From Metridium senile (taxonomy: Eukaryota > Cnidaria > Anthozoa > Actiniaria > Metridiidae): a stretch of 64,000 bases of DNA. Position 1 is the stretch's first letter; each line of letters begins with the position of its first letter. The DNA lies in NCBI GenBank assembly GCA_949775045.1, contig OX459100.1:15245396-15309395 (forward strand), written 5' to 3'. Shown in pieces: positions 1 through 64,000 of the stretch. The position numbers and the translations under genes are program-made. The notes beneath the pieces were generated by a model. The model was not told the DNA's origin. It saw only the letters and a program-made list of their open reading frames with translations, and did no database searches.

Positions 1-830
1 TTTCTCCTATACTCAATGTTATGAGCTTAAACTTTGCCATTTTACTAATATGGAGGTACTCTTTTCATTTCTGATGTTCATTTTGAAACAACTGCTCGAT
101 TTAAAGGGGGTAGGTTCATGTGACCTGCTGTTGCAAAAGGCCTATTAACTTATTTTTATCAGTTGATTTTGATTTTTTTGATTGATTTCCGATGTACGGG
201 GAAAAAATGTAAAAAGTAGAAATTTAGGCTAATATTGTCATTGTGAATTTGATCATACCTTGACATTTGTCTGTTTCGTGTTGGCTGCTAGCTGGATCTT
301 GTTCGTTGTTGATAGTTGGGGTAGTTTCGGTGTCTTGTGTGTATGTCATAGTGATATCAAAGGACGAATTATCACCATCTTATGAATCATAGTCTGAAAA
401 AGAAGCCAGTGTTTGATGACTTGGTATTTCGATTGTAATAACGAGTAAGATGACGTCTATATGTTCGTGGATTTAAGAACTCATCGCAGTGATTGCAGTA
501 CTTTTGACCATTGTCCATAACTTTAGAAACATTTATCTACTGATAGAGATATCTTTCGAGCAATATTTACACACAGAAAAAACCGGAAATTCTTTACATA
601 TTTTAGACGACGCGATAAATGCCCTTTGCACTCGTACCAATCTATTTCTGCTGAACTCTACATATTCAGCATGCAACATGAAAAATTCAAACAATCACAA
701 AGCGGGAAATTAACCTACTGTGGATATATAATTCAACAGTTTTGCATGCTTGTTCTTTCTCCTTAGAACTCTTTGCATACATTTTTATAGTATAACTGTC
801 ATCTAGTATAACTTCTATCTGATAATGGCC
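1..830. other. No recognisable gene
   Basis: A+T-rich sequence with only short open frames that lack domain signatures and bounded splice sites. I see no tandem repeat, long inverted repeat or RNA gene. It may be upstream or intronic sequence of the gene relic that starts near 832. Confidence 0.4.
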
Positions 831-831
831 A

Positions 832-3200
832 GATTTCCAGCTCCAAGACAGTCTCATGTTGGATCTACAGTTATTTCCGAGGACAAACAACCCCAAAACT
901 TTTCGAATCTGCCTCAGGCCAACTGTCACCGTCGATTGCTGATGCCTGTAACGCCAACAAGCTCGGCATCATAGAGTCTTCCATCTCCACCAACGGCTCT
1001 AAGGAACTGTCAAGCTTCATTGTAGAGCAGCGAGACTTCAACAAACGTGTGTTGAGCTTGCAAGACACAAGACTCTCAAGACACAAGACTCTCTTGCAAG
1101 AACACAAGACTCTCAAGGTTGCTAAAAGGTTACCAGCGTCTTTAAAGGTACTTAACAGCTACTCATCTACATTGTCATGTGCTTTTTGCTTACACGAACC
1201 TGAATGCGTAAATTACCACCAAAGAATGATCTGTTTTATTTCATAACAATACCTAGTAATCACAACTATTACAATTACAGAGGGAAAAAATTATATACTA
1301 ATCTTACATTTTGCTATATAAAAATTTTACTATATAAGAAAGAATCTCAGATATAATTTAAGCAATGCAAAGACTCAGTTTCACATCATTAGTTGATTTT
1401 CAGGAAATAATAATAATAATAATACCTTAATGTGACACTGCATGGTCAGACTGGTCATTGAACTTTATTAATTGGTGACCAGGATACTTTTTCACATGTT
1501 GGTTTTTGCTGGGTTGGAATATTTATTTAAGTTGACATTTATTTTAATTTGTTGTAGAGCAACGTTAGAACATATTTAAAGAATATCTATGGAAATGACA
1601 TTGCTGATGCGTGGAACCTCAATGAAAGGTAAATAAATAGATGGTGAAGTAAATATTTTTAGTGTCAAAATAGTTTGTCTGTTTCGCAATATAATATAGC
1701 CTTTCATCAACCAGGTTACCTGACCTTAATAAAAAAAAAATAAGTAGCAAGATGGAATGGTCATGAATTGAAAAATAATATAAGAAATAGTTAAGCTTTA
1801 TGTAGACCAAATACCAATATAGCTGCTTTTGACTTTTATAAATAAAAACTTATAAAATGCTTTAAAAAAAATAAGCACCACTATCAGAAAGAGCAATGTA
1901 TTTTTGGAATTAAGCCCATTCCATTTTGCCAATTTTAAATTTTGTTTTAGTTATCATTAGTAATATGTTTATAACAAAGTCAAAAATTTAGATTAATTTG
2001 TTTTATATTTTACTTAAACATTTTACTGATTCTGCAGCACAAAGAATGAAGAGGTGAATGTAAAAGTTACAGCTGCTGTACAAAATGTCCAGAAGGTATC
2101 TTCAAGTTTAGTAAGAGGTAATTGAACAATACAGCTTCAGCTATATGTATTATGTTAAGTCCATTTTCTGAATTGAAGAATATACTACATACACCCTACT
2201 TTTGAATCAGTATATGCTAGTTGTGTATCATATAAAATGGTTTCGATTGGCATACTGCGGAATATCCCAGAAGTCACTTGTATTTTCCAGTATACAAACA
2301 AGGTATAAGTGTGGGATATTCATGGTGTGACACAAGAAAACATTACATAACTATTTGTTATGTTATGTTATCTTTGTTTTACAAGGGTGATGTATTAACC
2401 ACTATCAGAGTTATCTAACATACCGCCCATGGGTTAGTACAGTCAGTAGTAGAGCACTGGCCACACACACTGGCAACTCCATGGCCTACTCTCCCCGAAT
2501 AGTGGTGTGGGTTTTATCTAATCCTACACATAAAATACAGAGAACCCACAATGTTTCATGGGAAGAGGCAGTTGAATTCTGCCAATGTACAACTACTTTC
2601 AAGCATTCTGATTGGTTGTGGGATATTAAACGTAATTGGCGTAAATAATTGTCAGCAAAAATTCGCTGATTGTCCACAAGTGCAAATACAAATTGACAAA
2701 TACATTTGCCACATAAAAATTGCTCGTGTAGACGCGGCTTAAATAACGAGCTATTTGCCAAAAGGCTGATTGAGTTATTTGCATTATGTAAGGATAGAGC
2801 AAACATAGTTGAGGAATGGCATAAAAAGAAATAAATACTAACAAAATGTTTCCATCCATTTACTAACAAAATGTAGCTATTTAGGGACAAATAGTTGATA
2901 CCACTCAACCAGTTTACTCTATAGAAATGTAAATCATTTTTTACTTCACACTAGTGCTTTTGACATGTTTCCTTTCTGATAAAAGTCATTCCTAAAAGGG
3001 GTGAGGTGCACTTTAAAGAGATACACCATCCGCATTTCTTCCTTTTATTTTTTTCACAGACAATGAAGAATGTATCATGCAGAAAACTGGTGATAGATGG
3101 AAGCAAGGCACCCCAAAAAGTAGGGACACTGAAAGACATATCCTTGTATGGCAACTACAGTTTCCCAACTAGTGGTCCAAAGGAAGGTGGTCTCATTGCT
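832..3200 (+). CDS. 5' exons of an unrecognised spliced gene
   Basis: Three blocks with good splice sites join in a consistent phase: about 832-1147 (donor GTACTT, phase 0), 1558-1628 (acceptor TTGTAG, donor GTAAAT, phase 2) and 2038-2117 (acceptor CTGCAG, donor GTAATT, phase 1). The next block starts at 3060 after a pyrimidine-rich acceptor and opens with DNEEC. The product is hydrophilic, with runs such as LQDTRLS and VNVKVTAAVQNVQK that could be helical. No family recognised. The frame is lost at a stop about 110 bases into the fourth block, so the downstream homeodomain/protease part may have belonged to the same gene before it decayed. The first exon's start is uncertain because its acceptor and start codon are not clear. 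Confidence 0.45.
2228..2350. repeat. Palindromic MITE relic, family shared with 38.4 and 44.8 kb
   Basis: An inverted repeat built around AATATCCCAnAAGTCACTTG and its complement. Related palindromes lie at about 38367-38510 and 44812-44953, each with the CACTTGTATTT core and an outer TTTC..CATTGTA-type end. Here it lies in the intron between the exons ending at 2117 and starting at 3060. No transposase is encoded. Confidence 0.5.
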
Positions 3201-3471
3201 AGACCCCTAGCAGGCATTGGCAAAAAGTTGGGGGGAAAAACAAAGCTCAGCTACAAAGTCTTGCTGGTAGAGAGGTACCTGTAGCAGGTGAAACTGGAGC
3301 TGTAGTGGTTGATGAGTTTTTACCATGCACAAATCCTGCCAATAACAACCCTTCTGTTCCACAATCAAGTTACAGTGTTAAATTCATTCAACACCAACTT
3401 ACTTTTACAGCCACAGCCACATCTCTAAAACCTGTTGACCCAGTGATTAATATGAAGCTGAATAGGTCGGG

Positions 3472-4614
3472 ATGTGCACTAAAAAAGGTGGTGGACCTCG
3501 GGTGACTTTTAGTCAGGAACAAAAAGACATCATGATTGAATTCTACAACCGCCAGGCAAACTATGGTGTACGTGCCAAGCCTCAAGATGTCATTAAAGAA
3601 ATGCAAGAAAGAGGGGTAGATGTGTTGAAGGAAAGTCAAATCAAGAGCTGGTGGAGTTCATATCACCAGAAAAGAAAGAAAGAAATGCAACAAATGGCAG
3701 AAGTTATAGAGAACCACCTACAAGGCCAATTAAGATCTCAAAGTGCATTTCCATCCTCATCTGCTGATGCACATCCCACAGCAAATGCACATTCACAAGA
3801 TTTGTCCTCTTCCCAGTCAAGTCAGGCCGCAGTTCCACACACTCTGTCCGCAACAGGTTCCTACACACCGTCATCTCACACCATTGCAACTAATCCAGCA
3901 ACTGCACATTCAGCAACGGTTACCTGCAATGCAATTTCAACAACTACTGCCATGTCTGCAACCCCAAATCGTTCCCCGAGTGTTCTACAGCATTTATCTA
4001 CAACCACCAGCTCTTCATCTAATACTGCTGCAGTTACTTCCTCAAGCAATGCCACTCCAGCATGCGAAGCCGCAGGGTCTGTAACTACCACCAGGGCTAC
4101 AACAAGAAGCTCAAGCCCACTGACAGGAAAGCTTACTGCACACGGCGTAGTGGAATGGTATCTGCCACTAAACATCTGCCAATCCCTACTCGACGGACGA
4201 AATGGGAGTGATGTCTGCATCCTTATTATGATGGTATTTGGCCTTTTATATCAGAGAGATGGTCTTTCAATGCCATCAACTGGAAATATGTTGCCCAGTG
4301 TATGGAAGACTACTATGGTGGAGGATTCATGATGAGTTGTTTGATGATGATGCAGTCAATCTAGCTATTGATGAAGCTATTGATGTGGCTGGTGATGAGT
4401 GCAAGGTCCATTCCATTTCTAGAGATTACAATGTTTATGGAAACAATCCTCTCTCCCAGTTCAAGGATCTCATTGACACTGTGCTTCAAAACAAAGACTC
4501 ATTCCAAACTTTGACAGTCAACGATAGAACAATGCTGATGATTGTTGATTCAAATGAAACACTCATCTTTGTAGATTCGCACGGCACAAGAGGTGTGGTG
4601 CACTGATAGCTGCA
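3472..4614 (+). pseudogene. Frameshifted homeodomain-like plus cysteine-protease-like gene
   Basis: The open frame 3472-4332 begins with a homeodomain-like fold at residues 9-71: basic N-terminus, three helices, and recognition helix QIKSWWSSYHQKRKK in place of the usual WFxNxR. A Ser/Thr/Ala-rich linker follows (residues about 85-215). Next comes LLDGRNGSDVC, where the Cys looks like a protease nucleophile. The reading then continues in other frames: an aromatic block ending ERWSFNAINWK near 4230-4310, then HDELFDDD to FVDSHGTRG up to about 4600. Cys plus a later Asp-x-His is the catalytic layout of papain-like deubiquitinases of the viral tegument-protease type. At least two frameshifts separate the blocks and a stop follows the DSH motif. 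A mobile-element origin is possible; I cannot prove it. The protease call is inference from motifs only. Confidence 0.5.
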
Positions 4615-4824
4615 TGCACAACACCAAACAACAAGGGGGATTGTTTTACTGCCTGGTTGAATGACATGTTAAGTTCTGACTTCAACGAACAATTGAATGT
4701 ATGTACAGCTTCAACAATACTTTATTCTAATATTCCATGACACTTACATGTACAGGTCTAATAGTTTGTACAGAGTATGCAAATCAAAGCATAACAACAT
4801 AAAATACTTGTTATATAGTTGATA

Positions 4825-5123
4825 GAGTGGTTACACTTGACTTATGAAATATTTAGTAGACTTATACATGTAGACACTATCAGACCATATTTCTATTGGG
4901 CTTCTTTTGTGGCTATCTTACTATTACACACTAATTATTTGATTTTGTTTCATTGGTGAAATGAAATCACTATAATCACATATTTGTTAAAGAGGTTTCG
5001 GTAGAATAGATAGTAGACGAATAGACTCTAGTAAACCTTATTTATATTATTATCTTTTGTACCGGATATGACTATTACGCAGTGACTATTAGATTTTGTT
5101 TTGAGGGTTTGTGAAAACCACTC
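4825..5123. mobile_element. TA-flanked MITE candidate (GAGTGGTT ends)
   Basis: The left end reads TA-GAGTGGTTACAC and the right end GTGAAAACCACTC-TA, so the termini are imperfect inverted repeats sharing GAGTGGTT, with TA on both sides as expected of a Tc1/mariner-type insertion. The same terminal octamer ends the 126-bp MITE at 7342-7467. Its right end lies 20 bases from the 6.5-kb transposon. No coding capacity. Confidence 0.45.
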
Positions 5124-5143
5124 TAAGTGAGTGGCTTTACTTA

Positions 5144-5236
5144 CCACTATTTTCATAACTACGCGCCCGTCTGATCAAAGTCTGTTTGTCGAGTTTGAAG
5201 ATTCTGTTCCGTCAATCAAACAAAGTGGGCGGGACT
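5144..5236 (+). repeat. Left 93-bp terminal inverted repeat
   Basis: Complement of 11593-11685 with two mismatches, both in the inner 20 bases. Starts CCACTATTTTCATAAC, preceded by TA at 5142-5143. The outer base next to the TA also matches (T on the left, A on the right). The transposase start codon lies 25 bp inside the repeat's inner edge. Confidence 0.9.
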
Positions 5237-5260
5237 GAGGCGGCACTCAGAATATCCAAG

Positions 5261-7929
5261 ATGGTTGCCAGTTATCCACAAGCCTTACGTTGGAGAGTAC
5301 TTTATTTGTTATATGGAGAAGGGTTAAGAGTGAGTGAAATATCTAGAATTCTGTACGTCAGCGAAACGTTTGTGAAGAAAATCAGACGTATTTACAATGG
5401 AACACATTCTGTAAACTATAATTCTCGTCATGGCAGACGACCAAGGATGCTCGATGGTAGGTAACGTTCATATCTGTATTGTTATGATAATGTAGTTGAT
5501 TTCTTAATTCTTTTCTTTGCAGCAAATGATATTCTGCTCGTAAAATCGATAATAGGCCAATATCCAGAAGCCTACGAGGACGAAATCAGTGAATGGTTAT
5601 GCCATGTTGCTGGAAAACATGTCAGTATTCCCTCAATAAGTCGATACTTGAGACAAATCGGATTTTCGAGGCGAAAGGTTAGTTTCATCGAACCCGGCAT
5701 TGAAGAGCTGATATATCTATAATCATCCTCTATATAAAAAGCGGAATTTATATTAGAGACATAGAACTCTTCTTTTTTTCTCGGCCAAAACGACGAGAAA
5801 GTTCGGCGAAAAGCTTTTCGTAGACAATAATTAAACCGTCCTATAAACGATGAAATCTTCACACAACTGTCAGATTTCGTTTTTTATAATATAACTTAAT
5901 TATCATTTTCGTACCGTCTGAGATGAGTTTTTTTAAATATGAATTAAGCCAACAAATAACATGCATTTACAGGTAGAAGTGCTCCAGCTTATAAGCTTAG
6001 CCCTATTTTATTGCGATAGTGACATCCAGCTGGGAGAGACCCATGAATTGTATACACAAAATAACTCAGATTTTGAAACTATAGTACTTTTAGTTTATCC
6101 CAGCTGCAACACAAATCACTATCTTGTACTAAATAGTACAATTTAAAAAAATACTAGAAAAAGAAGAAGAAAAGAAAAAAGGATTGTGAGCAATTTTGTT
6201 TTACTAAAGTTTCAGATTCTAAACTGAATGCACATATATAAATAATAATAATAATTTATTGATATCATAATTAAAAGTGTTATTTTATATTGTTTATAGC
6301 TTAATGTCATTGCAAGGCAACGTGATGAGAGGAATAGAGCAGAATATCGTCATAGAGTCAGTGCTTTCAATAGGAACCAGTTGCTGTTTATTGATGAATC
6401 TGCCAAAGATTGTCGAACATTTCAGGTAAGGGGCACAAGTATAAATTTATTAACTAGTGAAGTCTGACCTTTATCATACACACTTAACACATTTATTTTT
6501 TTTTGCAATTTTGACATCAAGCATGTAATTTTGGGTTGATTGTTATTATAATTTCCTGAATAGGGAAATAATTATAATTAGTATAAAAATAATTTTTTAT
6601 AAAAAAATGATGTCTTTGTTTTCAGAGGAGATATGCAAGAGACCTTGCTGGAACAGGTCGAATCTCAATAAAAGGCAACTTCACGAGAGGTTCTCGATAT
6701 AGTGTTCTTGCTGCTATCAGCATTGATAGAGTGATAGCTTCTCATGTAATAAATGGGGCATTTAATAGAGAGCAATATGAGTTTGCTTTTCTGCAGTTTA
6801 TCTTACCACACATTGGAAGCTTAGCAAGACACGAGGCAAATTCTGTTATAATAATGGATAACTGCAACATCCACTATTCAGATGTTGTTACCAATGCAGT
6901 GCGAAACAAAGGAGGCATCATAATGTTCCTACCGTAAGTTCACATTCAGTAGAGGCAAATGCAGTATGCAAGCCTTTTTTTAGACAATAATTAGTTTGTT
7001 TTTGTTTCTGTATGGTTCTTGATTTCTTATATAAATGCTGGACAAATCCCTGCCCCTATCTCTAAAGATTATCATTGGACCATACTTGATCATGGTCCTA
7101 AATAGAAACATGTGAAGCACATGTCCAACATAAATTTAATAATAAAATATTTAACAAAAAAAAATGTCTTCCTTATAGGCCTTATTCACATGATTTTAAT
7201 CCAATAGAAGATTGTTTCAACTTCTGTAAGAAATGGCTTCAAAGAAATCAGGAAGTGTGTTATAGATATCCTAAACGGTGCTTTGAAATTGCACTAAGTC
7301 AGGTAAAGTTCTATTAATTTTTAGACAACATAAATACTGTAGAGTGGTTTTCATAAACCTGTGAAACAAAGTGTACTGATTAAAATGTAATAAATTGTAA
7401 TAGTCGTATTTAGACAATAGGATACTAAAGAACCAAAGTGTAATAATACATAATATGAAAACCACTCTAATATTCAATTCAGTAGATAAACATTGTTTCT
7501 GTAATGTTTTTATTTTTGTAAAGTTAAATAGAACAAACAATATTTAATATAACAAACATGCAACATGAACGTGGTAAGTACAATGAAAATTTTATCTAAT
7601 CTGATAATTTTTTCTTCAAATGGCTCAGTAAGTGTTCAAAATCACCATAGGAGTAAATGAGTATCAAAGTTCAGAGGGAGAGTCAAGGGTTATTTTATGT
7701 AATAAATGTGAACTGTTAAACTTGATTTCTCCATGGCAATTGCACATGCCCCCTCCCCCTCACTACCCTGTGTATACCAAGTAACACAAACATATATATT
7801 ATCACATTTTACATTTGTACATTTTACAGATTATTGCTTCTGTCATGCAGTAATTATCAAACACTATTATCTCAACAGGTTAATCAAGCTCAAAGCATAG
7901 GATTTTTTGAAGATTGTGGTTACTTATAA
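5261..7929 (+). CDS. DD34E transposase (IS630/Tc1-mariner superfamily), six exons
   Basis: Exons 5261-5456, 5523-5677, 6300-6425, 6626-6933, 7179-7302 and 7879-7929 have GT-AG introns and join in phase to 318 residues plus stop. Residues 1-60 form a helix-turn-helix DNA-binding region (LRVSEISRILYVSETFV). The DDE_3 catalytic core shows D149 in LLFIDES, D237 in IIMDNCNIH and E272 in FNPIED. D237 and E272 are 34 residues apart, the DD34E spacing of Tc1. The enzyme would cut at the terminal repeats and insert at TA. The start chosen is the first ATG after the left repeat; an upstream open frame exists but has no ATG. About 319 codons is normal for the family, but five introns are unusual because most Tc1/mariner transposases have none. 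All catalytic residues are present. Confidence 0.85.
7342..7467. mobile_element. 126-bp MITE in transposase intron 5
   Basis: Perfect 14-bp terminal inverted repeats (GAGTGGTTTTCATA) with TA on each side. Shares GAGTGGTT with the candidate at 4825-5123. The inner TTTTCATA also resembles bases 7-16 of the large element's own terminal repeat, so they may be relatives. Sits wholly inside the 7303-7878 intron. Confidence 0.75.
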
Positions 7930-8057
7930 TTCCATAAATATTAACTTGATATGGATATGGAAATCATGTAAAAAAAAGAATTACTTGAGTTTGTAAAGTT
8001 TCAAAAATTGTTTTAGACTTACTTTTCAACAAAGAGCTCTGGCAACTTTAGCATAAA

Positions 8058-8204
8058 CAAGGGCGGATCCAGCCAGAAATATAGGGGGTCTTGACTGAAA
8101 TTACTGGCCTGGCATTGATTCTTTTTATTTATTTATTTATTTATTTATTGGCTGAAAAAGGCCGTGGCTTCAGCCTCTTTTGCCCCTCCCTGGATCCACC
8201 CTTG
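8058..8204. mobile_element. 147-bp hAT-like MITE between the two genes
   Basis: Ends CAAGGGCGGATCCAGCC and GGATCCACCCTTG are imperfect inverted repeats, with ATAAA on both sides as a partial target duplication. The interior holds a short (TTTA)n run near 8128-8150. CAAGGG ends with GGATCCA are typical of hAT-derived MITEs. It sits in the spacer between the convergent genes. Confidence 0.55.
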
Positions 8205-8285
8205 ATAAAAAGAATAAAGGAAAAGCAATTCAATAACTATAATAACAATAACAATAACAACTAGATGACAATGTCAGTGTCAATA

Positions 8286-11200
8286 CTATGTAAAACTTGT
8301 ATTCAGGAAACTTGAATTAGAAACTGGCATTTCTCCCTTGACAGCATGAATGACTGCTTCTTTATCACCCATCCCATGTATGCCTAGTCCCTCCAGGATA
8401 CTATCACTTATATGTGGATTAGAGAGACAAACTAACAAGGATCCATTAACCTCTGCTCTCAAAAAAAGACTTTCTAGATGTGACAGATTTGATTTCCTCA
8501 ACAATGTGAGGCAGTCATCTTGTGTGTAGTGCAAAAGTGGTGTCTTGTAAGCTTTATCAGGGCTCTTCGGGGTTGAAGTTAAACAGGATCTGGAGAGCTG
8601 GAGAATGAAATCAAAACAGAATTCACTAATTATAAGACAACGTACACTACTAAAGATTTAAACGTTCCAAAATCTAGTGTATAACTTTGCAAAACCCTTG
8701 CCACATGTTATATATTTACTACAGTCAAATTAGTATTGATGGGATATATCCTGATCAAACATGAAACTACTAATATAGTTTGCTCCATATTACATAGAGT
8801 GCATTTAGTAAAAGCGTGAAACACTAATTACTAAATTGTGCAAAATAGTGCTAGTTGAACAATAGAAAACAATAGAATTAGAATAAAATAGTACAAAATA
8901 GTATTATTAATGTTTCATGCTTTTACTGAATGCACTCTACTGTAAATTTGTCATCTAAAGTATTTTCTGCTATTATATAAAATAGAAGTTTGGCTTTATA
9001 CCCAAATTGTCAAATTGATTGTCAAATTGTTTCTAAGCATTATTGTACTCATGTGTGAAAGTCTTTCCTGTTATGATGCCAGAGTCCCATCCCTTTTCAT
9101 TATTATCATGCAACTAAGATAACAATACCTGCTGTTGAAGCATTGGAGAGTGAGCAGCCATCATGACCATCATTGAATTTTGAAATGTTTCAGCCCTTTT
9201 AGCCTCTATCTCCATCCTCTGTTGATTTTGAATGAACATTGTTTTTAGGAGATCATCAGTTGTCATAGGTGTGACTGAGGGTGTGGCACTTGATTGTGGA
9301 GAAAGGCGTGGTGGTTTTGGTGGTACACCAACTTGATCTATGAAATTCTGCCATATTGGCTCCTCCCCAATGCCACTGGATTTCCCACTAACAATCTCAT
9401 CACTCCAGAGTTTGAGGTGTTTCACTCCGTACCGGTTCAGGGTCCCTTTTTTCTCAAGGTCTCTCACCAAAGAGCAGTGAACTTCATTCCATAAGTCATT
9501 GCCTGTTTTTAATTTTGATGGCTGCTGTACAGACTCAGCTTCACTTGAAAAATCAAGTGTCCTTTTTCTGTTTGAAGAATTAGCAGTAGCTGTAGAAGTA
9601 ACTGAAATCAAAGAGTGACAAACATCAAATTCCTACAAAAAAGATTCCTCTCTTTCATACAATTTTTAAAATATTGTCATAGTTTTACATATTTGTAAAT
9701 AATTTTGTATTTTAGGACGTTGGGGTCTGCAACTATCTATATGGATAAAGCTATTTAGCTGTTTCTGAAATCAGCAGTAAACTTGTGATAGTTGTGAAAT
9801 GGATAATGTAGGTAAATGGTTAAGATAAATAATGAAATGAATTAAAAAAAGTAAAATTTAATGTAACTATATCCAGTAGTCAAAATTGACATGATATTAT
9901 TGTTTGGTTCAAATTTTCAATCCCATTTTCTATTATTTCTTATTTGTGAATTCCAGTCTAGTCAATCGAATCCCATTTTCCAGCCTTGTTAGCTAATTTG
10001 ACGCGTGTGCTTATCACATGAAATCTACAAGCTACAACGAATATGATGAATGAGTCATTTGCAGTAGACAACAAAACAAAACATATCTAGTATTTAAATT
10101 GATGTCTTTTTGTGAAATTGAAGTGTTTATAGCAAAATAAAATGAAATAAAAGGCAGCCCGCGTGGGTCAAATGAATGTACAAAATATAGTGTGTAAAAT
10201 ATGTATGAGCTATACCTGATCCAGTCGTGCTAACAGCAGCACAGGCTATTCGTATTGCTTTGGCATTGTACTCTTCAAAGCAACATCTCAAATCATCGTC
10301 TGTAGTCAGTGCTACTAACTGTTTTTTCCCCTTTCTTATCCAAAAAAGTCCGTTTGATGGAACAAATACCGTTGAGGAACTAGAGTCCATGGTCTTGAGC
10401 ATGCTTTTCAAGCCATCCAAAGTAACCTGTTCAGGTAACCCATGTAAAACAACAGAGGTGTTCGACAGCTTCGCTTCATTGTTTTTCCCTGTTTCAATTT
10501 GAAAGACAAACGCTTCTGTTTCGCATTCGCGACGGCGGGCCGCTACACGAGGTGATCGTCGAGGAGAAATAGCTGAATACTCAATTTCTGTAAAAGTGCA
10601 AAACAAAAACATAAACGAGTCGCAGGATATATAGAGGATATTACATGGGCGCGCGGAGATACGAATATTATCGATAAAACTTGTATCTACAAGCGACCAT
10701 GTAATGTTCTGTTTTTTATATAGATATCGATAAAATGTCAAGAGAAATAAAACTTCATTGACTCGTTATTAAAAACCTTTAAGCAAAACGAATGGCATCT
10801 GAAAACGATATATTCACATGTGAATGTGAAAGATACGAAGTTTTAGACACTAGAGAAATCCTGGTATTTCATCGATATCTATATAATAAATAGAAATCAA
10901 TAGGCAAAGTTAAATAAAAGAGGAAAAGAATGTACGGAAGATTTTAGACCTAAATTAAACCTACCGTCTGTTTTGTAAGACCAATCGACGGCCATCATGA
11001 TTGTCGCCTTTCGTTTCTTCCCAGTACTAGGCCAAGTCAACGGATATTCGTTTAACATGGCTGGAATGTCATGGTCGCTCTGTAAAGCAACGACAGTCTT
11101 ACTATTTCCTTTTTTCTTAAAGTATAGCCTCTTGATTTCTACTTTTTGGTCGTCGCCGTCACACATAACGCGACCTACATAATCGTGTACACAGGCTTTC

Positions 11201-11520
11201 AGAGTTGCGTAAGTCCACCTTTGCGGCAAAATGAATGGTGTAAATTGCTCTCCCATTACTTTCCCTTTATTCGTTTGTAGGTAAAGTGCAACCTCTCTCT
11301 GAAACAAGAATGATTACTTCAATGTTAGTACATGTACTTTCTTCGTCCTCACCATGTGCCGATTGGCATTTATAATTGTCTCGTCACAAACACCGCAATA
11401 GTATATAACTAGCTAAAAACATACTTAGAATAACATTTAACATACCTCATCATTCTCTGCATCCCAGATTTGGGTTTCTTCTATGTCTGGGAGCTGAATG
11501 TTTATTCGTTCCTCCTCCAT
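8286..11520 (-). CDS. Transposon-borne PB1-like/SAM domain protein, five exons
   Basis: Minus-strand exons 11520-11446, 11298-10965, 10587-10216, 9601-9129 and 8597-8286 have GT-AG introns in phases 0,1,1,0 and give 521 residues. The ATG at 11520 follows the right terminal repeat. Residues about 60-130 (exon 2) and 165-250 (exon 3) each carry a strand-rich block ending in a D-D/H-D-L/I motif (LQSDHDIPAML, LTTDDDLRCCF), which resembles PB1-type beta-grasp domains; this assignment is tentative. Exon 4 is a polar linker with a Met/Gln-rich end. Residues 442-507 fit a SAM domain: DDCLTLL, FLRAEVNGSLLVCL, LGIHGMGDKEAVI. Both domain types mediate oligomerisation, so an accessory assembly or host-complex role is plausible. 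No DDE residues are present. It could instead be a captured host gene. Confidence 0.75.
8797..8937. mobile_element. 141-bp MITE in intron 4 of the SAM gene
   Basis: Inverted ends GAGTGCATTTAGTAAAAGC and GCTTTTACTGAATGCACTC are flanked by TA. The core contains CAATAGAAAACAATAGAATT. A MITE of exactly the same length at 52796-52936 has the complementary core and GAGTAC ends, so the two belong to one family. The insertion lies between exons 4 and 5. Confidence 0.75.
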
Positions 11521-11592
11521 TTTCTTACAGTACGGTAACCTAAATTTTTTTCCCGCTCGTCCTACAAAAGCACGTTCACTCGCACCAGTACA

Positions 11593-11685
11593 AGTCCCGC
11601 CCACCTTGTTTCATTGACGGAACAGAATCTTCAAACTCGACAAACAGACTTTGATCAGACGGGCGCGTAGTTATGAAAATAGTGG
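11593..11685 (-). repeat. Right 93-bp terminal inverted repeat
   Basis: Inverted partner of 5144-5236 with two mismatches. Ends ...GAAAATAGTGG followed by TA at 11686-11687. The start codon of the SAM-domain gene lies 73 bp inside it. Confidence 0.9.
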
Positions 11686-12096
11686 TAACCCGTAAAACAA
11701 ATCTAATTGTCAGATAGATACAAAAGAAAACAATAGAAATAGGTATAATAGGGGTGTGTTTTCACTAGAATATTTAAGCTAGCTTAAGATTGCAAAAAAA
11801 GGAAATACAATGAAAACAGCCGAGTAAAGCGTAAATTAGCTTAAAATTACCAAGTGTTTTCACAAGTAAAAGTGACACTGAAACACCGGAAATTGAGACG
11901 ATTTTAAACTATCTCGATACATGGTTTAACTTTGCCAAGTAAACACACCAGCAAATCAGAGCGATTATTGGACCAATCTTCTTGACAGACGCTTGTCACA
12001 TCGACCATGTTTCGTATCTTGAAATCACCATGACAGATCCTTGAAACAATATTCCTTCTACAAGTAATACTTCTCTAAATTACAGGTAATCATTGT

Positions 12097-12396
12097 GTGT
12101 TTTATCTAATTAACAGACCCACAAGGATAACTGATCATTCATCTACTTTGATCGATGTTCTGCTCACAAATAAACCGGATATGTTCAACAAATCTGGTAC
12201 ATATAATCCAGAAATCAGTGATCATTGTCTTATATATGGACTACTAAATGAGAAAACAACGCACTACAAGCCAAACACCATCTTGACTAGAAACCTCAAA
12301 AATGTCAACTTTGAGCTTCTGGCAGAGGATATGTTGAGCTCTCCATGGCAGGTGGGCGACATTTTCCCCGATATTGATGACAGAATATTACATTAG
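12097..12396 (+). pseudogene. LINE endonuclease-domain fragment
   Basis: Encodes the end of an exonuclease-endonuclease-phosphatase domain of a CR1-like LINE: PTRITDHSSTLIDVLLT followed by EISDHCLIYGLL, where SDH carries the catalytic Asp-His pair. Neither the start of the domain nor a reverse transcriptase is attached. The intact element just downstream has its own, different copy of this region, so this is an older truncated insertion. Confidence 0.7.
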
Positions 12397-12431
12397 CAGT
12401 TAGCAGTTCGACAGGGAGGGTCAATCTTCAG

Positions 12432-13289
12432 TTGCTCCGTAAATCTTTTTTTCTTTTTACTGTATTCCTCATCAAAACTCGAAACATGACTAACGTACTG
12501 ACCAAAGAAAACTTCCTTAAGTTCTGGCAAGATGAATTGGTGCCAAAAATGAAAGAAATTATTCAAGTTGAAGTGGCCGTCCTAAACCACAAGATTGCGA
12601 AAGTCAATCAAACAATGAGCAAAGTTGAAGAATCCCAATCCTTCCTCTCAAACAAGTACGACAGTATAGCTGCTACTATTCAAACTACCAGAAAAGAAGT
12701 CAGCAAATTAAGTACGGACTTAAAAGAGGTGGACAAGGAGATCGAAGGCATCAAACAAGAAATATATAATATCAACATAGACGTTGATGATGCTCAACAA
12801 TACCTCCGTAGGGATTGCCTTGAAATAATTGGAATACCAATAACACAAGGAGAAAGTACGAATAAAATCGTTCAAGATGTCTCCAAGATGATCGGAGTTA
12901 ACGTAGACAACAAGGACATCTCGACATCACATAGATTGCCGGACACAAAAAAAGTAAAAAATCGCATCATTGTGAAATTTACCTCGCGAGATAAGAGAGA
13001 AGAGTTTTACAAAAAGAAAACGAATTTGCATAACAAACGGTCAAGCACAATACCTACTAATGGCCCTGGAATGCAAGGACGCGATCGCATCCATATTAAT
13101 GAGTCCCTCACTGCCTACAGAAAACGTTTGTTTTCTAAAGTGAATGAATTCAAGAAGACACAGAAATTCAAGTACCTATGGACCAACGGAGGGAAGATCT
13201 TTCTAAGAGAACATGAACACGCAAATAGCCATATATTTACTACTTTTGAAAGATTTGGTGAATTTGAAGACATGTTCTTCAACAGATAA
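12432..13289 (+). CDS. LINE ORF1 protein (coiled coil plus RNA-binding)
   Basis: First ORF of the LINE. The ATG at 12486 (MTNVLTKENFLKFW) is the likelier start than the frame opening at 12432. Residues about 50-130 form a heptad-rich coiled coil (KVEESQ, LSTDLKEVDKEIEGIKQEI). This is followed by an RRM-like core (RDCLEIIGIP, NRIIVKFTSRDKREEF) and a basic C-terminal domain (RIHINESLTAYRKRLF), the order seen in L1-type ORF1 proteins that coat element RNA. No stop or frameshift; ORF2 follows after 53 bp. Confidence 0.85.
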   Translation: MLRKSFFLFTVFLIKTRNMTNVLTKENFLKFWQDELVPKMKEIIQVEVAVLNHKIAKVNQTMSKVEESQSFLSNKYDSIAATIQTTRKEVSKLSTDLKEVDKEIEGIKQEIYNINIDVDDAQQYLRRDCLEIIGIPITQGESTNKIVQDVSKMIGVNVDNKDISTSHRLPDTKKVKNRIIVKFTSRDKREEFYKKKTNLHNKRSSTIPTNGPGMQGRDRIHINESLTAYRKRLFSKVNEFKKTQKFKYLWTNGGKIFLREHEHANSHIFTTFERFGEFEDMFFNR

Positions 13290-13342
13290 GTAATAAGTAG
13301 TATTCTTAGTTAGTAAATAATTTACCTCTTATGAATTAAGAA

Positions 13343-16300
13343 ATGGATCCCACAATTGATCCTATAAATATAACTGATGATTCATTATTATCTAATTTAA
13401 ATGATTTGTATGATGTCCTACCTAACCCAGACCGGTTTGATGATGCGGATTCGGACCATATGCTTATCAACTCAAGCTCTGATTACTGTTCAATTGGACA
13501 TCTAAATAGGTTATTTGACCAGTATTCTAGGATTGAAAACTTTTCTCTTATTCACATGAATATTAGAAGCTTGCAGAAAAACTTCTCTCGATTAAATGAT
13601 ATACTTTTTTCAATATCGAAACCTGTTGATATTATTGCTATCACTGAGACAAAACTCAACTCCAACTCTGTGGATAATATTAATCTTGAAAACTACAATT
13701 TTTTCCACTGCGATTCGCTAACGAATGCTGGTGGAGCTGCTATATATGTGAATTCTAAATTTAGATCCATATTTAGACCTGATATTAAATTCAATATAGA
13801 ATCGGTTGAGTCATGCTGGATAGAAATAGAAACAATTAAAAATAAACCTAATATAATCATTGGCTGTGTTTACAAACATCCAAAGGCTATTATCAACGAA
13901 TTCGCAAAAGAATTTGAAAGAATAATAGATGATCTTAAGGGCTTTCAGATTTACATTCTTGGAGACGTAAATATTAATTTCTTAAATTATAATGAAGATA
14001 CTGCCACTGAAGAATATCTCAATATGCTATATAGTAACAATATGTTTCCACTTATAACAAAACCAACAAGAATAACTTATCATACAGCCACTTTAATTGA
14101 TCATATATATACAAATACTACGCCAGCTAATATAATTAGTAAAATAATTACTGCAGATATATCAGATCATTTACCGATTTTCTGCTTATCAACTGCACAG
14201 ATAACCAGAGCTGAAAACAAAATATATTACCGCGACTTTAAAAATTTCAATGAAAACTTATATGTAAATGATATCAATAATACAAACTGGAAACAGCTTA
14301 TTACATCTGATTTATCATTTGATGAACAGGTAAATGATACTATTCATTGTCTGCAATCTATAATTGATAAACATGCTCCTCTAAAAGCTGCATCTAGAGC
14401 TAAGGCAAAAATACTATCTAAACCTTGGTTAACAGATGGCTTACTGAAATCTATAAAAAACAAACAAAAAATGTATCGCACACATTTCTTATCAAAATTG
14501 CCTGATCGTGTCATGCACTACCGGAACTACGTTAAACTTTTGAACGGTCTTAAAACTAAGGCTAAAAATGAGTACTATAATAAATATTTTCAAAAATACA
14601 AAAACAATCTTAAAAAAACGTGGAAACTTGTTGGAACACTAATCAAAAGAAAATCAAAAGGGGAGATAGTACCAACTGCGATCATCCGTGACAATATAAC
14701 ATATAAAAGTGAAAAAGACATAGCTGACCAACTTAACCAACACTTCGTTGATGTAGGTCCCTCCCTTAGTAATAATATTAACGCGTCTAACATAGATCCT
14801 GTATCTTACATTAAAAATTCTCCTTCATCTAGTTTTGTTTTTACTCCTGTAACTGAAAAGGAAGTTTGTGAAAAATTCTCTTTACTGGATGTTCGCAAAT
14901 CATCGTTGGACATACCGAATAAAATGATTAAAATAGCCTGTGAACCTTTGTCAAAAATATTCACGCCTATTTTTAATCAATCAATCTATCAAGGTGTAGT
15001 ACCTGATATTTTGAAAGTCTCAAAGATCACTCCGATCTACAAAAGTGGAGTGATGACTGACGCAAATAATTATAGGCCTATTTCTACCCTATCACCATTC
15101 AGTAAAATTCTGGAACGGTTAGTTTATGATCAATTAATGTCCTTCATTAATAAGAATGATATTTTATATAAATATCAATTTGGGTTTAGAAAAGGTTTCT
15201 CAACTGAACATGCTATTTTGGAACTAACTGATTACCTAAGAACTACCATTGATAACAAACAGTACACTTGCGGAATTTTCCTCGACTTTTCAAAAGCGTT
15301 CGACACAGTTAATCATAACATACTCTTAAAAAAATTAGAAAAATATGGTATACGAGGACTCCCATTGCAATGGTTTTATAGCTATTTATCTAATAGAGCT
15401 CAGTTCGTACAAATTGGCAACATAAAGTCAAAAAAACTAATCATGAATTCCGGTGTTCCACAAGGGTCTACACTTGGTCCCCTATTATTTCTTATCTATA
15501 TAAATGATCTTGCCGACTCTTCAAATATCCTTAAATTCAGAATCTTCGCAGATGATACAAATATCTTTTATTCTTCCAAAAATCTGAATGAACTTCAAAA
15601 TATAATGAATAATGAACTCCCTAAGGTATATCAATATTGCAATGTAAACAAATTGTCAATTAACTTTGCTAAAACTAACTATATGATAATAACAACTACG
15701 CAAAGGATAAATGCACAAATCAACATTCCTAATATTACACAAAAATGTTGTATTAAATACCTTGGTGTATATATTGATAAACACTTAAATTGGAAAAATC
15801 ATTTATCATATATTAGTAATAAAATTGCAAAAAATATTGGGATTCTATATAGACTGAGAATATATTTAAGCTTAAAAATGCTAACTAGCTTTTATTACTC
15901 CTTAATCTATCCCTATATTAACTATGGAATTATGAGTTGGGGATGTACCTATAAAACCACCATTGATAAGCTATCTTCGCAACTAAGGAAATGTGTCAGA
16001 TGTATTTTTTTCCTTAATAGACGCAATGATCCGTGTCTGTATTTCAAACTACTGGGCATCCTACAGATCGAAAATATATTTAAACTTAGAGTGGTTCTAT
16101 TTACTCATCAGATACTAAGCAAGTCCATAAAATCATGTGATATATTCGATGATTGTGTAATACCAGTCTCAGCTATTCACCAATATAATACAAGATATTC
16201 ATCCAAAAATAATCTATATAGGCAACGAGTACGCACAAACTATGGTAAATTTACCTACAAATTTACTAGTTCTAAGGTCTGGGAAACAGTACCAAACTCA

Positions 16301-16369
16301 CTGAAATGCCTTCCTTATGCATCTCTAAAACGGATGTATAAAGAGCATCTAATTATGAACAATCAATAA
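13343..16369 (+). CDS. LINE ORF2: endonuclease and reverse transcriptase
   Basis: An intact 1008-residue frame. Residues about 68-285 are an apurinic-type endonuclease: HMNIRSLQKN, ITETKLNS, LGDVNINF and the final SDHLPIF. Residues about 540-800 are reverse transcriptase: ANNYRPIS, FLDFSKAFDTVNH, SGVPQGSTLGP and the catalytic FADDTN near residue 735. The C-terminus (WETVPNSLKCLP) is the thumb-end motif of CR1/L2/Jockey-group LINEs. The domain order endonuclease then RT excludes R2-type elements. It would nick the target and copy its RNA in place. Together with ORF1, the frame suggests a recently active copy. Confidence 0.9.
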   Translation: MDPTIDPINITDDSLLSNLNDLYDVLPNPDRFDDADSDHMLINSSSDYCSIGHLNRLFDQYSRIENFSLIHMNIRSLQKNFSRLNDILFSISKPVDIIAITETKLNSNSVDNINLENYNFFHCDSLTNAGGAAIYVNSKFRSIFRPDIKFNIESVESCWIEIETIKNKPNIIIGCVYKHPKAIINEFAKEFERIIDDLKGFQIYILGDVNINFLNYNEDTATEEYLNMLYSNNMFPLITKPTRITYHTATLIDHIYTNTTPANIISKIITADISDHLPIFCLSTAQITRAENKIYYRDFKNFNENLYVNDINNTNWKQLITSDLSFDEQVNDTIHCLQSIIDKHAPLKAASRAKAKILSKPWLTDGLLKSIKNKQKMYRTHFLSKLPDRVMHYRNYVKLLNGLKTKAKNEYYNKYFQKYKNNLKKTWKLVGTLIKRKSKGEIVPTAIIRDNITYKSEKDIADQLNQHFVDVGPSLSNNINASNIDPVSYIKNSPSSSFVFTPVTEKEVCEKFSLLDVRKSSLDIPNKMIKIACEPLSKIFTPIFNQSIYQGVVPDILKVSKITPIYKSGVMTDANNYRPISTLSPFSKILERLVYDQLMSFINKNDILYKYQFGFRKGFSTEHAILELTDYLRTTIDNKQYTCGIFLDFSKAFDTVNHNILLKKLEKYGIRGLPLQWFYSYLSNRAQFVQIGNIKSKKLIMNSGVPQGSTLGPLLFLIYINDLADSSNILKFRIFADDTNIFYSSKNLNELQNIMNNELPKVYQYCNVNKLSINFAKTNYMIITTTQRINAQINIPNITQKCCIKYLGVYIDKHLNWKNHLSYISNKIAKNIGILYRLRIYLSLKMLTSFYYSLIYPYINYGIMSWGCTYKTTIDKLSSQLRKCVRCIFFLNRRNDPCLYFKLLGILQIENIFKLRVVLFTHQILSKSIKSCDIFDDCVIPVSAIHQYNTRYSSKNNLYRQRVRTNYGKFTYKFTSSKVWETVPNSLKCLPYASLKRMYKEHLIMNNQ

Positions 16370-16678
16370 TTGTATAACATGAATCCATTGTTCATGTAGT
16401 GTTGTTTTTTTTTTCTCTTTTTTATATTCTGCTTGTTACAATTTTCTTTCTTTTGTCCTCTTTTTTTTTCTGACCCATATGTGAACATTACGGCAACCAA
16501 CTCGAAAGCTATTCAAGCTCCTTTGGTTGCCGTGCACTTATATAAAATATGTATATATTGTAAACTACTTAATTTGTAACCATTATAATGTTGTAATTGT
16601 ATTCATATAATATGTATTGATGTAAACAGTGTAAATAAACTGAAATTGAAAATTGAATTGAAATTGAATTGATTACTG

Positions 16679-17405
16679 GAATGGGCCACAGTTCGCATCG
16701 GCAGAGTTTAGTGTGTTTGCCAAATCTTGGATGTTTGAACACAAGACATCATCCCCCAGATATGCGCAGTCAAATGGGAAAGAGGAAAATACTCTCCAGA
16801 CAGTAAAGAGGCTATTTAAGAAGTGCAAGACACCCGGGGGATCAGAATTCCAAGCACTCCTCGACTGGCGGAATACCCTGACTGCTGGAATTGGGACTAG
16901 CCCGGCTCAACGCCTTTTCGGGCGCAGATGCAAGACACTTCTCCCTGTGGCAGGTTCCCTACAACAGCCTAGCTACCCCACTGAAGAGGACACCAGGAAG
17001 TTGATAGGTGCCAAGCAACGCCAGAAGTTCTACTACGACAAGCACAGCAAGCCCTTGGAGCCCATTGCTGTCGGTGAAACTGTGCGGATGAAGCTACCAG
17101 GACAAGACACGTGGACACCTGGCATGTGTTTGGGCCAAGCAGGACCCAGGAGTCACTACGTCAAGACAAAGGGTACCACCTATCGACGCAACCGACGACA
17201 GTTGATCAACACAGGAGAATCAAACATTTTTCCGAATTTCGACTTCGGCTTTCTTGGAGAGGCCTCACAAATAGAAGAGCCACCAGAGGAGCCACCAGAA
17301 AAAAGTAAAAATCAAGATTTGCTAGCCCAAACATGGAGAATCTTGACGAACTACTTGATGGTGCCAAGACAAAGTCAACAAAGTACTCAACAAGTTTCGC
17401 AGTAA
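16679..17405 (+). pseudogene. Ty3/gypsy-type integrase remnant
   Basis: Reads as the second half of a retroviral-type integrase core: NGPQFASAEFSVFAKSWMFE, RYAQSNGKEENTLQTVKRLF, then TSPAQRLFGRRCKTLLP and a C-terminal domain with GETVRMKLPG. The first catalytic Asp and the whole of gag, protease and RT are missing; the left side is cut by the LINE. The remaining frame is open to 17405 and ends in a Gln/Pro-rich tail. No LTR was recognised. Confidence 0.75.
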
Positions 17406-17734
17406 ATGCGTACAAAGGTTAGTATATAAAAAGAAATAATTACATTGTCCAAATATATATTTTGTAGTACAATTAATAAAGGAATGTCCAAGAATATGAC
17501 ACGAAACAATGTAAGCTAAAAACTAAGTTTAATAATATCTTACAACTTGCAACACTCAAATATTTTGCAAAGAAATTCAAAGCACTACTACAAAATCTTG
17601 AATATTTTTTCCGTACACTTCAGAAAAATTATGACAACTCAAGATTAATAATATTAATTTGCTACACTAAATACTATCTGTGTTTTTCTTTAGAAAGGGC
17701 CACTGAATAAAGCTATCAAGAAAAGCTGTAGAAT
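17406..17734. other. A+T-rich spacer
   Basis: No gene, tandem repeat or long inverted repeat seen between the integrase remnant and the recombinase fragment. Confidence 0.4.
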
Positions 17735-17935
17735 TTGTCAATCGAGGAATTAGACAAGAAGCTGCGACTTTTCTACGCTGAGGTCCGCAGCAAACAAGAA
17801 CAAGATTACTCCAAAAATACATTTTTGGGCATTAGAAGTAGAATCGAGAGATACCTTAATGGCCCTCCACACAACAAGGGGATCCTAATCGCTCAGAATA
17901 CAGCCTTCAAGCGTTCCAACATTGTCACGATCTGT
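17735..17935 (+). pseudogene. Crypton/ZMYM-type recombinase N-terminal fragment
   Basis: Encodes IEELDKKLRLFYAEVRSKQ, then YSKNTFLGIRSRIERYLNGP and NTAFKRSN. This is the conserved start of the DUF3504/Crypton-derived tyrosine-recombinase-like domain found in ZMYM2-, QRICH1- and KIAA1958-type proteins. Sequence after the FKRSN motif no longer matches and the catalytic Arg, His and Tyr are absent, so this is a truncated relic. Open frame 17735-18037; only the first two thirds are recognisable. Confidence 0.6.
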
Positions 17936-18037
17936 CCCAGACCCCTCACCTTGACCCCAGGCCCTTTAGGTCTTCCCCATAGAAAAATAAGTTCAAACAT
18001 ACAAACAATTTCCATCTACTATATAATTAAATTGTAA

Positions 18038-18758
18038 CTGATAATACAATATAGATATTAACTGATAATATACTATATAACATAAAAACATAAAATAACT
18101 TAATTCTAATTCTGATTATACAAAGCGTTTCTTCAATAAATAAATGTTCGATCAAGCGGCGTTTTGACTTTTGTTGTATTTGATATCTTTAGTTGTTGGT
18201 TGAATTGTATTGGCTTTCGTGGTTGTTAATTTCTTACTAGCTAGTTCTTTTAAATTTTTTTCTTTATAACTTTATCTCACTTTGGTAAATGTGTTTTATT
18301 TATTAAATATTACATAGGCCGTAAAATGTCATAGATATCATATGCCTAAACTCCGGCGTGAAAAGATAGCCATATATAAGAATACCATCTTTATCATCTC
18401 GGATTAATATATGGTTAATACGCCTCAAATAACAATTTCTTTATTTTGTCTTTCTCTCTATATAAGACATTTTCGATTTAATGTTTTCACTACCACATTT
18501 TTGTCCTTATTTTGCATTTGTGCATGTTATTATCGTTTTTTAGCAATATGTTTCTTTTGTTTCATTAGTTCCGTCTGAGTACTTTGTTTGTTTGGTGTAC
18601 CTCCTTGTGCCTAATCGAGTTTGGTCATATTGCACAATCTCTCTAATTGTTCAGGGTCTACGAATATAAAGTGGACCTTAACAAAGGAAAAATATATGTA
18701 CATAATAAATAGTGGGAAAAATTGGTGCATTTATAGTAGGCACAAACTAATATCTATT
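18038..18758. other. A+T-rich spacer
   Basis: Only short frames without recognisable domains. No repeat structure noted. Confidence 0.35.
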
Positions 18759-18762
18759 TTAA

Positions 18763-19458
18763 CCCTTTGGTGCCGGCCTTTGCAAATATCATTCCATACC
18801 GGAACGTAACTTCAAAAATTCTAGCTCTCTCGCTTTGAAAGTCATGACTCTAAAATTTTATTATCTGTGTTGCCTAGTAAGTTGCACAACATCTGAAACT
18901 TAATTGACCATCTGAGATCCGAATTTGCAAAATACGAGTCCTTTGTGTTAAGATGAACGTTAAAATGTGCATTTTTGCGACATAAAACAACCACGGTAAA
19001 CGTCATTTTTCATCTGATTTTAATGCAAAAAATATCATTTAAAAAACAAAAATCGGCATTCTCAAAACACATCAGCCCCAGTTCTTTTGATTTCCTAACT
19101 TTTTATGATCAAACATCTTCTACGAGCAGCACATCAGCCTTTAATATTTAGCCTATTATTCTCCATTTATTAACGAAAAGCATTGTGGGTAATTATGCAT
19201 TTCAATGTGCCCAGTCTCCCGCTCGAACCGGACAAAAATTGCATCGATTGCCATCTTTACAAGGCAAAACTCACTAAAATTGCCTTAGTTGTTTCTGGTA
19301 TCTACCACAAGACGACCAGGAAAGCGATTTTACTCCATCGGGAGTTCGAAACAGCAACAGATTCCCTAACAATGACTTATTTGGAATTGACATCAATTTT
19401 TTAACTTTCCACATCAAAAATAGCAAAAATCCAATAATGTTCGGCAGCCACTAAAGGG
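18763..19458. mobile_element. 696-bp piggyBac-type non-autonomous element
   Basis: Ends CCCTTTGGTGCCG and CGGCAGCCACTAAAGGG are imperfect inverted repeats, and TTAA sits exactly on both sides (18759-18762 and 19459-19462). A CCCTTT terminus with a TTAA target is the piggyBac signature. A 73-codon frame at 19183-19404 has CIDCHLYKAK but no DDD transposase, so the element would need a transposase supplied from elsewhere. Confidence 0.8.
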
Positions 19459-19789
19459 TTAAAGTAAATCAACACAAGGTTTGTGTGTTTGTGCGGTTTT
19501 GTTTTCTTATGTTTTGGACAATGTCTTTTTCTGTAAAAAAATATACGCTCAATGAGCGTAAGTGGCCACTGAATAGAAATCGAAACAAAAAATAAATATA
19601 AATACAGTAAAAACCCGCAAGTAAGAACCTGAAAACCTGTTAGCCTAAAATTTGTCATTAACGACCCCCTTTGAACAAGAACTTGTCCGAAATCTGCCTC
19701 TAGCCCGCCATCTTGAAAATTGTCAATATGCAAATTTATGCAGTGATGTCATTACCAGGGCAACATTACAACATTTTGCAGTGCAGCAT

Positions 19790-20034
19790 GTATTGCCCTG
19801 TATATGGGTGCAATCTTTTGTTTTCTAGACGGAAAAACTTCAGACCAGCATTTTAGGAGAAAAGCATGGATCGAATTTTGTAAAAGAAAAGCATTTAACC
19901 CGTTGCCCTCTTCGAGAATCTGTTCGCATCACTCAGCAGATGATGCATATAATCCAACACATTTTCATGGCGGGAGCAAAACGCAAGCCGAATTCGACAA
20001 ACCTGTGGAGACAAACTGTGGAGGCAAAGTGTAG
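19790..20034 (+). pseudogene. Degenerate THAP-type zinc-finger fragment
   Basis: Spells FRRKAWIEFCKRKAFNP then SSRICSHHSADDAY, matching the middle and end of the C2CH THAP DNA-binding domain found in P-element-like transposases and THAP proteins. One position of the usual SxHF motif is changed and the first cysteine pair is not in frame. It ends in a stop, with no transposase downstream. Confidence 0.5.
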
Positions 20035-20079
20035 AGCCATTCACAGTGACAAACCAGCGCCTTGTCTCCGGTCTGTCTA

Positions 20080-20800
20080 AACAGAGTCTGCCACCCTGAT
20101 ACTTTCGAGGGTGACGTAACTCTCTTTCACCCATGGAAGAGGGCTTTTAAAGCAATGATAGACTAGGCAGACGTAACGCATGAGCAAGAGATAAGCAATC
20201 TAAGGAACTTCATGGGAGGAGAAGTCCAGAACGTCGTAGATAACTACAGGAAAAGACATCATGCGGACCTGTCAGTCGTCCTTGGAGAGCTTTGGAGAGA
20301 ACTAGAAAGATGCTTCGACAACACAGCTGCCATCACCAACGCTTTGCTTGAACGTCTTACAGAGAGAGCCACCTTCACAGAGAAAGACCTCAAAGACCAA
20401 CAGACCCTCGCTGACCTCTGCGTGGACGTGTCAAGTCAACTGAGTTATCTAACAGGGTTGTCCTGCCTCAACTACCCCAACGTTATACATCCCATCGTTG
20501 AGAAACTACCCGTCGTCAAAAACAACGCCATGTATCCAGGTTTCAACAAGTTTGCCTCGATGGTTCAATGACAAGCCGCAACTAAGAACCATCCAAACGT
20601 CCAGGCAAGCAGAGTACAACCAGGAAAAAGGCCATATTTAAACAGCCTTCGTGATGCGTCTTGAAGACCACAAGTGAAGAGCAGGAGCCGAAGCAATGCC
20701 AGTTCCATTATTGCACTGGACACTCACTTAACGAATGCAAACCATTCAATGAGAAAAGAGCTGATGAAAAAAGCGAGTGGATTCTAAAAGAAAGGCTTTG
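20080..20800 (+). pseudogene. BEL/Pao retrotransposon gag remnant, copy 1
   Basis: Broken frames give TFEGDVTLFHPWKRAF, then 20212-20571 with LERLTERATFTEKDLKDQQT and NVIHPIVEKLP, and finally a zinc-binding stretch CQFHYCTGHSLNECKPF near 20700. This order matches the DUF1759-type gag of BEL/Pao elements. Stops and frame changes separate the pieces. Protease, RT and integrase are absent here. Confidence 0.6.
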
Positions 20801-21370
20801 TTTTTATTTTTAAAGAGTTCTGACAATCCCTCAGATGCTTCGTTATTATAATGGCACAGAAAGCAAGTTCTCCATATCATTCAAAATGAAATAATTGATT
20901 AACTGCATGAAAATGTAGTGTGCTCTGTCAATGCTGTTGCATCTCAACCAATAAAAATATAGTTCTATACATTATACAATCAGCCAAAGCCATATCTGAG
21001 GTTTTAATTTTAGTTTTTATCTTTTTAAAAGCATGTAAATGTTTTTAATTCTTAGAAGTCAAACTTATCATCAAAATGGATTTTTTTTAAATCATATAAT
21101 TTGCCACATAATGTATCTTCATTGTCGCATAATTTGCACAAAAGTGCCGCATACTGTTCTTTTTTTCTGCCGCACTGTAAAAGAAGCCCTGTTATTCTTT
21201 TTATTGTATTTATTAGTTTTAATTTTCGAGAACAACTTCATCAAACTGTCTCTAAGACAGTTTTCAAACTTCTGGAATACTGAAGTCTGAGCCTCCATAG
21301 CAGCGCTTTTGGGGGAGGGGATGTCATCACTCGTGACACAAGTTGCAAGTTCTCAGATCGACCAAGAAAG
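20801..21370. other. A+T-rich spacer
   Basis: No supported gene. Poly-T runs and short frames only. Confidence 0.35.
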
Positions 21371-21928
21371 ATGTCGAAGACGGACGAAAGCAACAAGGGG
21401 ACTCCAAGTCTTCTCTCTGCATCAAGTAGAAAGGTCCAACTGTCTCAGTCCAAGGTGAATAACAAAGAGATGAATTCAAAGCAAACAATATCAAACATAA
21501 ATGGATATCGTTTAGTTAACATGGAAATATTATCCGAGGCTTTTCATCAAACTTGCTGTGTGGACTGTGGTGCATCAAGCATAATGTTGGCAGAACTTCC
21601 CTTCAAAAGAAAAGGATGCTCATCGTACCTTCGCTTGCTATGCACAAATTGTGGGTGGCAACATTGCTTTAACACTTCTAAGAAGGTTAAAAAGTACTTT
21701 GAAGTAAACAGGAGACTAGTGTATGGAATGAGAACTGTAGGACAGGGAGCAAGTTCTGCAAAGAGATTGTGTGGAATATTGGATATGCCACCTCCTCCAA
21801 AGCCAAATGCATATGCCCGCCATAATAAAGCTTTACTAAAAGCTACAAAAGCTGTTGTCACTAATGTAATGTCTGAGGCTGGAAAAGAACTTCATAATCA
21901 GAAAGTTCCTCCTCACTTCTGTCAGTGA
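21371..21928 (+). pseudogene. Mutator-like transposase N-terminal fragment
   Basis: A 185-residue open frame with a Cys-pair motif CCVDCGASS...CTNCGWQHCF, then YFEVNRRLVYGMRTVG and LDMPPPPKPNAY, and finally HNKALLKATKAV. This is the start of the Mutator-like transposable-element domain common in cnidarian genomes. The catalytic DDE part is missing; the frame ends 60 bp before a MITE. I treat it as a truncated element, although the frame itself is open. Confidence 0.65.
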
Positions 21929-21987
21929 AGTGTCAGTCTTCATGTAAATCGAGTAAAGTTATGAAGCTACAAACTTAGTGTGGTCAT

Positions 21988-22290
21988 CAGGGTTCGTGCT
22001 GATGTCAGTAAAAAAAATCTAAGGAGTATTCAAGGAGTATTCAAGGACCAAAACGTAATTTTTAAGCACTTTTTGCGACAACTTTGATATAGAAATGATA
22101 TTCCTGTCATTGTTAACATCGCACAGAATGAACAAATTTTATCAAAATTTACCCTACTTTAGCTAGAATTAAGGAGTTTTTAAGGAGTTTATGCTGATTT
22201 TCTAAAATTCAAGGGCTTTTCAAGTGCCCTTAAAAACGTAAATCGAATTTAAGGAGTTTTCAAGGAGTTTAAGGAATAGCACGAACCCTG
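21988..22290. mobile_element. 303-bp hAT-type MITE
   Basis: Perfect 13-bp terminal inverted repeats CAGGGTTCGTGCT, with GGTCAT directly repeated on both sides (21982-21987 and 22291-22296). The interior repeats AAGGAGT(A/T)TTCAAGG several times at both ends. CAGGG ends are typical of hAT elements; the six matching bases are slightly short of the usual 8-bp duplication. Confidence 0.75.
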
Positions 22291-22343
22291 GGTCATGTTT
22301 CGTATGAATATCCCACACAAATGGTGCCGAGACCAAAACAGAG

Positions 22344-22967
22344 ATGCCTGAAACGAAAGAGATTGAGGAGTCGTTAAAAGTAGCAGTGAAACGCAGAGGA
22401 AATTTACGAAGAATTTTCACTGTTCAAGGGAAAAAAATCAACTCTTTACTGACTACGCTTACTGATGAAAATATTGAAGCTTTGAGGCTTTGTCAGCGAA
22501 AGTTGCTCGAAGCGAAAAACGAAATCAGACAATTGGATATTGATATACAAAGATTATTCATACTTTTAGGAAATGAAGATGCTAGCGACAAAGATTTCGA
22601 GGATTCAGATATCATGTCTGACGACCATGCGGTCCTGCTCAGTCATGTGGAAAAGGCTTTACGACAGCCTAAATTATCTGATATCAAACCTCAAAAAGAG
22701 TTTAAGCATTCTGCGTTAAAGTTGCCAAAGATAGTATTGCCTGTTTTCGACAGCGACCGAAGAAAATGGCTCAGCTTTTGGGATGTTTTTCGAACTGAAG
22801 TGCACGAAGTACAAGATATTTCTAACGTCACAAAGTTTAACTTCTTGAAGGGTCAGCTCTCGGATAATATCAAGAAAAGAGTGGAAGGAATAATGGCCAC
22901 CACTTTTTTCTCCTTGCAACAACAATCTAAATCCAAGAAAAAATCATCAATGCTATCTTCGCATTGA
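22344..22967 (+). pseudogene. BEL/Pao retrotransposon gag remnant, copy 2
   Basis: A 207-residue frame with a predicted coiled coil (residues about 20-75), then LPKIVLPVFDSDRRKWLSFW and FNFLKGQLSDNIKKRVEGI. These are hallmark motifs of the DUF1759 gag domain of BEL/Pao elements. The frame diverges after FFSLQQQSK and stops. It differs in sequence from the copy at 20.1-20.8 kb, so it derives from another lineage. Confidence 0.65.
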
Positions 22968-23309
22968 ACAACAGGTTCATGAACTTGTTCAACGTCCAAA
23001 CGAGCCACCATTTTGAACTAACTCTCATACACGTCTCCGCTGAACACAAAGACTGTTAAAGTGAGCGATTTCGACACAGTTTATGCCAGGCTTTTTTTTT
23101 TCATGTTAATTTGCATAATTTCTCGCACTTTTCACAACAAATATGTTTACAAGACAAGTCAGTCAACATTCGCAAGTTTATAGTTTATAGTTCAATCAGT
23201 ATATTAGTTTTCAATTAAGTAGTTTATTATAGAAATTGAAATTTTTACAAATGATCACTGAAACTCAAGATTATAGCGTCAAAGGTCCAGCAAAACGTTA
23301 ATTACAAGA

Positions 23310-23900
23310 ATGGCGTCGTTCAATGATTTTGGAAATGATTCAAAATTTCTTGATGTGTTAAAAGAAGTGGGTGAACAGTTTCTCAAGGTGAAAAACTGTG
23401 TTAGAGCAGCAAAACACTATTTTATGGGCAGAGTCCCGAAGAAGTGAACATGAAGAATCAAAAGAAAGACTTTGACATGGTGTTCTTCAACCAAGATTCA
23501 AGTGTTGTTGACATTTTCCCAAAAGTTACCACAACTCTGTAGACACAACTTGAAGAATTCCACCAATTCTGTCATGACAGTGGGATGCCGATGGGAACTT
23601 TGTTCATGACGAAACGAGAAAAGTGCAGAAATTGTGCTTGTGAACTGTGTATCGAAAACGAGTATGTGCCAGTCGTAGTGTACCACAGCTGCAGAGGAAC
23701 TTATCTTGGTTGCCGACTTGTGAAGTTTTGTTGGCACTGCAAGTTATATGAACACTATGGTTTTTTGGACCTTAAATGGCCAAAGGCAATATGATTTGGA
23801 ATCTGTCCTACATGGTGATTTTTTGTTGCCAACAGAAAATACCGAGTTCGACATGAACTTGGTTCAATCGTTTTGTAGCTTGTTGGTTGTGGGGGCGCTT
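23310..23900 (+). pseudogene. KDZ-type transposon Cys-cluster remnant
   Basis: Starts MASFNDFGND and after stops continues as REKCRNCACELCIEN, YHSCRGTYLGCRLVKFCWHC, YEHYGF and then, in another frame, WTLNGQRQYDLESVL. Two CxxC-type pairs around RGTxxG and KxCxxC match the CxC cysteine clusters that accompany KDZ transposases. The KDZ catalytic domain is not seen, and at least two stops and a frameshift interrupt the fragment. Confidence 0.5.
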
Positions 23901-23999
23901 CCCTTATTTATTGTTTATTGTTTATTGTTTCTGCCATATTACAAGGTTTACATAAATAAATAATTAATGTTATATATAAGAAAAATTACAATTCAATCA

Positions 24000-24830
24000 G
24001 TATAGATAATAAATATTAAATGGTGTAATATGGCAAGGAGGCCTCTGGAAACCAATAGGCTTATGTGAAAGAGGTCTCCTTAAGATTATTATTTATAATT
24101 TATATAAATATAGATAAATTTATATAAATATAAATAAATCTATATAAATATAAATAAAGCTGCAAAAAAACTGTTTAAATTATATAGGCAAGTATATATG
24201 TGATAATAACGCATTTACCATAACATGAATATATATTATATCAACCTTTGCCGACTCTTACAACAGGAGGTTTGGCTACAACCACAAGAAGAAAGAAGCT
24301 GATCAACCTCCGCCTTTCTAACGTTCAAAGAGATAAGAGGAATTATAAACAACTGTTACGTTTATTAAATGTGTAAGCTACATCCAATTTGACAATTTGA
24401 CGTTGAAGCTTTTTGTGTAAACACACAATCAGCTGACTTATTTTCTTCCTATAACTTCGTTCAATTTGAATCAACTTTGAGATTTAAGCTTTATTAAGAA
24501 GCAGAATTCATAACAGCAAACAGACTAGACTCTTATTTTGAAGATTTTTAATGTTTGTTATATTTACACTTTGAAATTTTGTGGACATGTTTCTCAACGT
24601 GGTCATGGTTACACATTGTTTATGTGAAAATGAAAAGGGTGTATTCACTTAAAGGGACTGTCTCAACCAAGGTGCATCTGGCTTTTTTGTTGTTGTTTAT
24701 ATGGGTCTTTAGAAAGCACTAGCAAACTGTCAAACGCACGTGCTGTAATAATTTTGCTGCCTGTTTTGCTGCTTAGAATTGGAATTTTGTAGTCAAATTT
24801 TTGGATTATCGGGTGCCCCGAACATGGCCG
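24000..24830. repeat. A+T-rich spacer with short TATAAATA repeats
   Basis: TATATAAATATAAATAAA-type repeats at about 24100-24170. Otherwise nothing recognised. Confidence 0.4.
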
Positions 24831-25290
24831 CTGATAGTTTTAATGATATAACACTTTTCAGCCGCTTATCCCAAGGGTATAGTTGATTTTGACCACCTCA
24901 TAATACTGAGAAACCAAATAGGATTATTTTATAACGTAGAGCGATGGAGAAGCGAGAAACATTTAATTACAGAGGCTTTGTTTTAAATTTGAATCCTGAA
25001 AGATTTCTGCAGGAACGTAGAGAACTGCTCCATTTAATAAATGGAGTTATTTTACCCATTGTACCAGTGTCCACAGCATTACAGAATGTTGTTTTGGAAA
25101 AAAAAAAACATTGCAACATAAAAACACAAAGCATGTCCTCCATTTGAGGCTCAGAAGTGGGTGATTTCATCAACCTATTGGTCTTCTAGAGATATACAGA
25201 GAAAGAGGCTGTATCAACTGTGCTATCTTCGCTCTACTACGCAGGAACACAAGAAAGACGATCAATGGTTTTACTTCAAAACTAGTTGAA
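24823..25290 (+). pseudogene. Unrecognised decayed coding segment
   Basis: An ATGGCC start near 24823 is soon stopped. The frame 24944-25147 (MEKRETFNYRGFVLNLNPER) then shifts to AQKWVISSTYWSSRDIQRKR near 25145-25200. Codon-like texture and a frame change at a poly-A run (25101-25110) suggest a dead gene or element. I do not recognise the family. Confidence 0.3.
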
Positions 25291-26830
25291 TGCAATTTAT
25301 GCCATCTCAAACAAAAAATAAGTGCATGTAAAAAAAACACAGGAGTTGATATGCCAAACTCAACGCAATGTTTCCACAACAAGGCTGATACTAAGCTTAT
25401 ATTACATGCAGCCGATACCTCAAAGTGTGTTGGTTCACACTGATGTAGTAGGTTTCAGATTTAAACGATTTTTGGTATGAATCTGGAATTTAGCAACAAG
25501 AAAAAATGCACAAGTTGCTGATGCTTTCTCTTTCGTTAAAGCTGCAAGAAAATATTGTCAGCTGTCTACTTATGATACTCTTGTGACAAAAGAAGAAATC
25601 AACAAAAAATACTCTGCCCACTCTATTGAAGATGCAACATCATTGCCAGGAAGATGCATTGCATAGAGCCAAAATGCAAATGGCATTGTTGAGAAAATGC
25701 ACAACACAAGAAAACACATATTAAGTACAGGCAAGTCAAAACAATGAACGTGAAAAGCATGCAGCTATGACAAAGAATATGAAGAAAGTATGGATGACAG
25801 TTTAAGTGCCTACCATGCTATTGAAACTACAACACAAGCCATCAACTTTTCTAGCAACTTTTATGAAGTTAGTCTTAGTTCTGTGTTCTATTTCTGTCGG
25901 CCACACAAGAAACCACTGGTTGAATCTTAGCTCAAGATGTCATTTACATGACAAAAAAACTAATAAACCACCACTAATAAATCTCCATCAACTTTCAGGA
26001 AGGGGAATAAAATAAACTGACAATGGGTCTGAAATTTTATCATAGAAGTGTACTATTATCTATAAACAGGCAACTTCTGGTGTGAAATGCCTTTTGTGGG
26101 AGCAGTGTTCTAGATGCAGTGAAGATATCTTTGCCAGAGAACTGACACGAGGATTTGATAATTATGACAAAATTCTTATACCATGCAATCTTGTTGGATC
26201 CAACGCATTCAGGCCAACACTGGTTTCTAATAGTGATTTTTAGCTTAATTTGGTTCTTGCTCTTGATAAACTTGTGAGCTATAACACCAGCCATTCATAT
26301 TTTTTCAATGGAAGACATAAACATGTATAAATCTATCTTATCTTTTTAAACAACCTTAAGCGTTTTTGACATTTTGTAAATGAATTTTATGTGTTTTTAT
26401 TAGGTGTATTGGATAGAATATCATTACATTTTCTAATAATTTTTACTTAAGCATTGAGTTTTGTCAAATCTTTTAGTATATATTTGTTGGTTATAACTAA
26501 TTTAAAGAGCACAACAACAGTATTATATTGTGTAACGTTCGCAACAAAAATAATGTAAGCTTTCTTACTGGACAAATAGTACAATTCTTATGAAATGACA
26601 ATTTCCCATAAAATTACTTCCTAAAGTACTAACAACAACCATTACGATACTTGTCAATAATAACTCAATAATCTCTCTTTTAACAGAATGAAAACATATT
26701 ACTGATTGGAACGAAAGTGTTTTGTGATTCCTATTTCTATAAAATGTTCAAAACTTTGTTTGCTAAGATAAACATTGCACCTTACTAGTTTTTTGTGTGA
26801 TTTTTGAGCCTCTCATAAGGAATTGCTAAT
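25291..26830. other. No supported gene
   Basis: Several frames look coding-like over short spans (for example near 25590-25700) but are interrupted, consistent with decayed elements. No repeat ends were identified. Confidence 0.35.
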
Positions 26831-28850
26831 AAGCCTTTTGTTTGTTTAAGTGGTAGTAAATTGTGTGAATGTCATAGGGAAGTAGTGCAGTCAGCATCAC
26901 GTAAACAAAAAGGTAGTAGTTTGAATGTTATAAGAGCTTTCTGCTAGATGTTCTGCACGACAGTTTCTGCTACAACAACAGCAACTACAGAGTGAATGTC
27001 TGTTCTGTGTAACAGTTTGTTGTGGATGCTGCGGGATTGAAAGTAAGTGCATGTATGGCAAAGTGTGAGTAACCAATGATGTGGTTAGTAGGTATGGAGG
27101 GTGGTCTGTCATTAGCATGTTGTGTAATAGTAGTGTGAGTGTAGTCTAATGCCAGTTGAAGTGGAATACTGGTAAACAGTGAACATCGAGAGTCACAAGT
27201 TTGTGATTGTCCTAAAAGGGTATGGTATGAATAGCATTCACTAAGTATTCAGAAAATTGTTACCGATGTGTGGATGATGTAGTAAGTGGCAGTAAAGTGG
27301 ATGTTAGGCAGTAAGACAGTTTGTGAGTAGATGACCCACAGAAAGACACTATGGGTAGTCTTGGTATGTGAAGTTTGTGGAGTTTAGAAACTTCTTAGTG
27401 TATTTGTGTCTGAGGAGCTGACCAACGAAGTTGATGGTCAACAGTTGTCTAAAATGTTTGTTTTCTGGAGCGATGAGTTTGCTGTTGAGTTTGCATTGTA
27501 ATGAAGAAGTAGGGTCATTAGTCAGTTATCAGTTGGAGTCCTTTTCGCCAATGAAAACTTACATGTTACCAAATTCGCCGTTGTGTCCATGACAACAGTC
27601 ACCCATCCATCCCAGTCGTTTCAGTTCTCTGTTTATCTCATCTCAAGATGCTGTCGTGTCTGGGTGTGCATTGTTTGACCTAGGAGATACTGGTTCTAAT
27701 GTTATCCTTTTCAGGCCCAGGTATGTCACTCTTGCAAAAGAGGACTGCCTAAACACTAGAAACAATGGTGTCAGTAGGTATATGTTTGGGAGTAGCTGAG
27801 TGTTTGAGTCTGTATGAGCGCACCCATGTTGCATGCTAGTCTAATGTTTGAAAGAAGATATTCATAACCCAGTTGTGATCGTATTTGTATTGTTCTCTGC
27901 CTTTATGTGCTTGTACTTTATTAAGTTTCTGTGTGTGTATAGTTTGGTATTCCTTGTAAGTTGTGTGTGCTCATTTGTCAGCGATGTCCTGTACAGTGTC
28001 AAATTAGAATGGCAGTTGAAGTAATGTGAGTTGGTGTTGTTGGTGTTGGAAGCGTCTGTTGTAATATTTCAGCCATTGATGGTTGTCATTGATTCTTGCT
28101 TTGATCAGTTGTGGTCTTGTAGAATCTACGATCCGTACTGCCTCTGTTTTTTCTTGGAGACTTGATCCTAGGACTGTCAGGAACAAGGCCGAGGTCTTTG
28201 CATTGATAGTTGAACCAAAGCTGTAGACAGGTGTGTCTGATCTTAACAGCGAGTGTGAAGTAATGCGTAGTATGTTTTCCGCTCTGACGTCTAAGTGAAC
28301 GTCTCAGAGCAAATGGCCTGAACCCAAGTGTGAGCTATGTTGATCTGTTGTGTCCTCCTGGTTTTCTGTGGTGTTGAGAAAGAGTGCTGGTGTTTGTGTC
28401 TGGCGTTTCGTCAATCTAAGCAGAAATCCTCTTCAGAGTTAAGAAATGTAAAGACAGTGGTGATATATATGTGCCTTGATTCAATTGGTAATGTTTAAAT
28501 GAATGCATGGTGCTGTGAGCTGTATTTATTAGTGTTAGTCAGTGTACTAGTGGTGTACTTGATGTTGTAAATGACTCATTGTGAGGTGTAGTTAATGTTT
28601 GGTTAACTTTTCAGTGGATTTTGTTGTAATTTTTGGGTCCCACCTTCCAATTATACAGCGTGGTGGTTAATGCAGTGTTTAATCAAGCAGCATAGACCGG
28701 GTCAATGTTAAGTCCAGTATGTTTGTGATGTTTGGCAACGTGATTGTTGGGGTCTTTCTTTTCCATAGCACACTTATTTCCAGTCAGTCTAGTGTTTAAA
28801 TTTATTCAGTTAGTCAATAAACATATTAAATTCATGGCATGTTTGTGTGC
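26830..28850 (-). pseudogene. Penelope-like element relic (left arm)
   Basis: Inverted counterpart of the right arm. A minus-strand frame at 27643-27834 shares TYLL/IYLLTPLFLV and RQSSFARVTYL with the plus-strand frame at 29677-30060. Interrupted throughout. Confidence 0.6.
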
Positions 28851-30890
28851 ACCCAAACATGCCACGATATTAACTGAATGAAATTAAACACTAGATTGAC
28901 TGAACACAAGCGTGCTATGAAAAACAAAGACCCTAACAATCACATTGCTAAACATCACAAACATACTGGACACAACATTGACTGGGTCGATGCTGCTTGA
29001 TTTAACACTGCACTAACCACAACGCTGCATAATTGAAAGTTGGACACACACTTAAAACAAAATCCACCGAACCGTTGCCAAACATTAACGGCACCTCAAT
29101 AGATTCATTCACAACATCGAGTACACCACTAGCACATTGACGAACACTAATTAATACAGCTCACAGCACCACACATTCCTTTAAACATAACCAACTAAAT
29201 CAAGGCAAATTAATACCACTACTGTCTTGACATTTCCTAACCCTGAAGAAGATTTCTATTCAGATTGACAAAACGCCAGACACAGACACCAGCACTCTTT
29301 CTCAAGACCACAGAAAACCAGGAGGACACAACAGATCAACATAGCTCACACTTGGGTTCAGGCCATTTGCTCTGAGACGTTCACTTAGACGTCAGAGCGA
29401 AAAACGTACTAACCATTACTTCTCACTTGCAGTTAAGATCAGACACACCTGTCTACAGCTTTGGTTCAACTATCAATGCAAAGACCTAGACCTTGTCCCA
29501 TCCATTCCTAGGATCAAGTCTCCAATAAAAACCAGAGACAGTACCGATCGTAGATTCTACAAGACCACAACTGATCAAAGAGAGAATCAATGAAAACCAT
29601 CAATGACTGAAACAGTACAACAGACACTTCCAACACCTACAACACCAACTTACATAACTTTAACCACCATTCTTATTTGACACTGTACAAGACATCGTTG
29701 ACAAATGAGCACACAAAACGTACAATGAACACCAGACTACACACATACAGAAGCTTGACAAAGTACAAGCACACCAAGGCCGAAAATAACACAAATACCA
29801 TCACAATAAGGTTAGGAAAATCTTCTTGCAAACATAAGACCAGAAAGAAACACCTGTACTCTCATACGAACTCAAACACTCAACCACACCCAAACACATA
29901 CCTACTGACACCATTGTTTCTAGTATTGAGGCAGTCCTCTTTTGCAAGAGTAACATACCTGAGCCTGAAAAGGATAACATTAGAACCAATATTTCTTAGG
30001 CCATACAATTCACACCCAGCCACGACAACATCTTCAGATGAGACCAACAGAGAGCACTGAATTGACTTAAGACTGACAATGATATCGTTATACTAACTGC
30101 TGTCAAGGGACAGGTTAATGTTGTCATGGACAAGACCGATGACTTTGGTAAGATGGAAGTACTCAATAGCAAAAAAGACTCCTACGAATAACTGACTAAT
30201 GACCCTACTTCTTCATTACAATGCAAACTCAAAAACAAACTTCTCACTCCAGAAAACAAACAATTTCGACATACCCTGACCAGCAACTTCATTGTTCAGC
30301 TCCTCAGACACTAAAACACTAAGTTTTTAAACTTCACAAACAATACATACCAAGACTACCCATAGTGTCCTTCTGTGGGTCATCTACTTACAAACTGTCT
30401 AGCTACCTGATATCCATTTTACAGCCACTTTCTACATAATCCACGCATCAGTAACAATCTACTGACTTTGTGAACGTCATTCAGACTATACCAATTTCAG
30501 ACAATCACAAACTTGTGACTTCCGATGTTCACTGTTCACCAGTATTCCACTTCAACTGGCATTAGAAAACACTCACATTACTATTACACAACATGCTAAT
30601 GACATATCATTGTCCATTCCTACTAACCACATCATTGGCTTACTTTCACTTTGCCTTACATGTATTTACTTTCAATACGACAGCAACCACAACAAACAGT
30701 TTCACAGAACAGTCATGCACTCTGCAATTTCTGTTGTAGCAGAAATTGCCATGCAGAACATTAAGCAGCAAGCTCTTATAACATTCAAACAACAACTACC
30801 ATTTTGGTTGTTATGTTGATGATACCATCACCACTCTACCAACTGATGACATTTACCTATTTTACTAGCACTTAAACAAACAAAAAGCTC
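26830..30890. repeat. 4-kb inverted repeat of Penelope-like sequence
   Basis: The left arm (about 26830-28850) and right arm (about 28860-30890) are diverged reverse complements around a centre with GCATGTTTG and CAAACATGC. The arm pairing is supported along its length: the CAGTCTAGTGTTTAA block near the centre, the CAACAGATCAACATAGCTCA block near 28340 and 29330, and the TTGTTTGTTTAAGTG block at both outer ends. The right arm reads as Penelope-like coding relics on plus and the left arm on minus. The two copies are thus head-to-head or tail-to-tail, which lets the region fold back. Confidence 0.75.
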
Positions 30891-30900
30891 ATACACCTAA
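28870..30900 (+). pseudogene. Penelope-like element relic (right arm)
   Basis: Near 28880-28990 a frame reads NTRLTEHKRAMKNKDPNN and then HTGHNIDWVDA, the C-terminal flank of a GIY-YIG endonuclease. After about 1 kb of non-coding sequence, 30100-30870 gives DKTDDFGKMEVLN, then LTCIYFQYDSNHNKQFHRT, and YVDDTITTLP, the RT active-site motif. RT normally precedes GIY-YIG in one element, so this order means the 3' end of one unit followed by the 5' part of the next, the tandem layout known for Penelope-like elements. Many stops; not functional. Confidence 0.65.
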
Positions 30901-31016
30901 TTGCAAGAATGTTGTCACATAAAAACAAGATCACTGAGGCTGAACTTCTTTTTTGGTATTCCATTGTTATTAGATTAGTAATGTTCTTTTTCTCATGTGA
31001 CGACATTCTTGCAATT
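30899..31016. repeat. 118-bp imperfect palindrome at the end of the Penelope-like arm
   Basis: AATTGCAAGAATGTTGTCACAT on the left returns as ATGTGACGACATTCTTGCAATT on the right, with CACTGAGGCTG-type sequence inside. Open frames appear on both strands here simply because the sequence is self-complementary. Probably a small MITE. Confidence 0.55.
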
Positions 31017-31260
31017 ACGTGTATATGTTTCACCAAGGATGTCCAGGAGACCATTGCTAAACTATTTCCAAACTGCTTGGTCACTCACAAAGACAATCGC
31101 CTACACTATTGCTTACTGAAGCCCACCCACACTTACACGCTGCTATACCCAAAAAATTACAATCCTACATCACTCAAGGACACCGCCATCAAGACTGTGA
31201 TTGATATGTGCACCGTGTTTGTAATGCACAGGACCAACTTAGGAGAAGTACGAAATTTGC
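31017..31260 (+). pseudogene. Possible continuation of Penelope-like RT
   Basis: The frame from about 31020 reads KDNRLHYCLLKPTHTYTLLY and LKDTAIKTVIDM. A KPTHT motif followed by L-x-x-x-x-IKT is reminiscent of the segment after YVDD in Penelope-like RTs. If so, the palindrome at 30899-31016 interrupts this copy. Confidence 0.35.
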
Positions 31261-31389
31261 AGTGTGTTCCAAGAATAATTACAATTACAATTAAAAAGGT
31301 CACTATCATGAAAAAATTGTACAAATATTATTTTTTATCATTAAATGATCTAGTGTTTCATAATTTTATATATACCACAGCATAAAACT

Positions 31390-34300
31390 TTATCTTAATT
31401 TTTATACATTCTCACCATATATAGTTAAGTTATTTTTAATTTTTTTTTAAGCGCTATTGAGCTTTCGGAAATGGAGCTGGAATTATTATCATTATTATGT
31501 CGATCTACTTTGCAGTCTGGCACTAGGAAAGGTGTAAATCTTTAAGCTGATTGTATTCCTGATTCACAGATGGCATGAAAATTGCAAAAGTTACACCAAC
31601 ACACAAAGCAAAAAAAACCTGAACCACCAACGTTGGTGTCAAAAGACAGTGAAGAGGTCAGTGATAAACGTTTTCACATAAGAAACTCTCAAATATAATT
31701 ACTTAACTTAGTAGCAATTTACATTTTGTTCCAAACAGTGTCACAAGGCATAGAATAAAATACATTTGTCCAAGAAAAGATTCCTTATCTTGAATCACTT
31801 TATTTCCTTGAAACGTAAGGCAAAAATACGTAAGTGAAATACCGAGAGCATTACAGAATCTTCCAAGAAGCCAATTCAAAACATTTAAGGAAGTTGATTT
31901 TCCAGGCTTATTTTTGCACATACAAACTGCTGGTTTCCAGAGTGAACTTCTATTTCACTTTCAAGAGGACATACCAAAAAGAACATTTAAGGTTAGAGAA
32001 AACGAAAATACATGGAGATAACCACTGGTGTTTTGTTTCCTGAACTTATCATACAACTAGAAACATTGCTCGTGGACAGTAGAAATTTTTTGTAACCAAA
32101 GGAATGAGCAAACAGCTGCAAGCTGTATAGTATATTATAATATCAAAGTTAGAAGATTTGTTGAGGCGACATTTTAAGATTGGGCTGCCACAGGCAACCC
32201 AGTAATAACTACTTATCAACGGTGATCCTGATAGTCTTCTTGTGGTGTTTGCAAGAACTGCAAGGTGCAAGAATTAGTTACTTCACTTTACCACCTTTAT
32301 GTTGCACACGGAACTACAACGCTATTCAAGATAGACATACTAAAAAGACAGAATCGTTTACGTACTTTGTTGAAGTCTAGAAAAGATATATTCAATTTTG
32401 TTAAATGGTGTTCTTATGGACATCTTTATTGGAAAGAAACATAGTGTAGGTCACAAATCGTAAAGGCCGCCTCTGATAGGATAATAGTTTATGACGTCAT
32501 TGTATGTATATAAGCTAGAGACACATGCGTGCTTGTTATAACAGGGCGCACAAATGTTCGAACCTCTCTTTCTCCCTAAGTATATTTCTACAGATCTTGT
32601 AAACAACCGATTAAACTATGAATTAGAAGAGGAGTATAAAGGAGCGTTCGCACATGTGCATATTAACTTCTACATGTAAATCATGAGAACAGTGCCCAAG
32701 ATATTAATTAAATGTCATCTACATGTATTAATACACACATCAATCCAGACGAAAGCACATCTCAAATTAAAGCACCAATAGTAGTGAAACTTCATCATCA
32801 AATAGAGCAGCAAGAGTATCAACTTGAAGAGAACAAAAGAGAAAATGTTGAATCAACTAAACATCAATCTAGTTCTCCCACGCATGTGTTACTGGAGACA
32901 AAAGACAATAAACTTGATTTGTATATTTTTCTGGAAATTTTAAAAACGTTTTTGCAATAAAGTAATAATTTATATGCCAAAGTATTTGTTTGATAAGTTG
33001 TCACACGTCAACGAGTGTATTATTGATCCCAAGAGGATAATTCCATCTTAATGTAATATTCAAATTTTATCGAAGAAACCTCACTTGAAAATGATGTCAG
33101 GACATTGAAACATCATGTAATAAGTGTTTTGTCTTTTTCTATCAAAATTTGTTCAAAAACCACTCTTTTGAAAACTAATAATTTCTTCCTTTTTATATAT
33201 TCCTTTTAAGGTCTCAGGATACATGTAGCTTTGAATAATAAGAAACTGCTTTTTTCAATGTTTTTGAGATCCATATAGGTCAGTTTTTGCTCCTTTATAT
33301 GTGATGGTGATTTTTTCTTTACCCACATCCATGGATATGAACATCTAGCCCATAGACTGCAGCAAATGGCTGTATTTATGCACATGATATATAGATAAAA
33401 CAATTTTAGTGTGATTTTTGATCATGTAATGATTTGTTATAATAATTCACCTTGTGGTCCATTCACATGTGTTATCAAAATTTAAATAAGATACATGGAT
33501 CCCATTTTCTAAAACTGTCACAAGTGAAGAATATCATATCTTCACGGTTAAATGCCACACGAAAAGAAAAAGCCTAAAAGCCAACAAAGTCAGCTTTACT
33601 GGAAACTTTCTGCTGAGTTCTATTGGAGTTTTTTCAAAGTAACATTGATTGACATCTTACATTATTCATAAAATAACAGCCAAAGAATGCATTACACTTT
33701 CACTTCTAATGCAAAGTCGTTAGGATGGCAATAATTGTTTCAATGGTGTTGATTTCACACCGAAAACAAACTATTGTTGCTTTGTCAATCTTTTTCAACA
33801 ATCACAAAAAAATTGCTTCAAATGATTTGGTTTTAAATAGCAGATTCATACTCTTTGAGGAATAAGATGTGGATGCTTTCATTGAGCGATAATATGAAAA
33901 CGAAAGACAAAAATTGACATCACTTTGATGACTTCAAAGCAAACACCGTCAACTTGCACAAGTCCCTCCATAACACCTTGATGTGTGGATATCAGTATAT
34001 ATATTTTGGCGGTGAGAAAACAAAGCTACTAACAGTATGAGTCTACATCACTTAGAGGGATGGTTGCTTTGTTTGAAAGATAAAGAGACGTCCCTACTAA
34101 GAGTGTACTATCACAGGCAAAGCTTTTGCCAAAAACAGGGATGTACTCAAATCAATACACAAACAACTAAAAAGATTTGGAAAGGGCAATAAACCCTAGA
34201 AGATTATCCACTAACCACAGAAGAAATAGATTTGATTAACAGATATAGTTTGCCGCTTTCACTTGAGATATCAAGTTGAACACTCAAAGATAAATTTCAT

Positions 34301-35560
34301 ATATCAGCTCGCCCATGTATTAATCTGTATATGTTGTTTACTACCAAGCTTGCCAATATTATTTACAAAAGGTTATAAAGTCACCCTTTATTTTTGTCCA
34401 TGATGTATCAGTAAGCTTTTGTGTAGGCATTTTCAGGCAAGACATTTCATTTAAAACATATCAACTTATTGTATTTTCAACTTTTATATTGGTTTAGTTT
34501 TGAAGCAAACCTCTACCTGAGTGATATGGTACTTGTTATTTAGGTGCTGAATCCCAATGAAGAGTTATGTCTTTGGATTGCTGAAGGGTCATCATATAGC
34601 TGCAGGAAAACAGATTATTAGTACTAAGTGACTTTATTTTAATTGATATTTGTTGGTAGAAAATACTACAAGGGGAGTATACATGGAAGCATATAAAGAT
34701 TTGTGTAGATATGTGTAGTCTAATTCCGGGCGAGTTGGTTTCAGGCGACCGGATTCGATTATTTCAATACAGTCAATCTCATAGAGGTTGTAAAACCATA
34801 AGAAATGTTGACCATGCAAATGCCTTGTGTCTTATTATATAATTATTTCTCATGTTAAACTTGCTAAATAATCGCTGCTCTTCGACACCAAGCAGCGCAA
34901 AAAACGATAAGAAATCGTCCGAAATCTCATTACATCAGATAATCATAAATAACATCAAAATACGATTAATAAAAACTATTGCTCATCGATCAATTGTTCA
35001 AATAACCGATATACCATTTGTTTTACCAAAATACAGCAGCAAACTAAAGAAAACAATTGTTATAAGAGTTCTAAATACTAAATTGTGTAAGTTTTTAAAA
35101 TGACAAATCAAAGTTTGGATCAAATTTATCCAACATTCTCAGCTCGTGGCGGCCCACATACGTTTACTATTGCCTTGGTTTGCCATGATTGTTTAACCTA
35201 TGTTACTTTCTTTACTACAATACAATATTATAAGGGTCCTACATATAAACTTTTCAAATATCAATGTCAAAAAATCAAAAAAGTACAAGCAAGCTGAGCT
35301 TGGTTGAAAGCGACATTTTCCCGCCAACGTGATTGAAGCAGTTTAAACCGAATAACGCATCAAAAACTCTTTGCTAGTTACATTTTGTAACTTTAGGCCT
35401 TACGAAAAGAGTCAAACCTACCTTTTTGCTGCAAAAATTGCACCATAACTCTTCTTTTTGAGAGAGAAGAACTCACACATTATCTTTCTGGTACCGTTAA
35501 CGTTCAAAGTGTAAAGCTGCCTCACTAACCCAAAATGCTTTGCGCACTACATATTACACA
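31390..35560. other. Long region without recognisable genes
   Basis: Frames up to 83 codons occur (32712-32960, 34852-35103) but show no domain or bounded exon structure. The 82-codon frame at 32712 (MSSTCINTH) has a polar, Gln/Glu-rich middle and could be a small gene. A direct repeat, CACATTACACAGGAAACCCG, occurs twice at about 35545 and 35583. Confidence 0.35.
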
Positions 35561-35629
35561 GGAAACCCGGTTTTTTTCAGTACACATTACACAGGAAACC
35601 CGTTTTTTTTTTCAGTAAAAAAACCCTAT

Positions 35630-35770
35630 CTAAATCTAATGAAATTGCATTCCATAATTTGCTACCTAAAATATTAAAAGTCCTCTGACCGAACGTTTTT
35701 CTATATAAGGATACCCTAAGATTATTGTTTGCATTTCCTCTAGTATTTAATAAACGATTTCTAAAATATT
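35630..35770. pseudogene. Short LINE-related fragment
   Basis: Contains CCGAACGTTTTTCTATA and GGATACC, also present at 42080-42110 in a segment whose complement encodes a reverse-transcriptase thumb fragment. Too decayed for a frame. Confidence 0.35.
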
Positions 35771-35999
35771 TCTAGGTGCCCAAGGTTTTTTGATTCGCAC
35801 GTAACTCTCAAAGAACCATATATTTTTTTTCTTTATGGAAAAATGTGTCACGAGTGTTGAAAATATCTTGATTGAGACTATTATTTCGTAATCACTGATT
35901 CTTTGTCACGTAAAAGGCATTGCATTGCTACAGTTGTTTTGTTTTTAAATACTTGAGTTGGAATACTTACGAGTGATTTTGCACATCATGTGAAGGTCT

Positions 36000-36190
36000 G
36001 TAAGGCGCCATTGCACGGTATAATTTCCTCTGCAACTTGTCTCGCAACGCGCACAAGTTGCACGAAGCATTGCAGCGTGTAACCTACGGCGCAATTTGAA
36101 AAAGATGTTGCGTGACAAGTTGCAGCAATCGTTGTAGCATTCGTTTCTACGTTTGGTAACGATTGCGTCTTCGTAGCACCGTGTATAGAA
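36000..36190. repeat. Inverted-repeat relic with GCAACTTGTC motifs
   Basis: GCAACTTGTCTCGCAACG and its complement form (GTTGCGTGACAAGTTGC) face each other, with GCGCCATTGCACGGT outside. Looks like a small DNA-transposon relic; the right end is unclear. Confidence 0.4.
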
Positions 36191-36496
36191 AGTTTACCAT
36201 TGGAGGTTACTTTTTACTTTGGTGTTTTAATTGTTTTAAAACTGCAGTTAAATTACTCCTGTTTATTAAACATGCATGAATTTCCGTCGTCCGTAAAAGC
36301 AAAATGACTAACTAGTTTTGTAATAGTGCATAATGGTTGGTAATAGATACAAACAGACAAGAAGGGTTAAGATTATATGTGTGTCATACAATAAATTAAT
36401 TCGATCATCACAAAAGATTAAAACACAAGAAACTGCCGTGACTTTTATAACCTGTTATGAAAAATTCATTCATTGATCGATAGTCATATTACCCTA

Positions 36497-36589
36497 GAAA
36501 CTAGAGGGTTTCTTGATCTAGTATTCGTTTTTATCATTTGTACGTCTGTGTTCGTTATTTTCAAGAGAAACCCTCTAGCCAAACGAGCC
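36497..36589. repeat. Short inverted repeat (CTAGAGGGTTTCTTGA)
   Basis: CTAGAGGGTTTCTTGA and TCAAGAGAAACCCTCTAG face each other about 60 bp apart, with one base inserted. MITE-like; no target duplication resolved. Confidence 0.5.
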
Positions 36590-36934
36590 TATTCTTTTGA
36601 ATTCTCCGAGCCAATAAGAAGCCGAGGGTCACTACGTGACCCCGACTTCTGATTGGTTTAAGTCTATGAAGATCTTTGATTGGATGAAAGCTGACAGCAA
36701 GATGTCAACAAGTTTGCCAAGTTTCCAAATGTTTTCCTCTTTGGGCCAGGGGTTAGTCTCGTTGAATAACAAACCGTTAACAAACCGTCAAATTTACAAA
36801 CGCTAACGCAAACGATAAAGCAAGGAGAAAATAACCCCTGGTACCCAGGGTATAGTCATATAGTCGGACATTCAATGGGCTTATTACTGTGAATCCAGTT
36901 AAGGTTTTTCCCAGTGGTTTCTTTAATGACCACA

Positions 36935-37575
36935 CTTCCCATTTTCATTTAGAGAATTGATCAACTTTCACTGGTCTGATCAAGATGTATTTTGCACCAG
37001 ATACAAAGCATAGATGGAAGTTTTGATTGATGTCTATTTCAATTCAATTGGTGTTGCTATGGCAACATAAAACAAAGATGGCTGAAATAGGTTTTTCTAA
37101 AACATCTCGTATTTTCGATGAGCTTCAGAACAATGACTATATAGGTGTTAGACTTCACATTCATGCGCTATTAATCGGACCATAATTAGGATGTTGGATT
37201 AGAGCGATTTCCAATAAATCACAAAAATGATGTTTTTGTGAATTATTTAAAATCGCTCTAATGAAACATTCTATAATTAGTGTCTGATTAACAGTGCATG
37301 AATGTGACGTTTAACACCTATATAGTCATTTTTCTGAAGCTCGATCAACGAAAGTACGAGATATTTTAGAAAAACCTATTTCCGCCATCTTTGTTTCACG
37401 TTGTTTTAAGTTGTCATAACAACACCAATTGAGTTGAAATTGACATGAATCAAAACTTCCATCTATGCTTTGTATAGATACATACATTGCACCAGATGGT
37501 GCAAAAGACATCTTGATCAGACCAGTGAAAGTTGACAAATTTGCTAAATGAGAATGGGAAGTGTGATTATTAAAA
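36935..37575. repeat. 640-bp palindrome
   Basis: Arms of about 290 and 350 bp pair around an A+T-rich centre near 37225 (ACAAAAATGATGTTTTTGT). Paired blocks include CTGGTCTGATCAAGATGT / ACATCTTGATCAGACCAG and CACTTCCCATT / AATGGGAAGTG. The right end runs directly into the 54-bp minisatellite. No frame of substance on either strand. Confidence 0.7.
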
Positions 37576-37589
37576 AAACTAATATGCCG

Positions 37590-37835
37590 ATATAAGACGC
37601 AAATAAATTGAGACAACACCAGTTTTACTAAACTACAATGACAGCATAAGACGCTAAATTGACGACACAAGACACAAATGAATTGAGACAACACCAGTTT
37701 TACTAAACTAGAATGACGACATAGGTCACAAATGAATTGAGACAACACCAGTTTTACTAAACAAGAATGACGACACAACTGACACAAATAAATTGCCACT
37801 ACATCAGTTTCACTAAACTAAAATGGTTGTCGTCG
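37590..37835. repeat. 54-bp minisatellite after the first EF-hand gene
   Basis: Units of ACACCAGTTTTACTAAAC plus ATGACGACA/CAAATGAATTGAGACA repeat about four times, mostly 54 bp apart. 54 is a multiple of three, and the minus strand stays open through the array with an 18-residue repeat around LVKLVLSQFIC. The array begins immediately downstream of the minus-strand EF-hand stop codon (37856). Confidence 0.75.
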
Positions 37836-37855
37836 GTTGTCATTGGCGACCCTAG

Positions 37856-39542
37856 CTAAGCAGCCATCTTCCACACATACTCTGTGAATTCGATCTTCCC
37901 ATTTTCTAGAAGAAGAAAAATACTTAATCACAATTAATAGCTGGGTCTTGCCTTTGTTACTAGAAATGAGCTTAGCTGCCAAGAACATTTCAAATTCGTA
38001 TCTTTTATGGGTTGAAATCAACAAAACAGTCTTTCGTTATTTCTACTAAATATTGGTAGGTAATTTTTATAATAGACCACCGATCAACCCTACCCCTTGC
38101 ACCCACTTGGACCCACTGGGACAACCAGAAAGCCACTGTATATATGTGGATTGCAACCATTCACAGGAGATGAATTGTACCGGAAAGAAACGACAGCCAT
38201 GCTGGTGGTCTTGACCAAAGAAAATTCATCACCGTGACTGGTGGTACTTTTGTTCAATTCGCTCTCCTGGGAAAGGTTGCAATCCACCTAGTCGGCGGTA
38301 TTCAACTGCCTCTTCCCATGAGACATTCCGGGATCTCTTTATTATTTTTTTTAAGTGAAATACAATAGTTATACAATGTTTTCTCGTGACATATCGTAAA
38401 TATCCCACATGCACGTCACTTGTATTTGCATTTCCTACATATGTACTAGGAAATACAAGTGACTAGAGTGGGATGTTCCATGGTATGTCGAAACCATTGT
38501 ATTATAGTATACGTACATACCATTGAGATCAGCATCTTGAATTATTTTGTTGATTTCCTTGTCGTTGAGTGGATGGCCTAGTTGTTTCGAAGCTTTTCTA
38601 AGTTCTTCTGCAGATATTTCACCGTCGCCATTTTTGTCCACAAACTTAAAAGCTGCTACGATTTCTATTTAATTAAAACTATAATTAATAATGGCTAGTT
38701 CTTATATAGCACATTTCCAGAACTGCTCTATGCGCTTACTCAACGTGTTTGAGTTAATTGAAGGTATATCAAGGCCCATTAAGCTGCCACCATACAACCC
38801 ATGTCTGAACACGGAGTTGTTTTACGTCCCTCAATGTTGTTAATTTTTATTATTTTTTTGAAGAGAGAGACGGGACCGCCATTTTACGTCGCTATCCGAG
38901 AGGACGTGAAGTTCTAACCATTTGTAGATTTTGAAGAATTTTTAATTATTACAAGTTTTAAAAATACAAATCAATTGAACAACGAATGAACGTGTTACTT
39001 GTTGCAGTTATATTAGTTTACATCCCAAAACAAATACTATTCGGGTAACTTGTGGATCCCAGGTAAGAATGCAGCGAGACAGAAAAAGGCGTAACTCTCT
39101 GTTATAGAGAGCATATTTCGTATGACTATGAAAAGCTCAACGGCACGGCAAGGCACATCGAAAAAGTCCTTTTCAAAGTTCTCGTCGATCAGCCTTGGCC
39201 TCGAAACAACGTAATTTAACGCATGTACACATTATCAAACAATTGAAACAAACTTTCCGCGCGCCATATTCAGATTCTAAAGAATATATTACACGCTATC
39301 GAGCCTGAGGTTGATGAAATGGTTTATTCTAGAAACATTACGTTCGCGACAAGGCACGAACGTGGCCCTGAGTTTTTCACAGTCATACGAAATCTGCTCT
39401 AACAAACTAAACAAGCGTGGATCGACCCCTAGAAGTCTACGAGTGGATTTATGCTAAAGATACGTTAGAACTGGCCTTGTTTAAATAACCATTGTACATC
39501 TATCATACCTTGACGTTGACTTTCAGTTAAGTTGTCGACGGC
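37856..39542 (-). CDS. Two-EF-hand calcium-binding protein, copy 1 (partial)
   Basis: Minus-strand exons 39542-39509 (AVDNLTESQRQ), 38664-38521 and 37905-37856 join in phases 0/1/1 with GT-AG introns. EF-hand 1 is DKNGDGEISAEE, with all ligand positions filled. EF-hand 2 is split by an intron after the fifth loop residue and reads DLNENGKIEFTE; the protein ends EYVWKMAA. This is the calmodulin/troponin-C fold, binding two calcium ions. The exon with the start codon was not found, so it lies further right or is very short. Intron 1 holds two MITEs (39107, 39705 lies upstream) and intron 2 holds two more (38145, 38367). A paralogue lies 6.5 kb away. Confidence 0.75.
38145..38290. mobile_element. 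146-bp MITE in EF-hand intron
   Basis: Inverted ends GTGGATTGCAACC with AGGAGA/TCTCCT inside. Next to its right end, TCATGGGAAGAGGCAGTTGA (minus) recurs at about 2555 on plus, marking a dispersed repeat. Confidence 0.55.
38367..38510. mobile_element. Palindromic MITE in EF-hand intron
   Basis: ACAATG-TTTTC at the left and GAAACCATTGT at the right enclose GTCACTTGTATTT and AAATACAAGTGAC, which pair. Same family as 2228-2350 and 44812-44953. Confidence 0.6.
39107..39407. mobile_element. 301-bp inverted-repeat element (AGAGCATATTTCGTATGA)
   Basis: AGAGCATATTTCGTATGACT at the left is mirrored by AGTCATACGAAATCTGCTCT at the right, with GGCACGGCAAGGCAC / GTGCC motifs inside. A shorter relative at about 45283-45436 sits in the matching intron of copy 2, so the insertion is older than the gene duplication. 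Confidence 0.65.
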
Positions 39543-39704
39543 CTTTAAAAAAAGACAATGAAATAATGTGATTATTCAGTACATAATTTGTTCAATGTGA
39601 AAAAACTGACAATATAATTATAAGACGCACAAGCATCCAGGATAATTATTGCGAAGAATAAACCCGTGTGATAATAGTCCCTTTCGCAGTTCTCTGCGCC
39701 ATTT

Positions 39705-39862
39705 TGAAAGGTAGCCTAGCCTTTACGTCGAAGCGAGACGAACGGTGAGCTTGCACTGATAGAGACATATGAATAATTGTCCAAGGTGTTTAAAAAGGTC
39801 TGTCATTAAAAAAAGCTCAGCGTTCGTCTCGCTTCGATGCAAAAGCGCGGCTACCTTCCAGA
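39705..39862. mobile_element. Inverted-repeat element (GAAGCGAGACGAACG)
   Basis: GAAGCGAGACGAACGGTGAGC and its complement flank about 75 bp; outside them GGTAGCC and GGCTACC pair. The matching element at about 46490-46620 lies at the same place relative to copy 2. Confidence 0.65.
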
Positions 39863-40510
39863 GACTATTCCATCGTAAAAATTAGGTAACAAATTTCAAC
39901 TGTCTCCATGCTCTCTGGTATTTTGCTGAATTAAAGAGTGTTCACTGTGAGTTAGAATTTGCTGGAGTGATAGTTGTCGAATTTTTACAGACAATAAAAC
40001 ATTTGATAGTTCAGAGGAAGAAAAACACCAAAGCGAGGTCACAATGGGGGACCGAGCCGGAATTACATACAAATGTTTATAATTTACAAAATTTCATAGG
40101 AATTTAACATGCATCAGTTCAAACGGCAGCAACACTTTCACTTTGCTTATTAATGATAATGTTAGTACTAATAGTCTAGCCTCCTCCGCAGGCAAATCTT
40201 ATATCTCTTTTCATCGGTATTGCTGTGGTGAGGAGAAAAAAAAACTCACTCTCGGCCCCAATCTTCCTTCTCTCGGAAATCCCACAGGAACCCCAAAGGA
40301 GAAAAAGGAGTAGCCTGTTTAATACTAATAATAGTCGTCTTCTGTAAACTCATGAAATAGTGAGACCATGTGTAAAGGGTTCACTTTCCATATAAATCGT
40401 TTTTCTGCTTACTCATATTCTTTTTTTCAAAAGCTTCTCTAAACTACTTCTACAAAGAAAATACCTTTTGACATTTAGATGCAGTAATGTTACGATTAGA
40501 TTGTTTTTTT

Positions 40511-40584
40511 TGACACTAGCATTTAAATTAAAACGATAAGTTCTTCGATAAGAACTTATCGTTTTAATTTAAATGCTTGTGTCA
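40511..40584. repeat. Near-perfect 35-bp-arm hairpin
   Basis: Arms 40511-40545 and 40550-40584 pair with one mismatch around the loop CGAT. Outer bases are TGACAC / GTGTCA, and the stem has AAAACGATAAGTTCTT. Could be a tiny fold-back MITE or a structured RNA; no gene nearby uses it visibly. Confidence 0.8.
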
Positions 40585-40981
40585 AACCTTCCTAGCAGCA
40601 ACTTTAAAATATTTAGATGCAGTTTTTTCATACACCTTATGCAAATTTTTCGATGAGACATTTATGTGTTTTATGGGGGTAGGCCATGATAAGATAAACT
40701 TTTTTTCAATTTTAACAGCTGTACCAAAGTCGAATTCGCTTTTATCACGGGCCGACATATTGATTGAAACACTGAATAGGTTTTGAATCCCTTGGGTCCC
40801 CTGGACCTCGCTTTCATGCGATTCAGAACGTTCCAAACAAAGTTTTTCGCTCTCATGGGAATAAACATGGCCGTTGTGTGATAAAGTCGAATTGTTTTAA
40901 TTAGCTAGAGAGCAAGTTTTATAGGTGTCTATAAAGTCATTAGACAGGATTTAGCTCAAATTGACTCCCGTTTAGCAGAGA

Positions 40982-41191
40982 ATGAATGTAAAAGTGGTTC
41001 CTGATCAGGAAGGAAGTCGTGAAGTGATTCAACGGAAGCATGTGTTTGTATCTGGCGGTTCCAGACCGCAATGTAGAAGATTTAGTTTCAGGGCACCAAA
41101 TAAGTTTGTGTCGGGTGTAATTCTTCACAGGAAGTTCAAAACTTGGGAGACTACCCTAAAATACTGTGTTCAAGCCGCGGTACATTTTTAG
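40982..41191 (+). CDS. Unrecognised 69-codon frame
   Basis: MNVKVVPDQEGS... followed by SGGSRPQCRRFSFRAPNKFV. It has a mixed basic composition that looks coding-like, but there is no family match I would defend and no clear splice partner. It might be an exon of a gene whose rest is not visible. Confidence 0.2.
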   Translation: MNVKVVPDQEGSREVIQRKHVFVSGGSRPQCRRFSFRAPNKFVSGVILHRKFKTWETTLKYCVQAAVHF

Positions 41192-41291
41192 CCTGGATCT
41201 GTGTTTACTTCATGTTTTAGCCAAGCATTTAGTGGTAGTTATATTTTTTGGGATTGTAACATAGATTTTTCACAAAACGTTCCCAGTAAGG

Positions 41292-41478
41292 GTGATCGTC
41301 CGGGTGTGACGCTAGGGGCCTACGTAATATCGCAAGTCCCCTCCAACCGAAAGTCCCCCTAGACGGAAAGTGAGAACAAACTTAAACAGTTTGTTCTCGC
41401 TTCCCGTCAAGGGGGGCTTTCGGTTGAAGGGGACTTGCGATATGACGTAGGCCTATGACATCTCACCCGGACGATCAC
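41292..41478. mobile_element. 187-bp fold-back element (GTGATCGTCCGGGTG)
   Basis: Nearly the whole element is palindromic. Ends GTGATCGTCCGGGTG / CACCCGGACGATCAC, inner blocks GGCCTACGTAATATCGCAAG and CAACCGAAAGT..C pair with the right side, and the centre is around AAACTTAAACAGTTT. G+C-rich compared with its surroundings. GATCGTCCGGG is shared with the hairpin at 51848-51929. Confidence 0.75.
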
Positions 41479-41601
41479 TTTCTCTCGTTGATTTGAAAAT
41501 GGCGAACAGCACAAAAATGATTTTCTTTTTCACCTCCGCCCCTTCTCCGCCGGTTAATTGGAATATATAGGTCTATTTGGGCGGTTTTTATCGTCAACGT
41601 G

Positions 41602-41692
41602 CTATTCTTCTTGACTGCCTAGCCTCGCATACATGTGAAAACTCTATTGTTTTCCAACGTGAACACAAGGCTAGACAGTCAAGAACAATAAG
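41602..41692. repeat. Small inverted repeat (TTGACTGCCTAGCCT)
   Basis: TATTCTTCTTGACTGCCTAGCC and GGCTAGACAGTCAAGAACAATA pair imperfectly over a short spacer. The open frame 41577-41900 across it has no recognisable domain. Confidence 0.45.
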
Positions 41693-42039
41693 AGTACGCC
41701 ATATTTCGATTCGGTCTATTCAGTGGCAGCAAAATGATATATACTTCTCGTGGCCAAAGTCTGCCAATACACTTGTTCAATTGCACAACCTGCCTCCGTT
41801 CTCATCAAACCGAGCTCGGCCAATGCATTGCTATATAATGAGAGTAGCACTTTATCCTAAGTTAATTTCCAAGTGGCTCTTAAATAAAATATATATATAA
41901 CTATTACAATACAGTACAGTACAATACAAATATTAAAGATATAAGGTTAAATTAAATTGATACCAACTATACAATTCAAATTGATTAAAAGTTAAATTGA
42001 AGAACATGTTGTAAAGGTTTTTTGACAAAAGTGAACGGT

Positions 42040-42215
42040 ATTTATGTTTAAAATTATCTAAAGAAGTCATATCTCACCGAACGTTTTTCTATAAAAGGAT
42101 ACCTGTACTTTCTGTACCCGTTTGAACTGAGATTTTGAACAGGTACTCCAGACACCAATTCCATAATCAATGAGCGGTTGTAATATTTAATTTGTTGATT
42201 AGATTACTAATATGA
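42040..42215 (-). pseudogene. CR1-like reverse-transcriptase 3' fragment
   Basis: The minus strand reads PLIDYGIGVWSTCSKSQFKR, the conserved palm/thumb boundary of CR1-group LINE RTs (the intact LINE here has the equivalent YINYGIMSWG). Frameshifts follow. Shares the CCGAACGTTTTTCTATA block with 35690. Confidence 0.5.
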
Positions 42216-42254
42216 GCGCAACAGCTCAAGCTCTGATCTATGATAAGCTCAAGT

Positions 42255-42530
42255 TACATAGGGCAATATTTTTAAAATAACCGCGTATAACTCACACGAG
42301 TATAAAAAAAGTTGAGATTCTCTTCTTTTATCTTCTTACCTTCTAGACGATACCAGGGCACCTTATCTTCTCGAAGTTTTTGGGGCGTTTGGTGAAGCTT
42401 AGTGTGTGACAACAATAAAAACGGCTGTGCCGTGGGAGACTAGGTTAAGTTAGAGCATGTTACCTGATTGGATGATCAGATCTAACAAGTAACCTTGTAT
42501 ATTTATTACAGCTATTTCAAAAAACGTAGA
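42255..42530. repeat. Dispersed repeat, copy 1
   Basis: GGGCAATATTTTTAAAATAAC, CACCTTATCTTCTCGAAG, AAAACGGCTGTGCCGTGGGA and GATGATCAGATCTAACAAGT recur in the same order at 50127-50279 and 51685-51735. In the second place, a 1.2-kb inverted-repeat element splits the repeat. The CGGCTGTGCCG segment is itself a small hairpin. Confidence 0.65.
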
Positions 42531-42642
42531 ATACTGCATACTGAATAGTGTATTACAGGATCCAAATGCATTTTGGTCAAGTAAATATAGTTTAAAGTAA
42601 ACTAAATAATAATTAAAAATTGAGGATAGCGTTTCTTCTGCG

Positions 42643-42992
<350 letters not shown>

Positions 42993-42999
42993 AGAGAAT

Positions 43000-43724
43000 G
43001 ATGATCTTAAATGCAGATTTTGCAACGATAAACACGAAAATATTACTCATATCATGTGCAGCTGCCCTGCCATAGCCCAATCACTCTACAAATCTAGACA
43101 TGACCACATGCTTAGGCCTGTATACCATGCAGTCCTAAAGAAGTTTAGATTGATCGATGATGAAGACAAAACAACACCCTGGCACAAGGAACCACCACCA
43201 AAGAGCTGCATCGAAAACGAAAACGCAAAAGTGCTATGGGATATCTCCATTTATCAAGACACAGCACCAAGCAACGGAGCAAACAAACCCGACATTATCG
43301 TATGTGACAAAGCGTGCAAGCAATGGATAATATTAGAAGGAACTATCTGCAATGTAGGAACAATAAAACAAAGAGATGAAATGAAAACTGCTAAATATAC
43401 CGACCTGAGATCAAGTCTCAAAAGACTGTATCCTGGCTATAAAATCACACAGGTCAACATTGTGTTTGACTTTTTAGCAGGATATCACGAAAATTTGATA
43501 GACAATCTCTCTAGCATAGGAATAACAGAAGGACTAACTATTATAAGAAAGTGCCAGAAATGGGTTATCTCACAGAACTGTGAGATTGTTAAACGTTTAT
43601 ACAATTATTAGATATGATCATGTACATCTTTATAAGTTTAGACACACAGATATTTGCTTAGGCAATCTATGCCCGCAATATTTGTTTACAGAATGTAAAA
43701 ACATAGTCTGAAGTTTAAATAAAC

Positions 43725-43733
<9 letters not shown>
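43000..43733 (+). pseudogene. C-terminus of R2/R4-type LINE (zinc knuckle and endonuclease)
   Basis: Open from about 43000 to 43611. A zinc-binding motif reads CRFCNDKHENITHIMCSC and then LYKSRHDHMLRPVYH. This is followed by a restriction-like endonuclease domain with KPDIIVCD, LEGTICN and KTAKYTDLRSSLKRLY. This is the C-terminal layout of R2/R4/NeSL-group LINEs, whose nuclease lies after the RT. RT and N-terminal domains are missing by 5' truncation. The 3' UTR ends in (AAT)n, and (AAT)n also precedes the copy. R4-clade Dong elements are known to insert into TAA repeats, which fits this placement. Confidence 0.7.

Positions 43734-43796
<63 letters not shown>
43724..43796. repeat. (AAT)n tail of the LINE copy
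   Basis: Trinucleotide tract at the 3' end of the nuclease-tailed LINE. It may be the element's own tail, the original target, or both. Confidence 0.85.
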
Positions 43797-44119
43797 GCAC
43801 TTTATTTCAATAGGTAATTCCTCTCTTCACACCATTTCTTATATACATTGAGCCAAAACGATGTCCTCCTACAAGTATTTTCGTTTTTTGACCCATTTTT
43901 TAGTTCTTCAATGACAAAATCCGAAGCATTACAAAATCCTTTTTCATTCAAAATGGCTGCCATTTTTCCCTCTCGGATGTCAACTTTGCTTCAAATTTTC
44001 CGCAAATTTTTCTCCATCATAATCTTTCATCTGATTGGTTAAAATATTTTTCTATTGGTTATTAGTCAATCACAAGCAAAAATTTTGTTTGTAATTTGCA
44101 CTTGTTACACTTTTTTGCA

Positions 44120-44330
44120 CTGTGAGACAAAACCAGTTTTACTAAACTAAAATGACGACACAAGACGCAAGTCAATTGAGACAAAATCCGTTTTACTAAA
44201 CTAGAATGACGACATAAGTCACAAATGAATTGATACAACACCAGTTTTATTAAACTAGAATGGCGACACAAGACACAAGTAAATAGAGACAAAACCCGTT
44301 TTACTAAGCTAAAATGGTTGTCGTCGGTTG
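44120..44330. repeat. 54-bp minisatellite after the second EF-hand gene
   Basis: Four units with GTTTTACTAAAC at 44135, 44189, 44243 and 44297, exactly 54 bp apart. Same unit as at 37.6-37.8 kb, and again placed immediately downstream of the EF-hand stop (44331). Open on minus with an 18-residue period. Confidence 0.8.
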
Positions 44331-46342
44331 TCATTTGTCATCGGTTGTCATCACCCTCTCAAATTCTTTGTAATCGACCGTCCCATTTCCTATAAATAAA
44401 ATGCACAATCATAATTAATAGCTGGGTCTTGCCTTTGTTACTAGAAATGAGCTTAGCTGCAAAGAACATATCAAATTTGTATACCCTTTAGGCGGGTTGA
44501 AATCAACAAAACATTTTTTTTATTATTTCTACTAAATATTGGAAGATATTTTTTATAATTGACCACTGATCAACCCTACCCTTTGCACCCACTTCGACCC
44601 ATGCACTTCGACCACTTGCACTCACTTCCACCATTCCAGGGGATAGTGACTGTAAAGAATCCCTAAATGAAATGTATGCTGTTGTTTTTTGTCATGTCAT
44701 GACAATCTTCAATTTGATTTGGATCGAGTTCTTGCCTCCATAGCTTGTTTATTTCTTCATAGTTTGAAATCCGCTCTATATTCGGCCATATTTTTTTTCT
44801 TTTTTGATAAAATAGTTATGAAATATTTTTTCGTAATATACCGTGACTGTCGCACTCGTCACTCGTATATTTTCTTTGCATACAAATCTATACTAGAAAA
44901 TATAAGTGACTCGTGGGATATTCCACGGGATGCCAGTCCAAATCATTGTATAACTAGAATGTAGCTTACCATTGAAATCAGCATCTCGAATCGCTTCCGC
45001 GATATGCTCGTCGGTTTGTGTATGCGAATGGCCCATGTATTTTGCACCTTCTTTTAGTTCTTCTGCAGTTATGTTACCGTCGCGATTTTTGTCCAAAAGC
45101 TTAAAGGTTTCTTTTAATTCTATAATTATTAGAAATTTTAAAAATAAAGACCAATGGAACAAACAATGAACGTGTTAATTGCTGCAGTTATATTAGCTTA
45201 CATCAAATACTTATTCGGGTAACTTGTGGATCCCAGGTACGAATGCAGCGAGACAGAAAAAGGTGTAATTCTCTGTTATACTGAAAGCATGTTTCGTATG
45301 AATATATGAAAAGATCAAGGTCAACGTGGTCAAGTCACGACAAGGCACATCGAATTCTAGAAAACATCACGGTCGTGCCAAGGCACGCACACGGCACTGA
45401 GCTTTTCACAGTCATACGAAATATGCATGCTCTAACAAACTAAACAAGGGGGTCCAACCTTAGGCCCCGTCCACACGTAGCCGGGTATTTTTGAAAATGG
45501 AGCTTTTTTCCTCCGTTTACGCCTTCCACGTAAACGGCGTTTTCGGTCACAGAAAACGGAGGTTTTCGAATACGCTCTCCAGACTGTGGATTTTTTTTAG
45601 CCGGAGGTTTATCGTATACGTGTGGACGGCGAGAACGGAGCTTTTTGAATACGATGACGTCAGGCTGTTCACGTTTCACTTCTTCTTGGGCTTGTTTCAA
45701 ACTTTATAGCCTACATACAATCGCAAGTTGCCTATTTAAACATTCAAGCTAATTATACAAGGAGGCGACAAAAGATTTTAAGGATAATTTCGCTGATCTG
45801 GAGTTAAAACAGCGCCGTTAAAGAGCATAAACCGACGGCCAGCAAAACCACGGCGATTTTGACCTTTAAAAGAATATAATAATATGTAGAATACAGCCTT
45901 CCCTTTTCCCTTTGATTGACTCGCCTGTTTAGACATATTTACTATATAAAAATCGGTTGGATTGTGAAGCGAGCGTAGTAAACAAAGATGGCGCAAAGAT
46001 TTGAATTTTCGCGGATGTGCTACTGTAAAGAGCGCATGCGTGCGCATGCTCTGTATGGACGGCTAGCGTTTTCGAAGCGTATTCGCGTATACGTGTGGAC
46101 GGGCAAATACTATTCGAATACGCTACGAGTGGACGCAGATATTTTTGAATACGGATAAAAAAATATCCGTTTTCAAAAATACCCGGCTACGTTTGGACAG
46201 GGCCTTAGACGTCTACCAATGGATGTATGGGCAGTAATAAATACAAAGCTAAAGATACGTTAGACTGCTGGCCTTGTTAAAATAACCATTGTACATCTAT
46301 CATACCTTGACGCCGACTTTCGGTTATCTCAGTGGGAACGGC
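44331..46342 (-). CDS. Two-EF-hand calcium-binding protein, copy 2 (partial)
   Basis: Minus-strand exons 46342-46306 (AVPTEITESRRQ), 45119-44970 and 44389-44331 join in phase with GT-AG introns, matching copy 1 intron for intron. EF-hand 1 is DKNRDGNITAEE and EF-hand 2, split by the intron, is DFNGNGTVDYKE; the end is FERVMTTDDK. All calcium ligands are present. The linker differs from copy 1 (HSHTQTDEHI against PLNDKEINKI) and one codon is added in the first exon, so the paralogues have diverged. The first exon has not been found. A 742-bp Harbinger-type MITE and a shorter inverted-repeat element lie in intron 1, and a palindromic MITE overlaps intron 2 next to the splice donor. Confidence 0.75.
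44812..44953. mobile_element. Palindromic MITE in EF-hand copy 2
   Basis: GTCACTCGTATATTTTC / GAAAATATAAGTGACTCG pair, with TGGGATATTCCAC outside. It is the counterpart of the element at 38367-38510, at the same intron position in copy 1. Confidence 0.55.
45283..45436. mobile_element. Short relative of the 39107 inverted-repeat element
   Basis: AGCATGTTTCGTATGA and TCATACGAAATATGCATGCT flank copies of GGCACATCGAATT and CAAGGCACGCAC. About half the length of the copy at 39107-39407. Confidence 0.55.
45463..46204. mobile_element. 742-bp PIF/Harbinger-type MITE
   Basis: Terminal inverted repeats of about 38 bp begin GGCCCCGTCCACACGTAGCC and GGCCCTGTCCAAACGTAGCC and are flanked by TTA on both sides, the 3-bp target of PIF/Harbinger elements. 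The interior repeats GTGTGGACG and TCGAATACG motifs. A minus-strand frame at 45778-46047 shows no transposase or Myb motif. Absent from EF-hand copy 1, so it inserted after the duplication. Confidence 0.8.
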
Positions 46343-46489
46343 CTGAAAGAAAAAAAACAACAAAAGGTATGAATATTCAGTTCATCTTTTAGCAAATGTG
46401 AAGAAACATAGCTGACATGTACAATATTGTGAACAATGAACTGGTGTGATAATAGTCCATTTCACAGTTCCCTACGGTACGCCATTTTG

Positions 46490-46620
46490 AAAGGTAGCCG
46501 TGTCGTGCGTTGAGGCGAGACGAACGGTGAGCTGCAATAATAGAGACATATGAGTAATTGTTAAAAATGGTCTATCATTGCAACTTCACCATTCGTCTCG
46601 CTTCGATAAAAAATGGCGCA
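46490..46620. mobile_element. Inverted-repeat element, copy 2 of 39705
   Basis: GAGGCGAGACGAACGGTGAGC and ACCATTCGTCTCGCTTCGA pair. At the same place relative to EF-hand copy 2 as 39705 is to copy 1. Confidence 0.6.
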
Positions 46621-46909
46621 CACAGGTGTGAACTAACACTTCGTCTAGATGCCAGATTTTTGAATCTTTGGATGAGAAACATGCCGTTCTTTCTGGATAA
46701 ACTTTACTATAGCTCGACATGTTTATGAAGGATCGTATCCGAACCGAAGGCCAATTAAAAGTGTTTATATTCACGATAAAACACGAATGCAAGTTTTTTA
46801 AATAACTTCTAAAACCCAACGTTTTCTATTGCATAAAACATAATCCAAAGTAAAAACATTTAGTACATTTTCAGTATACATTTTTAGAATTCACTTCGGC
46901 CAACACCTT

Positions 46910-47181
46910 ACCTATTTCAAAAAATGTTGCCAGAAGGAGATCTGAATCTGCAATCTGAGTCCGAAATGAATTCAGGAAAATTGCGTAATGCAAAAACCAG
47001 TCCTACATGGCCCTGCTTTCTGTTTTTTTTGTGTGCATAGCACCTTCAGATTTATATTTACCGTCGCCATATCCGAAGCCAGAAGTGCACGCAATGAGAA
47101 AAAACTGCCGTACCCCACAATTCATTTCGGTCTCAGATTGCAGATTCAGATCTCCTTCTGACAACGTTTTTTGAAATAGGT
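46910..47181. mobile_element. 272-bp palindromic MITE (ACCTATTTCAAAAAA)
   Basis: About 65-bp inverted ends. CCAGAAGGAGATCTGAATCT and AGATTCAGATCTCCTTCTG pair, then CTGAGTCCGAAATGAATT with AATTCATTTCGGTCTCAG. No clear target duplication. Confidence 0.7.
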
Positions 47182-47519
47182 GTACACTATTACACAAGGG
47201 ACTAGATGTTCTACACGCACGGCGAACTAACTAGACTCCGTTCTGGCAAAATATTCATTTATGTCAATGTCGGGACTCGATTATCACAAATTAATTACTC
47301 GGGATTCCTGTACTCGGGATTCCTGTGGAATCCAGAGTATAGGTTTCGAGCACATGGGCAAAATGTAATGCGCATGCGTTTGTTTTGATGCTAAAATTCC
47401 TTTTCACGTCGAATGAAAGAATTTTATGCTGACATGGAACATTTAGATTGCAATCTCATCTTGCACAACTATGATCAAGAACCGAATTATTGAGATATCG
47501 AATTACTGAGATATCAATA

Positions 47520-47820
47520 CTGTGGTGCCTAGGAGATTAGCGCTATATTTCGTGACCTTTGTAAACAGTTTACGTAATCTATGAAATCCGACCTCAGTAA
47601 TGGGAGAGTAGTTGGCGTGTAATCAGATCGGTAGTAACGCACTCGCATAGAGTACACTCTTTAGTGTGTTTTAAGAGAGTGCGTTACTAAATTCGTTACC
47701 ACCGGATCTGATTACATGCCAACGACTGTCCCACTTATAGAGGTCGGATTTCATAGATTGCGTTAACTGTTTAACAATTAAGGGTCACGATATGTAGCGC
47801 TAATCTCCTAGGCACCACAG
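47520..47820. mobile_element. 301-bp fold-back MITE (CTGTGGTGCCTAGGAG)
   Basis: Nearly full-length palindrome. Ends CTGTGGTGCCTAGGAGATTA / TAATCTCCTAGGCACCACAG are perfect, followed by GTCACGATAT-type, GAAATCCGACCTC and AGTAACGCACTC blocks that pair with the right half. Centre near 47665. No coding capacity. Confidence 0.8.
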
Positions 47821-48140
47821 GAATCCAAAAAAAGCTACGCGATTTTTTATCTTACATAAAAGCAACCAAAAGCCGGGCTCCCTGTGAGCCAAGTAGAATA
47901 CCAACACGACTTTTAAGGCGTTTAAACACTAAAAGCAGGAAGCTTAGACGGAGTGTTTAGCATAGAATACGCTTAATGTACCCAGGTCTTCTAAGTTATA
48001 TAATTATATCAACTGTGTAAAGGTTAAAAGCAAGAATTTTGTTTCAAAGTTCAAGAGGATTGGTAGACAAGCATTTATTTCTCAAAGAAGGTTCAGATAA
48101 ACACGCAGGCGTCTATTTTCATATATTGTACTTAAGTTAA

Positions 48141-48644
48141 GGTGACTCCAACATAACCACCAATGAATCTGAATTTTACATATGTGTTACTTCAACTATT
48201 TAGGTTTTAAAGCTGTATATTACTGAAATAATGTTTATTCTTAAGTTTAAAAATTGGGGAAATCGGTTAAGTATTTGTGAATGTTTTAACGCATGTTTAT
48301 CAATGTTTATAAATTAAAGGTTTTATGGTCGATTTTTAAATCAGTCTTTTAACTTTACTCCCGCTCTATAAATTTTTTGTTATCTATTTATTAGGAATCT
48401 GAAGTTTCATAAAAATCGATAGATTATTTTCCGAGCTAGAGCGCAATATTTGGAAATATCATTGTTAGAAAATCGGCTTGTAACGGCAAACGCGGCTATG
48501 AAATAAAATTTCGAATTATCTGTTAGAAATCTAAATACTTGAAGTAACACATATGTAAAATTCAGATTCATTGGTGGGGTTTTGACGCGATACGAGCGAG
48601 TTAAAAAATGTATCAAATACGCTTCCAATTATGTTGGAGTCACC
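48141..48644. mobile_element. 504-bp TTAA-target MITE
   Basis: Ends GGTGACTCCAACATAA / TTATGTTGGAGTCACC are perfect, with TTAA on both sides. Subterminal blocks CAATGAATCTGAATTTTAC and TGTGTTACTTCAA also pair. A TTAA target suggests piggyBac or Kolobok mobilisation. Confidence 0.75.
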
Positions 48645-48939
48645 TTAAATCCCGAGTTCACGCAGTTATGCGTGTAGTTATATTTTAAATCGAGCGAAAA
48701 TGAGATGGTCCGTCGAATCGAGTCACTGACCTGGTTCCAAGCAATAAGACACTAGCAGGGGCGGATAGAAAATATAAAAATAAACATAACTCAAAAGTTC
48801 CGTAATGTGCTATATCTTTTTATCGCCTTTCTAATTTCGTTATTTACATAAAGTGTTGATTGACATTTTTTTTCACAAAGCAAAAATCTACGTTCTTATA
48901 TGATATTATTTATAACTCAAAATACTACTTAACCCTTAC

Positions 48940-49185
48940 ACATATTATACCCTCTTCCTAAATAATTCGAAGCTAAAATCACCGCACTTACGACTGAACC
49001 TTCAACATGTTATGCCTCGTTGTTAAATAACTCCACGCAAAAATCCCCGTTCTTATATTATATTACTTATAACTCAAAATACTACTCAACTCTTCAACAT
49101 GTTCTACGCCGTTCTTAAATAATTCGAAGCCAAAATATTCAACTTTCTTACGTTATATTATTTATAACTCAAAATACTACTCAGC
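48940..49185. repeat. Diverged flank of the 107-bp satellite
   Basis: Phrases such as ATAACTCAAAATACTACT, TTCAACATGTT and CGTTCTTA recur at irregular spacing. Degenerate units continue on the far side to about 49950. Confidence 0.6.
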
Positions 49186-49580
49186 CTTCAACATGTTATA
49201 CGCCGTTCTTAAATAATACGAAGCCGAAATCCCCGTTCTTCAACAACATGATATTATTTATAGCCACAATCTAACTCTAAATACCTCTCAGCCTTCAACA
49301 TGTTATACGCCGTTCTTAAATAATACGAAGCCGAAATCCCCGTTCTTCAACAACATGATATTATTTATAGCCACAATCTAACTCTAAATACCTCTCAGCC
49401 TTCAACATGTTATACGCCGTTCTTAAATAATACGAAGCCGAAATCCCCGTTCTTCAACAACATGATATTATTTATAGCCACAATCTAACTCTAAACAGAG
49501 TTAATAGAGGGGACTATTAACTCTGCTCTAAATACCTCTCAGCCTTCAACATGTTATACGCCGTTCTTAAATAATACAAC
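49186..49580. repeat. 107-bp tandem satellite
   Basis: Unit starts CTTCAACATGTTATACGCCG at 49186, 49293 and 49400 (period exactly 107, nearly identical), and again at 49544. The 37-bp excess before the last unit contains a hairpin AGAGTTAATAG/CTATTAACTCT. Units flanking this core are diverged, so the centre has been homogenised recently. Confidence 0.85.
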
Positions 49581-50126
49581 GTCAATATCTATCTTTATGT
49601 CGTTCTCACAACGATCAAGAAGCCTAATTACATCAAATTATTTATAACTCAAGATACTACTCAATCCTTCAACATATTATACCCTTTTCCTAAATAATTC
49701 GAAGCAAAAATTACCGTACTTACGACTGAACCTTCAACATGTTATGCGCCGTTCTTAAATAACACAAAGCAAAAATCCGCGTTGTTATATGATATTATTT
49801 ATAACTCAAAATACTACTCAACTCTTACACATCTTTCTCTCCGCTCTTACATAATTCGAATCCAAAATCACCGTTCTTACAACGCAACATTGTTACCACT
49901 CAGCTTTCAACATCTTATTCAACCCTCGGTCGGTCGGTAGCTGTATAAAATCCAAACTATAAATTACCCTAGGTTTTGCGCAATGTAGAACCATCAAGAA
50001 TAGGACGATCAGTAGCCACTTCATCTTGGTATTGAGTATTCACCACAAAGAAATGATACAGAAAATTCTGAAAAATGATAAATAACAACATCATTTTTTT
50101 TGCAACACCAAAAATTCAAATATGGG

Positions 50127-50279
50127 GCAATATTTTTAAAATAACGAACCGTATAACTCACAGGAATATGAAACGTTATTACCTTATAGACAGGACACCT
50201 TATCTTCTCGAAGACGTGTGAGCGTTTGGTAAGCTTAGTGTATAACGACACTAAAAACGGCTGTGCCGTGGGAGACTAT
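50127..50279. repeat. Dispersed repeat, copy 2 left part
   Basis: Matches 42255-42430 in order, ending at GTGCCGTGGGAGACTA. The missing right part (GATGATCAGATCTAACAAGT) reappears at about 51704 beyond the intervening element. Confidence 0.6.
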
Positions 50280-50283
50280 CTTG

Positions 50284-51475
50284 GGGGGGGGGGGGAGGGG
50301 TACTCCCTTTGTCCAAGTGGTAGGGGTGATCGGCGGAGATTTTGAAAATGACCCCTAAAAGGTACGCACAGATACAAATAAAGCAGAGTAAAAACGACCC
50401 TTACAACTGATTTTTGCGCCAAAACTCTGTAAGAGCACTACGCTTGGCTACGCTGGGGACAGGGAGCACAACGCTCCGGCTGAACTGTACCTTGCTCGTT
50501 AGACAACAGTACCAAGAATACTAAATTAAACGAACGAACTTGTCTTCCCACTTGGCTTTAATATAGTTGACTAGGATTACAATCTGTAACTATGAACTAC
50601 AACTAGAACTAACTAAAAACTGGTGTGCAGGCGTTTAAATAATACTCATTAGCATTCTCTCACGTGACATTACGTAATTGGAATAAACCAATAAGATTCT
50701 TCGACCCTATATAATCAAAACGAGGCTAACCTAATTAACTAATGTTTACGAAGTGAGCAGAAGATTGGAAAAACTAAGTTTTCACTATGTTTCCAGTAGC
50801 AAACTATTTAGATACACTATCGTATGGATAGTGTATCCGAAAAGTAACTTAACTGTGATATTTGTTTTCCTGGACATTACTCTTTGGCAGAGCAATTCGA
50901 GCTGAACTGACGTGACGCAATAAGGCCACGTATTAGAATATTATTCATAATTACTAAGGTGTTCGTTACTGCTGTTGCGCAGTAGCGCGAACTGATCTGC
51001 CTTTGAGAAACAAAGAGAAGAATTAACACGCCCTCGTTAATGGTAGTGTTCGGTGTGATTATGATAACTTAACCGAACATCCAGGATTAACTCAAACATG
51101 TTAAGTTTGCCGACAACTTGTTAACAAGTGTTTTCTTAATGAAAAACACATTAAAAACAGATAAGAAGAATGATCAACTAATGACGGAGAGCTTTGCTAA
51201 TGAATACTATCTAACCCAATTGTTCTTTAAAACAGAAAACATATTTCAATTAGAAAACTGAAAGCAAGTGTTGAGCCACTTGGATTAAGTTAATTTATGC
51301 GTTTGTAAAAATTGAAGGTAAAATAATATCTGAAAGGTGTGTTACAAAAATGAGCCAATTCCTGCCTCATGACAACTCTAAATGGACCCTAAAAGGTACG
51401 CACAGGAAATATTTTAACCCTAAAAGGTACGCCGACCACCCCTACCACTTGGATAAAGGGTGAATAATAGAATAG
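50284..51475. mobile_element. 1.2-kb inverted-repeat element with poly-G end
   Basis: CCCTTTGTCCAAGTGGTAGG and CCTACCACTTGGATAAAGGG form about 31-bp inverted ends. CCCTAAAAGGTACGCACAG occurs inside both ends. A G13 tract marks the left edge. It splits the dispersed repeat at 50127-50279 / 51685-51735. No frame of note within. Confidence 0.65.
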
Positions 51476-51847
51476 AAGATAAAATTTGTTTTAGATCGAA
51501 TTATTGTCAACTAGTAATTAACACATTAATCCTTATAAATATCGAGTATTCAACATTGTAAGTCAGTTCAGCTGAGTTCAGCTTAGCCTTGTAGTCGTTC
51601 AGTTGACTACATCCAGTTTACAAATAAAAAGATCCTTAGTTGCTCGAATGAATAGTCTCCACATAACATTTCAACCAATCAAAGTAAAGCATGTTACCAG
51701 GTGGGATGATCAGATCTAACAAGTAACATTGTACATTACTATTCTATAGAAATACTCTATGAAGCCGATTCGAAGCCTATAAAGCAATGATTCTATAAAG
51801 GCCAATCAATAGACGGTCATATCTAATTGTTTAGCTACTAATTATTA

Positions 51848-51929
51848 ATGTAGATGAGGCATGATCGTCCGGGGTGGTGTAGTCTTTCTCAAGACTACAC
51901 CACCCCGGACGATCATGCCTCATCTACAT
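51848..51929. repeat. Perfect 39-bp-arm hairpin (GATCGTCCGGGG)
   Basis: Arms 51848-51886 and 51891-51929 are perfect complements around the 4-base loop TCTC. The stem carries GATCGTCCGGGGTGG, which shares GATCGTCCGGG with the ends of the 187-bp element at 41292. It reads as a minimal fold-back derivative of that family. Confidence 0.85.
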
Positions 51930-52423
51930 CGATTACACCTGGGATCAGACCATTCACTCTTATACTAATTATTAGGTGATAATAAAGATTTACTGAGATC
52001 TAGTGAATCCCCTCTTCCCGGCTTCTCCTTCCTCCAACCCCTAGATGCAACTACTACGGACTATATAGGCAACGATTCCTCGCGTATCTCGTAAAACATG
52101 CATTTAGATTTATATGTTCGCATGCTATCTACTATTATAGAAATACTAATGCACATTTAACATAAATGACCGCCACTAATTATCACAATATTTACAATAG
52201 AAAAAGAAACGTATTGTTTGATAGATATTGATCACCATAGCAACAACAAAAGAGTGTATGTGAGGCCCCAACGGAAAATTACATAGGATTAGGATTATAG
52301 CGTTTTTTTCATCAAAACTTTCCATGAACGCCTATTTATGATAGTAATTCTTTCAAATGACAGTACTAATTAAAATATTAGAATTTAATAGCCTTGAGAG
52401 ACTAGTGCCATTAATATCGCCCG

Positions 52424-52580
52424 CCTCGTTGGGACCACGAGTCCGTTAGCGTGTTCCCTCACCGTTTACAATTGTAGTATTTTTCTTATTTTGTATTCAA
52501 TGTTTGTACTTGGTTTGTAATTTGTTCTCGGTGAAATCCTCTAAATAATCAATCAATAAAATAACAAATAATCTACGAAT
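52424..52580 (+). other. LINE 3'-end candidate
   Basis: A short G+C-richer stem (GGGACCACGAGTCC) is followed by A+T-rich sequence and ends in repeated AATCAATCAATAAAAT-type tail. The layout resembles the 3' UTR of the intact LINE at 16.4-16.7 kb. No coding remnant. Confidence 0.3.
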
Positions 52581-52795
52581 CTGATTCGATTTTATCTGAT
52601 ACTGTAAGTATTATATTCACCATTATAAAAACAGGCTAATGAAGGCAGATAATAGCCTGAGAGACCTATAATGTTTTTCTAAAGAGGTCCACCAGTGCAA
52701 ATACTATCCTATTCTATCTGTCCAAGTAAAGAATCGGATTTTATTTGATAAGATCTGTTATAGTACTATATAGTTACCATTATAAAAGCAGGCTA

Positions 52796-52936
52796 GAGTA
52801 CTAACATTAAAAGCGTGAAGCATAAATAGTACTAAAAAGTGTTATTTTATGCTAATTCTATTGTTTTCTATTGTTTAATTAGCACTATTTAGTACTAATT
52901 AGTACTTCTTGTTTCATGGGTGTAATATTTGTACTC
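52796..52936. mobile_element. 141-bp MITE, founder of the 145-bp array
   Basis: Inverted ends GAGTAC / GTACTC with TA on both sides, inserted into a GCAGGCTAATGAAGGCAG host sequence that also occurs intact at 52632. The core (CTATTGTTTTCTATTG) is complementary to that of the 141-bp MITE at 8797. Confidence 0.7.
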
Positions 52937-53250
52937 TAATGAAGGCAGATAATAGCCTGAGAGACCATAAATAGTACTAAATAGTGATATTTTATGCTAA
53001 TTCTATTGTTTTCTATTGTTTAATTAGCACTATTTAGTACTAATTAGTACTTCTTGTTTCACGGGTATAATATTTGTACTCTAATGAAGGCAGATAATAG
53101 CCTGAGAGACCATAAATAGTACTAAATAGTGATATTTTATGCTAATTCTATTGTTTTCTATTGTTTAATTAGCACTATTTAGTACTAATTAGTACTTCTT
53201 GTTTCACGGGTATAATATTTGTACTCTAATGAATGCAGATAATAGCCTGA
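52931..53250. repeat. 145-bp tandem array built from MITE plus flank
   Basis: Two further copies of the MITE core together with the flank GCAGATAATAGCCTGAGAGAC; GAGACCATAAATAGTACT recurs at 52961 and 53106 (145 bp apart). Copies two and three are almost identical to each other and differ more from the first. Confidence 0.8.
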
Positions 53251-53389
53251 GAGACCTTTATTGAATTTCTAAAGAGGTCTACCAGTGCAATTGCTATTCT
53301 ACCAGTGCAAGCAACGAATCTTATTTTATCTGATGAGATCCGTTAGTGTTATATTTATTATCATAAAAGCAGGCTAATAAAGGCAGTTA

Positions 53390-53677
53390 CAGTCAAAGGA
53401 CATGAAGCGTGCCCCCATAGACTGCATTATTTGTTTTATTATTCGATTCTTGACTTCATTCTTCATTTTCCAGAATTCCGTTAAAGTGTTCAAAAAATAA
53501 ATGAAATCTCTTTAAATCTCACGGAATTATTAGATTTATTATATATATTAATAATAATATCAATTATTATTATTTATATGAATTTTGAGAAGTTTGAAAA
53601 ACGAAGAATGAAGTGAAAAATCGAATAATGAAATGAATAATGCAGTCTAGACGGGCACGCTTACTGTCCTTTGGCTG
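53390..53677. mobile_element. 288-bp inverted-repeat MITE (CAGTCAAAGGACA)
   Basis: Left CAGTCAAAGGACATGAAGCG and right complement CAGCCAAAGGACAGTAAGCG continue through GTGCCC and AGACTGCATTATT for about 80 bp. It interrupts another GGCTAAT..AATAGCC copy of the same flank as the array. Confidence 0.7.
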
Positions 53678-54289
53678 CACTGATTAATAGCCTCAGAGAC
53701 CTTTGGTTCAGAAGCTTTCTTCTTAAATTGCTGAAAGTCCTATCTTTCAAATAGAAAGCAAAAAAACGTTTGTCAATGGAGTGTTGCCAATTGTTGTCAA
53801 TCCCGTGTATATTATAACTGGTACCGACAACACCGTCATCGAACGGTATCTCTTCGCGCGATATCTCTTCACGCGATATTTTTTCATCTTTAGTGCGTTC
53901 GATTGAAATAATTATCCACAACACATTAGTGGAATGTAGACTTTTCATTTATTAGATACATTGCAGTGTATCTGTAGTTGAACCTAATTTTGAAGGGCGA
54001 GATTACAAACCAAATGTTCCAATGATGTCAACTAAAAATTAGTATTTTTTCACAAATTGTATGCTGTTCGCAGTAAAAGAAATTATTCGCTTCAAAAAAA
54101 AAATCTCAAATAGAATAGTTGCGCTTCCTTTGAAAGGGCTTGAATTTTTGCATGTATAACTGAGCATGTGCAATGGAAATTGTACTATATATTGATGGCC
54201 TTTGTTAGTTTCATTAGCTATAGGTGCCAATCCATGTGGAATCGAAACAAAATCCTGTATGTGATAGTTGCAAGCGGTGAGAGAGTAAA

Positions 54290-54510
54290 GCGGAGGCCAA
54301 ACGGCTATGATAGTTGAAGGCGTCTGAACTAACTATCCTGTACGCGCGGCCAAACGTCAAAAACTATCATCGACTATCATGTGAAATTTGAACATGTTCA
54401 AACTCTATGATAGTCCATGATAGTCCATGTTAGTTGGTGGTCAAAGGCACATGATAGTTGGAACTATCATGAATTACTATCATGAACTATCATTGCCGTT
54501 TGGCCGAGGC
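54290..54510. mobile_element. 221-bp MITE rich in ATGATAGT
   Basis: Ends GCGGAGGCCAAACGGC / GCCGTTTGGCCGAGGC are inverted repeats. The interior has about ten ATGATAGT or ACTATCAT words in both directions, which could act as repeated binding sites. No coding frame. Confidence 0.7.
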
Positions 54511-55420
54511 TTAAGCAAAGAATAAATACTAATATATGGTCGTTATAAATTATATTTGTGAAATTGTATTCGAATATAATGCTTATTAATAATAATAAAA
54601 TAGATAAAAAACTAAATAATAGATACAATATGAAACCAAGAAAAAATGAATAAACTCCAAGCAACGTGGTTGAGACTAAAGGATTCATCTTGTATTGGGA
54701 AAAAAACAATATATCCATGAAATAAACTAAATAGTCCAGTCATTTTATCAAAAAAAAATAGGTCAACCCACCACTAATTGCAACAGAAGGTTTTTCAACG
54801 TTTTTCCAATGAGAAAACCTTCCTCTACAACACATCAAAAATCATATGAAATCATAGTAGGGGAAGTGGCCAAAAAATAGCATTTTTAAAAGCTATCTGT
54901 ACCCTCTCTTAGCTGTATATGAAAACGAGGCTATCAGTTTTTGCAAAGTAAAATGTATAAAATAGAGTGTTCAACACTACTAAAAGTAGATGATACTTTT
55001 AGTCTAACGAAAGCTTGGTATTCTATCAATCATCACAAATAAAACAATCATACTCTAGATATCTATTTCATAGCTTAATTTGTAAAGGATCGAAAATTGT
55101 TTCATAATCGATCATATCTATCACATCGGAGTACTAGAATTAAGTAATTCATATTTCATGCATGTGTGGAGGGGAGAGGAACAGGGATTAAAATATTCTT
55201 CCTAACAAATTTTACTGATACCATTTTTCTCCCTACTCGCTGATTTTTCGACCATTTCTCCCTCCTCCCATATTTTCTATGTTCTTTATAAATATAAGCT
55301 ATTGAGGCTATTCATTAGATTGCAAATGGATTGTATTCCAGAGATAAGCTGTTCGCATAAAATTGGCCCAAATAATATATTACAATATTAATCAGGCCAA
55401 TAAGACCTTATAGTTCAATA
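54511..55420. other. No supported gene
   Basis: A+T-rich. The minus-strand frame 54467-54718 is hydrophobic only because of A+T bias. Nothing recognised. Confidence 0.35.
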
Positions 55421-55780
55421 ATAGGCCCTTTGCAGGACATGGTCACATGTTTCATTCCTTCATTCTCTTTATGTTACAGAAAAACATCGAAAAATATACT
55501 TGAAACGGGAAAAACTAAAAGTTACCCCGATTACTAACTTTGAAACGCTGCTATCTTGGTGATGTTCACAAACGAATAGAAAAAGAAACTAGAAAAAACG
55601 ATAACTTTGCATGTCAAAAACAACATTTCAAGGAGGTAAGACGGACGACAGGTTTATAGAGGAAGAATGTTAAGTATTATAGATGAAGTGTTTTGTTTTT
55701 AGTTTTGTAAGGATTTTTTAACAAAAACCCTGTTGCTATGCGGTATCTAGGCACGTGACCAAGTCCTGCAAAGGGCCTAT
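55421..55780. mobile_element. 360-bp MITE (ATAGGCCCTTTGCAGGAC)
   Basis: ATAGGCCCTTTGCAGGACAT and the right-hand complement ATAGGCCCTTTGCAGGACTT are about 28-bp terminal inverted repeats continuing into GGTCAC. No target duplication resolved and no ORF. Confidence 0.7.
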
Positions 55781-56039
55781 TAATTTTTTTATAATCTACC
55801 TTCTCCCTCCTCCCTTTATATTTTGATTCTCCCTCCTCCCTCTATTTTTACCTTTTTTTCTCTCTTTTTTCTCCCTATTTAGTTTTACTTTAACTATAAA
55901 TAAAAGAATTAAAAAAGCAGTAGATAAATAATTTGCAAATTCAACGACTTAAAATGAAGTACTAATTGGCGTACTCACAATTGTTTTCACATTATTAAGT
56001 TTTTCGAAGGAAATGAATAGTATTTAGTTACTGAAACAT

Positions 56040-56080
56040 ATCTTAAGTTTTTAAACATATCTTTTAAGATATGTTTAAAA
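56040..56080. repeat. Short hairpin
   Basis: TTTTAAACATATCTT and AAGATATGTTTAAAA are adjacent complements. Confidence 0.6.
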
Positions 56081-56444
56081 GTTATCTTTCGCGTATGCAT
56101 TATCATATTCATTCATTCGTATGCACTACATTCCTTTTTGTATTTTTTTTACATTAGTTTCATATTGTTTGTTTGTTTGTTTGCTTTTTTTTTTTATTTA
56201 ATAGGTTGTTAGTACCAGTAAGATCACATTTCAAATTCAAACCAATCCCTTTTTTTAGAACCCAGCATACAAAATCTCAGTCAAGATATAGTTATGATAT
56301 AGAAAGTTTTTTAAGCAATTCCCGTTGTCACACAGTAGTCAGCAGTGATCATAAAATAGAAATCTAGTGAAATTTAATGAGGGTAGATACATTATTACCA
56401 GTATGGTGGCCCATAGCTGCCACTACATTGCATCTTTTGTTTGA

Positions 56445-56816
56445 TTTTTGGAAAAAAATCAAAATCAAATCCATTTTGAAAATCAATTCAAAAGTAAAAT
56501 GAAAATCAAATTGAAAAGTAAAAGTAAAATCTAAAGTAAAATGAAAATCTAAAGTAAAATATGAAAATCAAAAGTAAAATGAAAATGAAATTGAAAAGTA
56601 AAATGAAATTGAAAAGTAAAATGAAAATCAAAAGTAAAATGAAAATCAAAAGTAAAATGAAAATCAAATTGAAAATCAAATTGAAAAGTAAAATCAAAAG
56701 TAAAATGAAAATCAAAAGTAAAATGAAAATCAAAAGTAAAATGAAAATCAAAAGTAAAATGAAAATCAAAAGTAAAATGAAAATCAAATTGAAAATCAAA
56801 TTGAAAAGTAAAATGA
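56445..56816. repeat. 18-bp purine-rich minisatellite
   Basis: Units of AAAATGAAAATCAAAAGT and an AAATTGAAAAGT variant. Almost pure A/G/T on plus, so both strands stay open with artefactual Lys/Met or Phe/Leu repeats. Confidence 0.85.
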
Positions 56817-56819
56817 GAA

Positions 56820-57042
56820 TCTGTCAAGGAAGCAAGGCTATTGAAAAGCATGGTCAAGAAACTGAATTTGATCATGAACTTATCAGAATCAGGACAAATA
56901 TTAATACAGCTTCAGCTAGTGGATCAGAGTGTGGCTCGATTCCTGCACCATCATATTGTGAGACCAACTGCATTTTCCCCCAAAGCACTTTGCTCATTAC
57001 TGCCTGTGATAAAATCATGCAACAGGAGCAGACAGTAAAATA
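56820..57042 (+). pseudogene. Unrecognised coding-like fragment
   Basis: Two overlapping plus frames run here. One reads QLQLVDQSVARFLHHHI and PTAFSPKALCSLLP, which looks like a natural helical protein. The start would lie inside the minisatellite. Family unknown. Confidence 0.25.
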
Positions 57043-57089
57043 ATGATAATTACTCGTGCCCAGGTATTTTTTTTTTTTTTGTGGTTTCC

Positions 57090-57325
57090 TATGGAAAGCG
57101 GATTGTTGCAAAATTCAACAAATGAATTTCGATCACATTCAAGGATTGCAATCACATTCAACAACAAATTTTTATCACATTCAACATAAATCTCGATCAC
57201 ATTCAAGGAAATTTATCACATTCAACACAAATTTCACATTCAACAAATAAATTTCGATCACATTCAAGGACTGCAATCACATTCAACAATTTTCACATTC
57301 AACAGTAACGATCACATTCAACAAA
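57090..57325 (+). repeat. Left terminal repeat made of tandem words
   Basis: About twelve copies of TCACATTCAAC or TCACATTCAAGG, often preceded by CGA, spaced 12-30 bp apart. Mirrored at 63224-63460. Confidence 0.85.
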
Positions 57326-57639
57326 TTAAAGGCAGTCTAGGACTGCATGTGGCTAGCTTAACAGCAAAAGGAATATAGAGAATTGACGCATGAAAACCTA
57401 TATTTATGCCTTATGATGGAACTGCATGGAACTGGGTCAAGTCGAGCAGAATTCATTTACTGATACGAATTTTACAATCGCATTTCTGAATTCTTGTTGC
57501 AGAATTAAGAGTTTTAAATAAAAGGCATGCAGAGCGTGCATATTGCTAATGCAGTACAGAAATGCAGAATTATACATGTTTTAAAAAAGCAGCAAATAAA
57601 AGGAGTAGACAATAATAGAATCTAACCAACATATGGGGT

Positions 57640-57895
57640 CATTTTATAGGTCATTTTCTGCTGTCGCCCCAAAATTATGGAACAATTTACCTGAATCTAT
57701 AAAAGGTGCCCCATCACTTGATCGTTTTAAAACTTTATTGAAAACACATTTATTTCTTAGTGACATTTAAGTATTTTAAGTCTTCATCGTATATTTACGC
57801 ACATTAATTTTATCATGTTTTACATAAGCGCACTGAGACATATGTATAGTGCGCTATAAAAGAACTTACTATTATTATTATTAACCTCTGTAAAC
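57640..57895 (+). pseudogene. LINE 3' end
   Basis: Reads SFSAVAPKLWNNLPESIKGA then FKTLLKTHLFL, the C-terminal motif of CR1/L2-group RT proteins, followed by a 3' UTR hairpin (GCGCACTGAGACA..TAGTGCGC) and an (ATT)n tail. 5'-truncated. Confidence 0.65.
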
Positions 57896-58035
57896 ATTTT
57901 TAATTTTCAACAAAAACAAGTGAGATAAACAAACTATTCTTTATCTCATTAATAATGTACCATGAAACAGTTTTGTCAAAGTAATCAATGTAAACAAACA
58001 AAATGTTCAACAAATTTGAAGCAATATTAATTAAC

Positions 58036-58250
58036 ATGTTTCCCGAAGGAAATTAATTGTTCCCCGAAGGGAGTTTTTCGTTCCCCAAAGGGAATTAAGC
58101 TTATTTGTTTCCCGAAAGAAATTGTTTGCTCCCCGAAGGGATTTGTTTGATCCCCGAAGGGATTTTTTTGATCCCCAAAGAGATTTATTTGCTCCCCGAA
58201 GGGAATTTTCGATCTCTCGAAAGAGATTATTTGCTTTCCAAAGCGGATTT
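58036..58250. repeat. 27-bp minisatellite (CCCCGAAGGGAATT)
   Basis: About eight units of TTCCCCGAAGGGAATTTGTTTG, each with its own small palindrome CCC.GAAGGG. The minus strand stays open (58027-58455) with a nine-residue repeat such as NPFGEQTNLF. Whether it is translated is unknown. Confidence 0.75.
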
Positions 58251-58987
58251 GGCTGTTTAACACCCAAAGTGAAGCTGGCCTGAGATTGGTAGCCTGAGAT
58301 TCACATTGCCTCAGATTCACATTCATTTCCGGGGGGAGGTCAACAAGGTCAGTTTGTAAAAGCTTTATTACAAAAACACAACTGATAAATTTAAAGTAAT
58401 TGCAAATCAGTGATGTAGTTATTACTTGGGACGATATATAAAACTTATTATACACAAAGTTATATTTTACGTACGCTCCAGCCTGTACGGTGGCTGAGAG
58501 GGTTCACCAAAAGTGAAAATGCAAAACTCACTTTTAGGCAAAATTCAGAATGTCAAACGGCAAAAAGTCAAACTCAGATTCAAAACTTGCTGACAAAACA
58601 GCGACCATGTCAGGTAGTGAAAATCTGAGCATGTTTCGAAAAATGTCCCATTTTACTTCCAAAGTTGCATGAAATGACATAATACTCTCTGAAGTTATAG
58701 ATAAGGATTCAAATTAAGATATTATTTAGATAAATTTTCAAAAAAACGCAAATAAATGATGAAAAACGAGATGTGCGAAATAGATGCGCAGTAGCAAGAG
58801 TCCGGAACTACCTTAAGATAGACCAATGGGGCGGCCCTAAAACGAGGAACGGCGGATCGAAAAGGGGAAACGACGGAACGACGGAAAATGACCCATGGTA
58901 TTAATTATCAATTTTTACCCTCGACTTTTTACCCTCGACATTTAGGTACACTCTTTTTTTCGTAAGGAATAATCTCTGATTTTCTGG

Positions 58988-59227
58988 TGTAAGACAAAAC
59001 ACTTTTCAACCAACTTGTGGCGTAGCTTGGTTTATCAACTCGAACTAGTGTAAGACAAAACACTTTTCAACCAACTTGTGACGTAGCTTGGTTTATCAAC
59101 TCGAACTAGTGTAAGACAAAACACTTTCCAACCAACTTGTGACTTAGCTTGGTTTATCAACTCGAACTTGTGTAAGACAAAACACTTTTCAACCAACTTG
59201 TGACGTAGCTTGGTTTATCAACTCGAA
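58988..59227. repeat. 61-bp tandem repeat, four copies
   Basis: Units start TGTAAGACAAAACACTT at 58988, 59049, 59110 and 59171; nearly identical, so recently amplified. Confidence 0.9.
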
Positions 59228-60434
59228 TTTTTAGGTTTTGAAATGGAAAATATGTTTTCGTTAGCCTGCCAACTGGCTCAGTCAAGTCAACAGACCCTAC
59301 TTAGCGCTCGACACGTCTTTTGCGAAGCTTTTGCTATTTTTACTAAAATCTTCAATAAACTCAAACAACACTTCTATAGTTATATTTATAAAAAAAATTA
59401 ATAATGCTTTAATTTCATAGAGCACATTAACGACGAAAATGAGACATTTAATTTGAAAATTAGACGAGGCTTACCTGGAAGTTGAAGTTTGGTTGTAATG
59501 TGCGATCGTAAAATCAGTTGAACTAACTGAACTGATCGGCATCAAAAGTTGCACTGATTGGCGCATGCACTTGCTATCTAATGGGTTCTCTCACCATGGT
59601 AATGAGGTAGAATTAGATTCACAAGAGTCATTGAATGTAAACAATCCCGTAGCCAGCGTAAACAGACCCTACTTAGCATCGACACGTCTCCCGCGAAGAA
59701 GGTCTGCGCGCCGAGATCAGAAATCCCATTCTGTTGACGTTTTATATTGACACCTGATTTGCATATATCACGCCATACACTAGTTAGCAGCAGCAACGCC
59801 GATAAACATGATAAACTAGGAATGGCGATGCCGTTCGTGAAGCTTTTTCTAGATTCTCGATTAATTCACTCACTGAAAACCAGTTGAAAACCAGAATGCT
59901 TTATTTACGTTTTGTAATGGAAAAGATGTATTCGTTAGCCTGCCAACCGGCTCAGACAAGTCAACGGGCCAGGCTCGACGCGTCTCCCGCGAAGCTTTCG
60001 CTACTTTTTCTAAAATCTTCAATAAACTCAATCAATCAGTGACAAACATACTTCAAATAACTAAATTATAGATGATATTAGAATATTATAAAATATTGAA
60101 CAACTGAATATTTTTATTGCTTTAGAGTTTGTGAAAAATCATAAAAAACATCACAGCAAAATTTTAATCAAAATAACTAAAAAGCTACTAGTTGAATAAC
60201 ACATTTTGTAAAATTTACAGCATGAAGACTACAATTGTGTTATTCAACTTATTTGTAGCTGTAATGTTTAATACAGTTTTAATACGTTTTCCTGAGAAGA
60301 ATATCGTTATTTCTTTTGATAGTTTATTTATTACATGGTATCAATTATCAATTTTTACCCTCGACTTTTTACCTTCGACCCTCGACCCTCGACATTTAGG
60401 TACACTCGAGTTTCGAATGTCAGGCTGTTGTAAT

Positions 60435-60540
60435 TTTTAATCTAAGGCTGTTATTTTTGAATCTAAGGCCGTAGATATTTTAATCTAAGGTCTAAGGCCG
60501 TAGATATTTGAATCTAAGGCAGTAGCTTTGAATCTCAGGC
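60435..60540. repeat. Short tandem words GAATCTAAGGC
   Basis: GAATCTAAGGCCGTAGATATTT and variants repeat about five times next to the nested inverted repeat. Confidence 0.65.
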
Positions 60541-61749
60541 TGGAGCGTACGTAAAATATAACTTTGTGTATAATAAGTTTTATATATCGTCCCTAAATTG
60601 ATTTAATATATTGAACCTTGTGTTTTTGTAATAAAGCTTTTACAAACTGACCTTGTTGACCTCCCCCCGGAAATGAATGTGAATCTGAGGCAATGTGAAT
60701 CTCAGGCTACCAATCTCAGGCCAGCTTCACTTTGGCGTTTAACTGGTACCACATAGTCGGGCAGTCACACAAACGCTTCGGTTGAACGGTCGTTTTGACA
60801 GCATTTAGTCTCCACAAAGCCTCAAAAAACCTGAAAACGTTCTGATAATCTAACACTTTATAAATGCACAGAAAACTGTGCCTGGATATTGTAGATAAAT
60901 AGGAGAAAAGCATCATAAAAAATAGACAACTAGCTCACCTTCAAACTCGCAGAGATGAGAAAAACAAATGGTAGACTTTACGCTCAATCAATCGTTAAGA
61001 AAACGTCCGTTCGGACCATGTCGTAATCGTTCGGATCATGTCGTAAATCGCCGAAGAAGAGTTCGGTTCACGGAAAAGCTCACTCTTTCATTCATTCATG
61101 CCCGATGACATAGTGGCTACTAGCCTCTTCGAGCTAGCTAGCCACAAAAATATCTCTGTCAACAAATCCCATGATGTTCTTTTTATGGAGAGCCCTTTGT
61201 GCCAAAAATACAAATCGCTAGTGCTAAAATACCAATCGAAAGCGCTGACTACAAATCGCTAGTGCTATCTAACAACCGCTTTTGCATGTTGTTGTTGCTG
61301 GCGCTGAACATATCATTCCCTGGTGAAAGTGCAAAAAAAAATAAAAAAAATGTGGTGCTATTATCGATTGGCTATTGATCTTTGAATACCACTTTGAAGT
61401 CACGTATTTCCACACGAACTCGAGTTCACTTTGCGCCTTCTTCTATACATATCGTTGTTAATTTATAATTGCTATTATTTTCACATTATTTTTACTTTTT
61501 TTTACATTTTATTTACTTTTCTTTTATTAATTTCTTTTACCATTATCATACCACCATTTGCTGCACACTTTCTTCTATGCATATCGTTGTTTATAATTGC
61601 TATTATTTTCACATTATTTTCACATTTTATTTTTACATTTTATTTACTTTTCTTTTATTAATTTATTTTACCATTAGTATCATACCACCGTTTGCTCCAC
61701 ACTTACAGTCGGTTCATAGATATATCGCCCTTGCATTAAACACTTTATC

Positions 61750-61935
61750 ATTTAGCATTGGCCTAAATTCTTATCCATTCGCATAACGGCATTTATTTTT
61801 TCTATTTACATACAGGTCAATGCATTTGCACATGACCCTTTTTTAAATAAAACCCTTGTGCTCCTTCAAATATTACACTGCTGTAATATGGATTCAACTG
61901 TCTCGAAAAAAGACTTAACTTTGTCCGCCATGTTG
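61750..61935 (-). pseudogene. Damaged inverted copy of the small ORF
   Basis: Minus strand starts MADKVKSFFETVESIL, is stopped after CNI, and resumes in the KGSCANALTCM region. Pairs with 62366-62611 and with non-coding flanks (61430-61750 against 62620-62960). Confidence 0.5.
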
Positions 61936-62059
61936 GTTCAAAATGTCGACTTGCATATTGGGTTGCCTGTGGTAAATAAAGTAAAGGGGCCAATCAGAAA
62001 GCGTCTTAGTAAAATAAGTAATCGATAAGTAATCGATAATAGCGCCCGATTTTTTTTCA

Positions 62060-62290
62060 GCGCCAGCACTAGCGATTTGCAGTCAGCGCTTTCGATTGGT
62101 ATTTTAGCACTAGCGAGTGTAGTCAGCGCTTTCGATTGGTATTTTAGCACTAGCGATTTGTAGTCAGCGCTTTCGATTGGTATTTTAGCACTAGCGATTT
62201 GTAGTCAGCGCTTTCGATTGGTATTTTAGCACTAGCGATTTGTAGTCAACGCTTTCGATTGGTATTTTAGCACTAGCGATTTGTATTTTT
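62060..62290. repeat. 41-bp subterminal tandem array
   Basis: AGTCAGCGCTTTCGATTGG recurs at 62081, 62121, 62162, 62203 and 62244 (41-bp spacing). The unit also carries TTTTAGCACTAGCGATT. The complement occurs fewer than two times at the left end, so the array has expanded on one side only. Confidence 0.85.
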
Positions 62291-62365
62291 GGCACAAAGG
62301 GCTCTCCATATCTTTTGCATAGAACCGAGGCTCGTCCCCAATCTTCCTCATAAATACTATTCCAA

Positions 62366-62611
62366 AATGGCGGAAACGACGGAAACTGCCTTTGAACGAT
62401 GGATGCAATTCTTTGATAGTGTTTTAAAGCTGCTGGACGATTGTGAATTGTACAGTGATGATCATGATGTGGCTACAAGAGAAAATATAGCTATTAGAAT
62501 CGACTCAATTATCGGTTTTATTAAAAAAAGAGTCATGTGCAAATGCATAGACCTGTATGTAAATAAAAAAAATAAATGTATGCGAATGGATAAGAATTTA
62601 GGTCAATGCTA
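62366..62611 (+). CDS. Small acidic protein, about 81 residues, unknown
   Basis: Begins MAETTETAFERWMQFF and continues VLKLLDDCELYSDDHD and IAIRIDSIIGFIKKR. It looks like a small helical protein. An inverted, damaged copy on the minus strand near 61935-61750 begins MADKVKSFFETVESILQQC and ends with the same MRMDKNLGQC tail, so the reading frame was shared before the copies separated. The ATG near 62366 follows the right end of the 1.1-kb element by about 50 bp. No family recognised. Confidence 0.45.
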
Positions 62612-63223
62612 AATGACATGCTAAAAAGCAGGTATTCGTACCAACACATCAATTGAGGGAAGGTGTGTGTGGATGTAAGAGTTGTAGAGTGCAAGTCGTG
62701 GAAAGTAAGTGTGAATAAGTGGAGTTTCAAATTGAGGTTGAATGGAACAAGTGTATATGTAGAGTAAACGGTGGTATGATAATGGTGAAAGAAATTCATA
62801 AAAGAGAAGTGAGAATAAAAATATGTAATGAATAATAAATGATAATAATAATGATAATGAGTAAATAATAATAATAAATAAATATCTAAGAATAAAAAAT
62901 AAGGTAAAAATAAAAATGTAAAAATAATGTAAAAATAACGATTCGCCATGTTTATAAAGCGCACGTGGGATGATTCCCGGCATGCTTTTGGATGCCAGTT
63001 TATACATAGCTAACCATTATTTATTCAAAACGTTTAAGATGTAAATCCATTAATTCCAAATGAACACTTCTCGTGAATTTTGGGACTTTCAGTTTATTTG
63101 ATTGTTTTATATGCTTACCGGCATTTAAAAACAGATATTTTAATGTTTATTTTATTTCCGTTACATTGTGGGTTTCTTGTGGGTTTCAAAAGAGCATTAT
63201 GGGATTTGTTGACAGAGATATTT

Positions 63224-63460
63224 TTTGTTGAATGTGATCGTTACTGTTGAATGTGAAAATTGTTGAATGTGATTGCAGTCCTTGAATGTGATCGAAATTT
63301 ATTTGTTGAATGTGAAATTTGTGTTGAATGTGATAAATTTCCTTGAATGTGATCGAGATTTATGTTGAATGTGATAAAAATTTGTTGTTGAATGTGATTG
63401 CAATCCTTGAATGTTATCGAAATTAATTTGTTGAATTTTGCAACAATCCGCTTTCCATAG
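63224..63460 (-). repeat. Right terminal repeat made of tandem words
   Basis: Inverted copy of 57090-57325 with the words TTGAATGTGA in series, ending CAATCCGCTTTCCATA followed by GTTTCC. Confidence 0.85.
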
Positions 63461-63685
63461 TTTCCATGTCAGAAGTTGTACTTCGGAAAGCCCGAACGTA
63501 CTTCGGAAATTCCGAAAATGTCACGAATTATTTTGATTGGTAGACCGAAATGCAATCAGCCAATCAGATTGGATCATGACTGCATCAAAGCCAAAGCGAC
63601 CAAAGCCGACCAAAGCCATGCTCCATGGTCGCTCCATGCAAGTCGACTGATGCAATTCTGTCCGCCATTACACAGTTTTTGCAAA

Positions 63686-63743
63686 CATGGATAATTTGGA
63701 CCAAAAACTAACACTTTTTATTCGTTTGGGTGTTAGGAATAAG
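63686..63743 (+). CDS. Possible first coding exon
   Basis: ATG at about 63689 opens MDNLDQKLTLFIRLGVRNKG and runs into a consensus donor GTAAGT. The sequence before it is relatively G+C-rich. Just outside the 6.4-kb element, so it could be a host gene continuing beyond the window. Too short to identify. Confidence 0.35.
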
Positions 63744-63853
63744 GGTAAGTTTTGTTTGAACAATTATATAATTACTCTTCGCGGCAGATCATTTGAATCG
63801 GCGGCTCCAACGCAACGCTTTGGAACGCTTTGCCAATGTCATTACCACTAAGG

Positions 63854-63961
63854 TGCGGGATTGCAGAAACTTTATGCAAATTAATGCAAATTAGATGAAT
63901 CGCTAGTCGTTTTATTAAGAAATGTATTGGCTATGCATAATTTTTCTGCAATCCCGCACCT
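63854..63961. mobile_element. 108-bp MITE (AGGTGCGGGATTGCAGAAA)
   Basis: AGGTGCGGGATTGCAGAAA and TTTCTGCAATCCCGCACCT are perfect complements at the two ends, continuing imperfectly into TTATGCA / TGCATAA. Target duplication not clear. Confidence 0.7.
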
Positions 63962-64000
63962 CACTCCTGGAATTATTTGTTATAGTAACTACGAATACGA

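What the first reader, a model, noticed from the sequence alone, without database searches (positions are those of the whole stretch)
5144..11685. Tc1-like transposon with a spliced transposase and a second PB1-like/SAM gene
Seen: 93-bp inverted ends with two mismatches, TA on both sides, and two convergent multi-exon genes that splice to open frames. Known: typical Tc1/mariner elements are 1-2.5 kb and encode one intronless transposase. Inference: the 521-residue companion, with two PB1-like segments and a clear SAM domain, is an accessory protein that may assemble transposition complexes or tether them to host SAM/PB1 proteins. The near-identical ends and intact catalytic triad suggest recent mobility. 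This is the best candidate for an undescribed system here.
Basis: partly seen in the sequence, partly recalled or inferred. Interest (0 to 1): 0.88.

Follow-up and report, generated by a model that had tools for sequence, protein, structure and literature searches.

The report
Two-gene Tc1-like transposon in sea anemones
A jumping gene of the Tc1 kind in a sea-anemone-like animal carries, besides its transposase, a second gene for a SAM/PB1 scaffold-like protein, and because the same gene pair recurs in other such jumping genes of this genome and in other cnidarians, the second gene looks like a lasting working part of the element rather than an accident.

The parts
5142..5143 (.). TA at the left boundary (within TTA)
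   Evidence: sequence; 29 of 29 examined ends of this and related elements have TTA outside the tip
5144..5236 (+). left terminal inverted repeat, 93 bp
5261..5456 (+). transposase exon 1 (start ATG 5261)
5523..5677 (+). transposase exon 2
6300..6425 (+). transposase exon 3 (first catalytic D)
6626..6933 (+). transposase exon 4 (second catalytic D)
7179..7302 (+). transposase exon 5 (catalytic E)
7879..7930 (+). transposase exon 6 and stop
8286..8597 (-). companion exon 5: SAM domain and stop
   Evidence: fold of the relative P0003
9129..9601 (-). companion exon 4: conserved central helical region and predicted long helix; no relative found by sequence
10216..10587 (-). companion exon 3: basic RRSPR motif and second PB1-like domain
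10965..11298 (-). companion exon 2: first PB1-like domain
11446..11520 (-). companion exon 1 (start ATG at 11520)
   Evidence: exon 1 also present in L012
11593..11685 (-). right terminal inverted repeat, 93 bp, 2 mismatches to the left
11686..11687 (.). TA at the right boundary (within TAA)
   Evidence: sequence

Best explanation
5144-11685 is a member of a lineage of two-gene Tc1/IS630-like cut-and-paste transposons found in anthozoan cnidarians. Shown: the transposase (PAX-like helix-turn-helix plus DD34E domain) and the convergent companion (PB1-like, PB1-like, central helical region, SAM) have descended together, between inverted ends, through several old families, and both show the substitution pattern of constrained genes. 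Inferred: the transposase binds the ends, cuts, and inserts at TA, preferring TTAA; the companion self-assembles through its SAM and PB1 domains into oligomers that bind the transposase or the ends, helping to pair the two ends of a 6.5-7.5 kb element and making transposition efficient.
Against: No direct evidence that the companion touches the transposase, the ends or DNA, that it polymerises, or that it is nuclear. In ciliate TBE elements, accessory proteins did not change DNA-binding profiles in E. coli (PMC12242761, passages). Miniature elements with the same tips show only that the ends suffice in cis. Most Tc1/mariner elements need no second protein. Foldseek E-values are modest (best SAM 2.9e-3, best PB1 4.5e-3), and the top hits of the P0001 model are USP7 ubiquitin-like domains, not PB1 chains; PB1 as against a general ubiquitin-like fold rests on the PB1 hits and weak sequence scores. 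Of the elements read, several have damaged genes: L011 has shifted frames in both, the F2 copy on C2 seems to have lost part of transposase exon 4, the F3 model lacks the first catalytic motif.
Confidence: 0.55

Rival explanations
1. The companion is an anti-silencing or chromatin factor: its Polyhomeotic/Scm-like SAM and PB1 domains cap or displace host repressive polymers so that the element is expressed, and it plays no part in the transposition chemistry.
For: Closest folds of the SAM include Polycomb-group SAMs; long co-inheritance and constraint fit this equally well; plant elements with anti-silencing proteins are a recalled precedent.
Against: SAM fold similarity does not name partners; no host target was looked for or found; PB1 domains are not typical of Polycomb proteins (recalled).
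Confidence: 0.3
2. The companion is a transposase-level regulator, for example limiting copy number by sequestering transposase in inactive oligomers.
For: Scaffold-like domain set with no enzyme family among the meaningful Pfam hits; few copies of family F1 found.
Against: F2 has amplified recently with an open companion frame; a self-limiting gene is hard to keep by selection on the element alone (inference).
Confidence: 0.1
3. Chance capture of a host gene by one element (passenger).
For: SAM and PB1 are common host domains; 9 of 22 companion clusters have no transposase match within 10 kb; three of the nine were read: L012 is a piece of an F1 end, L072 has a transposase piece beside it, L071 has none.
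Against: Same pair in six further families and two other genera, congruent trees, conserved introns.
Confidence: 0.03
4. Host gene cluster or domesticated pair rather than a mobile element.
For: Both genes keep open frames with introns in the window.
Against: Near-perfect inverted ends, TA at both sides, five near-identical F2 copies at different sites, miniature relatives with the same 26-bp tip at about ten sites.
Confidence: 0.02

Closest known systems
Typical Tc1-like elements (Tc1/mariner superfamily, DD34E)
   Same: DD34E triad, DDE_3 domain, paired-type helix-turn-helix, inverted ends, TA at the junctions
   Different: [quoted passage not shown]
Ciliate TBE elements (Tc1/mariner)
   Same: DD34E transposase with conserved extra genes under purifying selection (PMC7325037 section 8; PMC12242761 passages)
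   [quoted passage not shown] telomere-like tips; ciliates only
Ciliate Tec elements
   Same: several ORFs, one in complement (PMC7325037 section 8)
   Different: about 700-bp ends and a site-specific recombinase; here 93-bp ends and no recombinase hit
Bacterial IS630 family
   Same: transposase scores above the NCBIfam IS630 cut-off (121 bits, cut-off 100)
   Different: eukaryotic introns, 93-bp ends, second gene
KolobokP (two-protein animal transposon)
   Same: animal DNA transposon with a DDE transposase plus a second conserved protein (PMC9587614 abstract)
   Different: different superfamily, long terminal direct repeats, second protein is a His-Me finger nuclease

Membership tests
Tc1/mariner (IS630-Tc1-mariner) | DDE_3/IS630-type transposase with DD34E/D triad | tested here: met
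   DDE_3 E 1.3e-22, IS630 E 5.8e-35, D149, D237, 34 residues, E272
Tc1/mariner (IS630-Tc1-mariner) | N-terminal paired-type helix-turn-helix DNA-binding part | tested here: met
   Pfam PAX 24.6 bits, cut-off 22; profile matches PAX6 E 2.5e-10 and the Sleeping Beauty PAI subdomain E 3.4e-4
Tc1/mariner (IS630-Tc1-mariner) | terminal inverted repeats | tested here: met
   also F2, F3, F4
Tc1/mariner (IS630-Tc1-mariner) | TA target-site duplication | tested here: inconclusive
   TA present at 29 of 29 ends seen, always as TTA, but no empty site could be examined, so TA duplicated in TTAA cannot be told from TTA being part of the end
Tc1/mariner (IS630-Tc1-mariner) | usual, not strictly defining: one intronless gene, 1-2.5 kb | tested here: not met
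   two spliced genes in 6.5 kb
Ciliate TBE | telomere-repeat tips and zinc-finger/kinase companion | tested here: not met
   tip reads CCACTATTTTC; no zinc-finger or kinase among the Pfam hits of the companion or of 15 relatives
Ciliate Tec | about 700-bp ends and site-specific recombinase | tested here: not met
   93-bp ends; no recombinase among Pfam hits of either protein
piggyBac (considered because of TTAA) | full TTAA duplicated at both ends and piggyBac transposase | tested here: not met
   TTA on one side and TAA on the other, not TTAA twice; transposase is DDE_3/IS630
SAM domain | five-helix SAM fold | tested here: met
PB1 domain | ubiquitin-like beta-grasp with acidic OPCA or basic face | tested here: inconclusive
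   fold matches PB1 chains but USP7 ubiquitin-like domains rank higher for P0001; sequence score below the Pfam cut-off; OPCA and basic-face residues not tested

The most novel reading that the evidence does not exclude
An anthozoan lineage of two-component Tc1-like transposons in which a dedicated SAM/PB1 protein forms a polymeric scaffold around transposase and ends (a transposon-encoded assembly or condensate factor): the first accessory protein for animal Tc1/mariner elements and a new class of accessory protein altogether.
Probability: 0.4. Interest if true: 0.85.

Novelty: new variant of a known kind. Interest (0 to 1): 0.75.

Why it matters
Tc1/mariner elements are the textbook one-gene transposons. 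A companion gene that has co-diverged with the transposase down to 28-42% identity between families, and that all five copies of a very recently amplified family carry, says that one lineage came to depend on, or profit from, a scaffold-type protein. It makes a question directly testable: what can a polymer-forming protein add to DDE transposition (end pairing, chromatin access, silencing escape)? The F2 copies and the miniature elements offer ready substrates for such a test, and a two-component system could matter as a genetic tool.

Tried and rejected
Chance capture: rejected. piggyBac: rejected. A known family for the conserved central region of the companion: Pfam and a PDB sequence profile gave nothing for it; it was not folded on its own, so this is no evidence of a new fold. 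Viral contigs: not searched, because the alignment had no stretch conserved enough. Genome-wide search with the F2 end: not answered. Empty-site search with joined flanks of 11 insertion sites: not answered in six tries. Literature: nine answered searches listed no paper recognisable as reporting a Tc1/mariner element with a SAM or PB1 gene; some searches listed only 15 of 19, 20 of 32 and 10 of 15 hits. The library lacks most subscription papers, and whether Repbase holds such elements could not be checked, so the absence is weak evidence.

Results against or limiting my reading. The clade threshold (42% identity) was set by me, one search scored only 125 of 448 candidates, and companions of distant transposases could be too diverged to be found, so 0 of 77 is weaker than it looks. 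9 of 22 companion clusters had no transposase match; three were read (L012, L071, L072). Of 18 companion hits only 2 share a contig length with one of the 20 transposase hits. In one search I cut 150 residues off the F5 companion (its first exons lie about 7.4 kb away, outside the stretch held) and trimmed the F6 sequences; F7 was not used; two nodes in each tree have modest support (0.655-0.865). In one search the F5 companion was not trimmed, so its comparisons include unrelated residues; F6 and F7 were not in it; my aligner prefers open paths, so open frames there are not an independent test; synonymous change is saturated. An error of mine was caught on rechecking: one search ignored bases present only in L011 and so showed its frames as open; one search shows a 4-base insertion in transposase exon 1 and a 1-base insertion in companion exon 4, so both are shifted. 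The F2 copy on C2 gives only a partial transposase exon 4 match and its gene spacing is 306 bases shorter.

Full report
What is there. The window lies at G000:C6:15245396-15309395 of a 389-Mb assembly; its transposase is 89% identical to an Actinia tenebrosa protein, so a sea-anemone-like host is likely (inference). Window 5144-11685 is bounded by 93-bp inverted repeats with two mismatches, each with TA outside. Between them are two convergent genes. On the plus strand, six exons give a 319-aa transposase with a PAX-like helix-turn-helix, a DDE_3 domain and a DD34E triad. On the minus strand, five exons give a 521-aa companion. My spliced aligner gave both gene models back exactly.

Other copies of this family (F1). 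A second copy at C7:19958600- (L011) matches 5.1 kb of the element at 98.4%, with the left end, the transposase exons and companion exons 4 and 5; its transposase exon 1 carries a 4-base and its companion exon 4 a 1-base insertion, so both frames are shifted; it breaks off shortly before a run of N. A third locus (L012) holds 247 bp of the right end including companion exon 1. Six further loci found with the end are miniature elements of about 230 bp (one lacking one tip) whose first 26 bp are identical to the element's tip; searching with one of them lists ten long matches at 90-100% identity.

Sister families. The companion protein has 50 exon-level matches in the genome, in 22 clusters. Five loci on C2, C3 (two), C4 and C6 form family F2. 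One was read in full (L050): about 7.2 kb, arms identical over 63 bases, transposase plus-strand and companion minus-strand in the same convergent order. The five copies differ by 0-2 bases in 3444 (10 pairwise comparisons) and sit at five different sites; the C2 copy seems to have lost part of transposase exon 4. Further pairs are F3 (L051; first catalytic motif missing in my model), F4 (L060), F5 (L061; first companion exons about 7.4 kb away), F6 (L063, L064; broken transposase, companion exons 3-4 recovered at most) and F7 (L073; pieces of both). Inverted ends around both genes were found for F3 (30 bp, 97%) and F4 (88 bp, 98%); none were found for F5-F7 in the stretches held. Intron positions are shared between families.

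Tests of co-inheritance. (a) Of 95 transposase clusters listed, 18 belong to the related clade (identity 42% or more, a threshold I set); 13 of these have a companion match within 10 kb; of the other 77 none has (Fisher p 2.5e-12; diverged companions could be missed, and one search scored 125 of 448 candidates). (b) For eight transposase/companion pairs (F1-F6, Oculina, Exaiptasia) the FastTree topologies are the same, some nodes with modest support, and protein distances correlate with r 0.87, the best of all 40,320 permutations; without F6, r 0.90 (1 of 5,040); without F6 and F3, r 0.93 (1 of 720). (c) Both genes show fewer changes at codon positions 1 and 2 than at 3, and pN well below a saturated pS, in 10 of 10 comparisons among F1-F5. 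Together these speak strongly against a one-off capture.

Mechanism. Shown: a mobile lineage with inverted ends, two constrained genes, recent spread of F2 with both genes. Inferred: cut-and-paste transposition with insertion at TA, probably within TTAA, since 29 of 29 ends examined (F1 window 2, L011 1, L012 1, F2 10, F3 2, F4 2, miniature elements 11) read TTA outside the tip. Without an empty site, TTA as part of the end is not excluded. The companion most likely self-assembles through SAM and PB1 domains and acts on transposase, ends or chromatin; assembly of the transposition complex is my preferred reading (0.55), escape from silencing the main rival (0.3).

Known context. PMC7325037 (section 8 read) describes TBE and Tec elements of ciliates as Tc1/mariner with extra ORFs. 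PMC12242761 (passages) calls accessory proteins surprising for Tc1/mariner elements and reports that TBE accessory proteins did not change DNA-binding profiles in E. coli. PMC12477816 (passages) and PMC9587614 (abstract) describe accessory genes in other superfamilies. PMC2872659 (passages) describes coral miniature elements with TTAA duplications attributed to piggyBac, a different case. Nine answered searches (three of them listing only part of their hits) listed no paper recognisable as reporting this pair.

Verdict. Observation confirmed, interpretation supported and extended: not a single odd element but an old two-gene lineage. New variant of a known kind.

Noticed in passing
window 12432-16369, +: Open frames of 285 aa (12432-13289) and 1008 aa (13343-16369) just right of the element that look like ORF1 and endonuclease/reverse-transcriptase ORF2 of a non-LTR retrotransposon (by eye; no domain search).
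   Followed up: no
window 16713-17405, +: 230-aa frame resembling the tail of a retroelement integrase/polyprotein (by eye).
   Followed up: no
L050:4497-4807 (family F2): A 311-bp near-palindrome (152-nt arms, 91%) lies between the two F2 genes; the matching stretch is also in the other four copies.
   Followed up: partly
G000:C2:19013508-19016339 (F2 copy on C2): Gene spacing is 306 bases shorter than in the C6 copy and only residues 216-263 of transposase exon 4 match: an internal loss in one otherwise near-identical copy, perhaps the first step to a non-autonomous form.
   Followed up: partly
L013-L018 and one search places: About 230-bp miniature elements with the same 26-bp tip as the window element, nearly identical at several sites, probably moved by this transposase or a close sister.
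   Followed up: partly
C16:2809099, C12:5798058, C10:12816993, C9:9324860, C9:6634726, C7:11664154, C5:7237301, C5:1525589: Eight places share only about the first 63 bases of the miniature element at 86%, possibly a second miniature family with related ends.
   Followed up: no
P0002 (Exaiptasia AIPGENE11745): Annotated protein joins a foreign front part (weak GIY-YIG hit, E 0.087) to the companion; probably a gene-model fusion across neighbouring mobile elements.
   Followed up: no
L011:5717-9901 and L019:1-916: About 5-kb run of N close behind the broken end of the second F1 copy (gap or withheld stretch), so its missing right part could not be checked.
   Followed up: partly
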